Shown here piece by piece: positions 1 to 64,000 of a stretch of 64,000 nt of DNA (position 1 is the stretch's first letter; the number at the start of each line of letters is the position of its first letter). The stretch comes from Antedon bifida. Taxonomy: Eukaryota > Echinodermata > Crinoidea > Comatulida > Antedonidae. The translations under genes and the position numbers were made by a program. The DNA lies in contig OY727103.1 in the NCBI GenBank assembly GCA_963402885.1, positions 18,936,085 through 19,000,084 on the forward strand, written 5' to 3'. The notes beneath the pieces were generated by a model, which ran no database searches, was not told the origin of the DNA, and saw only the letters and a list, made by a program, of their open reading frames with translations.

Positions 1-640
1 ATCACAAGATGGATGTTTCTATTCAGTCTAATACAAACTTTTCCAAGAAAATTACCCAGATTCTTGTTATTGACCTTTGACCTGTACTGGTAGTACACAT
101 TTCTATATCTCGAAAACTAGTGGTCGTAAAAGTTTTTTTATGAGAAATTGTTGGAAAAATATATATTTATATGTTTTAATATAAAACAGATTCTATGAAA
201 ATGTAAAAGAATCCTATTTATGATAACTAAATTTGTAATTTGTTAACATCCAATAGTATTTGTTATGTATTAAAATGTGTTATATTTGCTGATTTTATGC
301 ACTTAACGTAAATTTATCTGAACTATGGATATTTAATGTAAAATTTGTTTTCTTAATATAAAGAAAATGTAATTATCTATCAAATAAGACCATTTAAAAA
401 ATATTCTGACAAAAACTTAGTTAGTTACAGGTAAAAAAGTGTACTTTTACTTATGTGAACAGCGCCCTCAATCTTTATTTTCCCAAAAATACCACATTTT
501 ATGTGGTTTCAGAAACTGAACTGGTTATAACTTTTTTTTATAGATTTTTTTACAGTTACTTGTAATTTACATACCACCTCTACCATTTACTACAGCTACT
601 TCATTTACATATTACGTCTGCCGTCCACAGATACTGTATG
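1..640. other. AT-rich stretch, no gene seen
   Basis: No exon, splice-bounded open frame, RNA gene or clear repeat boundary was recognised here. The sequence is AT-rich with short A and T runs. Confidence 0.5.
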
Positions 641-1125
641 TGATTTCCTAGTTTACTGGCAGCCATTTTGGATTTTTCCACCATCTTTGCAACGAGTGGC
701 CTATATTATGTACCATGTCTAAAATATGTTTCAATGACCATGATTAGGCCTACTCCATGTTTTCCAACTTCGTTTGATACCTATATGCGATTTCTGCAAC
801 CAGAATGATATTCCAGTTTAGGCTACTGGCAGCCATGTTGGATTTTGGCCACCATTTTAACAACAAATGACCCATGTCATGCAACATGTCTAAAATATGT
901 TTCAATGACCATGAATACTTATGTTTTGATAGTTCATTTGCCTATATGTGACTTCTGCAACAAATGAAATGTGATTTTCCAATTTATTGGCGGCCATTTT
1001 GGATTTTGGCCGCCATCTTGAAAAATAAATTACGACCAGAGTGGCTCCTAGGCAAAAATCAATTGGTAGGTCCCAACGAAGCTCCATGCCAAATTTGGCG
1101 CTTTTGTCCACCGTGTAACGATTTT
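640..1125. repeat. Three degenerate tandem units with a GGCNGCCATTTTGGA core
   Basis: The core GGCAGCCATTTTGGA appears near 659, 829 (one change) and 990 (GGCGGCC form), so the unit is about 160-170 bp. Between cores, phrases such as 'ATGTCTAAAATATG' and 'TTCAATGACCATGA' recur, which confirms duplication rather than chance. The third unit continues into a different unique-looking tail. The core contains the GCCAT word bound by YY1-type zinc fingers in animals; whether that matters here is unknown. A related core recurs near 22830-23110. Confidence 0.6.
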
Positions 1126-1412
1126 CTCATTTTTTGTTGTTAAGCCACCTGACTATTAATGAGTACTGTATTACTATATACAGTAATGTTTTCATATTTT
1201 ATTTAAAGTATACATTACTATTTTACTGAAGTGAACCAATACGGAGTGTTTATTATTAACAAACAGGATTTTATTGCCATTATTTTTCCTTTATCATTTC
1301 CCTTTGTACTTTCTATTATCTAGATGGCTGTTGAAAAAAATACCATTTCATTATTGTTCTACACAAAGAATGTACTGTACATTATTAATATTAATATCGT
1401 TATTAAGATTTT

Positions 1413-2456
1413 GTGTTGTTTCGAATCGGGATCGTTGGAATAATCATGAGCTCTGTACTGTATACCTTACTCTTGTTTATTTTTCTATGTGTTGCTTTCA
1501 AGAAAACGGATAGTGTTATTATAAAAGGGACTGTACGCATAGAAGTGTTTGACAAATGTCCTCAACATGTTGGTGATTATATTGAAAATTTCTGTTTTGA
1601 CAACAACAAACAATTTTCTGATCCTGTACAACCTGTAGGAAAGAATTTTACATTTGTATTGAGAACAGCAAGTTTTCTTATCCGAATGAAAGGAGTTATG
1701 TGTGAAGAGTGCATTGAAATTATTGCTAATAGTTTACTTGTCTTAAAATGTGAATTGACAAACAACATGTGCTTATACACAGCTTTAGATAAATTTGTAG
1801 AAAGTGTAATGGAGGAATATTTTGGAGGAAAAGGATTTCATTCATGCTTTCCAAAAGAGTTAAATAGTACCATAAATATTGGTAATTCCTTTTGTGAAAA
1901 TGATGTACCAGGGCTTATGGAAATTATGAAACGCGAACCAGAATGTGAAAATCAAACTAAAGACTTGATAGTAATGCTTCTTGCTGTTGCTCTTGTCGTT
2001 TGTTTCGTCTTTTTTACAATTGCAATTTGTGGAATTTATAAACGCGGTCAAAGAATGATGGTGGAGCTTCAAAAGGACACGCAGCATAGATCTCGACTTC
2101 AGTTAAGTTCATCAGTATCAACAGTGAACATGAATCCTGTAAGAGATGGTACTCCAGAAGGGTCTGATGTAGAAGATGGCGATGACACCATACCAGATGT
2201 TGTTAACCCACTGTCTCGCAAACCGACAAACTTCCCAATGGTGGAAAATCCTTTGAACAGAGGAAATCGAAATACTTCACTTGACAGCGGAGGTTATGCT
2301 GTTCCCGATATGGTCAATGAAGCGCATCTTTACACCGACCTTACAAAACGGGATACTTTAATTGAGGATAATGAAGGTTATGTTTTACCAGATCAACAGT
2401 TCCAACTAAAAGATACTGTAAATGACTACTTAACTGTTTATACACCAGAATGTTAA
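1413..2456 (+). CDS. Single-pass membrane protein, tandem-family copy 1
   Basis: Unrecognised 347-residue protein from one uninterrupted exon. The likely start is the Met at residue 12 (MSSVL), which opens a hydrophobic signal peptide and sits in the block IGIIMSSVL shared with copy 2; the first Met is the ORF limit only. The ectodomain (about 32-184) has about ten cysteines, N-glycosylation sequons (for example NFT near 78 and NST near 151) and a family block MKGVMCEEC near 92. One transmembrane helix lies at about 185-207, followed by a basic stop-transfer. The cytoplasmic tail is acidic, with a conserved block NPLSRKPTNFPMVENPLN (264-282) and tyrosines in short motifs: YAVP 295, YTDL 307, YVLP 323, YLTV 339. 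These look like SH2-docking or ITIM/ITAM-like sites, but no spacing rule is met exactly. A receptor or adaptor role is inference. The upstream DNA is also conserved with copy 2, so the copies arose by DNA duplication. Confidence 0.75.
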   Translation: MLFRIGIVGIIMSSVLYTLLLFIFLCVAFKKTDSVIIKGTVRIEVFDKCPQHVGDYIENFCFDNNKQFSDPVQPVGKNFTFVLRTASFLIRMKGVMCEECIEIIANSLLVLKCELTNNMCLYTALDKFVESVMEEYFGGKGFHSCFPKELNSTINIGNSFCENDVPGLMEIMKREPECENQTKDLIVMLLAVALVVCFVFFTIAICGIYKRGQRMMVELQKDTQHRSRLQLSSSVSTVNMNPVRDGTPEGSDVEDGDDTIPDVVNPLSRKPTNFPMVENPLNRGNRNTSLDSGGYAVPDMVNEAHLYTDLTKRDTLIEDNEGYVLPDQQFQLKDTVNDYLTVYTPEC

Positions 2457-2865
2457 GCATATTGTGTTTATGATAATTAACTTGAAATCTGAGCAATAAG
2501 CAGGATCGACAGAATAATAGTAGACCAAAAAAATATGGAGAACCGCATTTAGGATGGACAACATGAGATTGATATTGAGTGTTTTTCAAGTTGTAATGTA
2601 GGTTCCAAAAGAGTGATTCAGTTTAATATTGGTAAAAAGATAAACATTTGGCACACATGACATGTCATACTAAACTTGAGTTTGAATCACCATCTTTGTC
2701 ACCATGTTTTGTCACCAAGAACTTTAAGGCATAATTATCCGGTTGATTAGTTTTAGTCTCATGTGATTGGCTACTCCCTCAAAATGTTATGTATTTGGAT
2801 ACTTTGGAAAAAAAGATTTAATCTTCAATCGTTAATTCTGTATTTTATCTAATATATCAGGAAAA

Positions 2866-3010
2866 ACTATATTCGGAGAGAGAGGGCTCACTACTTGATA
2901 TTTCGGCTCATGTTAAAATAATACAGAGGGTGTGCTATTTAATATTCCAGGATCATATTATTGAAGATCACCAATATATCAATTTTTCTGAAAATCAATA
3001 GCCATGTTTT
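2866..3010. repeat. Dispersed repeat, copy A
   Basis: The phrases 'GAGGGCTCACTACTTGATAT' and 'ACAGAGGGTGTGCTATTTAA' recur at 43538-43730 inside HSPA14, with the same order and spacing. Family not identified. The remainder of 2457-3730 shows no gene. Confidence 0.65.
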
Positions 3011-3734
3011 GTACTTTTGTGCAAACTAACAAACAAAGCAAGAACTACATTTTTGCAAAGTAATAAAATGTACATATTGGGTAAGAATAATAACTAGAAC
3101 TGCACTGATTTGTTATTGTTGATTAAACTTTAGGTCATGTGAACGAGTAAATCAGGAGAGGTGGAAGAAGCTCAGTAGAGAGTGGATCACCTGACGACAG
3201 GTATTCTGCCACTCAGAGTTGAATTTTATTTTTTTCCTTCATCTTATTTAATTTTTCTTAGATACTCTTACATATAGTTACAAAGCTCAATATTGTATGT
3301 AAACAAAAACAAATCTTAATAGCAATTTTGTCTTTTTATTTAGTTTCATGTTGCGAGGCGGCTATGAGAGATTTGTACTTCTTTTTACTTGTTTTTGAAG
3401 CAGTTTTCTTTAAGGAGATATGTTTCTCAACCTCTAAACTAAATTTCATTCTGTGAAAAAATAGTCTGGTCTCTTTTGTTCACCTTGCAGTTAAATACTG
3501 TATGTATTGTTTACAATATAGAATAAACAAATTTACTGGTAAAAACAAGACAAGACCAGAGTAATCAAATGATGACTACTTTTTTGTCAGGGTGCATATT
3601 CTTGTTGTGTTCCACAGTGAGCAGGCAGAATGCAGGACGCAAGTCTAGGCCTGTGTCACGCTGTCTAAAATTGTTCAACTCCCTGTCCAATTGTATTGCT
3701 GCCTTCTAAAATGGTTTTGGCCTCATTAATAGTG

Positions 3735-3885
3735 GGTGTGTTATAAAACAAATAATGAATGTCAGATATTTGTGCAATGGGACAAATAATTTCATGAGAT
3801 GAAAGATGAAATATTTTAACTTGTAAATATGACTTATAATCTTTCATCTTATGAAATTATTTGCCCCATTGCACTCATAAACATT
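3735..3885. repeat. Foldback element (inverted repeat centred near 3815)
   Basis: The left arm (CAAATAATGAATG..., GCAATGGGACAAATAATTTC, GATGAAAGAT) is mirrored by the right arm (ATCTTTCATCTTATGAAATT, GCACTCATAAACATT, ATTATTTG). The arms are about 60 nt with a short centre. The same ATAATGAATGTTTATGAG terminus recurs at 39260, 39480-39600, 41430 and 49500, so this is a member of a dispersed short inverted-repeat family. Confidence 0.65.
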
Positions 3886-4041
3886 TATTATTTGTATAAT
3901 AGCTCCGCTTCGTGAATAAAAATACTGAAATGAGAGCGTATCAGTTTGATCTCTGGTGCATATGCATACAATTAAGGGACTTAAGTGCTGTTCCGTCGTA
4001 CTGTGTAGAGAGTGTCCAATCGGATTTGAATAATACAATGA

Positions 4042-4120
4042 AAGTCCCAGTGGTCTAATGGTTAGGACATCTGCATATATCAAGCAGAAGGTTCTGGGTT
4101 TCGAAACTCGATTGGAGTGA
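4042..4120 (+). mobile_element. tRNA-derived SINE head
   Basis: A box-like TGGTCTAATGGTTAGG and a B box-like GGGTTTCGAAACTCG are about 35 nt apart, as in tRNA-derived SINEs. The B box has an extra base and the anticodon stem pairs poorly, so this is not a functional tRNA gene. The sequence runs on into non-tRNA DNA. Confidence 0.6.
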
Positions 4121-4522
4121 CTTTTTCTCATTCTCACAGATTTTCTCATATTATCGTTTCAAATTAATTAATACACTTTCAGTATATCACCGGGCGGTTT
4201 AGAATTTGTTCTATGCCTGTGGTGTTTATAATATCTCCTTTTAATGATCTTTATAGAGTTCTGAAAACTATTGAATGACATTTTGTTCTTGCGTTTATCA
4301 TACATGTTGTGGTGTTTTAATGAGAAACAACACAAAGTGTTTATTGTACAAAAAGGATTTTATTGTTTATATTTTTCTTTTATCATTTCCTTTTATATTT
4401 GCATACTTTACACATATTGGATGCCTGTTGGCAAAAAATACCATTTAGTTCTTGTTCTGCATAAAGAACTGACCAAATTACACGGACATAATTATTATTA
4501 TTGATATTGTTAATAATACTTT

Positions 4523-5482
4523 ATGTTGTTGGGAATTGTGAACATTGGAATAATCATGAGCTCTGTACTGTTGATCTTACTGTTTTTGTTGTGTGGTAAT
4601 TTCCAGAAAACGGATAGTATTGTTATAGGAGGAGATGTACGCATTAAAGGTTCTTGTCCTGGTATTAATCATACTTTAACTGATTTTTGCTTTGATAATT
4701 ATACACCACTTTCTGAACCAGTCGAAGTAATGGAATTTACAAGTTCAATTAAAACAGAACACTCTACCGTCATTATGAAAGGAATTATGTGTAGAGACTG
4801 CATTGAAATGATTACTGAAAATCTGATCATCTTAAAATGCATGTTAGCAACGAACAATGTATGTGTGTATGTAAACGAATTTGTACTCGGTGTTATGGAC
4901 AAATATTTTGAAAAAAAGGGTTTTTATCCGTGTAATCGGAAGAAATTCAATAGTATCAACAATACTGATTCTGTATGTTGGAATCATTCCAGCATACAGA
5001 ATGACATAACAGAAGGTGCAAACAAAGACATGACTGTGTCCCTTCTGATTGCTAGTCTTATAGCTTGTATTGTGTTTTTGACGATTGTAATTTGGTGTGT
5101 TTATAATCATTATAAACGAAAGATGGTAGAACTTGAAAAAGACATGCAGAATAGATCTCAACTTCAGCCAGGACTTTCAATATCAACAGTGAATCCTGTA
5201 AGAGATTATTCTTTGGAAGATTCTGATGATATGTATGCTGATGTGTATGATGGTTCTGATGACATCACCATGCCAGATGTTGTTGATCCACAGTCTCGCA
5301 AACCAATTAACTTCCCAATGATGCAAAATCCTTTGAACACAGAGAATCAAACATCTTTAGTTGTTGAAAGCAACGACACGCATCAGATCACTGGTTCCTC
5401 CAACCAGATTGAAATCAGTGAAGATGGCTATTGTAAGCCAAATGTAACAGATCTGGTAAAAAGATATTCCACAGATTATTAA
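4523..5482 (+). CDS. Single-pass membrane protein, tandem-family copy 2
   Basis: Unrecognised 319-residue intronless paralogue of the protein at 1413-2456. The likely start is the Met at residue 12 (MSSVL), giving a signal peptide. The ectodomain holds FCFDN, MKGIMCRDC and several N-X-S/T sites; the transmembrane helix is at about 171-194, followed by a basic segment ending in KRKMVELEKDM, very close to copy 1. The tail keeps the PDVVDPQSRKPINFPM block and tyrosines in acidic contexts (MYADVY, DGYCKP, RYSTDY), but only partly the same motifs as copy 1. The 5' flank (from about 4330) aligns by eye with the flanks of copies 1 and 3 (for example AGGATTTTATTG and the AAATACCATTT phrase). Function unknown; membrane receptor or adaptor is inference. 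Confidence 0.75.
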   Translation: MLLGIVNIGIIMSSVLLILLFLLCGNFQKTDSIVIGGDVRIKGSCPGINHTLTDFCFDNYTPLSEPVEVMEFTSSIKTEHSTVIMKGIMCRDCIEMITENLIILKCMLATNNVCVYVNEFVLGVMDKYFEKKGFYPCNRKKFNSINNTDSVCWNHSSIQNDITEGANKDMTVSLLIASLIACIVFLTIVIWCVYNHYKRKMVELEKDMQNRSQLQPGLSISTVNPVRDYSLEDSDDMYADVYDGSDDITMPDVVDPQSRKPINFPMMQNPLNTENQTSLVVESNDTHQITGSSNQIEISEDGYCKPNVTDLVKRYSTDY

Positions 5483-6740
5483 GTTTAATAAAATATGATA
5501 ACTTTAATTATCTAATCTAATATGTTATATAATTAGAAAATGGAATTAGACAATATTGGTAGAATAAAAAACGACAGATAGAGAAGATACAATATGAAGT
5601 GTGAAGGGATGGAATTGAGATACACTGTCGAGGAAATTTAGTTATAAGATGTTTATAAAAATATAATATGATATATTCTTCTATTAACAGTTAATGTGGT
5701 TGAAAATTAGATAAAATTATGTTAGTAAATTTTGTTTGTTGCAAATATAAATTTATCATCTAACGATCAATGTATGTTCATAAAAAAGGTTAAAAAAGGA
5801 CCAACATGAAATAGGTGCTCAGGGTGCTTGATTGTTCAAAATTATACTAGTATTGCATGCAATTTGTAGTATAGCGTATTATGCTGACCATTAGTGGATG
5901 TATAATAGTTCCACCCATACAGGACAGACCATCTAGTACATATTTGTCATGAAACACATTGATGATATCAATATTTATTAATATTGTAGAATTACTGTTT
6001 TATACTTTTATAGTAATGTAATAGATATAGTAAATAGTGTAATGTGAGATCCAATATTTATTTACTGCATCAGGATTTTTAAACTGAAAAAGAAATTACT
6101 GCACTATATTTTCAAGCTGTTTTAAGCCCACTAAATAGGCTAATTTCTAATTTTTAAATGCACATCCACATAGTATTATTGACCACTGATTGTTTTAACA
6201 TTTTTTCACCTGATCTGACATTTACTGAAAGACTTGATAGCAATATTTATAAACCTAATTTAATAGTCCCATAATAATTGTAAATGTTCAATTCAATCTG
6301 GTGAAAATAAATTATTTATACTTGTTTATAATTATATTCTGACTGTTTTTATACTTTTATTGTTTTTATAGCTTTTTGCTTCTTTTATTTAGTATCTCCA
6401 TTGAGATTCAGCCACTGATACCCACAGCAATGTCATTTTAACCATTGTTTTGAAAAAATTAATGTTTCTGGTATTTCGATATAATATTTAACTCATGGTT
6501 ATTTGTTTGCAGAAAATTGTTGAATGTATATATAGATATACGTGATGAACTTTAAAGCATGTTTTCTTTAATTATGTGTACTACTACTACTACTACTACT
6601 GTAAATCAAGTGTTACAGTACATAAAATTACTATATAAATGGATACAGCAAAAAGCAAATTTTGTACAAAATGCATCAATGACATCATTGAGGACCATTA
6701 TTGTCGTTTGCGTGTGTACAACTGTAAACATACTAGGTTC
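5483..6740. other. Intergenic, no gene seen
   Basis: AT-rich spacer between family copies. It holds one short (ACT)n run at about 6578-6600. No exon or clear mobile element was recognised. Confidence 0.5.
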
Positions 6741-6936
6741 TGGTGTTTTACTAAGAACAATTCACTTGTCACATCATCACCATTATTTTTCCTTTCATCA
6801 TTTCCTTTTGTGGGAGGTGCTTAAACCATAGAGGTAAAATTCATTCATGCTTACGCATACTTTGATAGCTATTGGTAAAAATACTTTTTCGTTCTACAAT
6901 CCACTCATCATTCAGTGTTGTGTTGTTATAATAAAT

Positions 6937-7620
6937 ATGAGCTCTGAAATGGTTATCTTGCTGTTTTTTCTTTTGAATTTGTAAATTTCAGAACAATATA
7001 GTATACAAGGAAGTACGGTATGCATAGAATGCCCTCATCATGTTGAACATTTTTGTTTTGACAATAAAAATAAACTGTTGTTTTTTGATATAGAACCATG
7101 TTTAAAACATCACATTATTCATTATTTATAAAGCGCCTTTCCAGAAGATCAAAGCGCTGTACAGAGAAAATTATCAGAAACCACATCCAAAAAAATTAAA
7201 TAACAATATGCATGGCTGCAGTCGCGTGCGGAAATGTTAGTTAGTGTTTACCGACTGTCCAACCGACCGCTATAGTGAGCTGTAGAGTAAAAATGCTAGT
7301 TAGGGAACAGATACGTTTTTAGTTGTTTCTTAAAAAGACGAGAACTAGGATCCTGTCGGATATCCAAAGGGATGATGTTCAATCTGAATGAATGGTATTA
7401 TGTTATGTTAACTTCAGCCAGGTTTTTTTTATATCAACTGTAAACATGAATCCTGAAAGAGATGATGTAGAAAGTTCTAATGATGACATCACCATGCTAG
7501 ATGTTAACCCACTGTCTCGCAAACCGACAAACATCCCAATGGTGGAAAATCCATTGAACAGAGGGAATTGACATGCATCATTTGATAGTGATGGTTACAT
7601 CAATATGGTAAAATAAATAT
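6937..7620 (+). pseudogene. Broken copy of the membrane-protein family
   Basis: The start context ATGAGCTCTG and hydrophobic leader match copies 1 and 2, but an in-frame TAA at 6982 ends it after 15 codons. Ectodomain-like sequence (FCFDN region) continues to about 7110. It is then replaced by an unrelated dispersed repeat (about 7118-7405), and the tail block resumes at 7410 (PLSRKPTNIPMVENPLNRGN) before another stop at about 7569. The transmembrane segment and much of the ectodomain are gone. Upstream DNA from about 6742 still resembles the other family promoters. Confidence 0.8.
7118..7405 (+). mobile_element. Short dispersed element with TATAAAGCGC/AAGCGCTGTACA core, inside pseudogene
   Basis: The motif ATTTATAAAGCGCCTTTCC followed by CAAAGCGCTGTACA, then a moderately conserved body, resembles the elements at 31597-31790 and (reverse orientation) 16012-16085. 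It interrupts the decayed family copy. It is SINE-like or a non-autonomous element; family not identified. Confidence 0.55.
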
Positions 7621-7721
7621 TTAGCGTAATGATTATGTTACAATAGAGGAAAATAAAATTATCATCCTGTTGGTGCAGTACCCGCTGCTTTTGCATTTGA
7701 ATCTAACCCTATCCTTCAGCG

Positions 7722-7792
7722 CAAACTTGGTGGTCTAGAAGTATGAATGCCAGGCTAGTGATCTGGAGGTTGTGGGTTCAATTTTTTTTTTT
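7722..7792 (+). mobile_element. tRNA-like (SINE-type) relic
   Basis: A TGGTCTAGAAGTATGAATG A-box region, a paired anticodon-like arm CCAGGCTAGTGATCTGG and a B-box GGTTGTGGGTTCAATT are in tRNA order. The sequence then collapses into a long T run, so the acceptor arm is missing. I read it as a truncated tRNA-derived SINE, not a tRNA gene. Confidence 0.5.
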
Positions 7793-8699
7793 TTATGTAT
7801 TGCCAACGATAACAATAAGCGAATTCATTCACTATCCTTCTTAAAGGTGGCAGTCCCATCCACAAGACAAACATATACACAAGATGCTCTACATAAACAA
7901 AGTCTATTACAAGTCTTTGGGAGTGGAGTAATTTATCATTTGTCATTAGAAAAAAATCCTAACTTATGACATGTCCCTTCAAAGCAAAATAACGGTCATT
8001 TGATTGACAGCCAGACCTTTAGTCAACTCCACTGCAGTAAGGTTTGAATTGACCGCCAGAGCCTGCATTTTGGGTAATGCTAACGATTTCCATCGACAAC
8101 CAACGGTTATTTAGGAGCAACAATTTAGCAGAAATGCAGTCAATATGAAAATCTTATTTTAAATATGGCGCTATGCAAAAGAAACAGACAATCTATAAAA
8201 GAAAAGAGCCACTATAATTTTCAAAATAGGATGGATTGTGGAAGTTATAAATAAAACATTGAATTACTAGGTCTACTGTTTTGTTTTTAGAAGCTAAACC
8301 ACAATTCATGTGTTTCCTGGAAGCCAATCCTGGTTGTTTATTCCACAAAACAGGATTTTATTGCCATTATTGTCTTTTAATGTTTCCTTTTATCTTAATA
8401 TTGCCTAAAATACAATTCTATATTTGTTCTGTTCTATATTATATGTTGTCATCATACACACATGATTATTATTGTATCGCCAAGAATATTTTGTGCTGTT
8501 TATATTGACTTCTGACCCACTCTGGAGCTCAGTAACCTCTATGTGGTTATTTTAGTACAGTTTAAAGTGGCAATTTCCAAAAAGCATTTTTCAAATTTCT
8601 TGGCAGCACTACAGAAACAGGACAACTTTTCAGTAACCAGTCAATTGCAGCCTGGAAATAATGGTTAAAACGTAGAACGTCATTTAACCAGTTATTACT

Positions 8700-9443
8700 G
8701 TGCAAAGCAAAATCTTTGTAATAAATTGTCTTCATCATAGACAAATTTTGCGTTTAAAAATCCAGATGAAAGGATTTATGTGTGACAACTGCAGTGAAAT
8801 TATTGATTTCATTGTGAAATGTAACGCCACATGTTTGCAGACTGATTTGAATGATTTCATAGGAAGCGTAAAGGACAAATATTTGAATGAAAATGGATTT
8901 AAATCGTATTCCTGTGATGCAGAATTTGAAAATCAAACTAAAAACTTAATAATATTGCTTCTTACTGTAGCTCTTGTAGTTTGCGTTGTCTTTTTTACAA
9001 TTGCAATTTGTAGAATGGATAAACGTGGTCGACGAATGATGGTAGAGCTTAATAAAGACATGCAGCATAGATCTCGACTTCAACCAGGTTTGTCAATATT
9101 AACAGTAAACATGGATTGTAAAAAAGATGACGTTTCAAATGAGGAAAATTTTGATGACATCACCATGCCAGATGTTAACCCACTGTCTCGCAAACCGACG
9201 AACTTCCCAATGGTGGAAAATCCATTGAACAGAGGGAATCGACGTGCATCATTTGATAGTGATGGTTACACCAATCCTGTTAAAGTAAATGAAATACATC
9301 TGTACACTGGCTTAAAAAAACACGTTAGTACATCAAGTAGTGAAGATGATGAGGGCTATTTGCTGCTCAATCAACATTTCACATTAAAAGAAACAGTAAA
9401 CGACTATCTAAATCTAAATCCAATAAGAGAGAGTGAAGCTTAG
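8700..9443 (+). CDS. Membrane-protein family copy 3, N-terminally altered
   Basis: A 247-residue ORF related to copies 1 and 2. It keeps MKGFMCDNC (23-31), a shortened cysteine-containing ectodomain, a transmembrane helix at about 82-104 nearly identical in character to copy 1, the PLSRKPTNFPMVENPLNRGN tail block, and tyrosines YTNP, YTGL, YLLL and YLNL. There is no signal peptide: the stretch near 8520 that aligns with the family start has GGAGCTCAGTAAC where copies 1 and 2 have ATGAGCTCTG. Either an upstream exon supplies a new leader, or this is an early pseudogene with an intact 3' half. The Met at 8700 is only the ORF limit. Confidence 0.5.
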   Translation: MQSKIFVINCLHHRQILRLKIQMKGFMCDNCSEIIDFIVKCNATCLQTDLNDFIGSVKDKYLNENGFKSYSCDAEFENQTKNLIILLLTVALVVCVVFFTIAICRMDKRGRRMMVELNKDMQHRSRLQPGLSILTVNMDCKKDDVSNEENFDDITMPDVNPLSRKPTNFPMVENPLNRGNRRASFDSDGYTNPVKVNEIHLYTGLKKHVSTSSSEDDEGYLLLNQHFTLKETVNDYLNLNPIRESEA

Positions 9444-10158
9444 TGAAGTTAAACCCAGACAATTACTCTCGTAAGTAGACCTCCCAAAGCTTTTTTGCAT
9501 TTCTCTATGACCAAAAAGATCTGGAAAACTGATTAAAATTTAACAATCAACATTAAACCATTTTTTCCTATATTTTGCCACGTTTTTAACCGGAAACTGG
9601 TTATTAAATTATGACTCATTGTTCTATTTACTTAATGGTAAGATGCCAAGGTTAAAATGATGTGTGTTACTATTAAACATAATTAAATGTGGTTTTATAT
9701 AATATGCTAAATTGTCAGTATGTTTTAAAATAGTGGAGTGTTTTGGAGTAGATTTTAGGTAACCAAAATTAGGTAGCATAGGGTCGCACTCCACCCTTTT
9801 GACAGAAAAAAGGAAGCATGTTGACCATGTTGCACACAAAAATAGCATCCATTGGGCTCTCGAGGGAGTTGGGGAAAGAGCCCAGCGAAGCTTTCCCTAA
9901 CAAATATAATTATTTTATATATTATTATAAAAGTCTATTATTAGCAGAATGCTTTGATCCAAACCTTCTTTCCAAAACTTATTTCAATTTTTTTTTTGCT
10001 TGGGACTGTGCCTTTTTTCACAGCCAATATTGATTTATCTTGTTTTTTTTTTCAATTGTTTGTTAATAATGTTAAAATAAAAATATGAAAAATTAAATTT
10101 TTCTGAATTTTTGGAAGAATATTAAATTTGATATTGAATTGAAATTTGTTTTTGCAGA
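9444..10158. other. Intergenic or intronic, no gene seen
   Basis: AT-rich DNA with no recognised exon. It ends in a T-rich tract and a good acceptor (TTTGTTTTTGCAG) at 10158, the 3' splice site of the next feature. Confidence 0.5.
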
Positions 10159-11092
10159 TAAAGATGCCTCTCTTGAATACGACACTTTATTTGGAGATCA
10201 AAAAAGAAAAAAGAGAAAATCAGGTATGAAAAATAATGAGGTAACTAGGGCAGATACCAGTGTCGATGCTAACCAATGTGACCATGACAGCATAGATGGC
10301 GCTATATCAGAAACTGGCTCAGATAAAGTCATAAAGTATGGATGGCAACATTTTAATAATAGTTTAGATGTTTTGAACGCAGAGATGGAGAATGAAAAGT
10401 ATGATTCGGATTTAGAGGCAGATATGGGAGGTGATAAAGATATTGCTTGTAGATATGACGAGCAGGTACAATATAATATTGGTATAAAAAGTGACAACAA
10501 AACTCAGCAAAGAAAAGAACCTGACTTCACTAACAAGGTTTCAGATTGGCTACAATATTTGCCATCAACTAATGAAAATAAAACCGCCAATCTTGAAAAT
10601 AAATCTGATTTGTTTAAAAATATCATGGATAACACCACTGTGATTTCTGAAGGTAAAGAAATCCTTATTAAACATGAAATCCTCCCAAAAAAATTAACAA
10701 TGACATTGGGGAGTGGAGATACTGATATCCAGGGTGAGAGTGAAAAAACTGAGGAATATTCTGTACCAGATAATCTTATAAAACCAAATTCAGCTGATAA
10801 TAAACATGAAAATCTACCTGAAGTACAAGATAATACAACTCTTACCTGTACCAAAAGGCATGTGTCTCATCTCCCTCATGTTTTATCACCAAAAGTTTCT
10901 GAAGATGTAATTATTTCGGACGATGATTCAACTTATGTGTCTGGTGGTCGACTGTCGCAGGGAAACTCTGATATTCCAGGAACACCAGACTCAAAACAGA
11001 TGATATTCTCCAATAGCAGCTCAAGTCAAAGTAATAAGTTAGGTGCGTCCAAAGTGTATAAGATGATTAATAGAAGAAATATTAATTTTTAA
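10159..11092 (+). CDS. Long terminal exon of an unrecognised gene (possible Artemis/DCLRE1C tail)
   Basis: An open frame of about 310 codons follows the acceptor TTTGTTTTTGCAG; no good ATG precedes it, so it is read as a last exon rather than a whole gene. The protein is hydrophilic, rich in Asp, Glu, Asn and Ser, with a basic patch DQKRKKRKSG near the start and a Ser-rich end (SDIPGTPDSK, SNSSSSQSN), ending NRRNINF. It looks like a disordered nuclear tail with no folded domain visible. By sequence alone I cannot name it. Position and strand relative to SUV39H and HSPA14 fit DCLRE1C, whose human last exon also encodes a long disordered tail, but no catalytic exon is visible upstream in the window. 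Confidence 0.6.
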
Positions 11093-13270
11093 AATCTGAT
11101 AACATTTTATGTAAAAAATTATTAAAAAAGAAAAATGAATTTCAAATGTTTAAAATTAGGCCTTACATATGAGAACCTTGTTGAGTTGTCACTCATTTTA
11201 TACTCCATTTATTCAAAAAATTAATTTAATAATTATATACAGTTATAATTGGTTATGTCTATTCAGGGACACCCCTATAAGGGGACACTTTACCATAAAA
11301 TAAACAAGGAGCAATATGTTTTAACCACTAATTTTCAGGGGAACTCTAATAGGGGACAATGTCCTGGGTCTTGGAAGGTGTCATCTTATATGATTAAACT
11401 AAGTGTCCTTAGATATTCATTTAATTTTTGAAATTTTGCATGATATTTTTAAACGGGCATCGCACATGATTTACACATTCTTACACACTTCATTGACATT
11501 TCTATTGTATTGAAAGAAGGTAATTAAAAAAAAGACATTCCAATACACCATAAAACTATGATATTTAACGAAAACATTAAATCAACAGTAGTGCAATAAT
11601 AAGAATCCCCTTCATCAAAATATGTGTGCTTTTGTGTCTTGTTCTCATAATTTACAATGTAATTATTAACAATTGAATGGCATAACATGGTGAGAATATT
11701 GATAGCCGTTAATAAAGTTATTTGCAATTAAGTTCATGAATGTTCAGTGATGTCATATAAATTTGGGACAAGCCATTAAGAATATTTGCAATTTCGTTAA
11801 TGAAATGTTCATTAATGTTATTTATATAATTCCATGACAATATTGAAATAATTAGTTAATTTTAATTAAGTTCATGAATGTTCAGTAAAAAATAAATAAA
11901 ATATAATGAAATTTATATTATTAAAATGGTGACAGAAATATTGATTATTTGCCATTAATTTATTTGCAATTAGGTTCATGAATATTAAGTAATGTCATTT
12001 ATATAATTTGTGACAATATTGATAGCCATTAAGTTATTTGGAATTAGGTTCATGAATATTCAGTAATGTCATTTATATAATGTGTGACAATATTGATAGC
12101 CATTAAGTTATTTGGAATTAGGTTCATGAATATTCAGTAATGTCATTTATATAATGTGTGACAATATTGATAGCTATTAAGTTATTTTCAATTAGGTTTA
12201 TGAATATTCAGTAATGTCATTATAATAAAATGTATATAATGTTAAAGATGTATTGTCCCCAAAAAACATGAAAAATGAAGATTAATAAAATCAGACTTTG
12301 AATATGTTATTTTGTAGTTTTATTAAAGTTAATCACTTCCATAGAAAACAAATGAAAAAAAGTAATGTTTTTACCTATAAATTGATAAAATAAATGGTTA
12401 AATTCAACCAAAACCCACTGGCTGCCAGCCAATTTGGCCATTTTTTGCTTTAAATTACAGTTTTTTCAGGTAAAATGTAAATACATTTTTTTTTGATCCA
12501 ATTTTTGGTCAAAATGGTTAATTATTATGTTACATTAAAATGGCATATTCATATTATAAAATTATTCTTTGTAAAGAATTATTTTTTCAGGGGGACAATA
12601 CATCTTTAAATGTAATGTAATATAAATTTACAATTTTTAATTTGTTCATGAATATTCAGTAATGTCATAATAAAATGTATATAAGGTTTGTACATATTAA
12701 GTAATGTAAAATGCATGTAATTATTAACAATTGAATGTCATATTAAAATATTGGTGACAATTCCAATTCATGAATGTTCAGTAATGTAATTTTATATAAT
12801 GTTGACAATAAGTTATTAGCAATTAAGTTTATGAATATTCAGTATGTCATAATAATTTAAAAAGTTACAATATTGATTGTGAAAAAGTTATTTTGCAATT
12901 GGTTCATAAATGTTTAGTAATAATTATTTTAAATATGAATTTTTCTATTTTCTTATGGAATTTGTATTGGCGTATTTAATGAATTAGATATAAAATTAAA
13001 AATTGCAATTCATTTATATAATTCCATTACAATATTGATACTAATAAGTTATTTGCAATTAGGTTCATGAATATTAAGTAATGTCATAATAAAATGTATA
13101 ATGTTCATGAATATTCAATAATAAATAATAATAAAAAGTATATAGTTTTTGAATGAACTCTTACCTATTTGATCTGTGTATAACAGTTGGCCAAATACTT
13201 GAACAAAACATTTAATACAAAGTTACCTAAGACTTTAAATTTGTCTATTTTATTGTCCGTTTTTGGCGCA
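11093..13270. repeat. Diffuse AT-rich tandem array, unit about 74 bp
   Basis: From about 11720 the phrases GGTTCATGAATATTCAGTAA, TGTCATTTATATAAT and GACAATATTGATAGCCATTA repeat in the same order. Two nearly identical units start near 12033 and 12107, giving a 74-bp period; other units are diverged. A MITE (12242-12609) sits inside. From 11093 to 11720 no gene or repeat was recognised. Confidence 0.65.
12242..12609. mobile_element. MITE with AGATGTATTGTCCCC termini, flanked by TTAA
   Basis: The left end AAAGATGTATTGTCCCC and right end GGGGGACAATACATCTTT are inverted. TTAA stands at both edges, which could be a piggyBac-type target duplication or part of the terminal repeat. Internal phrases (TTAATCACTTCCATAGAAAA, CCAATTTTTGGTCAAA) recur in the copies at 31922-32050 (one end only) and 46264-46599. 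Confidence 0.75.
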
Positions 13271-13278
13271 AGTGAGCT

Positions 13279-14882
13279 GAGATACCTGATGTTGGACGTG
13301 AGCTACTCAAACTGGCCGTCAGATACCTGATGTTGGACGTGAGCTACTCAAACTGGCCGTCTGATACCTGATGTTGGACGTGAGCTACTCAAACTGGCCG
13401 TCAGATACCTGATGTTGGACGTGAGCTACTCAAACTGGCCGTCTGATACCTGATGTTGGACGTGAGCTACTCAAACTGGCCGTCGGATACCTGATGTTGG
13501 ACGTGAGCTACTCAAACTGGCCATCAGATACCTGATGTTGGACGTGAGCTACTCATTCTGGTTGTCTGATATCTGATGTTGGACGTGAGCTACTCAAACT
13601 GGCCGTCAGATACCTGATGTTGGACGTGAGCTACTCAAACTGGCCGTCAGATACCTGATGTTGGACGTGAGCTACTCAAACTGGCCGTCAGATACCTGAT
13701 GTTGGACGTGAGCTACTCATTCTGGTTGTCTGATATCTGATGTTGGACGTGAGCTACTCAAACTGGCCGTCTGATACCTGATGTTGGACTTGAGCTACTC
13801 AAACTGGCCGTCAGATACCTGATGTTAGACGTGAGCTACTCAAACTGGCCGTCTGATACCTGATGTTAGACGTGAGCTACTCAAACTGGCCGTCTGATAC
13901 CTGATGTTGGACGTGAGCTACTCAAACTGGCCGTCAGATACCTGATGTTAGACGTGAGCTACTCAAACTGGCCGTCAGATACCTGATGTTGGACGTGAGC
14001 TACTCAAACTGGTCGTCTGATATCTGATGTTGGACGTCAGCTACTCAAACTGGCCGTCAGATACCTGATGTTAGACGTGAGCTACTCAAACTGGTTGTCT
14101 GATATCTGATGTTGGACGTGAGCTACTCAAACTGGCCGTCTGATACCTGATGTTGGACGTGAGCTACTCAAACTGGCCGTCAGATACCTGATGTTGGACG
14201 TGAGCTACTCAAACTGGCCGTCAGATACCTGATGTTAGACGTGAGCTACTCAAACTGGTTGCCTGATACCTGATGTTGGACGTGAGCTACTCAAACTGGC
14301 CGTCAGATACCTGATGTTAGACGTGAGCTACTCAAACTGGTTGTCTGATATCTGATTTTGGACGTGAGCTACTCAAACTGGCCGTCAGATACCTGATGTT
14401 AGACGTGAGCTACTCAAACTGGTTGTCTGATATCTGATGTTGGACGTGAGCTACTCAAACTGGCCGTCAGATACCTGATGTTAGACGTGAGCAACTCAAA
14501 CTGGTTGTCTGATATCTGATGTTGGACGTGAGCTACTCAAACTGGCCGTCTGATACCTGATGTTAGACGTGAGCTACTCAAACTGGTTGTCTGATACCTG
14601 ATGTTGGACGTGAGCTACTCAAACTGGCCGTCAGATACCTGATGTTGGACGTGAGCTACTCAAACTGGTTGTCTGATATCTGATGTTGGACGTGAGCTAC
14701 TCAAACTGGCCGTCAGATACCTGATGTTGGACGTGAGCTACTTAAACTGGTTGTCTGATACCTGATGTTGGACGTGAGCTACTCAAACTGGTTGTCTGAT
14801 ATCTGATGTTGGACGTGAGCTACTCAAACTGGCCGTCAGATACCTGATGTTAGACGTGAGCTACTCAAACTGGTTGTCTGAT
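13279..14882 (+). repeat. 41-bp satellite, about 39 copies
   Basis: The unit reads GATACCTGATGTTGGACGTG then AGCTACTCAAACTGGCCGTC plus one variable base, with starts spaced exactly 41 bp (for example 13281, 13322). Variants (GTTAGACG, GGTTGTCTGATATC) are interspersed, suggesting exchange within the array. 41 is not a multiple of 3 and no long frame is kept, so it is not coding. Confidence 0.95.
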
Positions 14883-16150
14883 AATTATTTAGTGTAGGTA
14901 TTCATTGATATTGTTCAGTCCTGGTTTTGTGATTGCCCCACCTGTAAAGATCTGTGTTATACTGTATGTAGTAACAATTGTATAAATCATTTTCTAGATT
15001 CTACCGATGTTGATGACTGCATTAACGTCTTTGGGTAAGATGAAGGAATGGATGTGTAGCTCAGAAATGTTTGCGTTGCCTCCTACTAAAGAGTACCAAA
15101 GAAGCAAGCTAGATTTATGATATTGAAGAATGTGTGGATCATTTGAAGAAGATGAACACCGAAATAATTATTTAGTGTAGGTAGTCATTGATATTGTTCA
15201 CTCCTGTTTTTGTAATTGCCCTACGTGAAATGAATAAAACAAGAATTCATGTACGTAGTAATAATTGTTTAATCATTTTTCAGATTCTACCGATGTTGAT
15301 GACTGCATTAACGTCTTTGGGTAAGATGAAGGACTGGATGTGTAGCTCAGAAATGTTTGCGTTGTCTCCTACTAAAGAGTACCAAAGAAGCAAGCTAGAT
15401 TTATGATATTGAAGAATGTGTGGATCATTTGAAGAAGATGAACACCGAAATAATTATTTAGTGTAGGTAGTCATTGATATTGTTCACTCCTGTTTTTGTA
15501 ATTGCCCTACGTGAAATGAATAAAACAAGAATTCCTGTACGTAGTAATAATTATTTAATCATTTTTCAGATTCTACCGATGTTGATGACTCCATTAACGT
15601 CTTTGGGTAATGTGAAGGAATGGATGTGTAGCTCAGAAATTTGTGTGTAAGGAGTACCAAAGAAGCAAGCCAGATTAAAGATATTGAAGGATTTGTGGAT
15701 CATGTGAAGAAGATGAAAACCGAAATAATTATTTAGTGTAGGTACTCATTGATTATTCAGTCCTGTTTTTGTAATTGCCCCACATGAAGTGAATAAAACA
15801 AGAATTCCAACATGGAAGCAGTAACCTGTAAAGATCTGTTATACAGTCTCTTAACAGTATATAGTAATAATTCATTTTTTAAATCATTTTCTAGATTCTA
15901 CCGATGTTAACACCACCACCAATACGTTGGTAATGTGAAGGAATGGACGTGTAGCTCAGAAATGTGTGCATTGGCTCCTACTAAAGAGTACAAAGAAGCA
16001 AGCCAGATTTACCTTTGAACAGTAAACCAACATCATTAGCAATGACTGTTGGCGCTATATAAGTCGAGCGACTGATTGCGTTGGCCCAGATTTATGATAT
16101 TGAAGAATTTGAGGAACATGTGAAGAAGCTGAAAACCCAAGATGGAATGT
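14883..16150 (+). repeat. Tandem duplication of an exon-like unit, four decayed copies
   Basis: Four units begin with an acceptor-like tract (TTTCTAG or TTTTTCAG) and the same start ATTCTACCGATGTT at 14998, 15284, 15570 and 15895 (spacing 286, 286, 325). They carry protein-like phrases (MKEWMCSSEMFAL, PTKEY). Copies 1-3 are broken by a one-base insertion and stops. The last holds the best end (IYDIEEFEEHVKKLKTQ then DGM and TAA at about 16150) but is interrupted by a 74-bp insertion. This looks like the terminal exon of an unidentified gene, amplified and dead. I do not recognise the protein. Confidence 0.65.
16012..16085 (-). mobile_element. 74-bp element fragment with 9-bp target-site duplication
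   Basis: CCAGATTTA occurs immediately before (16003-16011) and again at the far edge (16086-16094), as expected for a target-site duplication. The insert, read on the minus strand, contains CGACTTATATAGCGCCAAC, matching the dispersed element family at 31597 (ACTTATATAGCACCGGT). Confidence 0.6.
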
Positions 16151-16460
16151 AATCAACAGAACCTGAAAGTCATCTGCTCAATTTTCCAGTTATGAACTTA
16201 ATATCTGACCTACAAAAACTGTATAGTATTATTGAGAATCTACAGCGTTTTTGGCTTGGAAATAAATTGTATAGTTTACATTTACTGTATGTATTTAGTG
16301 GCAATTATATTTCTATTAATTTTTATTTTTTTATATACCATTACTAAATTACATGGCGATAATGGAGAAGTTTAGCATGTTTTCAAATGTAGTTGTGAAT
16401 CTGATTTTATGATATTCTACGTTTAGTTTGTATACCGTTTCGTAAATGGTACTCAAAAGA
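16151..16460. other. Spacer, no gene seen
   Basis: AT-rich sequence between the exon-like array and the 38-bp satellite; nothing recognised. Confidence 0.5.
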
Positions 16461-16463
16461 TAG

Positions 16464-17260
16464 GTTGTCGGCTGCTGATGGTTACCTGTCCGTCGTGTCG
16501 GCTGCTGATGGTTACCCGGTGCGGTGTCGGCTGCTGATGGTTACTCGGCGCAGTTTCCGTCGTGTCAGCTGCTGATGGTCACCCGTCCGAGTCTCCGTCG
16601 TGTCGGCTGCTGATGGTCACCCGTCCGAGTCTCCGTCGTGTCGGCTGCTGATGGTCACCCGTCCGAGTCTCCGTCGTGTCGGCTGCTGATGGTCACCCGT
16701 CCGAGTCTCCGTCGTGTCGGCTGCTGATGGTCACCCGTCCGAGTCTCCGTCGTGTCGGCTGCTGATGGTCACCCGTCCGAGTCTCCGTCGTGTCGGCTGC
16801 TGATGGTCACCCGTCCGAGTCTCCGTCGTGTCGGCTGCTGATGGTCACCCGTCCGAGTCTCCGTCGTGTCGGCTGCTGATGGTCACCCGTCCGAGTCTCC
16901 GTCGTGTCGGCTGCTGATGGTCACCCGTCCGAGTCTCCGTCGTGTCGGCTGCTGATGGTCACCCGTCCGAGTCTCCGTCGTGTCGGCTGCTGATGGTCAC
17001 CCGTCCGAGTCTCCGTCGTGTCGGCTGCTGATGGTCACCCGTCCGAGTCTCCGTCGTGTCGGCTGCTGATGGTCACCCGTCCGAGTCTCCGTCGTGTCGG
17101 CTGCTGATGGTCACCCGTCCGAGTCTCCGTCGTGTCGGCTGCTGATGGTCACCCGTCCGAGTCTCCGTCGTGTCGGCTGCTGATGGTCACCCGTCCGAGT
17201 CTCCGTCGTGTCGGCTGCTGATGGTCACCCGTCCGAGTCTCCGTCGTGTCGGCTGCTGAT
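16464..17260 (+). repeat. 38-bp satellite, about 21 copies
   Basis: The unit is GTCGGCTGCTGATGGTCACC followed by CGTCCGAGTCTCCGTCGT, with starts spaced 38 bp (16564, 16602 and so on). The first three units are diverged (GGTTACC forms); the rest are almost identical. It is strikingly GC-rich against its AT-rich neighbours. Confidence 0.95.
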
Positions 17261-18515
17261 AATTTTGGGTTGTACCTATAGTAAATAATTTTGGGTTGTA
17301 CCTATAGTACATAATTTTGGGTTGTACTTAAAGTAAATAATTTTGGGTAGTACTTAAAGTAAATAATTTTGGTTAGTACTTAAAGTAAATAATTTTGGTT
17401 AGTACTTAAAGTAAATAATTTTGGTTAGTACTTAAAGTAAATAATTTTGGTTAGTACTTAAAGTAAATAATTTTGGTTAGTACTTAAAGTAAAACATTTT
17501 GGTTAGTACTTAAAGTAAAACATTTTGGTTAGTACTTAAAGTAAAACATTTTGGTTAGTACTTAAAGTAAAACATTTTGGTTAGTACTTAAAGGAAAACA
17601 TTTTGGTTAGTACTTAAAGGAAAACATTTTGGTTAGTACTTAAAGGAAAACATTTTGGTTAGTACTTAAAGGAAAACATTTTGGTTAGTACTTAAAGGAA
17701 AACATTTTGGTTAGTACTTAAAGGAAAACATTTTGGTTAGTACTTAAAGGAAAACATTTTGGTTAGTACTTAAAGGAAAACATTTTGGTTAGTACTTAAA
17801 GGAAAACATTTTGGTTAGTACTTAAAGGAAAACATTTTGGTTAGTACTTAAAGGAAAACATTTTGGTTAGTACTTAAAGGAAAACATTTTGGTTAGTACT
17901 TAAAGGAAAACATTTTGGTTAGTACTTAAAGGAAAACATTTTGGTTAGTACTTAAAGGAAAACATTTTGGTTAGTACTTTAAGGAAAAGAATTTTGGTTA
18001 GTACTTTAAGGAAAATAATTTTGGTTAGTTATACTTATAGAAAATAATTTTGGTTAGTACTTTAAGGAAAATAATTTTGGTTAGTTATACTTATAGAAAA
18101 TAATTTTGGTTAGTTATACTTATAGTAAATAATTTTGGTTGGTTATACTTATAGTAAATAATTTTCGTTATACTTATAGTAAAAAATTTTCGTTATACTT
18201 ATAGTAAAAAATTTTCGTTATACTTATAGTAAAAAATTTTCGTTATACTTATAGTAAAAAATTTTCGTTATACTTATAGTAAAAAATTTTCGTTATACTT
18301 ATAGTAAAAAATTTTCGTTATACTTATAGTAAAAAATTTTCGTTATACTTATAGTAAAAAATTTTCGTTATACTTATAGTAAAAAATTTTCGTTATACTT
18401 ATAGTAAAAAATGTTCGTTATACTTATAGTAAAAAATGTTCGTTATACTTATAGTAAAAAATTTTCGTTATACTTATAGTAAAAAATTTTCGTTATACTT
18501 ATAGTAAAAAATTTT
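17261..18515 (+). repeat. 26-bp satellite grading into a 25-bp form
   Basis: Early units are TAATTTTGGGTTGTACC-type. They give way to TAATTTTGGTTAGTACTT, then ACATTTTGGTTAGTACTT with AAAGT then AAAGG, all 26 bp. After mixed units near 18000-18150 (TTAGTTATACTTATAG) the array becomes a 25-bp unit TTTTCGTTATACTTATAGTA plus five A. Each variant forms a homogeneous run. Confidence 0.95.
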
Positions 18516-18539
18516 GTTTGAAAGAGGCTGATCATGAAG

Positions 18540-18970
18540 ATATTAACTTAAATACAGAGAGTTGACGAAATCTAAATGATGTGGTAAAACTATATCCCTA
18601 TATATGTCCGAGACACAAGAAAACGATATCTGCACACATGGAAAGTACACATGCTTTTATCAAATATTTCTTCGCTCATGACCACCTGAACTACGACCGG
18701 TTACTTCCGCCGCTGTATCAATTTCAACAGATTACTGAAACAAATTACAGATATTGGAGTTTATGAGAGGACATGTATGTGTGGGACTTGCTGGATTTAC
18801 ATCAATTGATCAGGGTCAGTGAGCGTGGTATCATTGGAATAACACAAATTAATGATTTCATCAGAGCTGGCAAATCTAGTTGATGAGTTTGAAAGCCAAC
18901 ATTTAAAGAGAGATGATATCCCGATTAATGAAGAATGCTGCAATTCGCAGGAAGAAGTTTATGAGAATTT
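18540..18970 (+). pseudogene. Decayed coding fragment, probably from a mobile element
   Basis: A 61-codon ORF at 18581-18766 contains IKYFFAHDHLNYDRLLPPLY, followed in another frame by FMRGHVCV. From memory, 'FFAHDHxNYARxLP ... FMRGN' is a phrase of a protein family widespread in multicopy invertebrate and fish predicted genes; that recall is unverified. Frames break repeatedly downstream, so it is a relic. It lies between two satellites. Confidence 0.4.
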
Positions 18971-21900
18971 TTAATTGCCTAAGTCACACAGCTGACTTAG
19001 GCAGAAACACAAAAAACGATCTGAGCATGTGCAAATGTATATAAAAGGACTCAGATAATGTACAGAGGGCAGTATAATGATATAAGCAGTGAGTTAGGCA
19101 GATCATAAGTCAGCTCTCCTTAATTGCCTAAGTCACACAGCTGACTTAGGCAGAAGCATAAAAAATATAGTATATTGATAAAAGCAGTGAGTTAGGCAGA
19201 TCATAAGTCATCTCTCCTTAATTGCCTAAGTCACACAGCTGACTTAGGCAGAAACACAAAAAATATAGTATATTGATACTAGCAGTGAGTTAGGCAGTAA
19301 AACAAAAACAAAATTATGACTTAGACACTTTTGTTATGAGGCTGTCGATATCATATATTAACAAAAAATGCTACCTTTAAGTAACAAAATTTAATAGCAT
19401 CAGCTCTTCAGATTAAAATTAACACTGATGATTTTAGAAAAGGAAAGTAGCAATAAAAGAGAAAGAATTTGTAACAAATGGGTTAAAAAATATACTATAA
19501 AAATGTATTTCTTATTTTATTTAAAAAATCATGAGTCTCCTCTCCTTAATTGCCTAAGTCACACAGCTGACTTAGGCAGAAACACAAAAAACGATCTGAG
19601 CATGTGCAAATGTATATAAAAGCACTCAGATAATGTACAGAGGGCAGTATGATGATATAAGCAGTGAGTTAGGCAGATCATAATTCAGCTCTCCTTAATT
19701 GCCTAAGTCACACAGCTGACTTAGGCAGAAACACAAAAAATATAGTATATTGATATAAGCAGTGAGTTAGGCAGATCATAAGTCAGCTCTCCTTAATTGC
19801 CTAAGTCACACAGCTGACTTAGGCAGAAACACAAAAAATATAGTATATTGATATAAGCAGTGAGTTAGGCAGATCATAATTCAGCTCTCCTTAATTGCCT
19901 AAGTCACACAGCTGACTTAGGCAGAAACACAAAAAATATAGTATATTGATATAAGCAGTGAGTTAGGCAGTAAAACAAAAACAAAATTATGACTTAGACA
20001 CTTTTGTTATGAGGCTGTCGATATCATCTATATACAAAAAATGCTACCTTTAAGTAACAAAATTTAATAGCATCAGCTCTTCAGAATAAAATTAACACTG
20101 ATGATTTTAGAAAAGGAAAGTAGCAATAATAGAGAAAGAATTTGTAACAAATGGGTTAAAAATATACTATAAAAATGTATTTCTTATTTTATTTAAAAAG
20201 TCATGATTCTCCTCTCCTTAATTGCCTAAGTCACACAGCTGACTTAGGCAGAAACACAAAAAACGATCTGAGCATGTGCAAATGTATATAAAAGCACTCA
20301 GATAATGTACAGAGGGCAGTATAATGATATAAGCAGTGAGTTAGGCAGATCATAATTCAGCTCTCCTTAATTGCCTAAGTCACACAGCTGACTTAGGCAG
20401 AAACACAAAAAATATAGTATATTGATATAAGCAGTGAGTTAGGCAGAAAAACAAAAAATAATTATGACTTAGACACTTTTGTTATGAGGCTGTCGATATC
20501 ATCTATACACAAAAAAATTCTACCTTTAAGTAACAAAATTTAATAGCATCAGCTCTTCAGATTAAAATTAACACTGATGATTTTAGAAAAGGAAAGTAGC
20601 AATAAAAGAGAAAGAATTTGTAACAAATGGGTTAAAAAATATACTATAAAAATGTATTTCTTATTTTATTTAAAAAATCATGAGTCTCCTCTCCTTAATT
20701 GCCTAAGTCACACAGCTGACTTAGGCAGAAACACAAAAAACGATCTGAGCTTGTGCAAATGTATATAAAAGCACTCAGATAATGTACAGAGGGCAGTATA
20801 ATGATATAAGCAGTGAGTTAGGCAGATCATGAGTCTCCTCTCCTTAATTGCCTAAGTCACACAGCTGACTTAGGCAGAAACACAAAAAACGATCTGAGCT
20901 TGTGCAAATGTATATAAAAGCACTCAGATAATGTACAGAGGGCAGTATAATGATATAAGCAGTGAGTTAGGCAGATCATAATTCAGCTCTCCTTAATTGC
21001 CTAAGTCACACAGCTGACTTAGACCGAAATACAAAAAATATAGTATATTGATATAAGCAGTGAGTTAGGCAGATCATAAGTCAGCTCTCCTTAATTGCCT
21101 AAGTCACACAGCTGACTTAGACAGAAATATAGTATATTGATATAAGCAGTGAATTAGGCAGAAAAAAAAAATTATGACTTAGACACTTTTGTTCTGAGGC
21201 TGTCGATATCATCTATTAACAAAAAATGCTACCTTTAAGTAACAAAATTTAATAGCATCATAATTCAGCTCTCCTTAATTGCCTAAGTTACACAGCTGAC
21301 TTAGGCAGAAACACAAACAATATAGTATATTGATATAAGCAGTGAGTTAGGCAGATCATAAGTCAGCTCTCCTTAATTGCCTAAGTCACACAGCTGACTT
21401 AGGCAGAAATATAGTATATTGATATAAGCAGTGAGTTAGACAGAAAAAAAATTATGACTTAGACACTTTTGTTATGAGGCTGTCGATATCATATATTAAC
21501 AAAAAATGCTACCTTTAAGTAACAAAATTTAATAGCATCAGCTCTTCAGATTAAAATTAACACTGATGATTTTAGAAAAGGAAAGTAGCAATAAAAGAGA
21601 AAGAATTTGTAACAAATGGGTTAAAAAATATACTATAAAAATGTATTTCTTATTTTATTTAAAAAATCATGAGTCTCCTCTCCTTAATTGCCTAAGTCAC
21701 ACAGCTGACTTAGGCAGAAACACAAAAAACGATCTGAGCATGTGCAAATGTATATAAAAGCACTCAGATAATGTACAGAGGGCAGTATGATGATATAAGC
21801 ATTGAGTTAGGCAGATCATAATTCAGCTCTCATTAATTGCCTAAGTCACACAGCTGACTTAGGCAGAAACACAAAAAATATAGTATATTGATATAAGCAG

Positions 21901-22660
21901 TGAGTTAGGCAGATCATAAGTCAGTTCTTCTTAATTCCCTAAGTCACACAGCTGACTTAGGCAGAAACACAAAAAATATAGTATATTGATATAAGCAGTG
22001 AGTTAGGCAGAAAAACAAAAACAAAATTATGACTTAGACACTTTTGTTATGAGGCTGTCGATATCATCTATTAACAAAAAATGCTACCTTTAAGTAACAA
22101 AATTTAATAGCATCAGCTCTTCAGATTAAAATTAACACTGATGATTTTAGAAAAGGAAAGTAGCAATAAAAGAGAAAGAATTTGTAACAAATAGGTTAAA
22201 AAATATACTATAAAAATGTATTTCTTATTTTATTTAAAAAATCATGAGTCTCCTCTCCTTAATTGCCTAAGTCACACAGCTGACTTAGGCAGAAACACAA
22301 AAAACGATCTGAGCATGTGCAAATTAATGTATATAAAAGCACTCAGATAATGTACAGAGGGCAGTATAATGATATAAGCAGTGAGTTAGGCAGATCATAA
22401 TTCAGCTCTCCTTAATTGCCTAAGTCACACAGCTGACTTAGGCAGAAACACAAAAAATATAGTATATTGATATAAGCAGTGAGTTAGGCAGATCATAAGT
22501 CAGCTCTCCTTAATTGCCTAAGTCACACAGCTGACTTAGGCAGAAATATAGTATATTGATATAAGCAGTGAATTAGGCAGAAAAAAAAAATTATGACTTA
22601 GACACTTTTGTTATGAGGCTGTCGATATCATCTATATACAAAAAATGCTACCTTTATTAT
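18970..22660 (+). repeat. Hairpin satellite, about 20 hairpins in a mosaic higher-order array
   Basis: The core TGCCTAAGTCA, loop CACAGC, TGACTTAGGCA is a perfect 11-bp stem with a 6-nt loop. It appears about 20 times (for example 18976, 19124, 19222, 19551, 19700, 19798), with a basic spacing of about 98 bp. Longer units add two modules: one with ATGTGCAAATGTATATAAAA (TATA-like, about seven copies), and one with AACACTGATGATTTTAGAAA (five copies, near 19420, 20095, 20570, 21560 and 22135). Some stems near 20999, 21096 and 21277 carry substitutions. Repeated 63-codon ORFs in it are copies of one module, not genes. Confidence 0.9.
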
Positions 22661-22689
22661 GAAGAAGTGTACTGTCAGTACTATAGACC

Positions 22690-23130
22690 TTCTGATGGTC
22701 AACATTTTGTGTTAATCACCATGTTGTTGTCACAAGCATATCATTTTGTGTATTTCAATCCAATTTTATTTAACTTACACACGTTTTAGTAAGAAATTAA
22801 CCCATTTTAAAAAAATGGTGGCCATTTTGAAATTCAAAATGGCCGCCATTTTGTGTTAATCACCAATGTTATTGTCATAGTCCTATCATTTTATGTGATT
22901 TCAATCAACGTCATAACTTGCACATGTTTTAATAAGAAATTTAATCCATTTTTAAAAAATGGCGGCCATTTTGAAATTCAAAATGTCAGAATACTAATGA
23001 TTCTTATATAGCAGAGAACCCATATGAACTTAAAATATTATTCATAATGGGTGTTACTTTGTCCAATATGGTACATTTATTGGATATTTTATGTATTGGC
23101 GGCCATCTTGGATTTGACACCCTTAAGCTT
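22690..23130. repeat. Two tandem units of about 146 bp with GGCGGCCATTTTG palindromes
   Basis: TTTTGTGTTAATCACCA starts near 22704 and again near 22850, each unit ending in a near-palindrome AAAATGG(C/T)GGCCATTTTGA. A third GGCGGCCATCTTGG lies near 23100. It resembles the repeat at 640-1125 in its core only. Confidence 0.6.
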
Positions 23131-23247
23131 TTTTTAAAAAATGGCAACATATTTTTTTCATTACTTTACATCCTAAAGACACTAAATCAGTTGGAATTTT
23201 GCTTTTAACAAAAAAATGACACGAAATTACATAGTGGCCTACATTAG

Positions 23248-23288
23248 ATATCTGATGTTGAACCTGAGCTACTCAAACTGGCCAGTCG
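23248..23288 (+). repeat. Solitary diverged copy of the 41-bp satellite unit
   Basis: AGATATCTGATGTTGAACCT followed by GAGCTACTCAAACTGGCC matches the 41-bp unit of 13279-14882 with few changes, 8.4 kb away on the same strand. Confidence 0.85.
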
Positions 23289-23489
23289 ATGCTATCGTTA
23301 ACAATAATCAGCGATCTTCTACGTAAACGATTTACAGGATATTATCATTTTAACTTGATCGCTTTCTAATAGCCTATTTTTGTAAATAATCGTAAAGTAA
23401 TTTATCTTTATGTATTTTTAATTTAAGAGGGCCCCTGAATATCAACTGATATTAATTTGTCCAGCTGGAAGGATTACCCTCTATAAATA

Positions 23490-23753
23490 TGGCCCTGTTT
23501 CCGCAGCCAAAACAAAATAAACCAATAAAGTGCGCATGATCAGTTATACCAAAACAACTAGATGCCTAATCACAGCGCAACAATTTGTCCTCCAGGTCAA
23601 AGGTTACAAATTATTGCATTTATTCGATATTTATCCGATTTGAATGAGATAATTATCGGTTAATTGTTCTCGAGTGGAATCGGTTAAACCCTGTTTCCAC
23701 AGGCAGTTTATTGGTTAATTATCGGTTAATTTTTGGCTGTGGAAACACGGCCT
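23490..23753. mobile_element. MITE with GGCC(C/G)TGTTTCC(G/A)CAGCCAAAA termini
   Basis: The left end GGCCCTGTTTCCGCAGCCAA at 23491 and the right end TTGGCTGTGGAAACACGGCC ending at 23752 are inverted with two mismatches. A further internal CCCTGTTTCCACAGGC near 23691 suggests a nested or duplicated end. TA-like flanks are ambiguous. Length is about 264 bp, non-coding. Confidence 0.75.
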
Positions 23754-23759
23754 AAAGTT

Positions 23760-24565
23760 GAAAAAAAAAGGTAGTTTGATGTACACAAAATATATACAAT
23801 TATCCATTCATTCAATTATCCATTCATTCAATTTTCTACTTTATTGTACTGTATCTTATTACAAATTAAAGTCAGAACCTTAAAAATATATATAAATATG
23901 GTCATGAAGTTCTTGAAGTACTTTATAAACCAATCAATTTCCTTAATTTGTATGCTAAATCTTTAAAAGCTTGTCATACGTCACATTGCTGACATAGAGG
24001 GCAGCGTCATAAAATAGTATGTCTGAAAATGACATTGTTGTGCTATAAAACTAATTTAACAAAATTCTAACAATAAACATTTTGTCGCATCATTTAAAAA
24101 AACTTCAGATGTGCTAAAACGGTGTAGTTAAAAAATCTGTGTATGATTACATCATCTGCCAAAAATATAATATATATATAGACACTTCAAATACACATGC
24201 AACGGAGAATACAGAAATTATGATTTGATGGTCCTCAACTATAGTACAGTACACACTATCAAACTAAACCTAGTCCAAAGTGGGGTCATGGTGCAATGGG
24301 GTAGTTATCCTAATGTGTATAATAGGCAGTGTTTAATAATGTACAAACAGTTACCTGTGTATGTGTAAGTAAGCATGCACCATTTAATTCACCACTGTAT
24401 TTGGTTGAATTAACATTCGTTTTTAAATTGCTGTCCTAAAATGAATAATGTAAAAATATGTGAAATAAAATATTAATAACCATAATGGGTAAAGTGTTAA
24501 ACTCTCCTTAATCATACCACAGAAAAGATTCACAATTTTTTTTTAAAGATGTTTCCTGATTAAGA
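23760..24565. other. Intergenic, no gene seen
   Basis: AT-rich; contains a short direct duplication ATCCATTCATTCAATT near 23800. No exon recognised. Confidence 0.5.
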
Positions 24566-24570
24566 TAATC

Positions 24571-24940
24571 TTTAGGGACCATGTCCAGTAATGTATTATA
24601 CTGTAGTTACTACATCTTTAGGGACCATGTCCAGTAATGTATTATACTGTAGTTACTACATCTTTAGGGACCATGTCCAGTAATGTATTATACTGTAGTT
24701 ACTACATCTTTAGGGACCATGTCCAGTAATGTATTATACTGTAGTTACTACATCTTTAGGGACCATGTCCAGTAATGTATTATACTGTAGTTACTACATC
24801 TTTAGGGACCATGTCCAGTAATGTATTATACTGTAGTTACTACATCTTTAGGGACCATGTCCAGTAATGTATTATACTGTAGTTACTACATCTTTAGGGA
24901 CCATGTCCAGTAATGTATTTTACTGTAGTTACTACATTTT
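24571..24940 (+). repeat. 46-bp minisatellite, 8 copies
   Basis: TTTAGGGACCATGTCCAGTA starts at 24571, 24617, 24663, 24709, 24755, 24801, 24847 and 24893. Copies are almost identical; the last has one change (TATTTTAC). GGACCATGTCC is itself palindromic. Confidence 0.95.
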
Positions 24941-25307
24941 TCAACTGCAACATATAATTTTAGCTTGTTTTTTTGTAAAAGTTTACAATGTTTTTCGACC
25001 AAACAAATAAACAGGTTTAAAAGAAGAGTACACAAAATTATCTAAATTATTGTTGAAATGGTCCCTTACACATTATTCTAATAAATGTTGTTTCAACCTT
25101 AAATTGTAAACTTGATTTAACCATAAACATGCTGTATAGTTTTTTAACTCTCATTTTAAAAGAAATTCTAGGAAAACTACAATTATCCCAAGACAAGCAC
25201 TGTACCACCATGAATACTCCCCCACATCACCCACAACTAACTAACAACTAGTTGTCAAGGGGTTAGTGTTCTGTTAGTGTTAGTATCCTAATTCTCTATT
25301 GTACAGT

Positions 25308-28300
25308 TTAGTACAAGAATCCTTGACAATTGTCAGCACCGCAACGGCATGGAATAGGCTCCAGCTTGCCAATTGAATTTTCGGTAGATAATGTGTTTGT
25401 ATTCTTTTCAGGTGTGTTCCTATTCATTTCAGGTGTGTTGCTATTCATTTCAGGTGTGACGTCCCTATTCTTTTCAGGTGTGTCCCTATTCTTTTCTGGT
25501 GAGTTCCTATTCTTTTCAGGTGAGTTCCCTTTACTTGTAGCTTGTGGTATACCCGTTGCCCCTACACAAGGTAAAGTAAAAGGACAACAGTTTAAAACAA
25601 AATAACTAATGTAACATTAATTGTTTACATTTTTTTCTTTTGAATATTATTATATTAAGTATGTAAATTCTCAGTGGTTCCCACCAAACCCGCGTGTACA
25701 GGTTCTGCGGATTATGTCCAGAAGGAGGATGAAGATTCTTTGAGAGATGTCTTTGGTTAAAAAAAGCATTTGATTCGTGCTTCTGATTTATCTTGTGACA
25801 TGCCTCTCCTTGTTGCCAACATACCATAAGCCCCACCCTTTACTTGGGATGGATAACTTTTGGTAAATAAGCGATTCATAAGTTTACATTAACCATAATA
25901 GGAGGATAGAGGGGATCACCCTTGCAAGTCTTTATTTAAAAAGGAAAATGGTCCTCCGCATGTTGTGAGTATTACCAATATTTTAAATTGTATGTTGTGG
26001 ATGAGTGAGTCAACGATTTGACATATTCTTTTTGTGGATTTGAATAAAGTGAAATATAATGGATTCAAAGTATAATATAATGTATGAAATGTTGTCGAAA
26101 AGACTTAGCTCCGCCTTTGTTAAATTAAACAGTTAATCTTTCACAAACGTTTAATATTTGTATATAATAAACTTACCTGTCATTTGATAATCAAAGGTTA
26201 GCTCCTCTCCAGCTGAGATATCCCTACAAGCAAATAAAGCTATTCTTGGGAATCGAACATCAAGTGTATCGATCCATACGCCATATACCACCAGGTTTGG
26301 ATCACACTAAACAACAAAAAACAATTGATTTAAAATGTTATATAGCTTCCATTTACAGGATTGATAGAAGCACAGTGGCGTAACAGCTATGGACGCACTG
26401 GCTAAATCCAGAGGAAAAAACAGGCATTATATGTTGAAAACAGCTAAAAGCGCCCAAAACCTTCTGCATTGGAGGGCCATTTAGGATCCCTGACCCATGG
26501 GCTTTAGACCTCTGCGTTAGGCCACTGTATAGAGCAATTAAAGTCATGATGACTGTTCACATACAGACATGATCTCTGTCTACACTATCAAACTAGTTTG
26601 ATAAAAAAGTATGATGTACGTGCTCAAATATGGTAGTGATATGACATCATCATGTCCATATATGGGCATATCACATTTTTTTCCACATGAAGTTTGATAG
26701 TGTAGACAGGGCTTAACTTACTGAATGATTGACAAAATGAGCTACGTTTCCATATTTTCCTGCATCAACCACATAAGGACAGTCGCTTTCGTTATAGTCT
26801 AAATCAAACAAGTATGTTCGTCCATTACAATCATATTCCTGGCCTCTACGTTCTGCTTCCTCGTTGCCTATTACCTACAAACACACAACAGGTCAAAATC
26901 AACATTATTTTTAGATAAATATTATACTCCTCCTAATACTAACACCGGCCTCTCTGAAAACTGGAAACTCTCTCAAAATCAGACTTTTCTTGAGGAACAA
27001 AAGGTCCCAAATTAATTAATTAAACCATTAAATACACATTATGAATAATTTCAAGATAATAGATGGACATACAGATTAACAGAATGGCAACCAAGGGTAG
27101 GAAAGAGGAAAAGAGGAAGACAGAAAAGAAGGTGGAGAAATGATATAACAACATACATTGGAACGGCTGTATGGACTAAGACAGCAAGAATTAGACAGAA
27201 ATGGAAATGTTATGAGGGCTTCATTCAACATATGGATGAACTATGCCTAGATAGATAGAGATGAATACCAGACTTTGAAACCAGAAAACAAGATATATTT
27301 TAAGTCAGCCCAAAGGTGTTCAGTATTGGGAGCGAATTTGTTTAGTTGAACCTGCACAAGTTCAGTAGTTAACAGGCATACAAAAACTACTAGAAACTGT
27401 GCCATGCAGTGGCTGCGGCAAAGACAGACCAACTGACAAAGTCTAGATGGTTAGCTAGACAAAACTATCTTGACGTAACTTTATTGGTTTATATTTTTTA
27501 AATTAAAATTACCTACTACATTGAAACCAGATGAAATTGTTTTTACACCATTGGTTACCTTTTTCGATGGGATATGGATATTAAGCTGTTGATCTTTTTT
27601 TTTCTCTAACTTTTATTTTACTTACTCTGGACGCACCTTCATTCAAGAAGTGTGCCACTGTTTCACAAGTGTAGCTTCCAAATAAATTATTGTATTATTA
27701 ATTATTAAGTAGGGATCCAGTAAATATACATTTTCAAATTCAAACAGTAGAATTGATACTGCCTATAGTTATAACTTTATTGTTATTAGCGATTTACAAG
27801 AATATGGTAGGACGACACTACTGTATATTTTACTATTTATTTTTATAGCCCAAGCCCAACGTATCTTGAAGAATTATTAAAATTTTCTTGGCAAGTCTGT
27901 TTTTCTACATAATTGTCAACATTTTCGCGAGTTGAACATTTTGTAGTAATGTTCCCAATCGCGAAAATTAAAGCACCAAAATATACATATACAGTAGTTT
28001 AAAATTTGGGTGAAGAATAATTGTTACCAACCAGTTGTCATCTCTTTCCATTTCACTACTTTTATGCTTACCTCGCCAACATATTCCATAACAAAACAAT
28101 TTTTCTTGATGTCTTTCAAACATTTAACACCCCATCCACGGCCATTATCAGTTTTGAAAATAGAGAGTGGAACTTTGCGGCCCTTCTGGACTACTCTGTT
28201 TTTACACCTCATACCACATTTACACAGCTTGTTACACTCGTAAACAGGCGTGCCTGGTTGTACCTTGATTTTGCCTTTTAACGTATAAGCCATAGCAGTA

Positions 28301-31300
28301 CCGCTGTTATGTGTACAACAACCGTCATCCGCTGAGTAGCAGTTATCACATTCGCAACCAACTATTGGGTCATTTGGTATAAACACACCTGGCCCAGCTT
28401 TATAATCTGTAATGTATGTGAAGTTTTTTGGAGGGCCTTCCAAGTCCACTTTATTTTCCACGGTAATTGGCGCAACGTTGCCGATTATCTCATTTAAATC
28501 ATTTTGCCATTTCAATAAATGCCTTTTCACCCTCTTTGCTTGGCAAGTAAGGTCTATTGGAACGATTGGGCCTTCAACTTTCATCTTCTTTGATAACGTC
28601 TGATTTATTTCTTGTCGTCTTCGTTTTTTTGAACGTCTGCATTGGTAGCGTTTTATTATCGCCGGACATTTAAGATTCTGTCTAGGTTCCCACGTGTTTT
28701 CTGATGAACTGTACCCGACCCATTTTACCATGTACCATTCAGTTCCCTAAAAAACAAAACAGAATGCAATCTTGCAAAATCAAAAATAGAAATTACATCT
28801 ATAATTATGAAATGTCTATTTACAACTTGCAAGATTATAAATTGATTTTTCTCCTAAGCAAATTAAGACCTAGTCAGAATGGCTGTTTTGACATTACCGT
28901 AAATCTTCTAATAGTAACCCCCCTTCTAATAGTAACCCACCTTATAAGTCAATATATAATAATAACCCACTACTCTAATACTAACACATGGGGGTTACTA
29001 TTAGAGTCACACAAACTTATAATGCAGCCATATTTTGAAAATAAGGAGATCTCGGGAGTTTATTCCTACTGTTTTAAATATTTTGCTATGATTTGCTGAC
29101 CAACTGAAAAGTTGGGGATGGGTTACTATTTAAGATTGAGATTAAGGTGCCTAATTTAAGATTAGTAATAGTAACCCACTACTCTAATAGTAACCCCCCT
29201 TCTAATAGTAACCCACCCTAAAAAACAATCAAAGAATAATAACCCACGGTTTCAATTAGAAGATTTACGGTAACCAAACAAAAAATAGAAGATTTCATTA
29301 TTTGCACACCTAAAAATCCAGCTAAATTACTTTTCTTGTTTAGTACAGTAATAGTATATGGCTACACATGTATTAGATTACAAAATCTATTTCAAACTCA
29401 CAGTCGGTGTTTTAAAAGGAAGAGACAAATGTTGACATTGCTATGGTTTTGGTCATTTATGGTGTATTAGACCTGATCTTTCTTAACAAATAGAAACCTC
29501 TTCACAGCATATTTTATTTAGGTTAGTGTCACTCAATGGTGCCACTTCTGTGGTGTCACTTTGTGGTGTCACTTTGTGGTGTCACTTTGTGGTGTCACTT
29601 TGTGGTGTCACTTTGTGGTATCACTTTGTGGTAATCACTTTGTGGTATCACTTTGTGGTGCCACAAAGTGGTGTCACTTTGTCTTGACACTCCAGTGGTG
29701 TAACTTGTCTCAATTCAGTGTTGTCACAGTGGTGTAACTTTAGTGGTGCCACTTCATTTGTGTCACTTTGTGGTGCCACTTCATTTGTGTAACTTTAGTG
29801 GTGCCACTTCATTTGTGTCACTTTGTGGTGCCACTTCATTTGTGTAACTTTAGTGGTGCCACTTCATTTGTGTAACTTTAGTGGTGCCACTTCATTTGTG
29901 TAACTTTAGTGTTGCCACTTCATTTGTGTAACTTTAGTGTTGCCACTTCATTTGTGTAACTTTAGTGGTGCCACTTCATTTGTGTCACTTTAGTGGTGCC
30001 ACTTCATTTGTGTCACTTTAGTGTTGCCACTTCATTTGTGTCACTTTAGTGTTGCCACTTCATTTGTGTAACTTTAGTGGTGCCACTTCATTTGTGTAAC
30101 TTTAGTGGTGCCACTTCATTTGTGTCACTTTAGTGGTGCCACTTCATTTGTGTAACTTTAGTGTTGCCACTTCAATTGTCACTTTGTGGTGCCACTTCAT
30201 TGGTTTCAATTTGTGATGACACGTCATTGGTCGTGGCGCTATGTGTGTCACTTTGTGGTGGCACCATGCAGTGTAACTTTGTAGAAATGCCCTTTCATGG
30301 TGGAATTACATGGTGTCACTTTGTGTGATGGACAAGTACTTACATCAGAATCTTTGCAACAATCCACAATATCTTCTACTTCATAACTGTCGTCATCTTC
30401 AGATTCAGCAGGCATGGTACCTGAAATTAACAAGAAAATTTGTTTAATTTTGTATAGATGTGTCTAACTAAGCCTAAATGAGAGGCTTATTTTTCGCGCC
30501 TTGCCTTTGGGCAGTTATATTCAAGAGGACAGAAGCATTAGGAAACGCAAAAGCTTATAGTTTACTAATGCTGAAAAAAATAATGGGAATTTGTAAAACA
30601 TGCACAAACCCCAAAGCATGTCTGGGAGAAGAGGGATGTACAGTATGCAGTCAGTAATCTGTAAGTAAGACCTGTTCAATTCAATGAACAACGTTTTGGC
30701 TGCTTTATACCATAAATTTATCATTGAATAATAATCAAAACAATCCTTCTTCTATGGTAAATATTTTTGGAAAATAGATGAAGAATTGTTTGTTGATGGC
30801 TGGGAAATTTTGTTAAACTGGAAAGTTGGGATATGTGGGTCACTACAGTACGACCTTAGGGAGTAACACCTCTACCCCGGATTATGTACAGTACTATAGG
30901 ATTATCTTTTGTTCTGTACAGTAGGTCACAGGCTATAATCATTTCAGACTATATTTATGTTACACAACATGTTTACTACTGATTGTTATACAAAAATGAT
31001 TGATAATAAATAGACCTAAATCATTATTTCTTAAATTATTAAAGAGAATTTTAATTTAAAAAAAGCACCATTTAATGAAGAACAATAATTATGTTACGTC
31101 AAATCTTCAGGACCTCACTCCAACCATGGTTGGGGAAAAGACAATTTTGAATAATATAGCTGCTGCTAGGGCACTTAACTTATACTTTAGTTGGGACTAA
31201 GGTAAGAAAATTGTAAAAACATGTGTTTTAAGCAAAAAAAAAAAAATCAAAGTGCATTTCTTTCTTCTCAACGCTTGCCTAAGTACTAACTAGTTTAGTT

Positions 31301-33670
31301 CAGTGTAGACATTAAAAAAATTAATTGATCAATATGATAAAACATTTTGAAGCAGAAAAATCTGGGTGGACCTGGGATTCTCTCGCTTTTTGATGTTTCT
31401 CCTGTTCAACCCTGAATTGTTGGGCTTTTCCAAATATTTTGTCTAATCTGAAAAAAATTAACCATGTATAGTATCTTCAGTTTACCTATGGGCACTCAAT
31501 ATAAATGTGATAATGCATGTGTTTCAGTTTGGGAAAAGTAGAGGTATGATGTCTTACAGCAATTTTTTTAATTTTCGTGCTACGGAAGCCATCTTACACT
31601 GAGATCAATCAATCAGACTTATATAGCACCGGTATCCATAAAAATAATGTTCTAAGGTGCTTGACGAAGTTAGACAGGAAACGCTTCTCTGTACAAGTGG
31701 GGTTGTAGTCGTATTTTGAAGGTGTTGACGTTTTCTGATGTCTTTATGTCTATTGGTAGTGTATTCTACAAAAAGGGTGCTGCGCAGGAAGTCAAGTCAA
31801 GTCAAGTAAATTTATTGTCATTTGTAAGGTAAACATATAAAAAACATATATATCAAGGTGTAAGTCCATTTAGAGCTTTGTATGAGAAGCAGAATGACAA
31901 TAGTTGTGACAAGCTAAGCTTAAAGATGTATTGTCCCCCTGAAAAAATAATTCTTAACAAAATCTTTTTTGAATATGCCATTTTAATGTAACATTTGTTA
32001 CCCACTTTCACCAAAAAATGGATGGAAAAAAAATGTATTACCTGAAAAACTTATGCATACTGTGGCAGATATCATATCCATGTCGTTAACAACTTACTAT
32101 TAGATCACCTTATTTTTATTTCTATTTTATTTATGTCCGTACGTTATGATTATTGTTGAGGCAAATCACATGTATATTTTTATTTATAATGTTTAAAATA
32201 GTTTCTAGTAAAAAGGATAATTATATGCGGATCATTAAAAGCCGAGGTACTGAAATAAACCCCTAAATAAGCCATATCGGAGATGCGCCTTCTATGACCG
32301 TGCAGCCGTTAACTGTACGTTATTTTGCTGACGGGGATTCCCCTTTTTAAAAAAACATGCACTAGTGTGTCAAATCATGGACAAAACACGTACGATCATT
32401 GTCCATATGGCCAGGTAAAGATGACGTATAGGCCTATTACTAATAACCATACGTTTGAAACATCATAGGCCTCCTACACGTGTTTTTGTGAAACGATGTA
32501 TATATTTTACGTATATACGTCGGCGATACTATAGTTTTTAATTTGAATATCTTTTATTTCTTCATTTATAATAATCATTTAATGTAAATAATTAAGTACA
32601 ACTCAGTGTCTCACATCCATACGCCGTTCGTAAATCTAAATGTTTAAATATCAGTGCAAGATTACCTCTTTGAGAATCGTGTCCACCTTTATTAATTAAT
32701 AATAATAACGATCAAGGTAAAAAAAATGTTAATAGTATTAATTAGAAATGTTATATTCAAAATTAACTAAAAATATAATTAGCGTTTTCATTAAAAATGT
32801 ATCTAGTGCATCCCATACAAATTAGCCAAAATAACGCAAAATAAAACGTGACCGATATTAAACGTAACTAATAAGATAAAAAGCGTATCTAGCGGCGCTC
32901 CATACAAAATACCGGATGTTGATTTTATCGCGACAGATTTCAAGCGCGACCGATTTCATCTGACACCGCTGGTGTCATGTAGGTTACACCAGCGTATAGC
33001 ATTGAAACGTTTTAGCCATCATTGCGCACAATTTATATTTGAGGAACATTTTTTAATAAAGTAATTAAAAAATTAATATGAAACGATGTTGAATAACAGA
33101 TTCTGTGTCTCAAATACTTACTAGCTAGGCCTAGCTAGCCTATAGGCCCTACTACTAGCCTAGGCCTAGAGTCTAGGCTAATATAATTTAAAGGCCCTAA
33201 TTAGTAATACAAAAATGTCTAGGCCTACATTTTGAACATTCAGGGGTTGGAATGCCTTCTGGCCTACTAGGCTAGGGTTTATTAAATAGCCCTATTAAAT
33301 ATTGGTGTAGCACAGGCACGATTGAATGAGCAATTCAGTAAGTCAAATATCCAATATCAGTTTGTGCCCAGCGTAGCCCACGTACCAGATATGGAGGGAT
33401 CTAGGCCTAGTAGTAGGGAGGCCGGTCGGCGTCCGGTCCATTTATCGTACGGTGAGTGATTGATTGTTTAAGAATCACGTGTCGGCCGCAGCCTAGAAAT
33501 TTGCCTAACACAGGTTAGTTGTTCAAACGTGTACAATTTATATTTGTATACATTATACTTAAATTATTCACTAAGTCAACACAAACAATTTAAATGTCTA
33601 TTCCTAGGTCCTACATCTCCTACGTACCAGCGGCAGTACCGCCATTCAATCCCTTCCCGCTAGTCGCCAT
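25308..33670 (-). CDS. SUV39H: SUV39H-type histone H3 lysine-9 methyltransferase (6 exons)
   Basis: Writes H3K9 methylation in heterochromatin. Coding exons (minus strand): 33670-33628, 30420-30344, 28746-28072, 26874-26722, 26306-26177, 25561-25308; all junctions are GT/AG and in phase, giving 443 residues (human SUV39H1 is 412). Chromodomain about 27-75 ([28 protein letters not shown]); pre-SET cysteines 171-221 (CECDNC, CKCGMRC); SET about 232-357 with GWGVKCL, NHSCDPN (314-320) and the DYQM tyrosine; post-[11 protein letters not shown] at 431. These are the expected zinc-binding and catalytic features, so an active enzyme is likely. Between SET and post-SET lies a heptapeptide repeat (372-414), described separately. 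Exon 1 is inferred: its ATG and donor CTG|GTACGT join in frame to the acceptor before ATGCCTGCT; alternatively translation starts at that second ATG (residue 17). No eIF2-gamma fusion as in insects is seen. Confidence 0.92.
25390..25525 (-). repeat. SUV39H: Coding heptapeptide repeat in SUV39H exon 6
   Basis: Six tandem units of the pattern (N/D)(S/T)PE(K/M)N(R/S/T), one with an extra Val, are encoded by a 21-bp tandem repeat at residues 372-414. The reading frame is kept into the post-SET motif and the stop. The block lengthens the linker that places the post-SET zinc site against the SET fold. On the plus strand the same DNA mimics repeated splice acceptors (TTTTCAGGTG), which is a by-product. 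Confidence 0.85.
26571..26714. mobile_element. MITE with CTGTCTACACTATCAAACT termini
   Basis: The left end CTGTCTACACTATCAAACT (about 26576) and the right end AGTTTGATAGTGTAGACAG (26691-26709) are perfect inverses. Length is about 145 bp. It lies in the SUV39H intron and its right edge is only about 7 bp from that gene's exon 4 donor (26721). Confidence 0.8.
27056..27240 (+). mobile_element. 3' fragment of a non-LTR retrotransposon
   Basis: The plus frame reads [20 protein letters not shown] and then [23 protein letters not shown], the hallmark C-terminal tail of many LINE ORF2 proteins (RWT..TEW.PR.GKR.RGR...RW.DDI). Only about 60 codons remain. It is antisense within an intron of SUV39H. 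Confidence 0.8.
28895..29272. mobile_element. MITE with TACCGTAAATCTTCTAAT termini, copy 1
   Basis: Starts TACCGTAAATCTTCTAATAG and ends with the inverse ATTAGAAGATTTACGGTA. Inside are several CTAATAGTAACCC words in both orientations. TA at each edge fits a Tc1/mariner-type target. It lies in SUV39H intron 2. The longer copy is at 35582-36838. Confidence 0.85.
29520..30325 (+). repeat. Minisatellite: 13-bp TGGTGTCACTTTG then 28-bp units
   Basis: It begins with 13-bp units TGGTGTCACTTTG (29553-29680), then a 28-bp unit TGGTGCCACTTCATTTGTGT plus AACTTTAG (or CACTTTAG) repeated about 16 times to about 30190, then decayed units. It lies wholly within SUV39H intron 2, ending about 20 bp from the exon 2 donor. 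Confidence 0.9.
31597..31790 (+). mobile_element. Dispersed SINE-like element with ACTTATATAGCACC core
   Basis: ATCAATCAATCAGACTTATA, then AAGGTGCTTGACGAAG and a moderately conserved body up to GGTGCTGCGCAGG. It resembles the elements at 7118-7405 and 16012-16085 (TATATAGCGCC core). Confidence 0.55.
31922..32050. mobile_element. MITE fragment (AGATGTATTGTCCCC family)
   Basis: TTAAAGATGTATTGTCCCCC followed by ATATGCCATTTTAATGTAAC matches the reversed right half of the element at 12242-12609; the other end is missing. Confidence 0.65.
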
Positions 33671-33725
33671 TTTTTGTTTTGAATGTTCTGATCGTCTACT
33701 TATTCTTGTTTCTCATTGGTCAAAA
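33660..33725 (-). promoter_or_regulatory. Putative SUV39H promoter: CCAAT box and YY1-like start
   Basis: Read on the minus strand, GACCAATGAG (33713-33722) lies about 45 bp upstream of the proposed start codon, and the start itself is embedded in AAAATGGCGAC, a YY1-type word often found at animal start regions. No TATA box seen. Confidence 0.4.
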
Positions 33726-33729
33726 CAAA

Positions 33730-34935
33730 CCGGATTATTTTACCACCAATGCAACACACTCTCCTCTCTCTCTCCCCATATTGTTAGATTTATTGTTAGA
33801 ACGCATTGACAAAATATAATAGCCTAATATATGATTTCCAGCTAACTTGAAATCAGAATTTCGACCATTTATAATTAAATTAATAAACGTCACAAAAATG
33901 GGTGTGCTCGTGCCACGCTAAATTAGGTTTTCTACTGCCAAAAATGTATCGAACTTTAGGTAGGCCAACCTGCACTGGGGCTACTATCTAATGCATTTTA
34001 CGGATATTTTGAAGCTACTAGTAATATTAATATTAAGGTATAAAAATATTAAACTACAATATCAAGTAGTGCTAATTTATGAGTGTTATTCCATTACCAT
34101 AGGCCTACATTATATTCATCAGAGAGATAAAAAAAAAAGCAGAGTAGGCCTATTAAAACAACAAAAACTAGACTAGGAAAATGAATAAAAAAAAATATTA
34201 CTGCTGAAAAAAGTTTTAATGATAAAACTAAAAAAATTAATCGCCCCATTGCGTCGGAAATAAAGCTTTTAATTGTGTTTTGTGGGCTATCCTGCTTCTT
34301 TTAAAACTTTTTTCTTTGATCATGTTTTCTGTTTTAATGGAAAGTTTATAGGCCTTACGTTTATATCTCCATTTAATTTCTTGTAAATCTTAGATCAATA
34401 TCTGATCATATGCTTGATTTATATTCATCATATTCAAGGAACTAACGTAAGAACAACTTTTCTGCTTTATTCAGGAAGTTTTTTAGTTCTCCGCCTAAAA
34501 CCAATTTATAAGGAAATAAAAAGAAACACATTCAATATACTTATACGAGGAAGAATATTTTTTCTTTTTAATTTTTAGATTTGTTCTCTACAAAAAAAAA
34601 TAAATATTCAGGAATAATAATACATAACAAAAGATTTCATCCTAGACAGATTTCAACCTAACAAGAGGTATTCTAAAAATCTTGATACGTAAATAAAAAA
34701 AAACATTATTTATCTGCACGACTACATTATTAAAGGTAGGTCTATTCTATAATATACTCTATTTCATTAACAATTGAACAACTTGGCATTTCTTTCGATA
34801 TTTTTAAAAAACTTATAATGGAATGCAAGTAATTTCTTCACAAATTGTAGTAAAAGCGACAATTTCCACTTCTACTATTAAATATCATTTCTTTATAATA
34901 GTGATAATAATTATAATAATATTTAAAAGCAGATC
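33730..34935. other. Intergenic between HSPA14 and SUV39H, no gene seen
   Basis: AT-rich DNA upstream of SUV39H with scattered AGGCCTA words (34100-34150). No exon recognised. Confidence 0.5.
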
Positions 34936-34939
34936 AGGA

Positions 34940-35430
34940 TTTTGGATATATTGATTCAGTTTGGGAATTGCCTCATTCCACCATGTCTGAAAACCATATT
35001 GGTTTCACCATATCACAATCAAATAATAGATGTCTCATGCTTCACTGAATGAAATACATAGTCAATATTTGACTATCCTCGTGCTAGATGTTGCTAAAAT
35101 GTTGATTTTGTATTAAAATTGAAATGAATGTGTTTTCATTATCCTGACAGAATTTGAAAGGTAAATGGTAAATATAATTCATTATCTCTATTTTACTATT
35201 CAATTGATATATCGGGGATTCTTTAATCTTATCAATTAATATTTGATAAAGAACCTTTGTTGACATATTTTATAATCCCTTTTACCAGCTGTTAATTTAA
35301 AACCTTTCTTTTTACAATAATTTCTGTTAAACTCTCGCTGTAGTGTCACTCTCCAGAGTATTGGAATTGCAGAGATCACACTTCTCCACCTTAAAACCAA
35401 GTTTTGGGTTTGGTTTCTTATCATCATAGA
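34940..35430 (-). mobile_element. Decayed LINE ORF2 C-terminal fragment
   Basis: The minus strand, in shifting frames, reads KCDLCN near 35370, STKVLYQILIDK then YIYHLPFKFCQDN at 35110-35260, and HLLFDCDMVKPIWF near 35000-35030. This order and wording match the region after the reverse transcriptase in L1/Tx1-like LINEs. Stops and frameshifts show it is dead. Confidence 0.6.
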
Positions 35431-35581
35431 TCATCATGTATATTATTCTTGTCTTGTCCTGTCTTTGCTTCTTCAGACTGCCGTTGTCTTTTGTCCAAAT
35501 CCTTCATATTATTATGCAGAATTATTAGATAAGAAATATGTTGCTGCTGTGGTGTATTCACGCACGCATACAATAATTATA

Positions 35582-36838
35582 TACCGTAAATCTTCTAATA
35601 GTAACCCACACTCTAATAGTAACCCCCCTTCTAATAGTAACCCACACTCTTATAGTAACCCTCCTTCTAATAGTAACCCACACTCTAATAGTAACCCCAC
35701 TTCTAATAGTAACCCACACTCTAATAGTAACCCCCTTCTAATAGTAACCCACACTCTAATAGTAACCCCCCTTCTAATAGTAACCCACACTCTAATAGTA
35801 ACCCTCTTCTAATAGTAACCCCTTCTAATAGTAACCTACACTCTAATAGTAACCCACACTCTAGTAGTAACCCACACTCTAATAGTAACCCCCCTTCTAA
35901 TAGTAACCCACACTCTAATAGTAACCCTCTTCTAATAGTAACCCACACTCTAATAGTAACCTACACTCTAATAGTAACCCACACTCTAGTAGTAACCCAC
36001 ACTCTAATAGTAACCCCCCTTCTAATAGTAACCCACACTCGAATAGTAACCCCATTCTAATAGTAACCCACACTCTAATAGTAACCCCCCTTCTAATAGT
36101 AACCCACACTCGAATAGTAACCCCATTCTAATAGTAACCCACACTCTAATAGTAACCCCCCTTCTAATAGTAACCCACACTCTAATAGTAACCCCCTTCT
36201 AATAGTAACCCACACTCTAATAGTAACCCACACTCTAATAGTAACCTACACTCTAATAGTAACCCACACTCTAGTAGTAACCCACACTCTAATAGTAACC
36301 CCCCTTCTAATAGTAACCCACACTCGAATAGTAACCCCATTCTAATAGTAACCCACACTCTAATAGTAACCCCCCTTCTAATAGTAACCCACACTCGAAT
36401 AGTAACCCCATTCTAATAGTAACCCACACTCTAATAGTAACCCCCCTTCTAATAGTAACCCACCTTATAAGTCAATCTATAATAATAACCCACTACTCTA
36501 ATAGTAACTCATGGGGATTACTATTAGAGTCACAAAAACTATTGACAAAATGACACTAAAATCAACATTTTTGATAAGGAGATAATGCATGTTGATCTCG
36601 GGAGTGGGGGTGGATTGAGTGTTTTTGAGTTTATAAAATAAAGTTAGAGTTCAATCAAATTTGTTTATTCGTACTGTTTTATTATTTTGCTACGAGTTGC
36701 TGACCGGAAATGTTGGGGGTGGGTTACTATTTTCAGGTGCCTAATTTAAGATTAGTAATAGTAACCCACTACTCTAACCCACCCTAAAAAACAATCAAAG
36801 AATAATAACCCTGGGTTACAATTAGAAGATTTACGGTA
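35582..36838. mobile_element. MITE with TACCGTAAATCTTCTAAT termini, copy 2, with expanded internal array
   Basis: It has the same inverted ends and TA edges as the element at 28895-29272, and the same right-hand inner segment (AAAACAATCAAAGAATAATA). Between the left end and about 36475 lies a tandem array of an 18-bp word CTAATAGTAACCCACACT alternating with CTAATAGTAACCCCCCTT, about 50 units, with a longer-period pattern. Open frames across it are repeat artefacts. Confidence 0.88.
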
Positions 36839-36839
36839 A

Positions 36840-37751
36840 GTAGTATTATTTTTCACGTACATGTATTACTTTATCGCTACAATATCACAATGTACGCAAA
36901 CGCATGTGTATTATTACAGTTTTATAGGCATGATAAATTTAACTGGAACTAAAACAATCGGCGACGAAAAAGTTTTCTTTTCAGTCTATACGAGTCTTTG
37001 TGATTGGTGGGTTATATATTTTTGTTTTGTATAACTACTCTCTCCCCATCCACTCCTTTCATCGACCATGAAAAACTTATATGACCAAACTATTTCAGAA
37101 AACCACTCAAATAGGCCTACTTATGTCATCATAATTATCATCATATGAATTCAACCATTTCTAATACCCTTTTCACATCAGCATCTGTCCAAGCAACAGA
37201 GGCCTGTTTTTTTAATTCTGAATCGTTACTGCACATGTGTGCTGTCTGGTATTTAACCGACTATCACAATCAAAGTACGCTAATCAAATAACACTACACC
37301 CTTAGCAACAATATTTCACGAGGTTCTCTGTGCATGTATGTAGGCAGTTTTATAGCTGCAAATTGTTCTCATCGAAAATACTTCAACAAAATAAAACCAA
37401 TTGGTTGTTTAGCTAATTTATTATGTATACAAAGAAAATTTATTTGCATAAAACAGGTGTTTTATATAAAGACCCTATGCCTGCAAGACTTTTATGAAAA
37501 TGTGTCTTTTTGTTAATAAGCTAAAATGATCCAGTCACAGTGGAATCCAGCAAGAAGTTTTAATTTAAATTATTAAAAACTTGGCAAACTTCAGAAAAAC
37601 ATATACATGTACATTTAATGTCAATTCTGTCTGTCTGTCAATCAATTGGGTAACAGCAATATATATTAAATTAAAATATGCAAATTAGCCGTTGCAAAAT
37701 GCACACATAGGGTCATTCTTGTAGTAAACAAGTTAAGTTAATAAGTAGTCA
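36840..37751. other. HSPA14 downstream region, no gene seen
   Basis: AT-rich sequence downstream of the HSPA14 stop. No exon recognised. An obvious minus-strand AATAAA close to the stop was not identified with confidence. Confidence 0.5.
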
Positions 37752-40700
37752 CTACTGTTCTGGTGTTGCTGCTGTATTGTTGACATCCTCACTAACACTT
37801 TTACTTGATTCACCAACAATAACGCTAGATTCTCCGGTTTCTATGGTAACGCCAGATGATTTTCCAGATACAACTTCAGTACATGTGATGTGAATTGATC
37901 CTTCCCTGAAATCAGTAATAAATATTTGTTTTGTTGTTGTATTTTATAATTTGAAATGAATTGAAAGATTACAACAATTAGGCCGAATTTTAACCTCAAT
38001 AGGGTACTAGTTCCCTTTCGCACATGCACTGTATTGTGACTCCAAATTTGTTAAAAAACTAACTTTATTGTGATTTAGGCCTCATAAGTACTTTCAAGAA
38101 AGAGAATCATGTAAAAAGTAACAAATAAATCCTTTAAATTGGACGAACGCTCACTGTTTCGTGAATTTCGCATACTCCATGTTCAATATTTTCATTTCTA
38201 TGGAATGCCAAAAGAGCAACAATAATAGAGGGCTAAAAACATTGATTGAAATTGAACATGATTAAAAAAGAGGTTTTTAGCCCTCTATTAATGTTGCTCT
38301 TTTAAAAAACGTCTGCAAAATCATCAATTTAAAGGATTTATTTGGTACTTTTTATGTGATTCTTTATAAAAGTACTAATTCCAAGGTATTCAGGACAATT
38401 AAAGTTGGTTAACAAATTTGGAGTTTAAGTACAAGGCAGGTGCAAAAGGGAACTAGCGTCTACTACTGTAGTTTGAGAAAGTGAATTTAAAGTTAGATTT
38501 GTAAGAATAGAATTGACTATGAATGTTTTTTAGCCATCAACTTACCTGCGGTAGTGGAATACAGTTGTCACTTGCTTTTCCTTTTGACAATCAGTTGGAA
38601 GATCAGTCAGTACAAGCTGAAACAAATAATGTTTATTATGGAGGATTTGCAATCTTACAAATATCGAAAACAGATACATCATTGTAAATTTGTACTTTTG
38701 TAAAATCTCCCTATTATAATCTTGAATCAATAATACTTACCACAAGAACCAACCTTGTTGCAAACTGGTATATTATTACTACTGTTTAATTAATTTACTG
38801 CAGTTACTGAAGTAACTAAATTTTGTTTACTCTTTAACTTTATACAATATTTAGCTAGTTTTCAGAAAATTATACACACACTGTTTATTGCAGTAATTGG
38901 CTCATAATCTTGTACATTGAAACACACTAAATCATCATTACTGCAAGAAAAATGCAGTTACTGCAGTAGAATAATTTTGTAACGCAAACATTTAAAAAAA
39001 TGAATTTACTTTTGCAACTAATATACATTCTTCTTCTGTACTGCCCTCTTCACCACAGTAGACTTCTATACAGACCGATGATTTATCTTCTTGTACAGTG
39101 TATGTATGTTGTCGTCTCACAGGAATATATGTGTTCTTTGGAACAGCTGTTTGGAGACTAGTTTCATCTGAATTTGATACCTAAGAGCAAGTTCAGAAAC
39201 AAAAATAGCACAAAATAATATTTCTATATATAATACCGCTCTTCAATTGATTTTGCATTTAATAAAACAAATAATGAATGTTTATGAGTTGGATGATGGA
39301 AAATATTTCATTTGTTGAAAGATTCACTCAACAGGTATTGGTCTACATTAGTACATATTGCTTTCCAAAAATGTGCCATTTGGAATGTCGCGAGATCTAA
39401 AGTGTAGTTTATTGAATATCATGTGACCCACAATCGTCCAATCAAATGAGAAGAATCTACTTGAGTGTGTTAAAAAATCCAAATAATGAATGTTTATAAG
39501 AAAGCTTGCATTTAAAAAAGCTTACAAAATAGAATACATTTTTGTCTTTCACAGAATGAAAATATTTGTTCCATTGCATGAATATAAAACATTCATTATT
39601 GTATATAAACATATATAAAGAACCAAAACATCCAAAAAGGCAGCACTCAAAGTTATAATAATTATATATATAATAATTGATCGAATGTGATCAGTCAACA
39701 GCCTTTTGTGGCGTGTGTGGTTGCTCACTGTGTAAACAAAATGAACAAGAAAGACGAAATTGCAGTATTCTCGGATATAACAACATTGCACTCTCGATGA
39801 CAAATTAAGACTCAATAGAATATTTATTGAATATCATATGACTCACCCAATCTAAAGGACAAGAATCTACTTTGGTGGCTGTTATAATAATTTCCAAAAT
39901 GTCCCGGCAGATGATTATTTGAACAGCAATTGTTTTTCTTGCTAGCTCTGATTTTATGCTAGGCTTTGGCCACCCACATGCAGTTATATCCACTCAATAT
40001 TTTGTTATGCCAAGTGTATGAAAGATTTATTATTTTACCTTGACTAGAAGTGCATAAGGAATGCACTCTCCTTGAACAGATTCTACATCTAACAACTGGA
40101 TATCATCATGTCCTGAAATAAGAGAAGCCTGCAGAGCAAATATAATAATATAAAACAATAGTTTAATTTTTAGTAATAGATTCATATTTAAAAATGGCTT
40201 TGACCAGTTATTTCATTTTTATTATGCAGTGGGTTCCTTATGGCAGTACATCCACAGACCCCACTGTTGTTGTACTAGGTTTTGTAAAGGCCAATTTACA
40301 CAGGCGAGCGTGCTCATCACAGTAGTTGCTGACCTGTGGTTCTTCAGAAGGGCTAGTAATCCAGATTTCTTTTGGGATCAGGTGCCAATTTCGGCCACCT
40401 TGGCCTTGGACTATACCATTAGAAAAGGATGGGAAAATAGGGATGTTCCATTCATTAATTTAGTGAGCAAATTTGTTAAATTACTGCTGCTTTTGTTCTA
40501 GCTTGTACCTTTTGTGTGTCAACAGCAAGGGGTTAGTATGACATTCAAATATTTACCTGTTTTGCAGCACCTATAGCTACAACTTCTTCGGGTGCTAGCG
40601 TATTTAGCATCTCTGCCTCTGGGAACTTAGCACGCAGTAATTGTTGGAGTTTTGGTATTCTGGTTGAACCGCCAACTAACACGACCTAAACAATGGAAAT

Positions 40701-43700
40701 AAATAATCGTATATGTTTCTTTTGCTTGATTAAAAATGTTCACCTGGTTTTGAATATCCATGAGTTATTGGTTCTTTTTGCAAAAACCAAAAAATTAGCG
40801 AACTAACTTAAACAGTTTCGCTGTCCTGTTTTGATATTTTGTCATTTCTTCTGAGGAAGCTATCCAAACAGACAGTGAAACTGTTAGGGTTAGTTTCGCA
40901 AATTGTTTGTTTTTCGCAAAAAAAACCCAATAACTCTTACATGCAGTTGATCACTACAGGTTGATCAAACATGATTAGTGAGGCATAGCCTCTTGTCCAT
41001 GTGCATGCTCACGGACTGTGTAACATGAATGCACAAAACAGAATTGCAGTACTCGATTGCACTCTTGAGACTGCTATAATACATATATTTAATATCATGT
41101 GACCCACAATCCTTTAATCAAATGGCAAGAATCTATTAAGGTGCCCTGCATTTTGCGCTATATTAAATTTAACTTTATTATCATTATTATTTTAATATAT
41201 TTAATTTTACTTACTTTATGAATATCTACATGAGTCAATTTGGCCGATTCTAAAACTTTGTCAACTGGCTGTAAACATTCTTGAAGATGGCTTTGTATTA
41301 GAGACTCTAATTTTGCTCTGAAATTAAACAATTGACTGCTTACTAAATACCATCACAAATACACACATTATAAACAATAATAGCGAGAATATTTCATGAT
41401 TTGAAAAATAATCTCTCCATTAAAAAAATAAAACATTCACTATTTGTTTGTGAAAAGACACCAACCGTAAGAAGTACCATTCATTGCTTATTCCCGCATG
41501 CATTTTACGATACAGGGGTTGTGATTGATGTAAAATTTTAAAAAATGAAAATAGACTTTTCAGACATTTGCTTCCTTATTAATTAAATTTTATAATCAGA
41601 AGCAATGCAAAAGAGAAAAGATGATAAAAATAATCAAACTTCAGTATAATTACCTAGAAACTTTATTTTGAAAGTCAATACCCTCATGAACGGATTCAAC
41701 AAATGTAGATGCTGTGTTGAGTGTGGATAAAACATGTTTACATGTCTCGCAAGCATTAGACAATTTGGCCATCCCACGTTTGTTGTCGCGTACGTCAACC
41801 CGCCATTGTCTAAGAGAAGAAGAGATCAAATTTTGCATTGAAAATACTGTATCAGAAGTACATGGTCACACAGTCACACTGGAAATATAAAAGTATACCA
41901 TTATTATATATCTCTGGTACACGAATACAAAAGTTGCACATGCGTCCCTGGGATGTAATGTCTTTGAACAGTATGATTTACCTTTCTAACATATTGATGG
42001 CACACTCCTCTAGTAGTGTGTGAACCATGTGGGTGAACACTGCCCTACTGTTATTGACGCATTGTTACATGTGTGCTTGGCTTGATAGTTGATAGGGAAT
42101 ACGGATCTAGGCCAGTTTGCCGAATCCCTTTTTTGGCTGTAATGTAAATGGTGTATCACACGAAAACCCCACATTGCCAACAATAATAAAACTATGAAAA
42201 ATCGTACTATAATCAATAGTTTCTAATGCCTAGACACCTTGGTGTTTTGTTATGTCTTTTTCATACGTAAAAACGAAAAAATCACGAGCCTAAAGTAGCT
42301 AGGCCACCTATGCTAGGCCTAGCTATCTAAGCTATATATAGCTCACCGAACCCACACACGTAGATGGCTTTTAATTTGTGAAACAAAGGCCTAAGAAATG
42401 CTTTTGTTTAAATACTGGGTATCATTATAAACAGTGCCAGCAGTAATTGTAAAATAATACCTTTTAAACATGTATTTTACGAACATAAGATTCTTGTGTT
42501 ATAGGTTTTTAATTATAGAGTACATAATGCAAGATTATAATAAAAACAAACAAACCTTTTGAAATCAACTGCACATGCCTCAACAAGGGAGCTGGTAAAA
42601 TGTGATCCTCCGCAGTCCATTTGTTCATACGATTCAAGAATCCGGTACATACCACAATTTACATTTAGCACAGCTATACTCATCGATGTTCCACCAAGTC
42701 GATAAACTAATACATTACTAAAACAATTCAATCAAAATTAATTCTTTCTTTATATCAACTTCACACTTTCAACATACAAGTAGCTTTTATTAATAAAGGG
42801 AAATGGCAAACAAATGTCTACAATTACAACCTGGGTATAAATTAATTATAATAAACCTTTTGGGGGTGCTAATTTTCCTAGATGCCTTCTTAATGTTTAT
42901 GTAGTTAATAATTCCTGTATGTAAGTTAAATTTTTTAAAAGAATTTTTACTCAACTTACAGTACAATATGGCAGATTAGATTTGAGAAGAGTTAAAGAAA
43001 ACAAAGACAATCAGTATAAGGCCTAGTTTGTACGATGTAATATTAGATTAACCACAGTCAAACATAATGTACATGTATTCAAAAGCCTCTAGACAATTGT
43101 TAAAAACTTTGTTTGCCTTTTCTTCCATAAGTGGCCTCCCTAAACCTTTTGTTGACAATGAATATGATTTTTGAAAATTATTGGAAAATAATGAAACTCA
43201 TAATCATATGATATAAAAAAATGATGGTGCCTAAAAACGTTTAGCATAATAAAAAGTTTAGTGAGGTACTACAAAATCTTTCATAAGCGGCTATGTACAG
43301 TAAGCAGACACTTTTCCATGAGACGAGGGTGTTAGCTTTACGGGAAAGAAAATTAAAGAAATTGATCGTAGTGTATACCTAATCTCTGCTGATGTGTCTT
43401 GTCCAATATCATATGCTAATGCTGCAGCAGACGCTTCATTCACTATTCGACATATTCTGAACCCTGCCACACTTGCTGCTTTGCTGTAACAAAAAGAAAG
43501 CACTCAGAAACTGAGTGAAGTACTTGGCAAAATACATCAGGGAAAACTATATGTAGAGAGAGAGAGAGGGCTCACTACTTGATATTTCAGCCCATGTAAA
43601 AAGAATACAGAGGGTGTGCTATTTAATATTTTAGCACATATGAAAAATAAAGGTTAGTCAGATTTTAATATAAGCTTTTGTGACACCAGTATATATCAAT

Positions 43701-46700
43701 TTTCCTAAAAATGAATAGGCATGTTCTGTAAGTATATATACCTAATAACACCCAAACATTCAGGATGACAACTTAAAAATTGTGGATGCTACAGTATTGT
43801 GTGAACAAATAAGCATGTACTATACTTAGCAAAATTCTATTTTACCAAGTAATAAGAAACATCAAAACACAACACACTTTACAAGTATTACTAAACTAGC
43901 GTTTATCAGAGTTATGCAAGATGATGAATTATAAAAAATTCTATCAATAGTGATCAAGACAAATAGAGATTATTGAAATTTTACAGGCTGGCACGGTATG
44001 TGTATTTCAATTTATACAAATTTGTCCTACTTCATGCATCTATACACATGTGATATCAAAATGACTGCAATTGTACAATGTCTATATGAACTTACAGTAC
44101 AACATTATCCACCATCTTGGATCCAAGTCAACAGCCAAATGAGTCAAAATGCCCAACGTTTCCCCAGTTTTGTGTTTTATATTTGTAGTTTATTATACAA
44201 ATGTTATTGCATGCATCCATACCGTTAAAGGTTTGTGCAGGAAGTTGGAATTAGAGGTAATGAGGTATAACATTATCAGAATTGTCCTGGGAAGGTTTTA
44301 AACTATTTTTTATATCACTTTTTCTATTTGATTGTTTGTATAATATTTGGCAACTCTTATGGCAACACAAATGTTGTGTCCTGGAGAATAAGGCACACAC
44401 TATTCAATGTTTGCACTGACTATAAACCAAATAAATTGTGATACTCTACCTGATTGTATTACTCTGTTCTGTAGTAAAGTTTGTTGGTACTGTAAGTACA
44501 ACGTCCATTACATCTAACCCACCCTGAGATGATGCTATACCTGAAAAACATTGATATATACAATTACAATCATCCTATGCTATTAAAGTAAGTTATTATA
44601 TATAACCTTGAGTGTATATTTGCCATTTGATTAAGCATCACATGTCGTTCAATATTTTGTACTAATTAACAATAAGCGGCACTAATGAACGATGAACTTT
44701 CATTTTTTGCAGCACATGACTGAAACCGATTGTCCATGCCACATTTTGTTGAATTATTCAGAAAATATAAATTTAAAAATGGTATAAATTAATTTGCAAA
44801 AGATAGGAACAACTGGCATCAATTAGGAGAGGCCTTTGCCCAGCAGCAGCAGATATGGGTTGAAGAGAGAGATAAATTACAGGCCTTGTCTTTTGAAAAT
44901 TATAGGTGTGCTACAAATTGCATTCCTCAATACATTCAGGGGTGCTGTAGGTGTGCTGTCTGTATGTTGGTGTGTAGACGTTTACCAAATTTAAGTGTGT
45001 TGTAAATCGCACTCCTCCTGTTAGGTGAGTGATCGCACTCGCTCGCCTTAAAAGACAAGGCCTGAATTAATTACAAATGGTGCTATGATGTATTATGTAA
45101 GTATGCGCAATTTCTTATTCAACTGCACGCAACATCTTGATATGGCGCATGATGCTTGTTAATTCGCTGCATCGCATATGGTGTAAACCAAGCTTGTCTC
45201 ATTATAAACTTACTGTACATCTTTTTGAAAATGAGCACTAAGACCTCTTGTGGAGTAACTGCTATTCTCTTCTCATTTGACTCTACTTCATATACTGGTA
45301 AATTCTTCTGATTGATTATTTTGCAAGAGCTTTCTTTGACAAGTTTTTGAACAAATGGTTCATTGAAACTGCAAAATAAAACAACAATTATACTTTAATA
45401 CCACACACTTTGCCAAGTGGTTAATGTAGGCATTATTGTCAAATGTCCAATTTGGATCAGATTATCACATGCATTTAAAAAGTGTATATAAAAAAATAAT
45501 AATTAAATAATCAAATTAATTTTCTCATTTCTCTCTATCCATTAAAATTTAGCTCTATAAGTTAATAGTTAATTTTCTCCAAACTCTAAATACAAATTGT
45601 GAAATTTTAACCTAAATTTGAAAAAGCGGAACATTTATTCGAATAAATAGGGTATGTAAAAATGCATTTATAAACCCAACATTTTAGGTTAGTCCAACAA
45701 GGTTTATTTTGTGAGTACTTACCTTTTCCCTATAATGTGTTTTACATTCACTATTGTGTTGGAAGCATTGCGAATCCGTCCTTGTTTTGCTCCAAGGCCA
45801 ACGTTCTATGTTTGTAAGAAAAATAAATGATTCAAGTTTGCCAAGTAATAAAGAAATTGAAATTAATTTTTTTTTTCATGGAAGTGAATGAACTTCATTA
45901 AAACTGCAAAATGACCTTCAAAATCTTATTTTATAAATCTTTATTCATGGTGGATAATACGTCGTTTAAAAAAGACCTAATAAACTTATATGAAATATGT
46001 TGTTTACTTTTTAATCAATAATTTTATTTATACTTTCAAATCATAGGGAAAAATATAATAATAATTTATGGTTGCAACTCCAGGAGGAACAAAAATAGTT
46101 TGTAATTTTATTTCAAACACAAAATAATTATGAAATTTAATTAATTCTTTGTTTGATTGCAATCAAAAGAATTGTGAGATAAGGAACAAAAAACAATTCT
46201 TTGTAGAATCTCGATAACAAAAAATTCCCCATTGTTTGTGTTACTGTAAAGCTGTAAAAGTCAATACAGTAACGTTTTAAAGATTTATTTCCCACCAAAA
46301 AATAAAGATTAATAAAAGATTTTGAATAGGTAATAATAGGCAGTAGCAATAAAGTTAATCACTTCCATAGAAAAGAAAATTTAAAAAGAGTATTGTTTTC
46401 TCTAAAAAGATAAACCAAGAACCTGTTGAGTTCTGGACAGTTAATTTGGCTAAAATATTTGTCTTAAATTACCGTTTTTCAGGTAAATATTTTTTGGTTC
46501 AATCCAATTTTTGGTCAAAGTGACTAACTATGTTACATTAAAATGGCAAATTCAACAAAAACATTTAAACAATTATTTTTTTAGGAAAATATATCTTTAA
46601 ATAATAATCCAATCAGCGGAAAAAGATACTAACCCTATCTTTTCCAACATAAGCAACCATCGCAGGTGTCACACGGTCACCAGAATCATTTGCAACGACG

Positions 46701-46839
46701 TCAGTCTTTCCATCCTTCAAATAAACAATAAAATAAAGATTTAAATGCCTATCCACAATTTTGTGACTTATTTTAATATTAAGAAATGGGACCAAGGCCA
46801 AGTGTAGTTACTAGTAGTATTTAGTAGGCTTACTAGGCA

Positions 46840-46886
<47 letters not shown>

Positions 46887-47816
46887 GAGCTCGCTACTGG
46901 GCCGTACTTCTTACTTTACTGTAACATAATATTAAAACTGGCATGTATTAGTTATGCACTTGTCAATTGTATGACCCACTATGCGACCCCGGGAGAGGTG
47001 CGTCATTTACAAATAATTATTAAAGCAGGGGTACGTCAAAAAAAATACAGTAGATGGTATCTTACTAGGATCAATGAACAATGGTGTGTCAATGTCCATC
47101 ACTTTACTACCCACCATATCATATTTATCATGGTCACAGTGGGTAAAAATGGGTGCGTCATGGTCACCTAAATAAAAGTCATATTTGTTATGCACAGATG
47201 CGTCATGGTATTCATAAGGTATGGCTCACATCGGACAAATGACGACGCACCTCTCCCGGAGGTCGTATAGTCATAGTGGGTCATACAATTGACAAGTGCA
47301 TTTTAGGCCTGGCTAGGCCTAGTTTGTTTTAAAAGGACTGCAAAAACTATATACTACTACAGCATGTATGTAGCCTAGGCTAGGCAGTAAGTAGGTCTAG
47401 GCTAGGCCTACAGTAGGTAGGCCCTATATTATTTATAATAAGTTATCTACTCTTAGTCTTATCCTATAATTAATAAAATAAATAACATGTGCCAAGAAAA
47501 ACGACTAGGGGGCCACACGAGCTATGCCCGCAGTTCACATTTTTGCTTGCCCGTGGCGTGTGTACTGTTGTTCAGCTAAGCACGTATGCATAGTAGGCCT
47601 AGCTAGGCCCTAGTCTAGGCTATGTGATGTTCACATGTGTTCGCAATCCAACTGCCTGAAACTTGTTATTTCAAAACTCAATGGTGACCGATTTTAATAT
47701 ACATGTAACTGAAATGTGTACATGAAATAAATATTGATGATTAAAGTAAATACTGTACTTACTTTGTGCAGTGCTAAGCAGATAGAAGTGGCACCAAAAT
47801 ATATACCACAAGACAT
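37752..47816 (-). CDS. HSPA14: HSPA14, Hsp70-like ribosome-associated chaperone (14 exons)
   Basis: In mammals HSPA14 pairs with the DNAJC2/MPP11 co-chaperone as the ribosome-associated complex for nascent chains. Exons (minus): 47816-47763, 46714-46634, 45805-45723, 45368-45214, 44540-44450, 43483-43379, 42717-42556, 41809-41654, 41317-41215, 40685-40557, 40128-40039, 39180-39010, 38616-38546, 37905-37752; all GT/AG and in phase, 534 residues (human 509). It starts [16 protein letters not shown], an atypical first phosphate loop. [47 protein letters not shown] and [17 protein letters not shown] are the ATPase landmarks. The canonical DLGGGT loop reads RLGGTS, as in other HSPA14 proteins, which points to this orthologue rather than Hsc70. 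The substrate-binding half is short and lacks a lid or EEVD end, ending in an acidic/Thr-rich tail. Introns hold several MITEs. It is divergent from ING3. Confidence 0.95.
37985..38460. repeat. Long foldback element in HSPA14 intron 13
   Basis: The left arm (TAGTTCCCTTTCGCACATGC, TCCAAATTTGTTAA, TAAATCCTTTAAATTG, AACAATAATAGAGGGCTAAA) is mirrored in order by the right arm (TTAGCCCTCTATTAATGTTG, CAATTTAAAGGATTTATTTG, TTAACAAATTTGGA, GCAAAAGGGAACTAG). The arms are about 200 bp, with imperfect pairing and a centre near 38245. Confidence 0.8.
39255..39880. repeat. Two adjacent members of the ATAATGAATGTTTATGAG dispersed family
   Basis: CAAATAATGAATGTTTATGA at about 39263 and CCAAATAATGAATGTTTATA at about 39480 are followed by an inverted AAAACATTCATTATTG near 39590. 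Tail phrases (GAATATCATGTGACCCACAA, TCCAATCAAATGAGAAGAAT; TTGCTCACTGTGTAA) recur at 41090-41150 and 49630-49745. It looks like a MITE family of several hundred bp. Confidence 0.6.
40970..41150. repeat. Fragment of the same dispersed family
   Basis: ATGCTCACGGACTGTGTAAC, AATTGCAGTACTCGATTGCA and AATATCATGTGACCCACAAT match the phrases of the element at 39255-39880 in the same order. Confidence 0.6.
43538..43730. repeat. Dispersed repeat, copy B
   Basis: It shares GAGGGCTCACTACTTGATAT and ACAGAGGGTGTGCTATTTAA with 2866-3010 and ends in a similar TATATCAATTTT(T/C)CT phrase. It is adjacent to HSPA14 exon 6. Confidence 0.65.
44881..45063. mobile_element. MITE with AGGCCTTGTCTTTT termini
   Basis: AGGCCTTGTCTTTT (44881-44894) and the inverse AAAAGACAAGGCCT (45050-45063) are perfect 14-bp ends. 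AATTA-like words flank both. It is in HSPA14 intron 4. Confidence 0.7.
46264..46599. mobile_element. Diverged MITE (AGATGTATTGTCCCC family)
   Basis: AAAGATTTATTTCCCACCAA at the left and AATATATCTTTAA at the right are decayed ends. Internal GTTAATCACTTCCATAGAAA and CAATTTTTGGTCAAAG match the intact element at 12242-12609. Confidence 0.65.
46840..46886 (+). repeat. (ACT)n microsatellite
   Basis: Uninterrupted run of about 15 ACT triplets within HSPA14 intron 1. Confidence 0.95.
46954..47301. mobile_element. MITE with long ATGCACTTGTCAATTGTATG ends
   Basis: ATGCACTTGTCAATTGTATG and GACCCACTATG...GACC...GGGAGAGGTGCGTC at the left are mirrored by GACGCACCTCTCCCGGAGGT and ATAGTGGGTCATACAATTG ending ACAAGTGCAT at 47301. 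The arms are about 55 bp and total length is 348 bp. It is in HSPA14 intron 1. Confidence 0.85.
47305..47650. repeat. AGGCCTA-rich patch beside the HSPA14 5' end
   Basis: AGGCCTAGCTAGGCC-type words are dense at 47305-47420 and 47595-47625. Similar patches occur at 33120-33240 (SUV39H intron 1), 42295-42330, 48200-48265 (ING3 intron 1) and 50905-50950. No function is evident. Confidence 0.5.
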
Positions 47817-48122
47817 TTTCCTACCCGGTGGTGTGTCGGTGTATATCTAGCCTAGCTCTCTCACCGCGGTCGATCTGCCCTCGCGTGTGTAAACTTTTTT
47901 GTGCTCCCAGGCTATACAGCGCCATCAACGACGGTGGAACACGAAAACTATATTAAACCGCCGCCATATTTCGCTTTCGCGAAAAATCGCGCGGCGGCGG
48001 CGCTCTGTTGAGATGTTTGTTTTGGCCGGGGAGAGAGAACAGAGTGAGCGTGGTCGGTTTTGTTGTGAACTATATTGAATGTAATTCTTGATTATATTTA
48101 ATTGTACTAACAAATCAGAAAG
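47817..48122. promoter_or_regulatory. Bidirectional HSPA14/ING3 promoter
   Basis: The 306 bp between the two divergent start codons is GC-richer than its surroundings. It holds a palindromic E2F-like TTTCGCGAAA (47975-47984), next to ATCGCGCGGCGGCGGCG, and a YY1-like CCGCCGCCATATTT (about 47958-47972). No TATA box is positioned for either gene. Housekeeping, cell-cycle-linked co-expression is an inference. Confidence 0.6.
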
Positions 48123-51100
48123 ATGTTGTACCTTGAAGATTACTTAGAGAGTAAGTATTGATCAAATAGTATCATACATCAAGTATAAATATCATTACAT
48201 TAGGCTAGGCCCGTCAATTGCAACATCAGTTGGTGGCATATAGGCCTAGCCTAGGCCTAGCCTAGACAAAGTTGAAATTTCCCCGCGATCAATTTACAAT
48301 TCTTATGGTACTTAATGTATGGAACGCCACAGGTGCCTGGAAAATATATATAAAACTACTACACAGTAGTAGGCCACTAATGAAAATTTTCACCAGAATA
48401 TATTAATTAGGAGTTGTTCCGATATTTCGTGTTCTTTTAATCATTATTTTCTTTATAGTGATCGAGCAGTTGCCTATGGATTTGCGTGAAAGATTTACAG
48501 AAATTCGAGAGATGGATTTACAAGTACAAAGTAAACAAAATTGATTAAAATATGCTATGTGTCTGTATGTGTATTGTAGTTTTATCTTTAGGTCTACTGT
48601 AAAGTGTAATTGTTTTTTTACCAACAAGCCCCAATTTTATAAATACTCACAGTATAAAATAAGGTAGGTATTAAGATAACACCAAATACAGTGATCCCTT
48701 TTCTGTAGCACAATTCCACAGCGGAAAAACAATAACAAATTATTGTTAATGTAGATAAACTACATTAAAATACTTGACATAGACCTAACTGTACCAGTGA
48801 CCTAACTGTACCAGTGACCTAACTGTACCAGTGACCAAAATTGAACTGGTCCAGTTTGTGCAATGTAAGTAAATTCAATTTAATCTCAACTGTAAATAAA
48901 ACAGAAACAGACTAATTTGTCTAACTGTAATTTACTTTTATTGTGTAATTTACTTTTAGATTCAATGGACAACTTAGGAGCAAGAGTGAAAACATTTTTT
49001 GATAGCTGCCGTAAGGATAAAGTCGAGAAGAAGGAGCAACAGTACAATGGTATTCGAAAGGTAAATATTGTATAGCTTGGTTGTCTGAAATGAAAAATGA
49101 AAACCTGTTTTCCATGACTGTGTCAGTGTCAAACCGCAGCGTAGTTGTCTTTAGCTTTCATGACGCGACAAGCGACTACAGAACTGAAGTCGGAGTATCC
49201 TTCTGTGAGCATGCCCAGAATTACTTTTTTTCTACAGGAATTTTTTAATCAAAACTACAGAAATTAATTAAATTAAATTGAAAATCCTACCATTAGTTTT
49301 TGGTTCTGACCCTCATACCTACCCATTAACAAGATAACTAGAGAGGGCGCTTCTCAAAAAGAAGATTAATAGGTTTATTTTGTGTGTTAATATTCCGCTC
49401 AAGTGTGAATATTATAGGAGAAAGATAAAAGTTTATTTTCACCAAGCAAAGCAAAATGAAGATAGATCATTTAATCTTTCACCAAATGAAAATATTTGTT
49501 CCATTGCATGAATATACAACATTCATTATATATATCACCTACTTTTAATGAGAGGCTAGGCCAACGAGAAGGCAGACATTTTTTTGGACCCTGAGTAACA
49601 ATTATATGGCAGCCTAACCATGCATTCCTGTTGCTCACTGTGTAACACAACACTAATAATAATGTACTCTGATGTCAGAGTTTGATAGCACCAGTCTATT
49701 AAACTCCATGTGACCAACAATCATCCAATCAAATGACAATGAATTTACTAATTATGATTATCTGTATATTTTTGCATGTTCATTTTCTACAGGATTATTA
49801 TAAAACTTTAGAAGATGCTAATGAGAAAGTTCAAATGACCAATCAGATCTATGAACAAGTCGACAGACATTTACGAAAATTAGACCAAGAACTTGCAAAA
49901 TTTAAAATGGAATTAGAAGCAGACAATGCAGGAATCACAGAAATCCTAGAAAGAAGTAGGTTAATCTGGGTTTGATCAGTTCTAACTTTCATTTGTGACT
50001 ACCATATATTGAGGATTGATAATAAATGTACATGTGAACAAACATAATATTGAGAATGATGAGAATTACAAAGATCAAAAGGGCAGTAAAGATGATATTA
50101 ATAATTGTTATCCTGGATTTATCTAAGTGTTGTTGGTACATATTATTACCCCACTTATTTTTGGATCAAACATGTATGAGAGCATACTCCCATAATGAAG
50201 TAAGTAATCAGTGCAAAGTCTTGACCTTTCCTGGTACCCATTTGTACACATGGGTATAAGTAAAGTTTCTTGCCTAAGGATACAAGCAATGCGACGAGAG
50301 TTGGATTCAAACCTATAATGTTTTTAATATACCAATTTTATTAACAATTTTATTTAAAAGTTTGTTATCATTCAATGGCAAAGTCATGATATTTTTAAAA
50401 ACGCTTCCATATTTTTTATTTATACAATACAGGATCATTAGACCTTGATAAACCTATTCCTGGTTCGGGACAACATATTGTTAGTCGAGGAGAAAGTAAG
50501 TTTAAAGCCCCCTTCCCTACGTTTTTTAGATCTAATTTAAGATCACAAACTATATTTAATGTAAAAATAATACTGTATGGTCCTATTGCGATAACTTTTT
50601 TCGTCTTTAAACGGTTAAAAATGTGAAAAATAAGTCGATTCTAATAATTATAGCGGCCCGCTATAAATCCCAAAATGCATTGCGCGCGGATTGATATTTT
50701 TGTTTTTCACCTGTAATTCGCCCACTTTTCGATCGAGAGACCAAAACAAATGGAAGACTCCTAACTTTTCAGCGAAAATACCGGGTTTTCCCCAATTTGT
50801 ATCAACGGAGTCTGGCAAAAATAGAAAGACAATTAATGCAGCAACTATACAACGTCAGGCTAGGTATATAGCTGGCGTACGATGTTTGTACGTTACCGAT
50901 GTTTACCAGCTAGGCCTACAAAACTAAGCCTAGCTAGGCTAGGCCTAAGACCGTCCACGAGAGGTCGATCGCCGCGAGCTACTTAGGTAGTGCATTGTTT
51001 CTCACTTTTTATCATAATTTACCATTTAAGACAAGGAATGACATGGTTTAATGTTTTTAAAGTGATATATATGTATTATTTTCCAAAAAACGTCCAAAAT

Positions 51101-54100
51101 TGCAGGGAAGGGGTCTTTAAGTTTTCCTTTTTTTAGATCAGAAATTCAACATTATTATGTACAGTATGTCTATCGATACATTGATACTAATACCAAGGCT
51201 TACAATGTATTTATTTGGAATGTTCTATTATGGGCCTTTTGTTTTCATAATGTCACGCAATGCGACTACACAGAGGTTGAGTCTAAAAGTCATTCTGGTC
51301 ATGTTCAGAACATACTGTATGTAGTCAACTCAATAACTAAATAGTGGAAAGAAAAGAATTAATAGTATCAAGAGCATACTTATTTACTGTATTATATCGT
51401 TTATGTTGTAGTTATGCACGTGTCACTTGTTTGATGCAGTAATTTTATAATACATCAATTGATAATAACAAACAATAAAAAACATGAATGACAGCATGGA
51501 AAAATGCACTACACGCCAAATATCAATTATTGTACTGATAATGTCTATAAATTGTTTTAATTCTAGAACGAAAACACCACACAACAGAAAACCATTCAGA
51601 AAAGAAGATGCAAACACAAGAGAAGTTGGCCTTGACATCTGTTGAAAATACTTCAAGCACCTTATCCAGCGGTCATTCCAGTAGTAGCAACAGCAGTAGC
51701 GTCAAGAGTGAGAGTAAAGAACCAGTGACGTCATCTTCATCAGCCAGTTTGTCATACAGTCTCGGTACGGTTGGCGCCAATAGCTCCAATCCATTGGCGT
51801 TGGCTGCTGCTCAGGCAGTTTCTAATACATTACAAGTAAGTATAGTACTAATCATTAAGTCTGGGTACGATTGGTGCTTTAACAGTTGAAATATACCTGG
51901 ATTTGTTGGCTGCTTGGCAGTTTCTAATACGTTACAGGCAAGTAGTAATGTACAGTTTATGATAATACTTGAAATCCACTGATTTTGGTGGATTTTTCGG
52001 ACAGTATGGTTGGTTTATCAATTTAAAGATTTATTTTTATTTACTTAATACCATCTTTAATGAGGGTGGCCTCTCCAGTTCCAGTAAAGGAACTGATCCT
52101 TAATGGCCCTCGAACCAATAAGTGCATCAATGTTGTTATAACTACCAAGCCATGTTGATGAGGTTCCTATTTCCATAAAATCATGTAACAAAAACACTTA
52201 AATAACTCTTTTATTCCATTACTGGTAGCTGTTAAGCTCAAGCTAAACCACTAATATTTTCTGTTTACACTCTTCTTCCCAGATGAATCAGGGACGTCGA
52301 ACGGCAAGCTTTAAAGCAAGTTTTGAAGCGTTGCGTTCTGTAGGTTTTGATCCTACCATAATCACCAAGGATTTCACCATTGGTTCAGCCTCCCCGGCAG
52401 CTTCATCAGAGAGCACCAGAAGCCAAAGACAACGCAAGTTAGTTGATTTATTTAGGGTTGGTTCACACTAGTGCCTTGGTGTTCACATTGGAAGGCCATT
52501 GAATAGTGCTATCTTAATCAGGAATGATAATGGCTAGAGATTGCTACTTCTTTAATAACTAAATCATTGTAAAATAACATAAGTAATCAGTAATTCTGAT
52601 TTTTAGATTGCGAATATGTTTGTGTGTGAACAAGCAGCTTACCATATTTTATACCACCATAATGCCAACCATTATGTCTGAACATAACCTTATGTTTATG
52701 CTAAAGAAAAAACATTAAAATCTACAAGTAAATTGTATAACCGGGATGGCTCCTAACTATAGTGTCGAATTGATTAAGCCTTATGTTCCAGAGCGTAACC
52801 TACGATCTGGCGACAAGCTTCTGCTTCATCAGCCTATATCAAACAATTCGCCAATTTACTAACTTGGATTCGTTTAAAAAAGTATTAGAAACTCAGCTTT
52901 TGGCCAGGTTTATACATAGTCATAGGCCTAATTCTTTCCATTTTAAATTAGCAATTTTATTGTGCATTTAATCTGAGGTGATATGCATACTATTAGCATT
53001 CAAAAGCGCCTTGAGCACCTTTGGTGGCAAAGTGCGCTCTAGAAATCTGTATTATTAGGTGATCATTTAGAATAAAATGATCACCTATTGTTATTGTATC
53101 AAATATTTATTGTTATTATTGTTTCTGGGCACTATTTTGTGAAACAAATATCTAAAAAAGTTTAATGTCAATGATTACCAAAATTTCACAATGTCTTTCA
53201 AATACTTTAACTTAGTCCTAATAAGCTTTTCAGCGTGATCACTCATCCGTGACGTCATTTATACGCCATTTTGTGAAATCACATTATCAATCATATCTCC
53301 ATAATTCATTATCACATATTAATGAAATTTATTACACGTAAACTTCAGGTCAAGGGTAAAAATATTAGCAAGTAAAAACGCACGCGCACGTAGGGTCATG
53401 CGCGTAAAATCGCGCGTTCAAAATTTAAAAAGCTCAAAATTAAGTTTTAATCAATTTAGAGCATGAATTAGGCCATTTGCGTGTTTCAAAAAATTACTGC
53501 GCAAAAATGCGTTTTTGAGCGCGCGATTCTTAAAAAGCGTAAAAATACGATTTTTTTGTAGAAATCGCATTCTACTCACCATCCTTAGTACATTCACCGA
53601 ATTTGAGTTCGTTCCGACTTAAAATAACGCTATACGAGCATGTTAAAAATGACAAAATGCGCACATTAATTTCACAAAAGTTCTGAAAATGGTGAAAAAT
53701 ATGTCTTTTTTTAAATGAAAATAACTCTTCAGAATGGACGATGACCCCTAAATTTTTTAACTTATTCGGGAAGCCATTGAGTTGTAGATATAAATGTATA
53801 TACACATTAGACGTACAAAATGGTATTACGTCATCACATGGCCACTTGAATTAAAAAATTTTTTCTCTTTTGTCATAGATTATCACATTCAACTGAGCGC
53901 ATCTCGGTTATTTTGCGCCCGATTTTCGCTCAATTTTTTGTATATGATTGCTCATTTAATTATCTTTCTCATGAGTTGTCAACATTTTTATTTCGATGAC
54001 GTCATCACGCGTAAAAATTTGAATAACCTAGGTCGTGTAATTTTAGCTACACCATACATTTGAATATCTAATAGCTCTTCAGAATTAAAGATGACCTTGA

Positions 54101-55444
54101 AGATTATAACTTATTATGAAAGCTGTTGAAATGTAGATATGAATTCATATAAAAATTAAGCCTATCGGATGTTGTGATGTTATCATATGGCCAGTTGAAG
54201 TTAAAACGTAGTTTTTATATTTCTTTAGTCGAAGTTATACAAATTTCAATGAGCGCGCATTGCGCTTCTACGTATCAAATTCTCTTCCAATCCTTATATT
54301 TATTTGCTCAATTCATTATCTTTCGAAATTGTCATCTTCGAGTTTATTTTGATAATTCCATCATACCAACAAATTTGAACATGATGTGGGTCCAGTAATT
54401 TCACCTATGCTACACTGTATATAGATATACAGTATATACTGTACATAATAGGTACAACTCAGCACTATAAGTGTATATGCATCATGTCATAGGATGGCGT
54501 ACATCAGCTTTTTACGATCGTATGTTAACGTACGTGCATGTTTAAAAAATGTTAATTTCATTAAAATGATAAAAATGATCACCTATAATTCGTCAAAGTG
54601 ACGAATTAAATTCTAGTTATATTATTATTGTTATGAATTCAGAGCTTATAAACTAAAAGACTTTTGAAGGACATCTTTAAGTAATTAATTATGTTTTTGC
54701 TGATAACACATTGTCTGTCCCTGTAGTTATAAAAAAAGTAATAATAATATAATCGTTAAAAATATATTAAAAACTAAACAATGATTTACTGTACGGTATA
54801 TATTTTTTATAGACAAACCGCAAAAGCTCAGGCCTTATGGGAGAAGCATCAAGCTCAACAAGAACGTCACCAACAGCTTCAGCAGCTTCACCAACAGCAA
54901 ACAACCCCTCTACCAGATACTCCAGATGCTCCTCTTGTGCCACCGTTACCGGAAGATCCAAGCGTGCCGTTAGAATGGACATATGATCCAAATGAGCCTC
55001 GTTATTGCATCTGTAACCAAGTGTCGTATGGAGAGATGGTAGGATGTGACAATCCAAATGTAAGTATCAGTGATTGCCTAAGCCTCCTGGTAATCATGGC
55101 TTTCCCTATATTTTTTATGTCATCTCCCGCTAAATGTGCAATTTTTTTTATATTACAGTAATTCATTTAAGCTTTAGTGCTTCTTGAAACATGTATGTAT
55201 GTTTACAACCGTCAATGTCAATAAAGATGAGATTAAAATGCTTAAACGAGTCATTTTAAAAAATTAATTTATGCATATTTTTATTTTACAGTGCCCTATT
55301 GAATGGTTCCATTATGGTTGTGTTGGCATCTTAAATCCACCTAAAGGAAAATGGTATTGTCCGCAGTGTACATCGTCAATGAAGAGACGTGAAAAGAAAG
55401 AAACACATCAAGAAAAAGAGAAGAAAAAAGACAAAAGTCATTAA
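48123..55444 (+). CDS. ING3: ING3, inhibitor of growth family PHD protein (9 exons)
   Basis: ING3 is a subunit of the NuA4/TIP60 histone acetyltransferase complex; its PHD finger binds H3K4me3. Exons: 48123-48150, 48459-48530, 48960-49060, 49793-49955, 50433-50495, 51567-51835, 52283-52437, 54813-55059, 55292-55444; all GT/AG and in phase, 416 residues (human 418). The N-terminal ING domain starts MLYLEDYLE and includes [20 protein letters not shown] and [12 protein letters not shown], nearly the human wording. The middle is Ser-rich and ends with [14 protein letters not shown] and [14 protein letters not shown], also conserved. A Gln-rich stretch precedes the PHD finger. PHD ligands are C349, C351, C362, C367, H373, C376, C389, C392, with Y348 and the EMVGCDN loop of the H3K4me3 pocket. 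The tail is very basic and lacks a separate polybasic domain as in ING1/2. AATAAA signals lie at 55707 and 55736. It shares a promoter region with HSPA14. Confidence 0.95.
49465..49745. repeat. Member of the ATAATGAATG dispersed family in ING3 intron 3
   Basis: AATGAAAATATTTGTTCCAT, ACAACATTCATTATAT, TTGCTCACTGTGTAACACA and ACCAACAATCATCCAATCAA match the element at 39255-39880. Confidence 0.6.
51850..51945 (+). repeat. Decayed duplicate of the ING3 exon 6 end
   Basis: GGGTACGATTGGTGC, then TTGGCTGCTTGGCAGTTTC and TAATACGTTACAGGCAAGTA resemble the exon 6 end (GGTACGGTTGGCGCC, GGCTGCTGCTCAGGCAGTTT, CTAATACATTACAAGTAAGT) about 95 bp upstream. The copy has lost the donor GT (GC instead) and has a stop, so it is probably not used. 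Confidence 0.65.
52735..53056 (+). mobile_element. LINE 3' end (CR1/L2-like)
   Basis: Reads [18 protein letters not shown] and, after a frameshift, [17 protein letters not shown], the usual C-terminus of CR1/L2-like ORF2. It is followed by AGCGCCTTGAGCACC, GTGCGCTCTAGAAATCTG and an ATT-type tail, the 3' terminus of such elements. It is in ING3 intron 7. Confidence 0.7.
53057..54616 (+). mobile_element. Non-autonomous Helentron/Helitron-like element, candidate
   Basis: AGGTGATCATTT opens the element (53057) and its inverse AAATGATCACCT lies subterminally at the other end (54573-54584). It is followed by a perfect 10-bp stem, 3-nt loop hairpin TAATTCGTCA-AAG-TGACGAATTA (54586-54608) and CTAG|T (54613-54617). 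Asymmetric inverted ends plus a 3' hairpin just before CTRR is the layout described for Helentron/Helitron2 elements. The ATT tail of the LINE at 52735-53056 resumes right after CTAG, so the element inserted into that tail. Inside, a segment of about 355 bp is tandemly duplicated (CTCTTCAGAAT near 53728 and 54076). No coding capacity. Confidence 0.55.
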
Positions 55445-56960
55445 ATTTTATGTCAAATCCATAGCAAGAAAGTGGCATTGAAAAGGTTGATGTAATAATG
55501 ATCTCATGGCATGTAGTGAAAAGGACAAATGCAACTGGAGGGATAGAATTGAATACACTGTAACATATATGTATATTATTGTCTAATGTGTGATTTTGAA
55601 GTAGTTGTGTAGTTTATAAAAAGTGGTAGAAAAAAGGCAGTTCAGCACAAAACCTGCTGAACCAAATGTAGTTAAAGCAAGCAAGGGCATTCACTGTTAA
55701 GTAAACAATAAATATTGTACTGAAATCAAAGAAACAATAAAAAGAGTTTTTATTGAAACCAGCAATCGGTTCCATACATACATGTACTGTGATGGTAAGA
55801 ATTGTAAATTTCCTAGCGTAGTGTGTATTGGCAAAATGATAATGGTATCTTATATATTGTGACATTTATTTTTACCTTATTCATAACCTAATTTCTATGA
55901 TACAGTTAATGCATTTATTATTATATAGCGCATTCCACAAACAATTTAATCTCAATCCGCTGTGAATTACATGATTCTCCCCTAAGAGTCACGTCATGTT
56001 GATGCTGCCAACTACGGCGTTATTTCGTCTGTATGACGGTGGCTATGTGAGCTAATACATCGGGCAATCTCACAACAGGATGCTGAGCTCAAAGGGTTTA
56101 TCTGTGGCTGCGACAGGATCAGTTTCACGCCGCTTGACAGACACCGTGGGAATATGTACATAGTACAGGGTTGTCGCAGAAACTGGGTTGTCCAGATAAC
56201 GAGTTTTTGCGCCACAATAACCACGAATTCTGCATAATGATTATAACAAATACAGTCGCACGTAGTTCTAAATCATGCGCAGTGAGTGTGATTTCTACGT
56301 GTACATGTACAGCACAGTCAGCACTTCCAATATTGCCTGTTATTATTTTTATTCTAAAGAATAAAATATAGTTGTTTTAATTATGTTTTTATTATTATTT
56401 ATTTATTATTTAGGTGATCTACAAAATCGTATTGTTCTCTTTAGTCGGTGACCTCAAATGACCTCTTCAAAATGTAATTTTTTGGGGATTTTTTTTTCTG
56501 TAGCTCTTTACACCAAATAGAAGTCAAAACTGTATTATTTCACGGTTAAACCATTCCATCTACTATATTGAGTCGATCCGCAAGCTGACGGCAAGAGACA
56601 GATTGTGTCCTTGTGTTTCACTTGTCGATGGATAAGACAAGATCAATGAGACGGAAAGCCATATTATTTGAAACGGGTACTAAGATAAGATTGCTACTCG
56701 AAGCAACATTTTACAGGTACGCTTTTGAGAAATGACTTTTTAATATCGACAAAGAAGCTATCTAGTTTATTTCCGTAAATATGTTTTTATACATATTCAA
56801 ATGTTATACATAGTTAATAACAGATAATACATGTTTGTTTATTTTACCATTATACTGTATCATATCATAATTGTCATAAACACATATTATTTTCGCTAAA
56901 TATTCATAATTATTTCCTATTAATTATCTTATTTAATTAATTCTTATTTTACACACAACA
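55445..56960. other. ING3 3' UTR and intergenic spacer
   Basis: The ING3 3' UTR probably runs to just past the AATAAA signals at 55707 and 55736. A dispersed repeat with a TTATTATATAGCGCATTCC start lies at about 55905-56235. The rest shows no gene; an odd non-repetitive segment at 56400-56720 was not recognised. Confidence 0.5.
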
Positions 56961-57188
56961 CAAATAGGCTAAGCTTCCAAGTTTATTCAGAGTATACATA
57001 TTTAACAATACATAATATTTATTTCTACTGTACAAGCAATGCTAAATACTTTAAAATGTGGGGTCCAGGCAACATAATTAAAAATAAGGTAAGGTAAGAA
57101 ATATATATAAAATATGATAATGAACAAAAAAGACATTTAACCTAACAAATGCAGTTATTATTTAACTTAAGACAGATATATGATCAAC

Positions 57189-57842
57189 TTAAACAATAAT
57201 AGTAGAAACAAGGTATTCATGTAGTTTGAACTTAAATGAAGATATAAAATTAATAATTTTAATTTCATCTGGTAAAGAATTCCAAATTTTTGGTCCTTGA
57301 AAAGTTATATCATGCTTGCCAACCTCCGTATTAAAACAATCATAAGCATAATCAAATTTATTTCTGGTATTATAATTATGAACTGAACTAAAAGTTTGAA
57401 AATAAGTATCAAAAATTCTGGGCAGTTGATTATGTTTGAATTTAAACATAAATAAAGCAACATTTTTTGTAAGTAAGTCGTAAATATTAAGTGTATTAGA
57501 TAAGACAAAAAGAGGAGCAGAATGGTGGAGGTAATGAACATTATAAACTGATCTTAAAGCTCTTTTTTGCAAAATATAAATACGGTTTAAATTAATTTTT
57601 GAAGTAAAACCCCAAACGGTTATACCATAAATTAAATGTGGCAAAAAAAGTGATTTATAAATTAATAGTAAAACGGAGGAAGGCAAGGCATGTTTAAGTT
57701 TATTGAGGACACCGACCACTCTCGATAGTTTTAATGAAATTGTATTAATATGAGAAATAAAAGATAAGTATTCGTCAATAAAAATGCCAAGAAATGTTGT
57801 TGCTTTAGTTCTTTCAATTTCGCTGATGCCGTAAATGTATTG
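57189..57842 (-). mobile_element. 5'-truncated LINE, ORF2 C-terminal part
   Basis: The minus strand is open for about 215 codons from YIYGISEIERTKATTFLGIF (about 57842) through LPSSVLLLIYKSLFLPHLIY, GITVWGFTSK, LQKRALRSVYNVHYLHH, HNYNTRN and FQGPKIWNSLPDEIK to a stop at 57189. This is the thumb and C-terminal region of Jockey/CR1-type reverse transcriptases. The catalytic FADD part is missing. The long open frame suggests fairly recent insertion. Confidence 0.9.
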
Positions 57843-57844
57843 TA

Positions 57845-59150
57845 AGGAATTAATAATTTATTGTTTGAAGGTTTGCATGGCGAAATCGAATGTTGATATA
57901 AAGTTTGCGGTAGGCCTACACCACGTGTATTAGTTCTGAAAAGAACTGTTGAGTTTCAAAGTAATAATTATCATTTTAATTGTCTTCATGATTATCATTA
58001 TCATAATTACTTATCATTGCATCAATTGGGAAAATTAGTTTACATGTTAATACTGTATCATAACTGCAATTATCATGTTATCATAATTATCATGAATTTA
58101 ATTGCAAAGTTGTCGTACTTTGAGAGAGGCATATTGTTATTGGTAATATTTAACTTTATGTATAGCTTGAGGAAAAAGTTTCTTCAAGTGACTACAATAA
58201 GGAAATGTAGGTCTAACATAATTATTTATTATAATAACTATTTATCATTTTATATTTCATTTTAATATAATATAGTATATCTTTATACTTTAGCCTATTG
58301 ATACTATGTTTAATTTTCACCATATAACCCTAACCCATATCATATTATAATAGCCATAATTAAAACAAATAACATATTTGTTAAATACTCATAATTATTA
58401 TCAAATTTAATGCAGAGTTCTTGTCGTATTTTAAGAGAGGACTGTTGTAGATAAGAATAGGTCTTTAATGAGATCCAACTTACCCACTATACTGTGTTGT
58501 GAGAGCATGCATTGGGTCCAAATATCATTAGTAGCTTCTTATTTGGCTCCGTAATTATACACATAATATATTCCGATAATACAGTTTCTTCTGTACATGT
58601 ACAGGATACGCAAAGTTTCTTGAGTTAACAAACAACGGTAAGTAAAACAAATACGTCCTGCTTGTTCGACGGTCGGTAGTTGAGAGAGAGAGACAAAGAA
58701 TAAAAAAGGTTTGCATGCCATTCGTTACACCTGCTAACACATATGCAAATTGCCTCTACAGGTTTTACATTGGGTTCGCTTTTGACAATCCTGGCTTTTT
58801 GTTTCATTATATATTTTTATGTATTCTGTTGTAATTGTAATGAGCCGATATTGAATAAATCAAATCAAATCAAATGATGCTAATTAGGATTGTTTACAAC
58901 TCGTTACGGTTGAGAAGGTGTTCTCACACAGATTGCGAGGAAGTTTTATGATTATGCATACAGAGTAGCCAAACAAGCGCATTGCATTATGAGATATGTT
59001 TTGATCGAAAACTTTGACTGGAAGTCAAAGTTATTTTTTGAACAAAACAACGTCTGTATTTCAGTTAAATGATTTTTTTTCGACTAATTTTTGGTGAAAC
59101 TATTATGATACTTCAAAATTATCTTAAGCCATTTACGATTGGTCCAAAAC
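57845..59150. other. Intergenic, no gene seen
   Basis: AT-rich. At 58840-58875 ATATTGAATAAATCAAATCA and further TCAAA copies look like the 3' tail of a LINE or SINE whose body (about 58690-58850) was not recognised. Confidence 0.5.
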
Positions 59151-59154
59151 TCTA

Positions 59155-59400
59155 GATGCCAGAAAGCCTCATAGAATTGATCTTGTGTTCCTTGATTTTA
59201 AAAAGGCCTTTGAGCTTGATGTCCTTTTTTAACTCTCCACTAAATTTAACATTAATGGTTCTACCTGGGACTGGGTAAAATCCTTCTTAACTGTTCGTTT
59301 CCAGCGCGTTGTTTATATGGGATCGAAATCGCAATGGGCCCCTGTTACGTCGGGGATCCTCCAGGTGTCCGTTCTAGTGCCTCTGTTGTTCACAACCTAA
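59155..59400 (+). pseudogene. Degraded LINE reverse-transcriptase fragment
   Basis: In broken plus frames: LDFKKAFELDVLF, NGSTWDWVKSFLTVRFQRVV, SKSQWAPVTSGILQVSVLVP and LLFTT. This matches the fingers/palm region of LINE reverse transcriptase (FLDF.KAFD ... W...FL..R.Q.V ... VTSGVPQGSVLGPLLF). The YADD catalytic part is absent. It is a different piece from the element at 57189-57842 and lies on the opposite strand. Confidence 0.75.
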
Positions 59401-60041
59401 ACTAACCTTTGATTCCATTCTGCATCCATTCCCAGATATTTAAATAGCCTTACTTTTAAACACCATGCACTTAAATACTCAATCGTACACAAGTTTCCTG
59501 CCTATATCTCTTTTTAACGAACTTAAATATTCTGTTGTTTTTGGATTCCCTTCAAACTTTTAGATTTAAGTTAATTACATATTACAAGAGCAAATAAATT
59601 TGAACCTTTTTTATAATTGTACCTTTTGATGTTATGATTGAAATTATCCGTGCAACATAAATCATATGACCATATCCTACCAGAGTTTTGCTTGTTTTAT
59701 GTGATCTATTTTCCTTTTTATCTTCTCTTTTAATGTTTTTTATATTTAAATAACTATTTTGTCTATAGAATTTGTTATATTATTATTTTCCTAATTGTAA
59801 AATGTTAAGCTAATTTTTAAAATCTTGTAAATATCCGATAGACTATATTGTATTTAAAAAAAATTATTATTGAGTATTTTCATATATAACTATTTTTTTT
59901 AAAATGTCATCTTCTGTGATGGAGTAACCGGCCCATGGGTCGAAGTTTTAATTTAAACTGTGGTTATTCCTTGCCTTCTCAGATTGTGTTTTTTTTATGG
60001 CTAATAAAGAAATGAAAGGTGTTATATAATAATATGGCCTA
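59401..60041. other. Spacer downstream of the lyase gene
   Basis: AT-rich; a few LINE-like phrases may extend to about 59600. No gene recognised. Confidence 0.45.
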
Positions 60042-63000
60042 CTACATTTCAAATATATTGACGAGTTCTTCTGGAGAAACGTTACCACCTGTAATCACCA
60101 CGACTACTGTCTTTCCAGAAACGTCTGGGACTTTATGATGCATGAGAGCAGAAAAGGCAGCAGCACCAGATGGTTCGACCTTTAACCCTGCGTTGTAAAG
60201 ATGTTTCACAGCCGAGATAATTTCTGAGTCACTTACAAGAAGGATGTCGTCAACAAATTTCTTGTTATGTGCGAATGAATAGTTACCTTCGATGAGAAAA
60301 ATAGAGATTAAGAGCATTGTGAATGTGAATTAAGCTATAGGTCTCCAAAGGTTGAAGAAGTGAAAATTGTAGTAAATGTGTTCTGATATATATCGCATTG
60401 AATCATATCACAGTGGGTGTGGTATAAAATATTCTATCAGGCTGAGTATTTTTTATTCAAAAGTCACAGTCACGTTAGTTTCAGTTATAGTAAAAATCTG
60501 GTTGTTTGAAAGCAACAAAAGTTCATGATAGCACAGTGACAATAACAAAACATTTGCCTACTATTTGTCTTACCAACGAATGGAGGACATAGCCCCGGTG
60601 CCACAGAGTGAATGGTGTGGTCTGTGAGAGCCTGATCAATAACTCGACTTTTAAACATGGTACAAGCTGCAAAAAAAATAACTTTTAAATAAAATGTGGA
60701 AACTTGTGACATGAGAATGCATCGATACTTAGAAACCAATAATGTACTTGTGACATGAGAATGCATCAATACATAGAAACCAATAATGTACTTGTGACAT
60801 GAGAATGCATCAATACATAGAAACCAATAATGTACTTGTGACATGAGAATGCATCGATACATAGAAACCAATAATGTACTTGTGACATGAGAATGCATCA
60901 ATACATAGAAACCAATAATGTACTTGTGACATGAGAATGCATCGATACTTAGAAACCAATAATGTACTTGTGACATGAGAATGCATCGATACTTAGAAAC
61001 CAATAATGTACTTGTGACATGAGAATGCATCGATACATAGAAACCAATAATGTACTTGTGACACCACCAGAATCCTTCATCAACAACAGTCATCCTCCAA
61101 GCACAAGAGGAACATAGCACAAAATTAGGTGCAACAGCAAAACAGATCAAGATATGTACACCAGTACATTGAAATCCCTTTACCAGGCCATGCCTTCAAC
61201 AAGCACTGCATGTTAGCCAAAGTAATTTTACCTGGTCATTTTACCAACACCTTCATCTTTTAATTATTGTGCAGCGGCACAACATCTATAAATGTACGGG
61301 TAGCCCCTTTCATCTGACCAGACGCAACACATGGCATTTATCTCTAGTTCCGAAAACTCTGGACTCACATTATGTAGAACGCAGGTACGTAGATGTCGTG
61401 GCAATTCGATGTCGCACAATGCCATTAAATTATTTCATTGTAGGATCTTACTAAGACATTTAATTATCTACAATCATTGTCGACTAACTCCATTGTAGGT
61501 CTTACCTGTTTCAGGTTCAACACCATATACTCTGCAAGGATTCTGACAATGTAGTTTGATGGCTGCAGCTGTTCCAGCAAGTAAACCTCCTCCTCCACAA
61601 CACACTAACACGATTTCTGGATTTGGAACATCTTCAAGTATCTCAAGTCCTACACTGTAATCAAAGAAGAAAGCCTCTTATAAACAACGTAAAACTTGCT
61701 CAAAATAAAATTCAGTTTTTGTCTAGCATGAAGATAAACTGTTACCAAGTATTAGTTTAGATCACTGTTTCGACCAGCTAATTACATGATTTGTCCGTAT
61801 ACAAATTATAAGGACATGAAACTATATATTATCATGCTTCTGATTGGTGAGTTTATCCGTGCGCTACATCCATGTTTGAACCTAATTATTTAACTATAAT
61901 CTAAGTGGAACATTTTTTAGAGATAAGATTTCTTGACATATTCTACAACTGCATGAATTTACCCTCCTACCTTCCATGGCCTGCTATCAGATTAAGATCA
62001 TCCAATGAATGTAAGAAATACATGCCTTCATTAGCAATCTTTTCATCTACTTTACTTTGTATTTCACTGACATCAACCTTTACAACCTTTGACCCATAAC
62101 GCTGCAGAGAGAGAAAAGAAAGTATCTATTGAATAGGTAAATATGTGTCTTACATATTTGATGTGAATAAAAAAATCTACAAAAATACAATCTAGAAAAT
62201 GGATTAAAAAATAAAATGATTTGGGTTAGGAATCATAGGTTCTGTTGAATCCACGAGGGTCTCCATCCATTACTTAATAAAGTAGAACAGCCTTAAGAGC
62301 TTGATTCCTTGTATTTATAACTTTATGTATATTTGAGGAAGCACATGGCATCACAAGAGTCACATCATTAGTCAAAGGGACGCGCAAGTACAAAGCCAAC
62401 CGAACCCCAAAAGGGACCGCCGAAATACGGGAATCTCTATCAAACCGGAATTGTCAGACGGATAACAGGAACTGCAGCTAAACTACATTCTGAAAAAAAA
62501 CACGATCCACTAATGTCTGCTTTTAACATGAGTAAATTTTCCATATATATAGGCCTATACACATTTATATTCGGGAAATTTCCTCAAGAATTTGTTTTTG
62601 TTAATCAAATACTTACTCTAATCAACACAGCTCGATTATTTGGCGCCGTCTTTGGCATTACTACTGTTGACCGAATACCAAGCTTATTGGTGGCATAGCT
62701 TAGTGCTTTTCCGTAATTCCCGCACGACATTGTGATTACTGGACAATCACCCTTGACAACTGCTTCGGGTAAATGTGCCATCTGATTGGCTAATCCTCTT
62801 ACTTTGAAAGAACCTGAAGTTATAATTGATTTTGGTGCAAATAAATTAAGATAGGGAACTACGGAATGCCGTTCAAGTCAACACTGGTAGTTTAAGGGTC
62901 GAAGCCGTCACTTCTTAATCTGTTGGCCGTCACTTAATTATCTAGCGGAATGGTTCTTAAATTAAATTCACTGGTTGTCGGTAGAAAATAAATGCTTGTA

Positions 63001-63372
63001 CGCATAATTTTATTCAAGTCAATGGTACAGGGCTCCATAAAAACACAAATTAAAATAGTTTGGATGGAGAATCAGAAGGTTATTGATACATATTCGTGGT
63101 ACTGTTTCTATCACTACCATGAAATGTGTTTGTTTCTGTGGTGTTTATGTTTAGCCGTTGTCATAAATAAAACAAAACCAATTAACAAGCCTACCTGTCA
63201 TTTGTAAATTTTCTAACTTCAAGTGTAATTGAACGTTTTCCTCTATGTCAAATATTTGCTGACATCGATGGAGCATTGGGGTACGAATACACAGAGGACT
63301 ATTTTGCACAACAGTATAAGCTGCATTTAAGTTGTGTCTTGTAATTAAATCGGCACTAGTATCCCTGATTTC
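60042..63372 (-). CDS. Threonine ammonia-lyase/serine dehydratase-like PLP enzyme, 3' six exons (5' end not found)
   Basis: Fold-type II PLP enzyme that probably deaminates L-threonine or L-serine to the 2-oxo acid. Exons (minus): 63372-63195, 62813-62617, 62101-61971, 61654-61506, 60666-60574, 60286-60042; all GT/AG and in phase, about 330 residues plus stop. Signatures: GSFKVRG with the PLP-binding lysine, SCGNYGKALSYA (family SxGNHxQG-A loop), GHGSVGLEI, the phosphate-binding loop CCGGGGLLAG, VEPETACTMFKSR, and the C-terminal end VVVVITGGNVSPEE. No ACT regulatory domain follows, so it is the short catabolic or serine-racemase-like type rather than biosynthetic IlvA. Serine racemase is the main alternative; its FKxRG and SxGNH motifs are similar. 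The first visible exon starts in frame after an acceptor with no ATG, so at least one upstream exon lies beyond 63372, probably outside the window. Confidence 0.88.
60701..61065 (+). repeat. 44-bp minisatellite, about 8 copies, in a lyase intron
   Basis: TGTGACATGAGAATGCATC, then AATACATAGAAACCAATAAT and GTACT, repeat every 44 bp (60705, 60749 and so on). Two sub-variants (ATCGATACTT and ATCAATACAT) alternate. All three minus frames are open, which creates a false 221-codon ORF. Confidence 0.92.
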
Positions 63373-64000
63373 CTATAAAACAAAACATGGTGTAAATAGA
63401 GTTAAGTTCTGGTTCAGATGTAAGTTGAATGCAGGTTTTTGGTAGGCATATATATGCCTACTTTTAGTAATTTTTTAGTTAAATTGTATACTAACTAGCA
63501 AAGATACCCGCCCCAGAACGGGAGTCAGTTGCATTGGTTAAAGCAGGGAAGAGTTAAAGCTCAAAAAATTGCTATCAATAGCTGGATAATCATCTGGTTA
63601 TTCTTCTTCATTCCAGTCCTACATTCTCAACCTTGTCGGATTTGTTTTTAATGTACTGTAGGTTAAAACCTTCCCAGTACAAATGTTTTCATTTTTATGT
63701 AGGGATGCGTCAAATAATATGCAAAATGAATTTTTATGAGTTGAACATAGAGCAATAATTATTCAATTTATCGATCTTAAGTCGAATGCATGTCGGGAAG
63801 CTAGGCCTTTTAAAAGGCAGTGCTCCAACTTTAATCTGAACATGGTGCATTAGAGCGCGCGCGTTAATATGGAGTTTTATCTGAGCACGTAAACGTTAAC
63901 TTTAACGGATGACATTCTACTAATTTGAACAACAGCATAGTTCTCAGCTAAAATTAGTACGCCTATGTATTCTATTTAATTTATTTATTTATTTAATTTT
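63373..64000. other. Upstream intron or flank of the lyase, no exon identified
   Basis: No further in-frame exon was recognised. A short dispersed phrase (TACCCGCCCCAGAACGGGAG, itself nearly palindromic) lies at about 63505. Confidence 0.45.

Follow-up and report, generated by a model that had tools for sequence, protein, structure and literature searches.

A small tandem family of predicted tyrosine-tailed membrane proteins without detected relatives in the crinoid Antedon bifida

Four homologous loci of the crinoid Antedon bifida make up what is, as judged from sequence, a lineage-restricted family of membrane proteins without detected relatives. Some copies, at least, look like real genes. 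The account we favor, with not quite even confidence, is that of a small crinoid family, confined to its lineage, of intronless, receptor-like type I membrane proteins that would signal via phosphotyrosine adaptors.

The window, a stretch of 64,000 nucleotides, holds the four loci on its plus strand between positions 1446 and 9443, and their matched coding parts are free of introns, which bears out the preliminary description of four related genes in the same orientation (Table 1). A genome-wide search found clear copies at these four loci only. Only c1 and c2 are intact; c3 is a pseudogene, and c4 is truncated at its 5′ end. Protein alignments of c1 with c2 (42% identity, 322 aa, E 1e-67) and of c1 with c4 (52% identity, 256 aa, E 2e-75) are far beyond chance. 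Both intact copies display the architecture first proposed for them. Their N-terminus is hydrophobic, and the short, Cys-rich ectodomain has three sequons for N-glycosylation in each copy (residues 67, 140 and 169 in c1); the motif MKGxMCxxC, one transmembrane (TM) segment (about residues 174–192 in c1) and a tail of roughly 125–140 residues, with tyrosines at 284, 296, 312, 328 and 332 in c1, complete the plan. In c1, the start formerly set at 1413 falls on a GTG and extends the frame, whose first Met lies at 1446. The c2 frame opens with a Met at 4523 (P0002, 319 aa), and AATAAA occurs downstream of it at 5487 and 5563.

Table 1. Features of the family locus, in window coordinates.
Feature	Position	Strand	Description or basis
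Conserved 5′ flank of c1, putative promoter/5′UTR	1221..1445	+	76% identity to c2 flank
Copy 1 (c1, P0001)	1446..2456	+	predicted single-frame type I membrane protein, intact, 336 aa
Tail block of c1, PLSRKPTNFPMVENPLN	2208..2258	+	alignment; residues 255–271
Conserved 5′ flank of c2	4315..4555	+	alignment to c1 flank
Copy 2 (c2)	4556..5482	+	predicted single-frame type I membrane protein, intact, 308 aa counted from the Met that aligns to c1
Tail block of c2, PQSRKPINFPMMQNPLN	5288..5338	+	alignment
Copy 3 (c3), pseudogene	about 6937..7613	+	degraded start region, unrelated middle, tail match
Remnant of conserved 5′ flank, upstream of c4	8324..8396	+	77% to c1 flank, 79% to c2 flank
Copy 4 (c4, P0003)	8766..9443	+	open 225-codon frame, MKGFMC to stop
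Tail block of c4, PLSRKPTNFPMVENPLN	9180..9230	+	alignment

The middle of the gene is missing from c3, where about 7111–7410 is sequence unrelated to the family; its tail match (7431–7613) is interrupted by one in-frame TGA. Copy c4 lacks the signal peptide and the N-terminal ectodomain, and its 5′ part (about 8500–8757) gave no convincing alignment with c1 or c2. TCCAG stands ahead of the first Met of c4, and on this ground splicing from an upstream exon was considered as a candidate. The 5′ flanks of c1 and c2 are 76% identical across 220 sites (K80 0.29, 0.22–0.38), compared with 48% at 433 aligned sites further upstream, 51% at 123 sites of the 3′ flank and a baseline of 47 ± 5% from 20 random alignments. 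The 3′ flank was dropped as a neutral yardstick, its identity being barely above that of random alignments. The copies are products of tandem DNA duplication, which for c1 and c2 included about 220 bp of the 5′ flank.

Are there relatives outside this locus? No Pfam family passed its cut-off for c1, c2 or c4, in line with the earlier statement that no known domain is recognizable. Pfam returned no family at all for c1 and sub-threshold matches only for c2 and c4, the best being DUF3377 in c4 (E 0.027). SIT (PF15330), a transmembrane adaptor which has a single TM and tail tyrosines in common with the family, was matched in c4 only (E 0.036), with 15.0 bits far under the gathering cut-off of 27.6. 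Up to E 5, Pfam listed no Ig family for any of c1, c2 and c4, and it found no SH3, FAT-like or SH2 domain in the family. A PDB sequence search gave no relative, with one chance-level match at E 2, and the two AlphaFold models (pLDDT 40 and 43) were too poor for use. No relative was found among about 5.8 billion proteins by a search that could miss those sharing few 5-residue words. The same search with the neighboring SUV39H as a control retrieved Anneissia japonica, Acanthaster, Lytechinus and Diadema among the best 120 of 183 matches, with Anneissia japonica the best of these at 73%; the database thus covers crinoid and other echinoderm proteins. Mitochondrial code and gene order, like this best SUV39H match, almost certainly place the genome among the crinoids. 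The family was not detected in Anneissia japonica, one other crinoid known in that database. The SpTransformer (185/333) proteins of sea urchins are Gly/His-rich, are encoded by two-exon genes and are not known to have a classical TM, unlike the crinoid family. SpTransformer, described in an abstract as unique to euechinoids, resembles it in being an echinoderm lineage-restricted gene family.

Selection was assessed as w (dN/dS) from three copies only, c1, c2 and c4, without orthologues. Overall w was 0.50 (0.36–0.68) for c1–c2 and 0.37 (0.25–0.56) for c1–c4, and no region of either pair had w significantly above 1. The c1 branch (N32/S22, P 0.004 versus neutral) and the c4 branch (N36/S21, P 0.02) show purifying selection on two of the three lineages; the c2 lineage, including the root, had N82/S23, w about 1.1 and no constraint. 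Under simulated neutral substitution of 12.5%, frames were still open in 1.35% (c1), 2.25% (c2) and 5.75% (c4) of 2000 runs. Has the ectodomain been under diversifying pressure, as had been supposed? None was found: w was 0.37 (0.19–0.64) in the ectodomain and 0.64 (0.36–1.06) in the tail for c1–c2, and 0.47 (0.18–1.04) and 0.31 (0.18–0.50), respectively, for c1–c4. A control family of the same genome has the higher w in the ectodomain (pooled, 0.65 versus 0.30 in the tail), so the method is able to detect such a pattern. The greater variation described for the ectodomains, relative to the TM and tail regions, is seen in c1–c4 (amino acid identity 0.53 over 57 ectodomain codons, 0.69 in the TM, 0.65 in the tail) and hardly in the intact pair (0.43, 0.46 and 0.47), whose most diverged part is the last 61 tail positions (c1 276–336, identity 0.26).

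The proposal of SH2-docking sites in the tails stays plausible, though their likeness to ITIM or ITAM motifs is not supported (see below). By our counts the tail tyrosines appear to favor the Crk-type SH2 motif YxxP, which 4 of 17 fit against 1.08 expected. The P value of 0.017 is uncorrected and becomes about 0.07 once four motif classes are allowed for; tail by tail it is 0.04 for c1, 0.41 for c2 and 0.20 for c4. All YxxP P values count paralogues as independent. There are one or two sites per tail, one in c2, and none of the four (YAVP, YVLP, YCKP, YTNP) has Asp at +1. Upstream of the family, at C16:18922724-18933202, lie three tandem LRR membrane loci with Tyr-rich tails, one of them frame-broken. 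These share with the family an intronless frame, one TM, a Tyr-rich tail and tandem arrangement and differ in their LRR ectodomain; they were not among the whole-genome tblastn matches of the family. LRR_A and LRR_B carry YxxP and LRR_C none (5 of 22 tyrosines, P 0.076), which together with the family makes 9 of 39 against 3.41 expected (P 0.0038, uncorrected). Pro occupies position +3 of Tyr in 9 of 37 cases in these combined tails and any other offset from −6 to +7 at most four times. A different receptor family of this genome, represented by 29 tails, likewise has Pro most often at +3 (53/330; next 23/329).

What might such tails do? On the reading we favor, the proteins would sit at the cell surface, the ectodomain would bind a ligand, and Src-type kinases would phosphorylate the tail tyrosines. 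Once phosphorylated, the YxxP sites could act as docking points for SH2 adaptors that bind pYxxP, whether Crk/CrkL-like or not; YxxPhi sites may function in endocytosis or dock further SH2 domains. In published work YxxP is described as a Crk SH2 consensus, and its phosphorylated form is bound by a choanoflagellate Crk (PMC2689226, PMC5043372); choanoflagellate transmembrane proteins with cytosolic YxxP repeats are described (PMC5043372), and the Crk preference is given as pTyr-Asp-x-Pro (PMC2689226). The family resembles those choanoflagellate proteins in being transmembrane with YxxP, and the p130Cas/BCAR1 substrate domain in YxxP itself, but the tested choanoflagellate protein has 10 YxxP (PMC5043372) and p130Cas 15 (PMC2689226), versus 1–2 per tail here; nor does the family have Asp at +1 or, by Pfam, an SH3, FAT-like or SH2 domain. 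With LRR loci adjoining, two of them with YxxP, the neighborhood may use one tail code beneath different ectodomains. An unlikely extension, in our estimate, makes the locus part of a crinoid receptor complex. Its intronless genes would have ectodomains unrelated to one another, LRR in some and a new Cys-rich module, MKGxMCxxC, in others, joined to tails converging on one pYxxP docking code, as lineage-specific adaptor-coupled recognition parallel to vertebrate ITAM/ITIM receptors. If this shared code is real, a crinoid would have a Tyr-tail receptor system with an adaptor choice unlike that of those vertebrate receptors; if it is not, the family remains an example of lineage-restricted membrane proteins without detected relatives.

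Could the copies instead be young or decaying orphan genes under weak constraint, with tail tyrosines that are mainly AP-2 (YxxPhi) sorting signals or functionless? This is possible, if on the unlikely side. It would also have the conserved tail block owe much to gene conversion. The block, of the PLSRKPTNFPMVENPLN type, had been pointed out before and is present by alignment in the tails of c1 and c2; its protein sequence is identical between c1 and c4. Gene conversion may contribute to its conservation, because silent sites are partly conserved too: c1–c4 third-position identity is 0.75–0.80 from the TM to mid-tail and 0.40–0.45 at the tail end. The longest identical runs are 32 nt for c1–c4 (permutation P 0.022) and 25 nt for c2–c4 (P 0.030), and only 17 nt for c1–c2 (P 0.35). 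Decay would likewise suit the two of four copies that are broken or truncated, the unconstrained c2 branch and the lack of a homologue in the protein search. Purifying selection, found along the c1 and c4 branches as well as at the c1–c4 tail end (w 0.17, 0.08–0.49), speaks against it, as does the conserved 5′ flank.

ITIMs have the consensus [SIVL]xYxx[ILV] and ITAMs YxxL/I-x6-12-YxxL/I. None of the 17 tail tyrosines of c1, c2 and c4 fits the former, and neither intact copy has ITAM spacing; truncated c4 alone has an ITAM-spaced pair, YLLL-x12-YLNL. The family shares a single TM and tail tyrosines with vertebrate ITIM/ITAM receptors and differs from them in its motifs. A true immunoreceptor family of this type, its ectodomain diversified by pathogens, seems to us quite improbable: tandem copies, the single TM, tandem LRR neighbors, the c4 pair and tyrosines in YxxL/V contexts (YTDL, YTGL, YLTV, YLNL) speak for it, but Yxx[LIVM] occurs 6 times against 3.84 expected (P 0.17), ectodomain w is below 1 and, for c1–c2, lower than in the tail, and the genome search found four copies only. 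More doubtful still is that the family represents a highly diverged branch of the Ig-like receptors in tandem arrays on C12 of this genome, one which has lost a recognizable Ig fold. Both groups have intronless single frames, one TM, Tyr-rich tails and tandem arrangement, and 27 of 30 C12 frames carry YxxP; they differ in the Ig-like ectodomain, for which Pfam gave no match in the family. A tblastn search of the whole genome with c2 (E up to 10) returned four matches at the family locus and three weak ones elsewhere, two of them to C12 members (E 0.14 and 0.5), but these are confined to TM and tail, which are alignable through composition alone, and the profile match (34 columns, P 0.0023) has an hhalign probability of just 12%. 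With similarity this weak, the C12 frames were rejected as distant paralogues. The third weak match falls in a frame on C15 that, on visual inspection, may be the beginning of a degenerin/ENaC channel.

Four tandem copies (c1 to c4) of an orphan membrane protein with a tyrosine-bearing tail lie in the window, which spans C16:18936085-19000084. Their predicted sequences show a common architecture: c1, c2 and c4 each have a single strong transmembrane helix (TM), and c1 and c2 begin with a hydrophobic stretch, both features being called with a simple hydropathy window, so that the signal peptide is putative. The N-terminus of c2 exceeds the 1.8 hydropathy threshold when read from 4523 and lies below 1.6 when read from 4556. 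The ectodomains of c1 and c2 carry three N-glycosylation sequons each, and cysteines 86, 89, 102, 109 and 134 (c1 numbering) are common to c1, c2 and c4. A conserved block of the cytoplasmic tail reads PLSRKPTNFPMVENPLN in both c1 and c4 and PQSRKPINFPMMQNPLN in c2; the pseudogene c3 still carries a copy of it. All four tail tyrosines of c4 align with tyrosines of c1, and two of these common positions, Y312 and Y328, are retained in c2.

Loci of the orphan cluster and its surroundings (window positions unless prefixed C16, the contig)
Locus	Position	Strand	Description
c1	1446-2456	+	intact single frame
c2	4556-5482, or start 4523	+	intact single frame
c3	about 6937-7613	+	pseudogene
c4	8766-9443	+	225 codons open, beginning at MKGFMC motif
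Long exon	10139-11092	+	acidic protein, after TGCAG acceptor-like site; no Pfam family
LRR_A	C16:18922724-18924856	+ (strand of cluster)	710 aa, LRR-TM, 7 tail Tyr
LRR_B	C16:18928063-18930184	+	LRR-TM, split across two frames
LRR_C	C16:18931580-18933202	+	540 aa, LRR-TM, 6 tail Tyr

Is this a known family? The preliminary description recognised no domain, and the searches agree. Pfam gave no family above cut-off, PDB sequences no relative (one match at E 2 in one search, none in another), and a 5.8-billion-protein database no relative, at E up to 1, of c1 alone or of the three-copy alignment. That search depends on shared 5-residue words; because the database contains Anneissia japonica proteins, the lack of relatives carries weight, short of proof. 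No paper on the family or on similar crinoid receptors was among the matches listed from open-licence literature on echinoderm receptors and crinoid genomes. A single-pass protein with a tyrosine tail is an already known kind; the ectodomain falls in no known family.

Against the whole genome (315.6 Mb, 27 contigs), c1 matched only the four loci of the cluster at E up to 0.001, and c2, at E up to 10, these four and three weak matches at E 0.14 or worse; such counts are lower bounds, giving at least four copies. In the 5' flanks, c1 and c2 share 76% identity over about 220 bp before their start codons, and farther 5' and on the 3' side alignment is at about random-sequence level. Because this flank was kept, the copies are, on their sequence, products of DNA duplication. 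A direct repeat (about 210 bp, identity 76%) occupies window 654-1033, upstream of c1.

Does the ectodomain diversify under selection, as had been proposed? Pairwise dN/dS (w; Nei-Gojobori, bootstrap 95% intervals) was 0.50 (0.36-0.68) for c1-c2, 0.37 (0.25-0.56) for c1-c4 and 0.66 (0.41-1.00) for c2-c4, and in no region of these comparisons was w significantly above 1, which speaks against the proposal. Between c1 and c2, w was 0.37 (0.19-0.64) in the ectodomain (N-terminal half 0.76, 0.29-1.54; C-terminal half 0.20), 0.60 in the TM and 0.64 (0.36-1.06) in the tail; between c1 and c4 it was 0.47, 0.45 and 0.31, respectively, and 0.17 (0.08-0.49) at the tail end. Parsimony counts over the 192 codons common to c1, c2 and c4 show constraint on the lineages of c1 (N32/S22, P 0.004) and c4 (N36/S21, P 0.02). 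On c2 plus root (N82/S23) constraint is not visible, silent changes possibly being hidden by saturation; the tail accounts for most of the N excess (49 of 60 changes). Five duplicate pairs from immunoglobulin (Ig)-like arrays on contig C12, taken as a control, gave pooled w of 0.65 (0.50-0.80) for ectodomains and 0.30 (0.18-0.50) for tails, and in four of the five the ectodomain was less conserved than the tail in amino-acid identity; in the fifth the tail was (0.98 ectodomain, 0.85 tail). The genome therefore does contain the ectodomain-variable pattern of the preliminary description, but the orphan family does not clearly show it.

The tails of c1, c2 and c4 hold 17 tyrosines, none in an ITIM, which does not support the suggested ITIM resemblance. 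They show a modest motif bias: YxxP occurs at 4 of 17 (expected 1.08, P 0.017), Yxx[LIVM] at 6 (3.84, P 0.17) and YxN at 2 (1.45, P 0.44), these P values being uncorrected for four motif classes and the paralogues not independent. By tail, P for YxxP is 0.04 (c1), 0.41 (c2) and 0.20 (c4).

Three leucine-rich-repeat membrane loci (LRR_A, LRR_B and LRR_C; L019, L015) lie upstream, outside the window; counted with the orphan copies, they bring the tandem loci to seven, across about 23 kb. Their tails by themselves have YxxP at 5 of 22 tyrosines (P 0.076), and that of LRR_A contains GEYASPYAQPYSQP, with three successive YxxP. Orphan and LRR tails together (39 tyrosines) have 9 YxxP (expected 3.41, P 0.0038, again uncorrected and among paralogues), with proline at +3 in 9 of 37 and in at most 4 at every other offset from -6 to +7. 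PMC2689226 and PMC5043372 describe YxxP as a Crk SH2 motif, of pre-animal age; Crk preference, in the former, includes Asp at +1, a residue that all four YxxP sites of the orphan family lack.

Most likely the orphan proteins act as surface receptors or co-receptors: a c1/c2-type protein would meet its ligand at the cell surface, a Src-type kinase would phosphorylate its tail tyrosines, and the phosphorylated tail would recruit Crk-type pYxxP-binding adaptors. Any immune role is likewise hypothetical.

The immune-receptor description is matched better by the C12 arrays than by the orphan locus. These are C12:25182001-25262000 (L024-L031; 23 open frames, each 180 aa or longer) and C12:24172001-24202000 (L032-L034; 7 such frames), related to each other by sequence search; five neighbouring genes are repeated about 14 kb farther along. 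In most frames an N-terminal hydrophobic stretch and a single TM precede a tail carrying 6-31 tyrosines. Among 29 tails with at least five, 13 have ITAM-like and 10 ITIM-like motifs, and proline is commonest at +3 (53/330; paralogues here too). Pfam scans of five frames found Ig domains above cut-off in one, sub-threshold in three and none in one. L025 (C12:25199101-25200504; TM 47-65) lacks an Ig match. Its tail, about 400 residues long and holding 31 tyrosines and 8 YxxP, is apparently made up of repeats at a spacing of 111-123 bp, which match the array family's YQVP/YQTL stretch. The tail of L033 (C12:24183615-24185531) several times repeats a tyrosine unit like YIENENEIYVDGNEVDINQ.

On the other side of the cluster, within the window, follow an exon without assigned family, SUV39H, probable ING3 and a PLP enzyme. 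SUV39H has Pfam Pre-SET and Chromo matches above cut-off, its exon being closest to Anneissia japonica (73%) and next, by E-value, to Acanthaster planci (52%), among the best 120 of 183 matches; ING3 was recognised by eye, the scanned exon piece having no Pfam match. A frame at 57189-57719 (-) resembles, by eye, the last part of a LINE reverse-transcriptase protein, with no Pfam match.

The mitochondrial contig C27 (15,844 bp, 26.9% G+C) has codon use that fits code 9, with AAA at 3 of 4 Asn and ATA at 10 of 14 Ile positions among COX1 codons aligned with a consensus. A published crinoid mitochondrial genome has 15,878 bp and 73.7% A+T, with one gene order, nad4L position included, common to crinoids (PMC7687491); a paper cited there bears a title on a unique nad4L rearrangement within crinoids. 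The mitochondrial features and, independently, the SUV39H match make it nearly certain that the DNA is from a crinoid. Genes recognised by eye on C27 (atp8 outside scope) run cox1-cox2-atp6-cox3-nad3-nad4-nad4L-nad5-cob on one strand, with nad6, nad1 and nad2 on the opposite strand.
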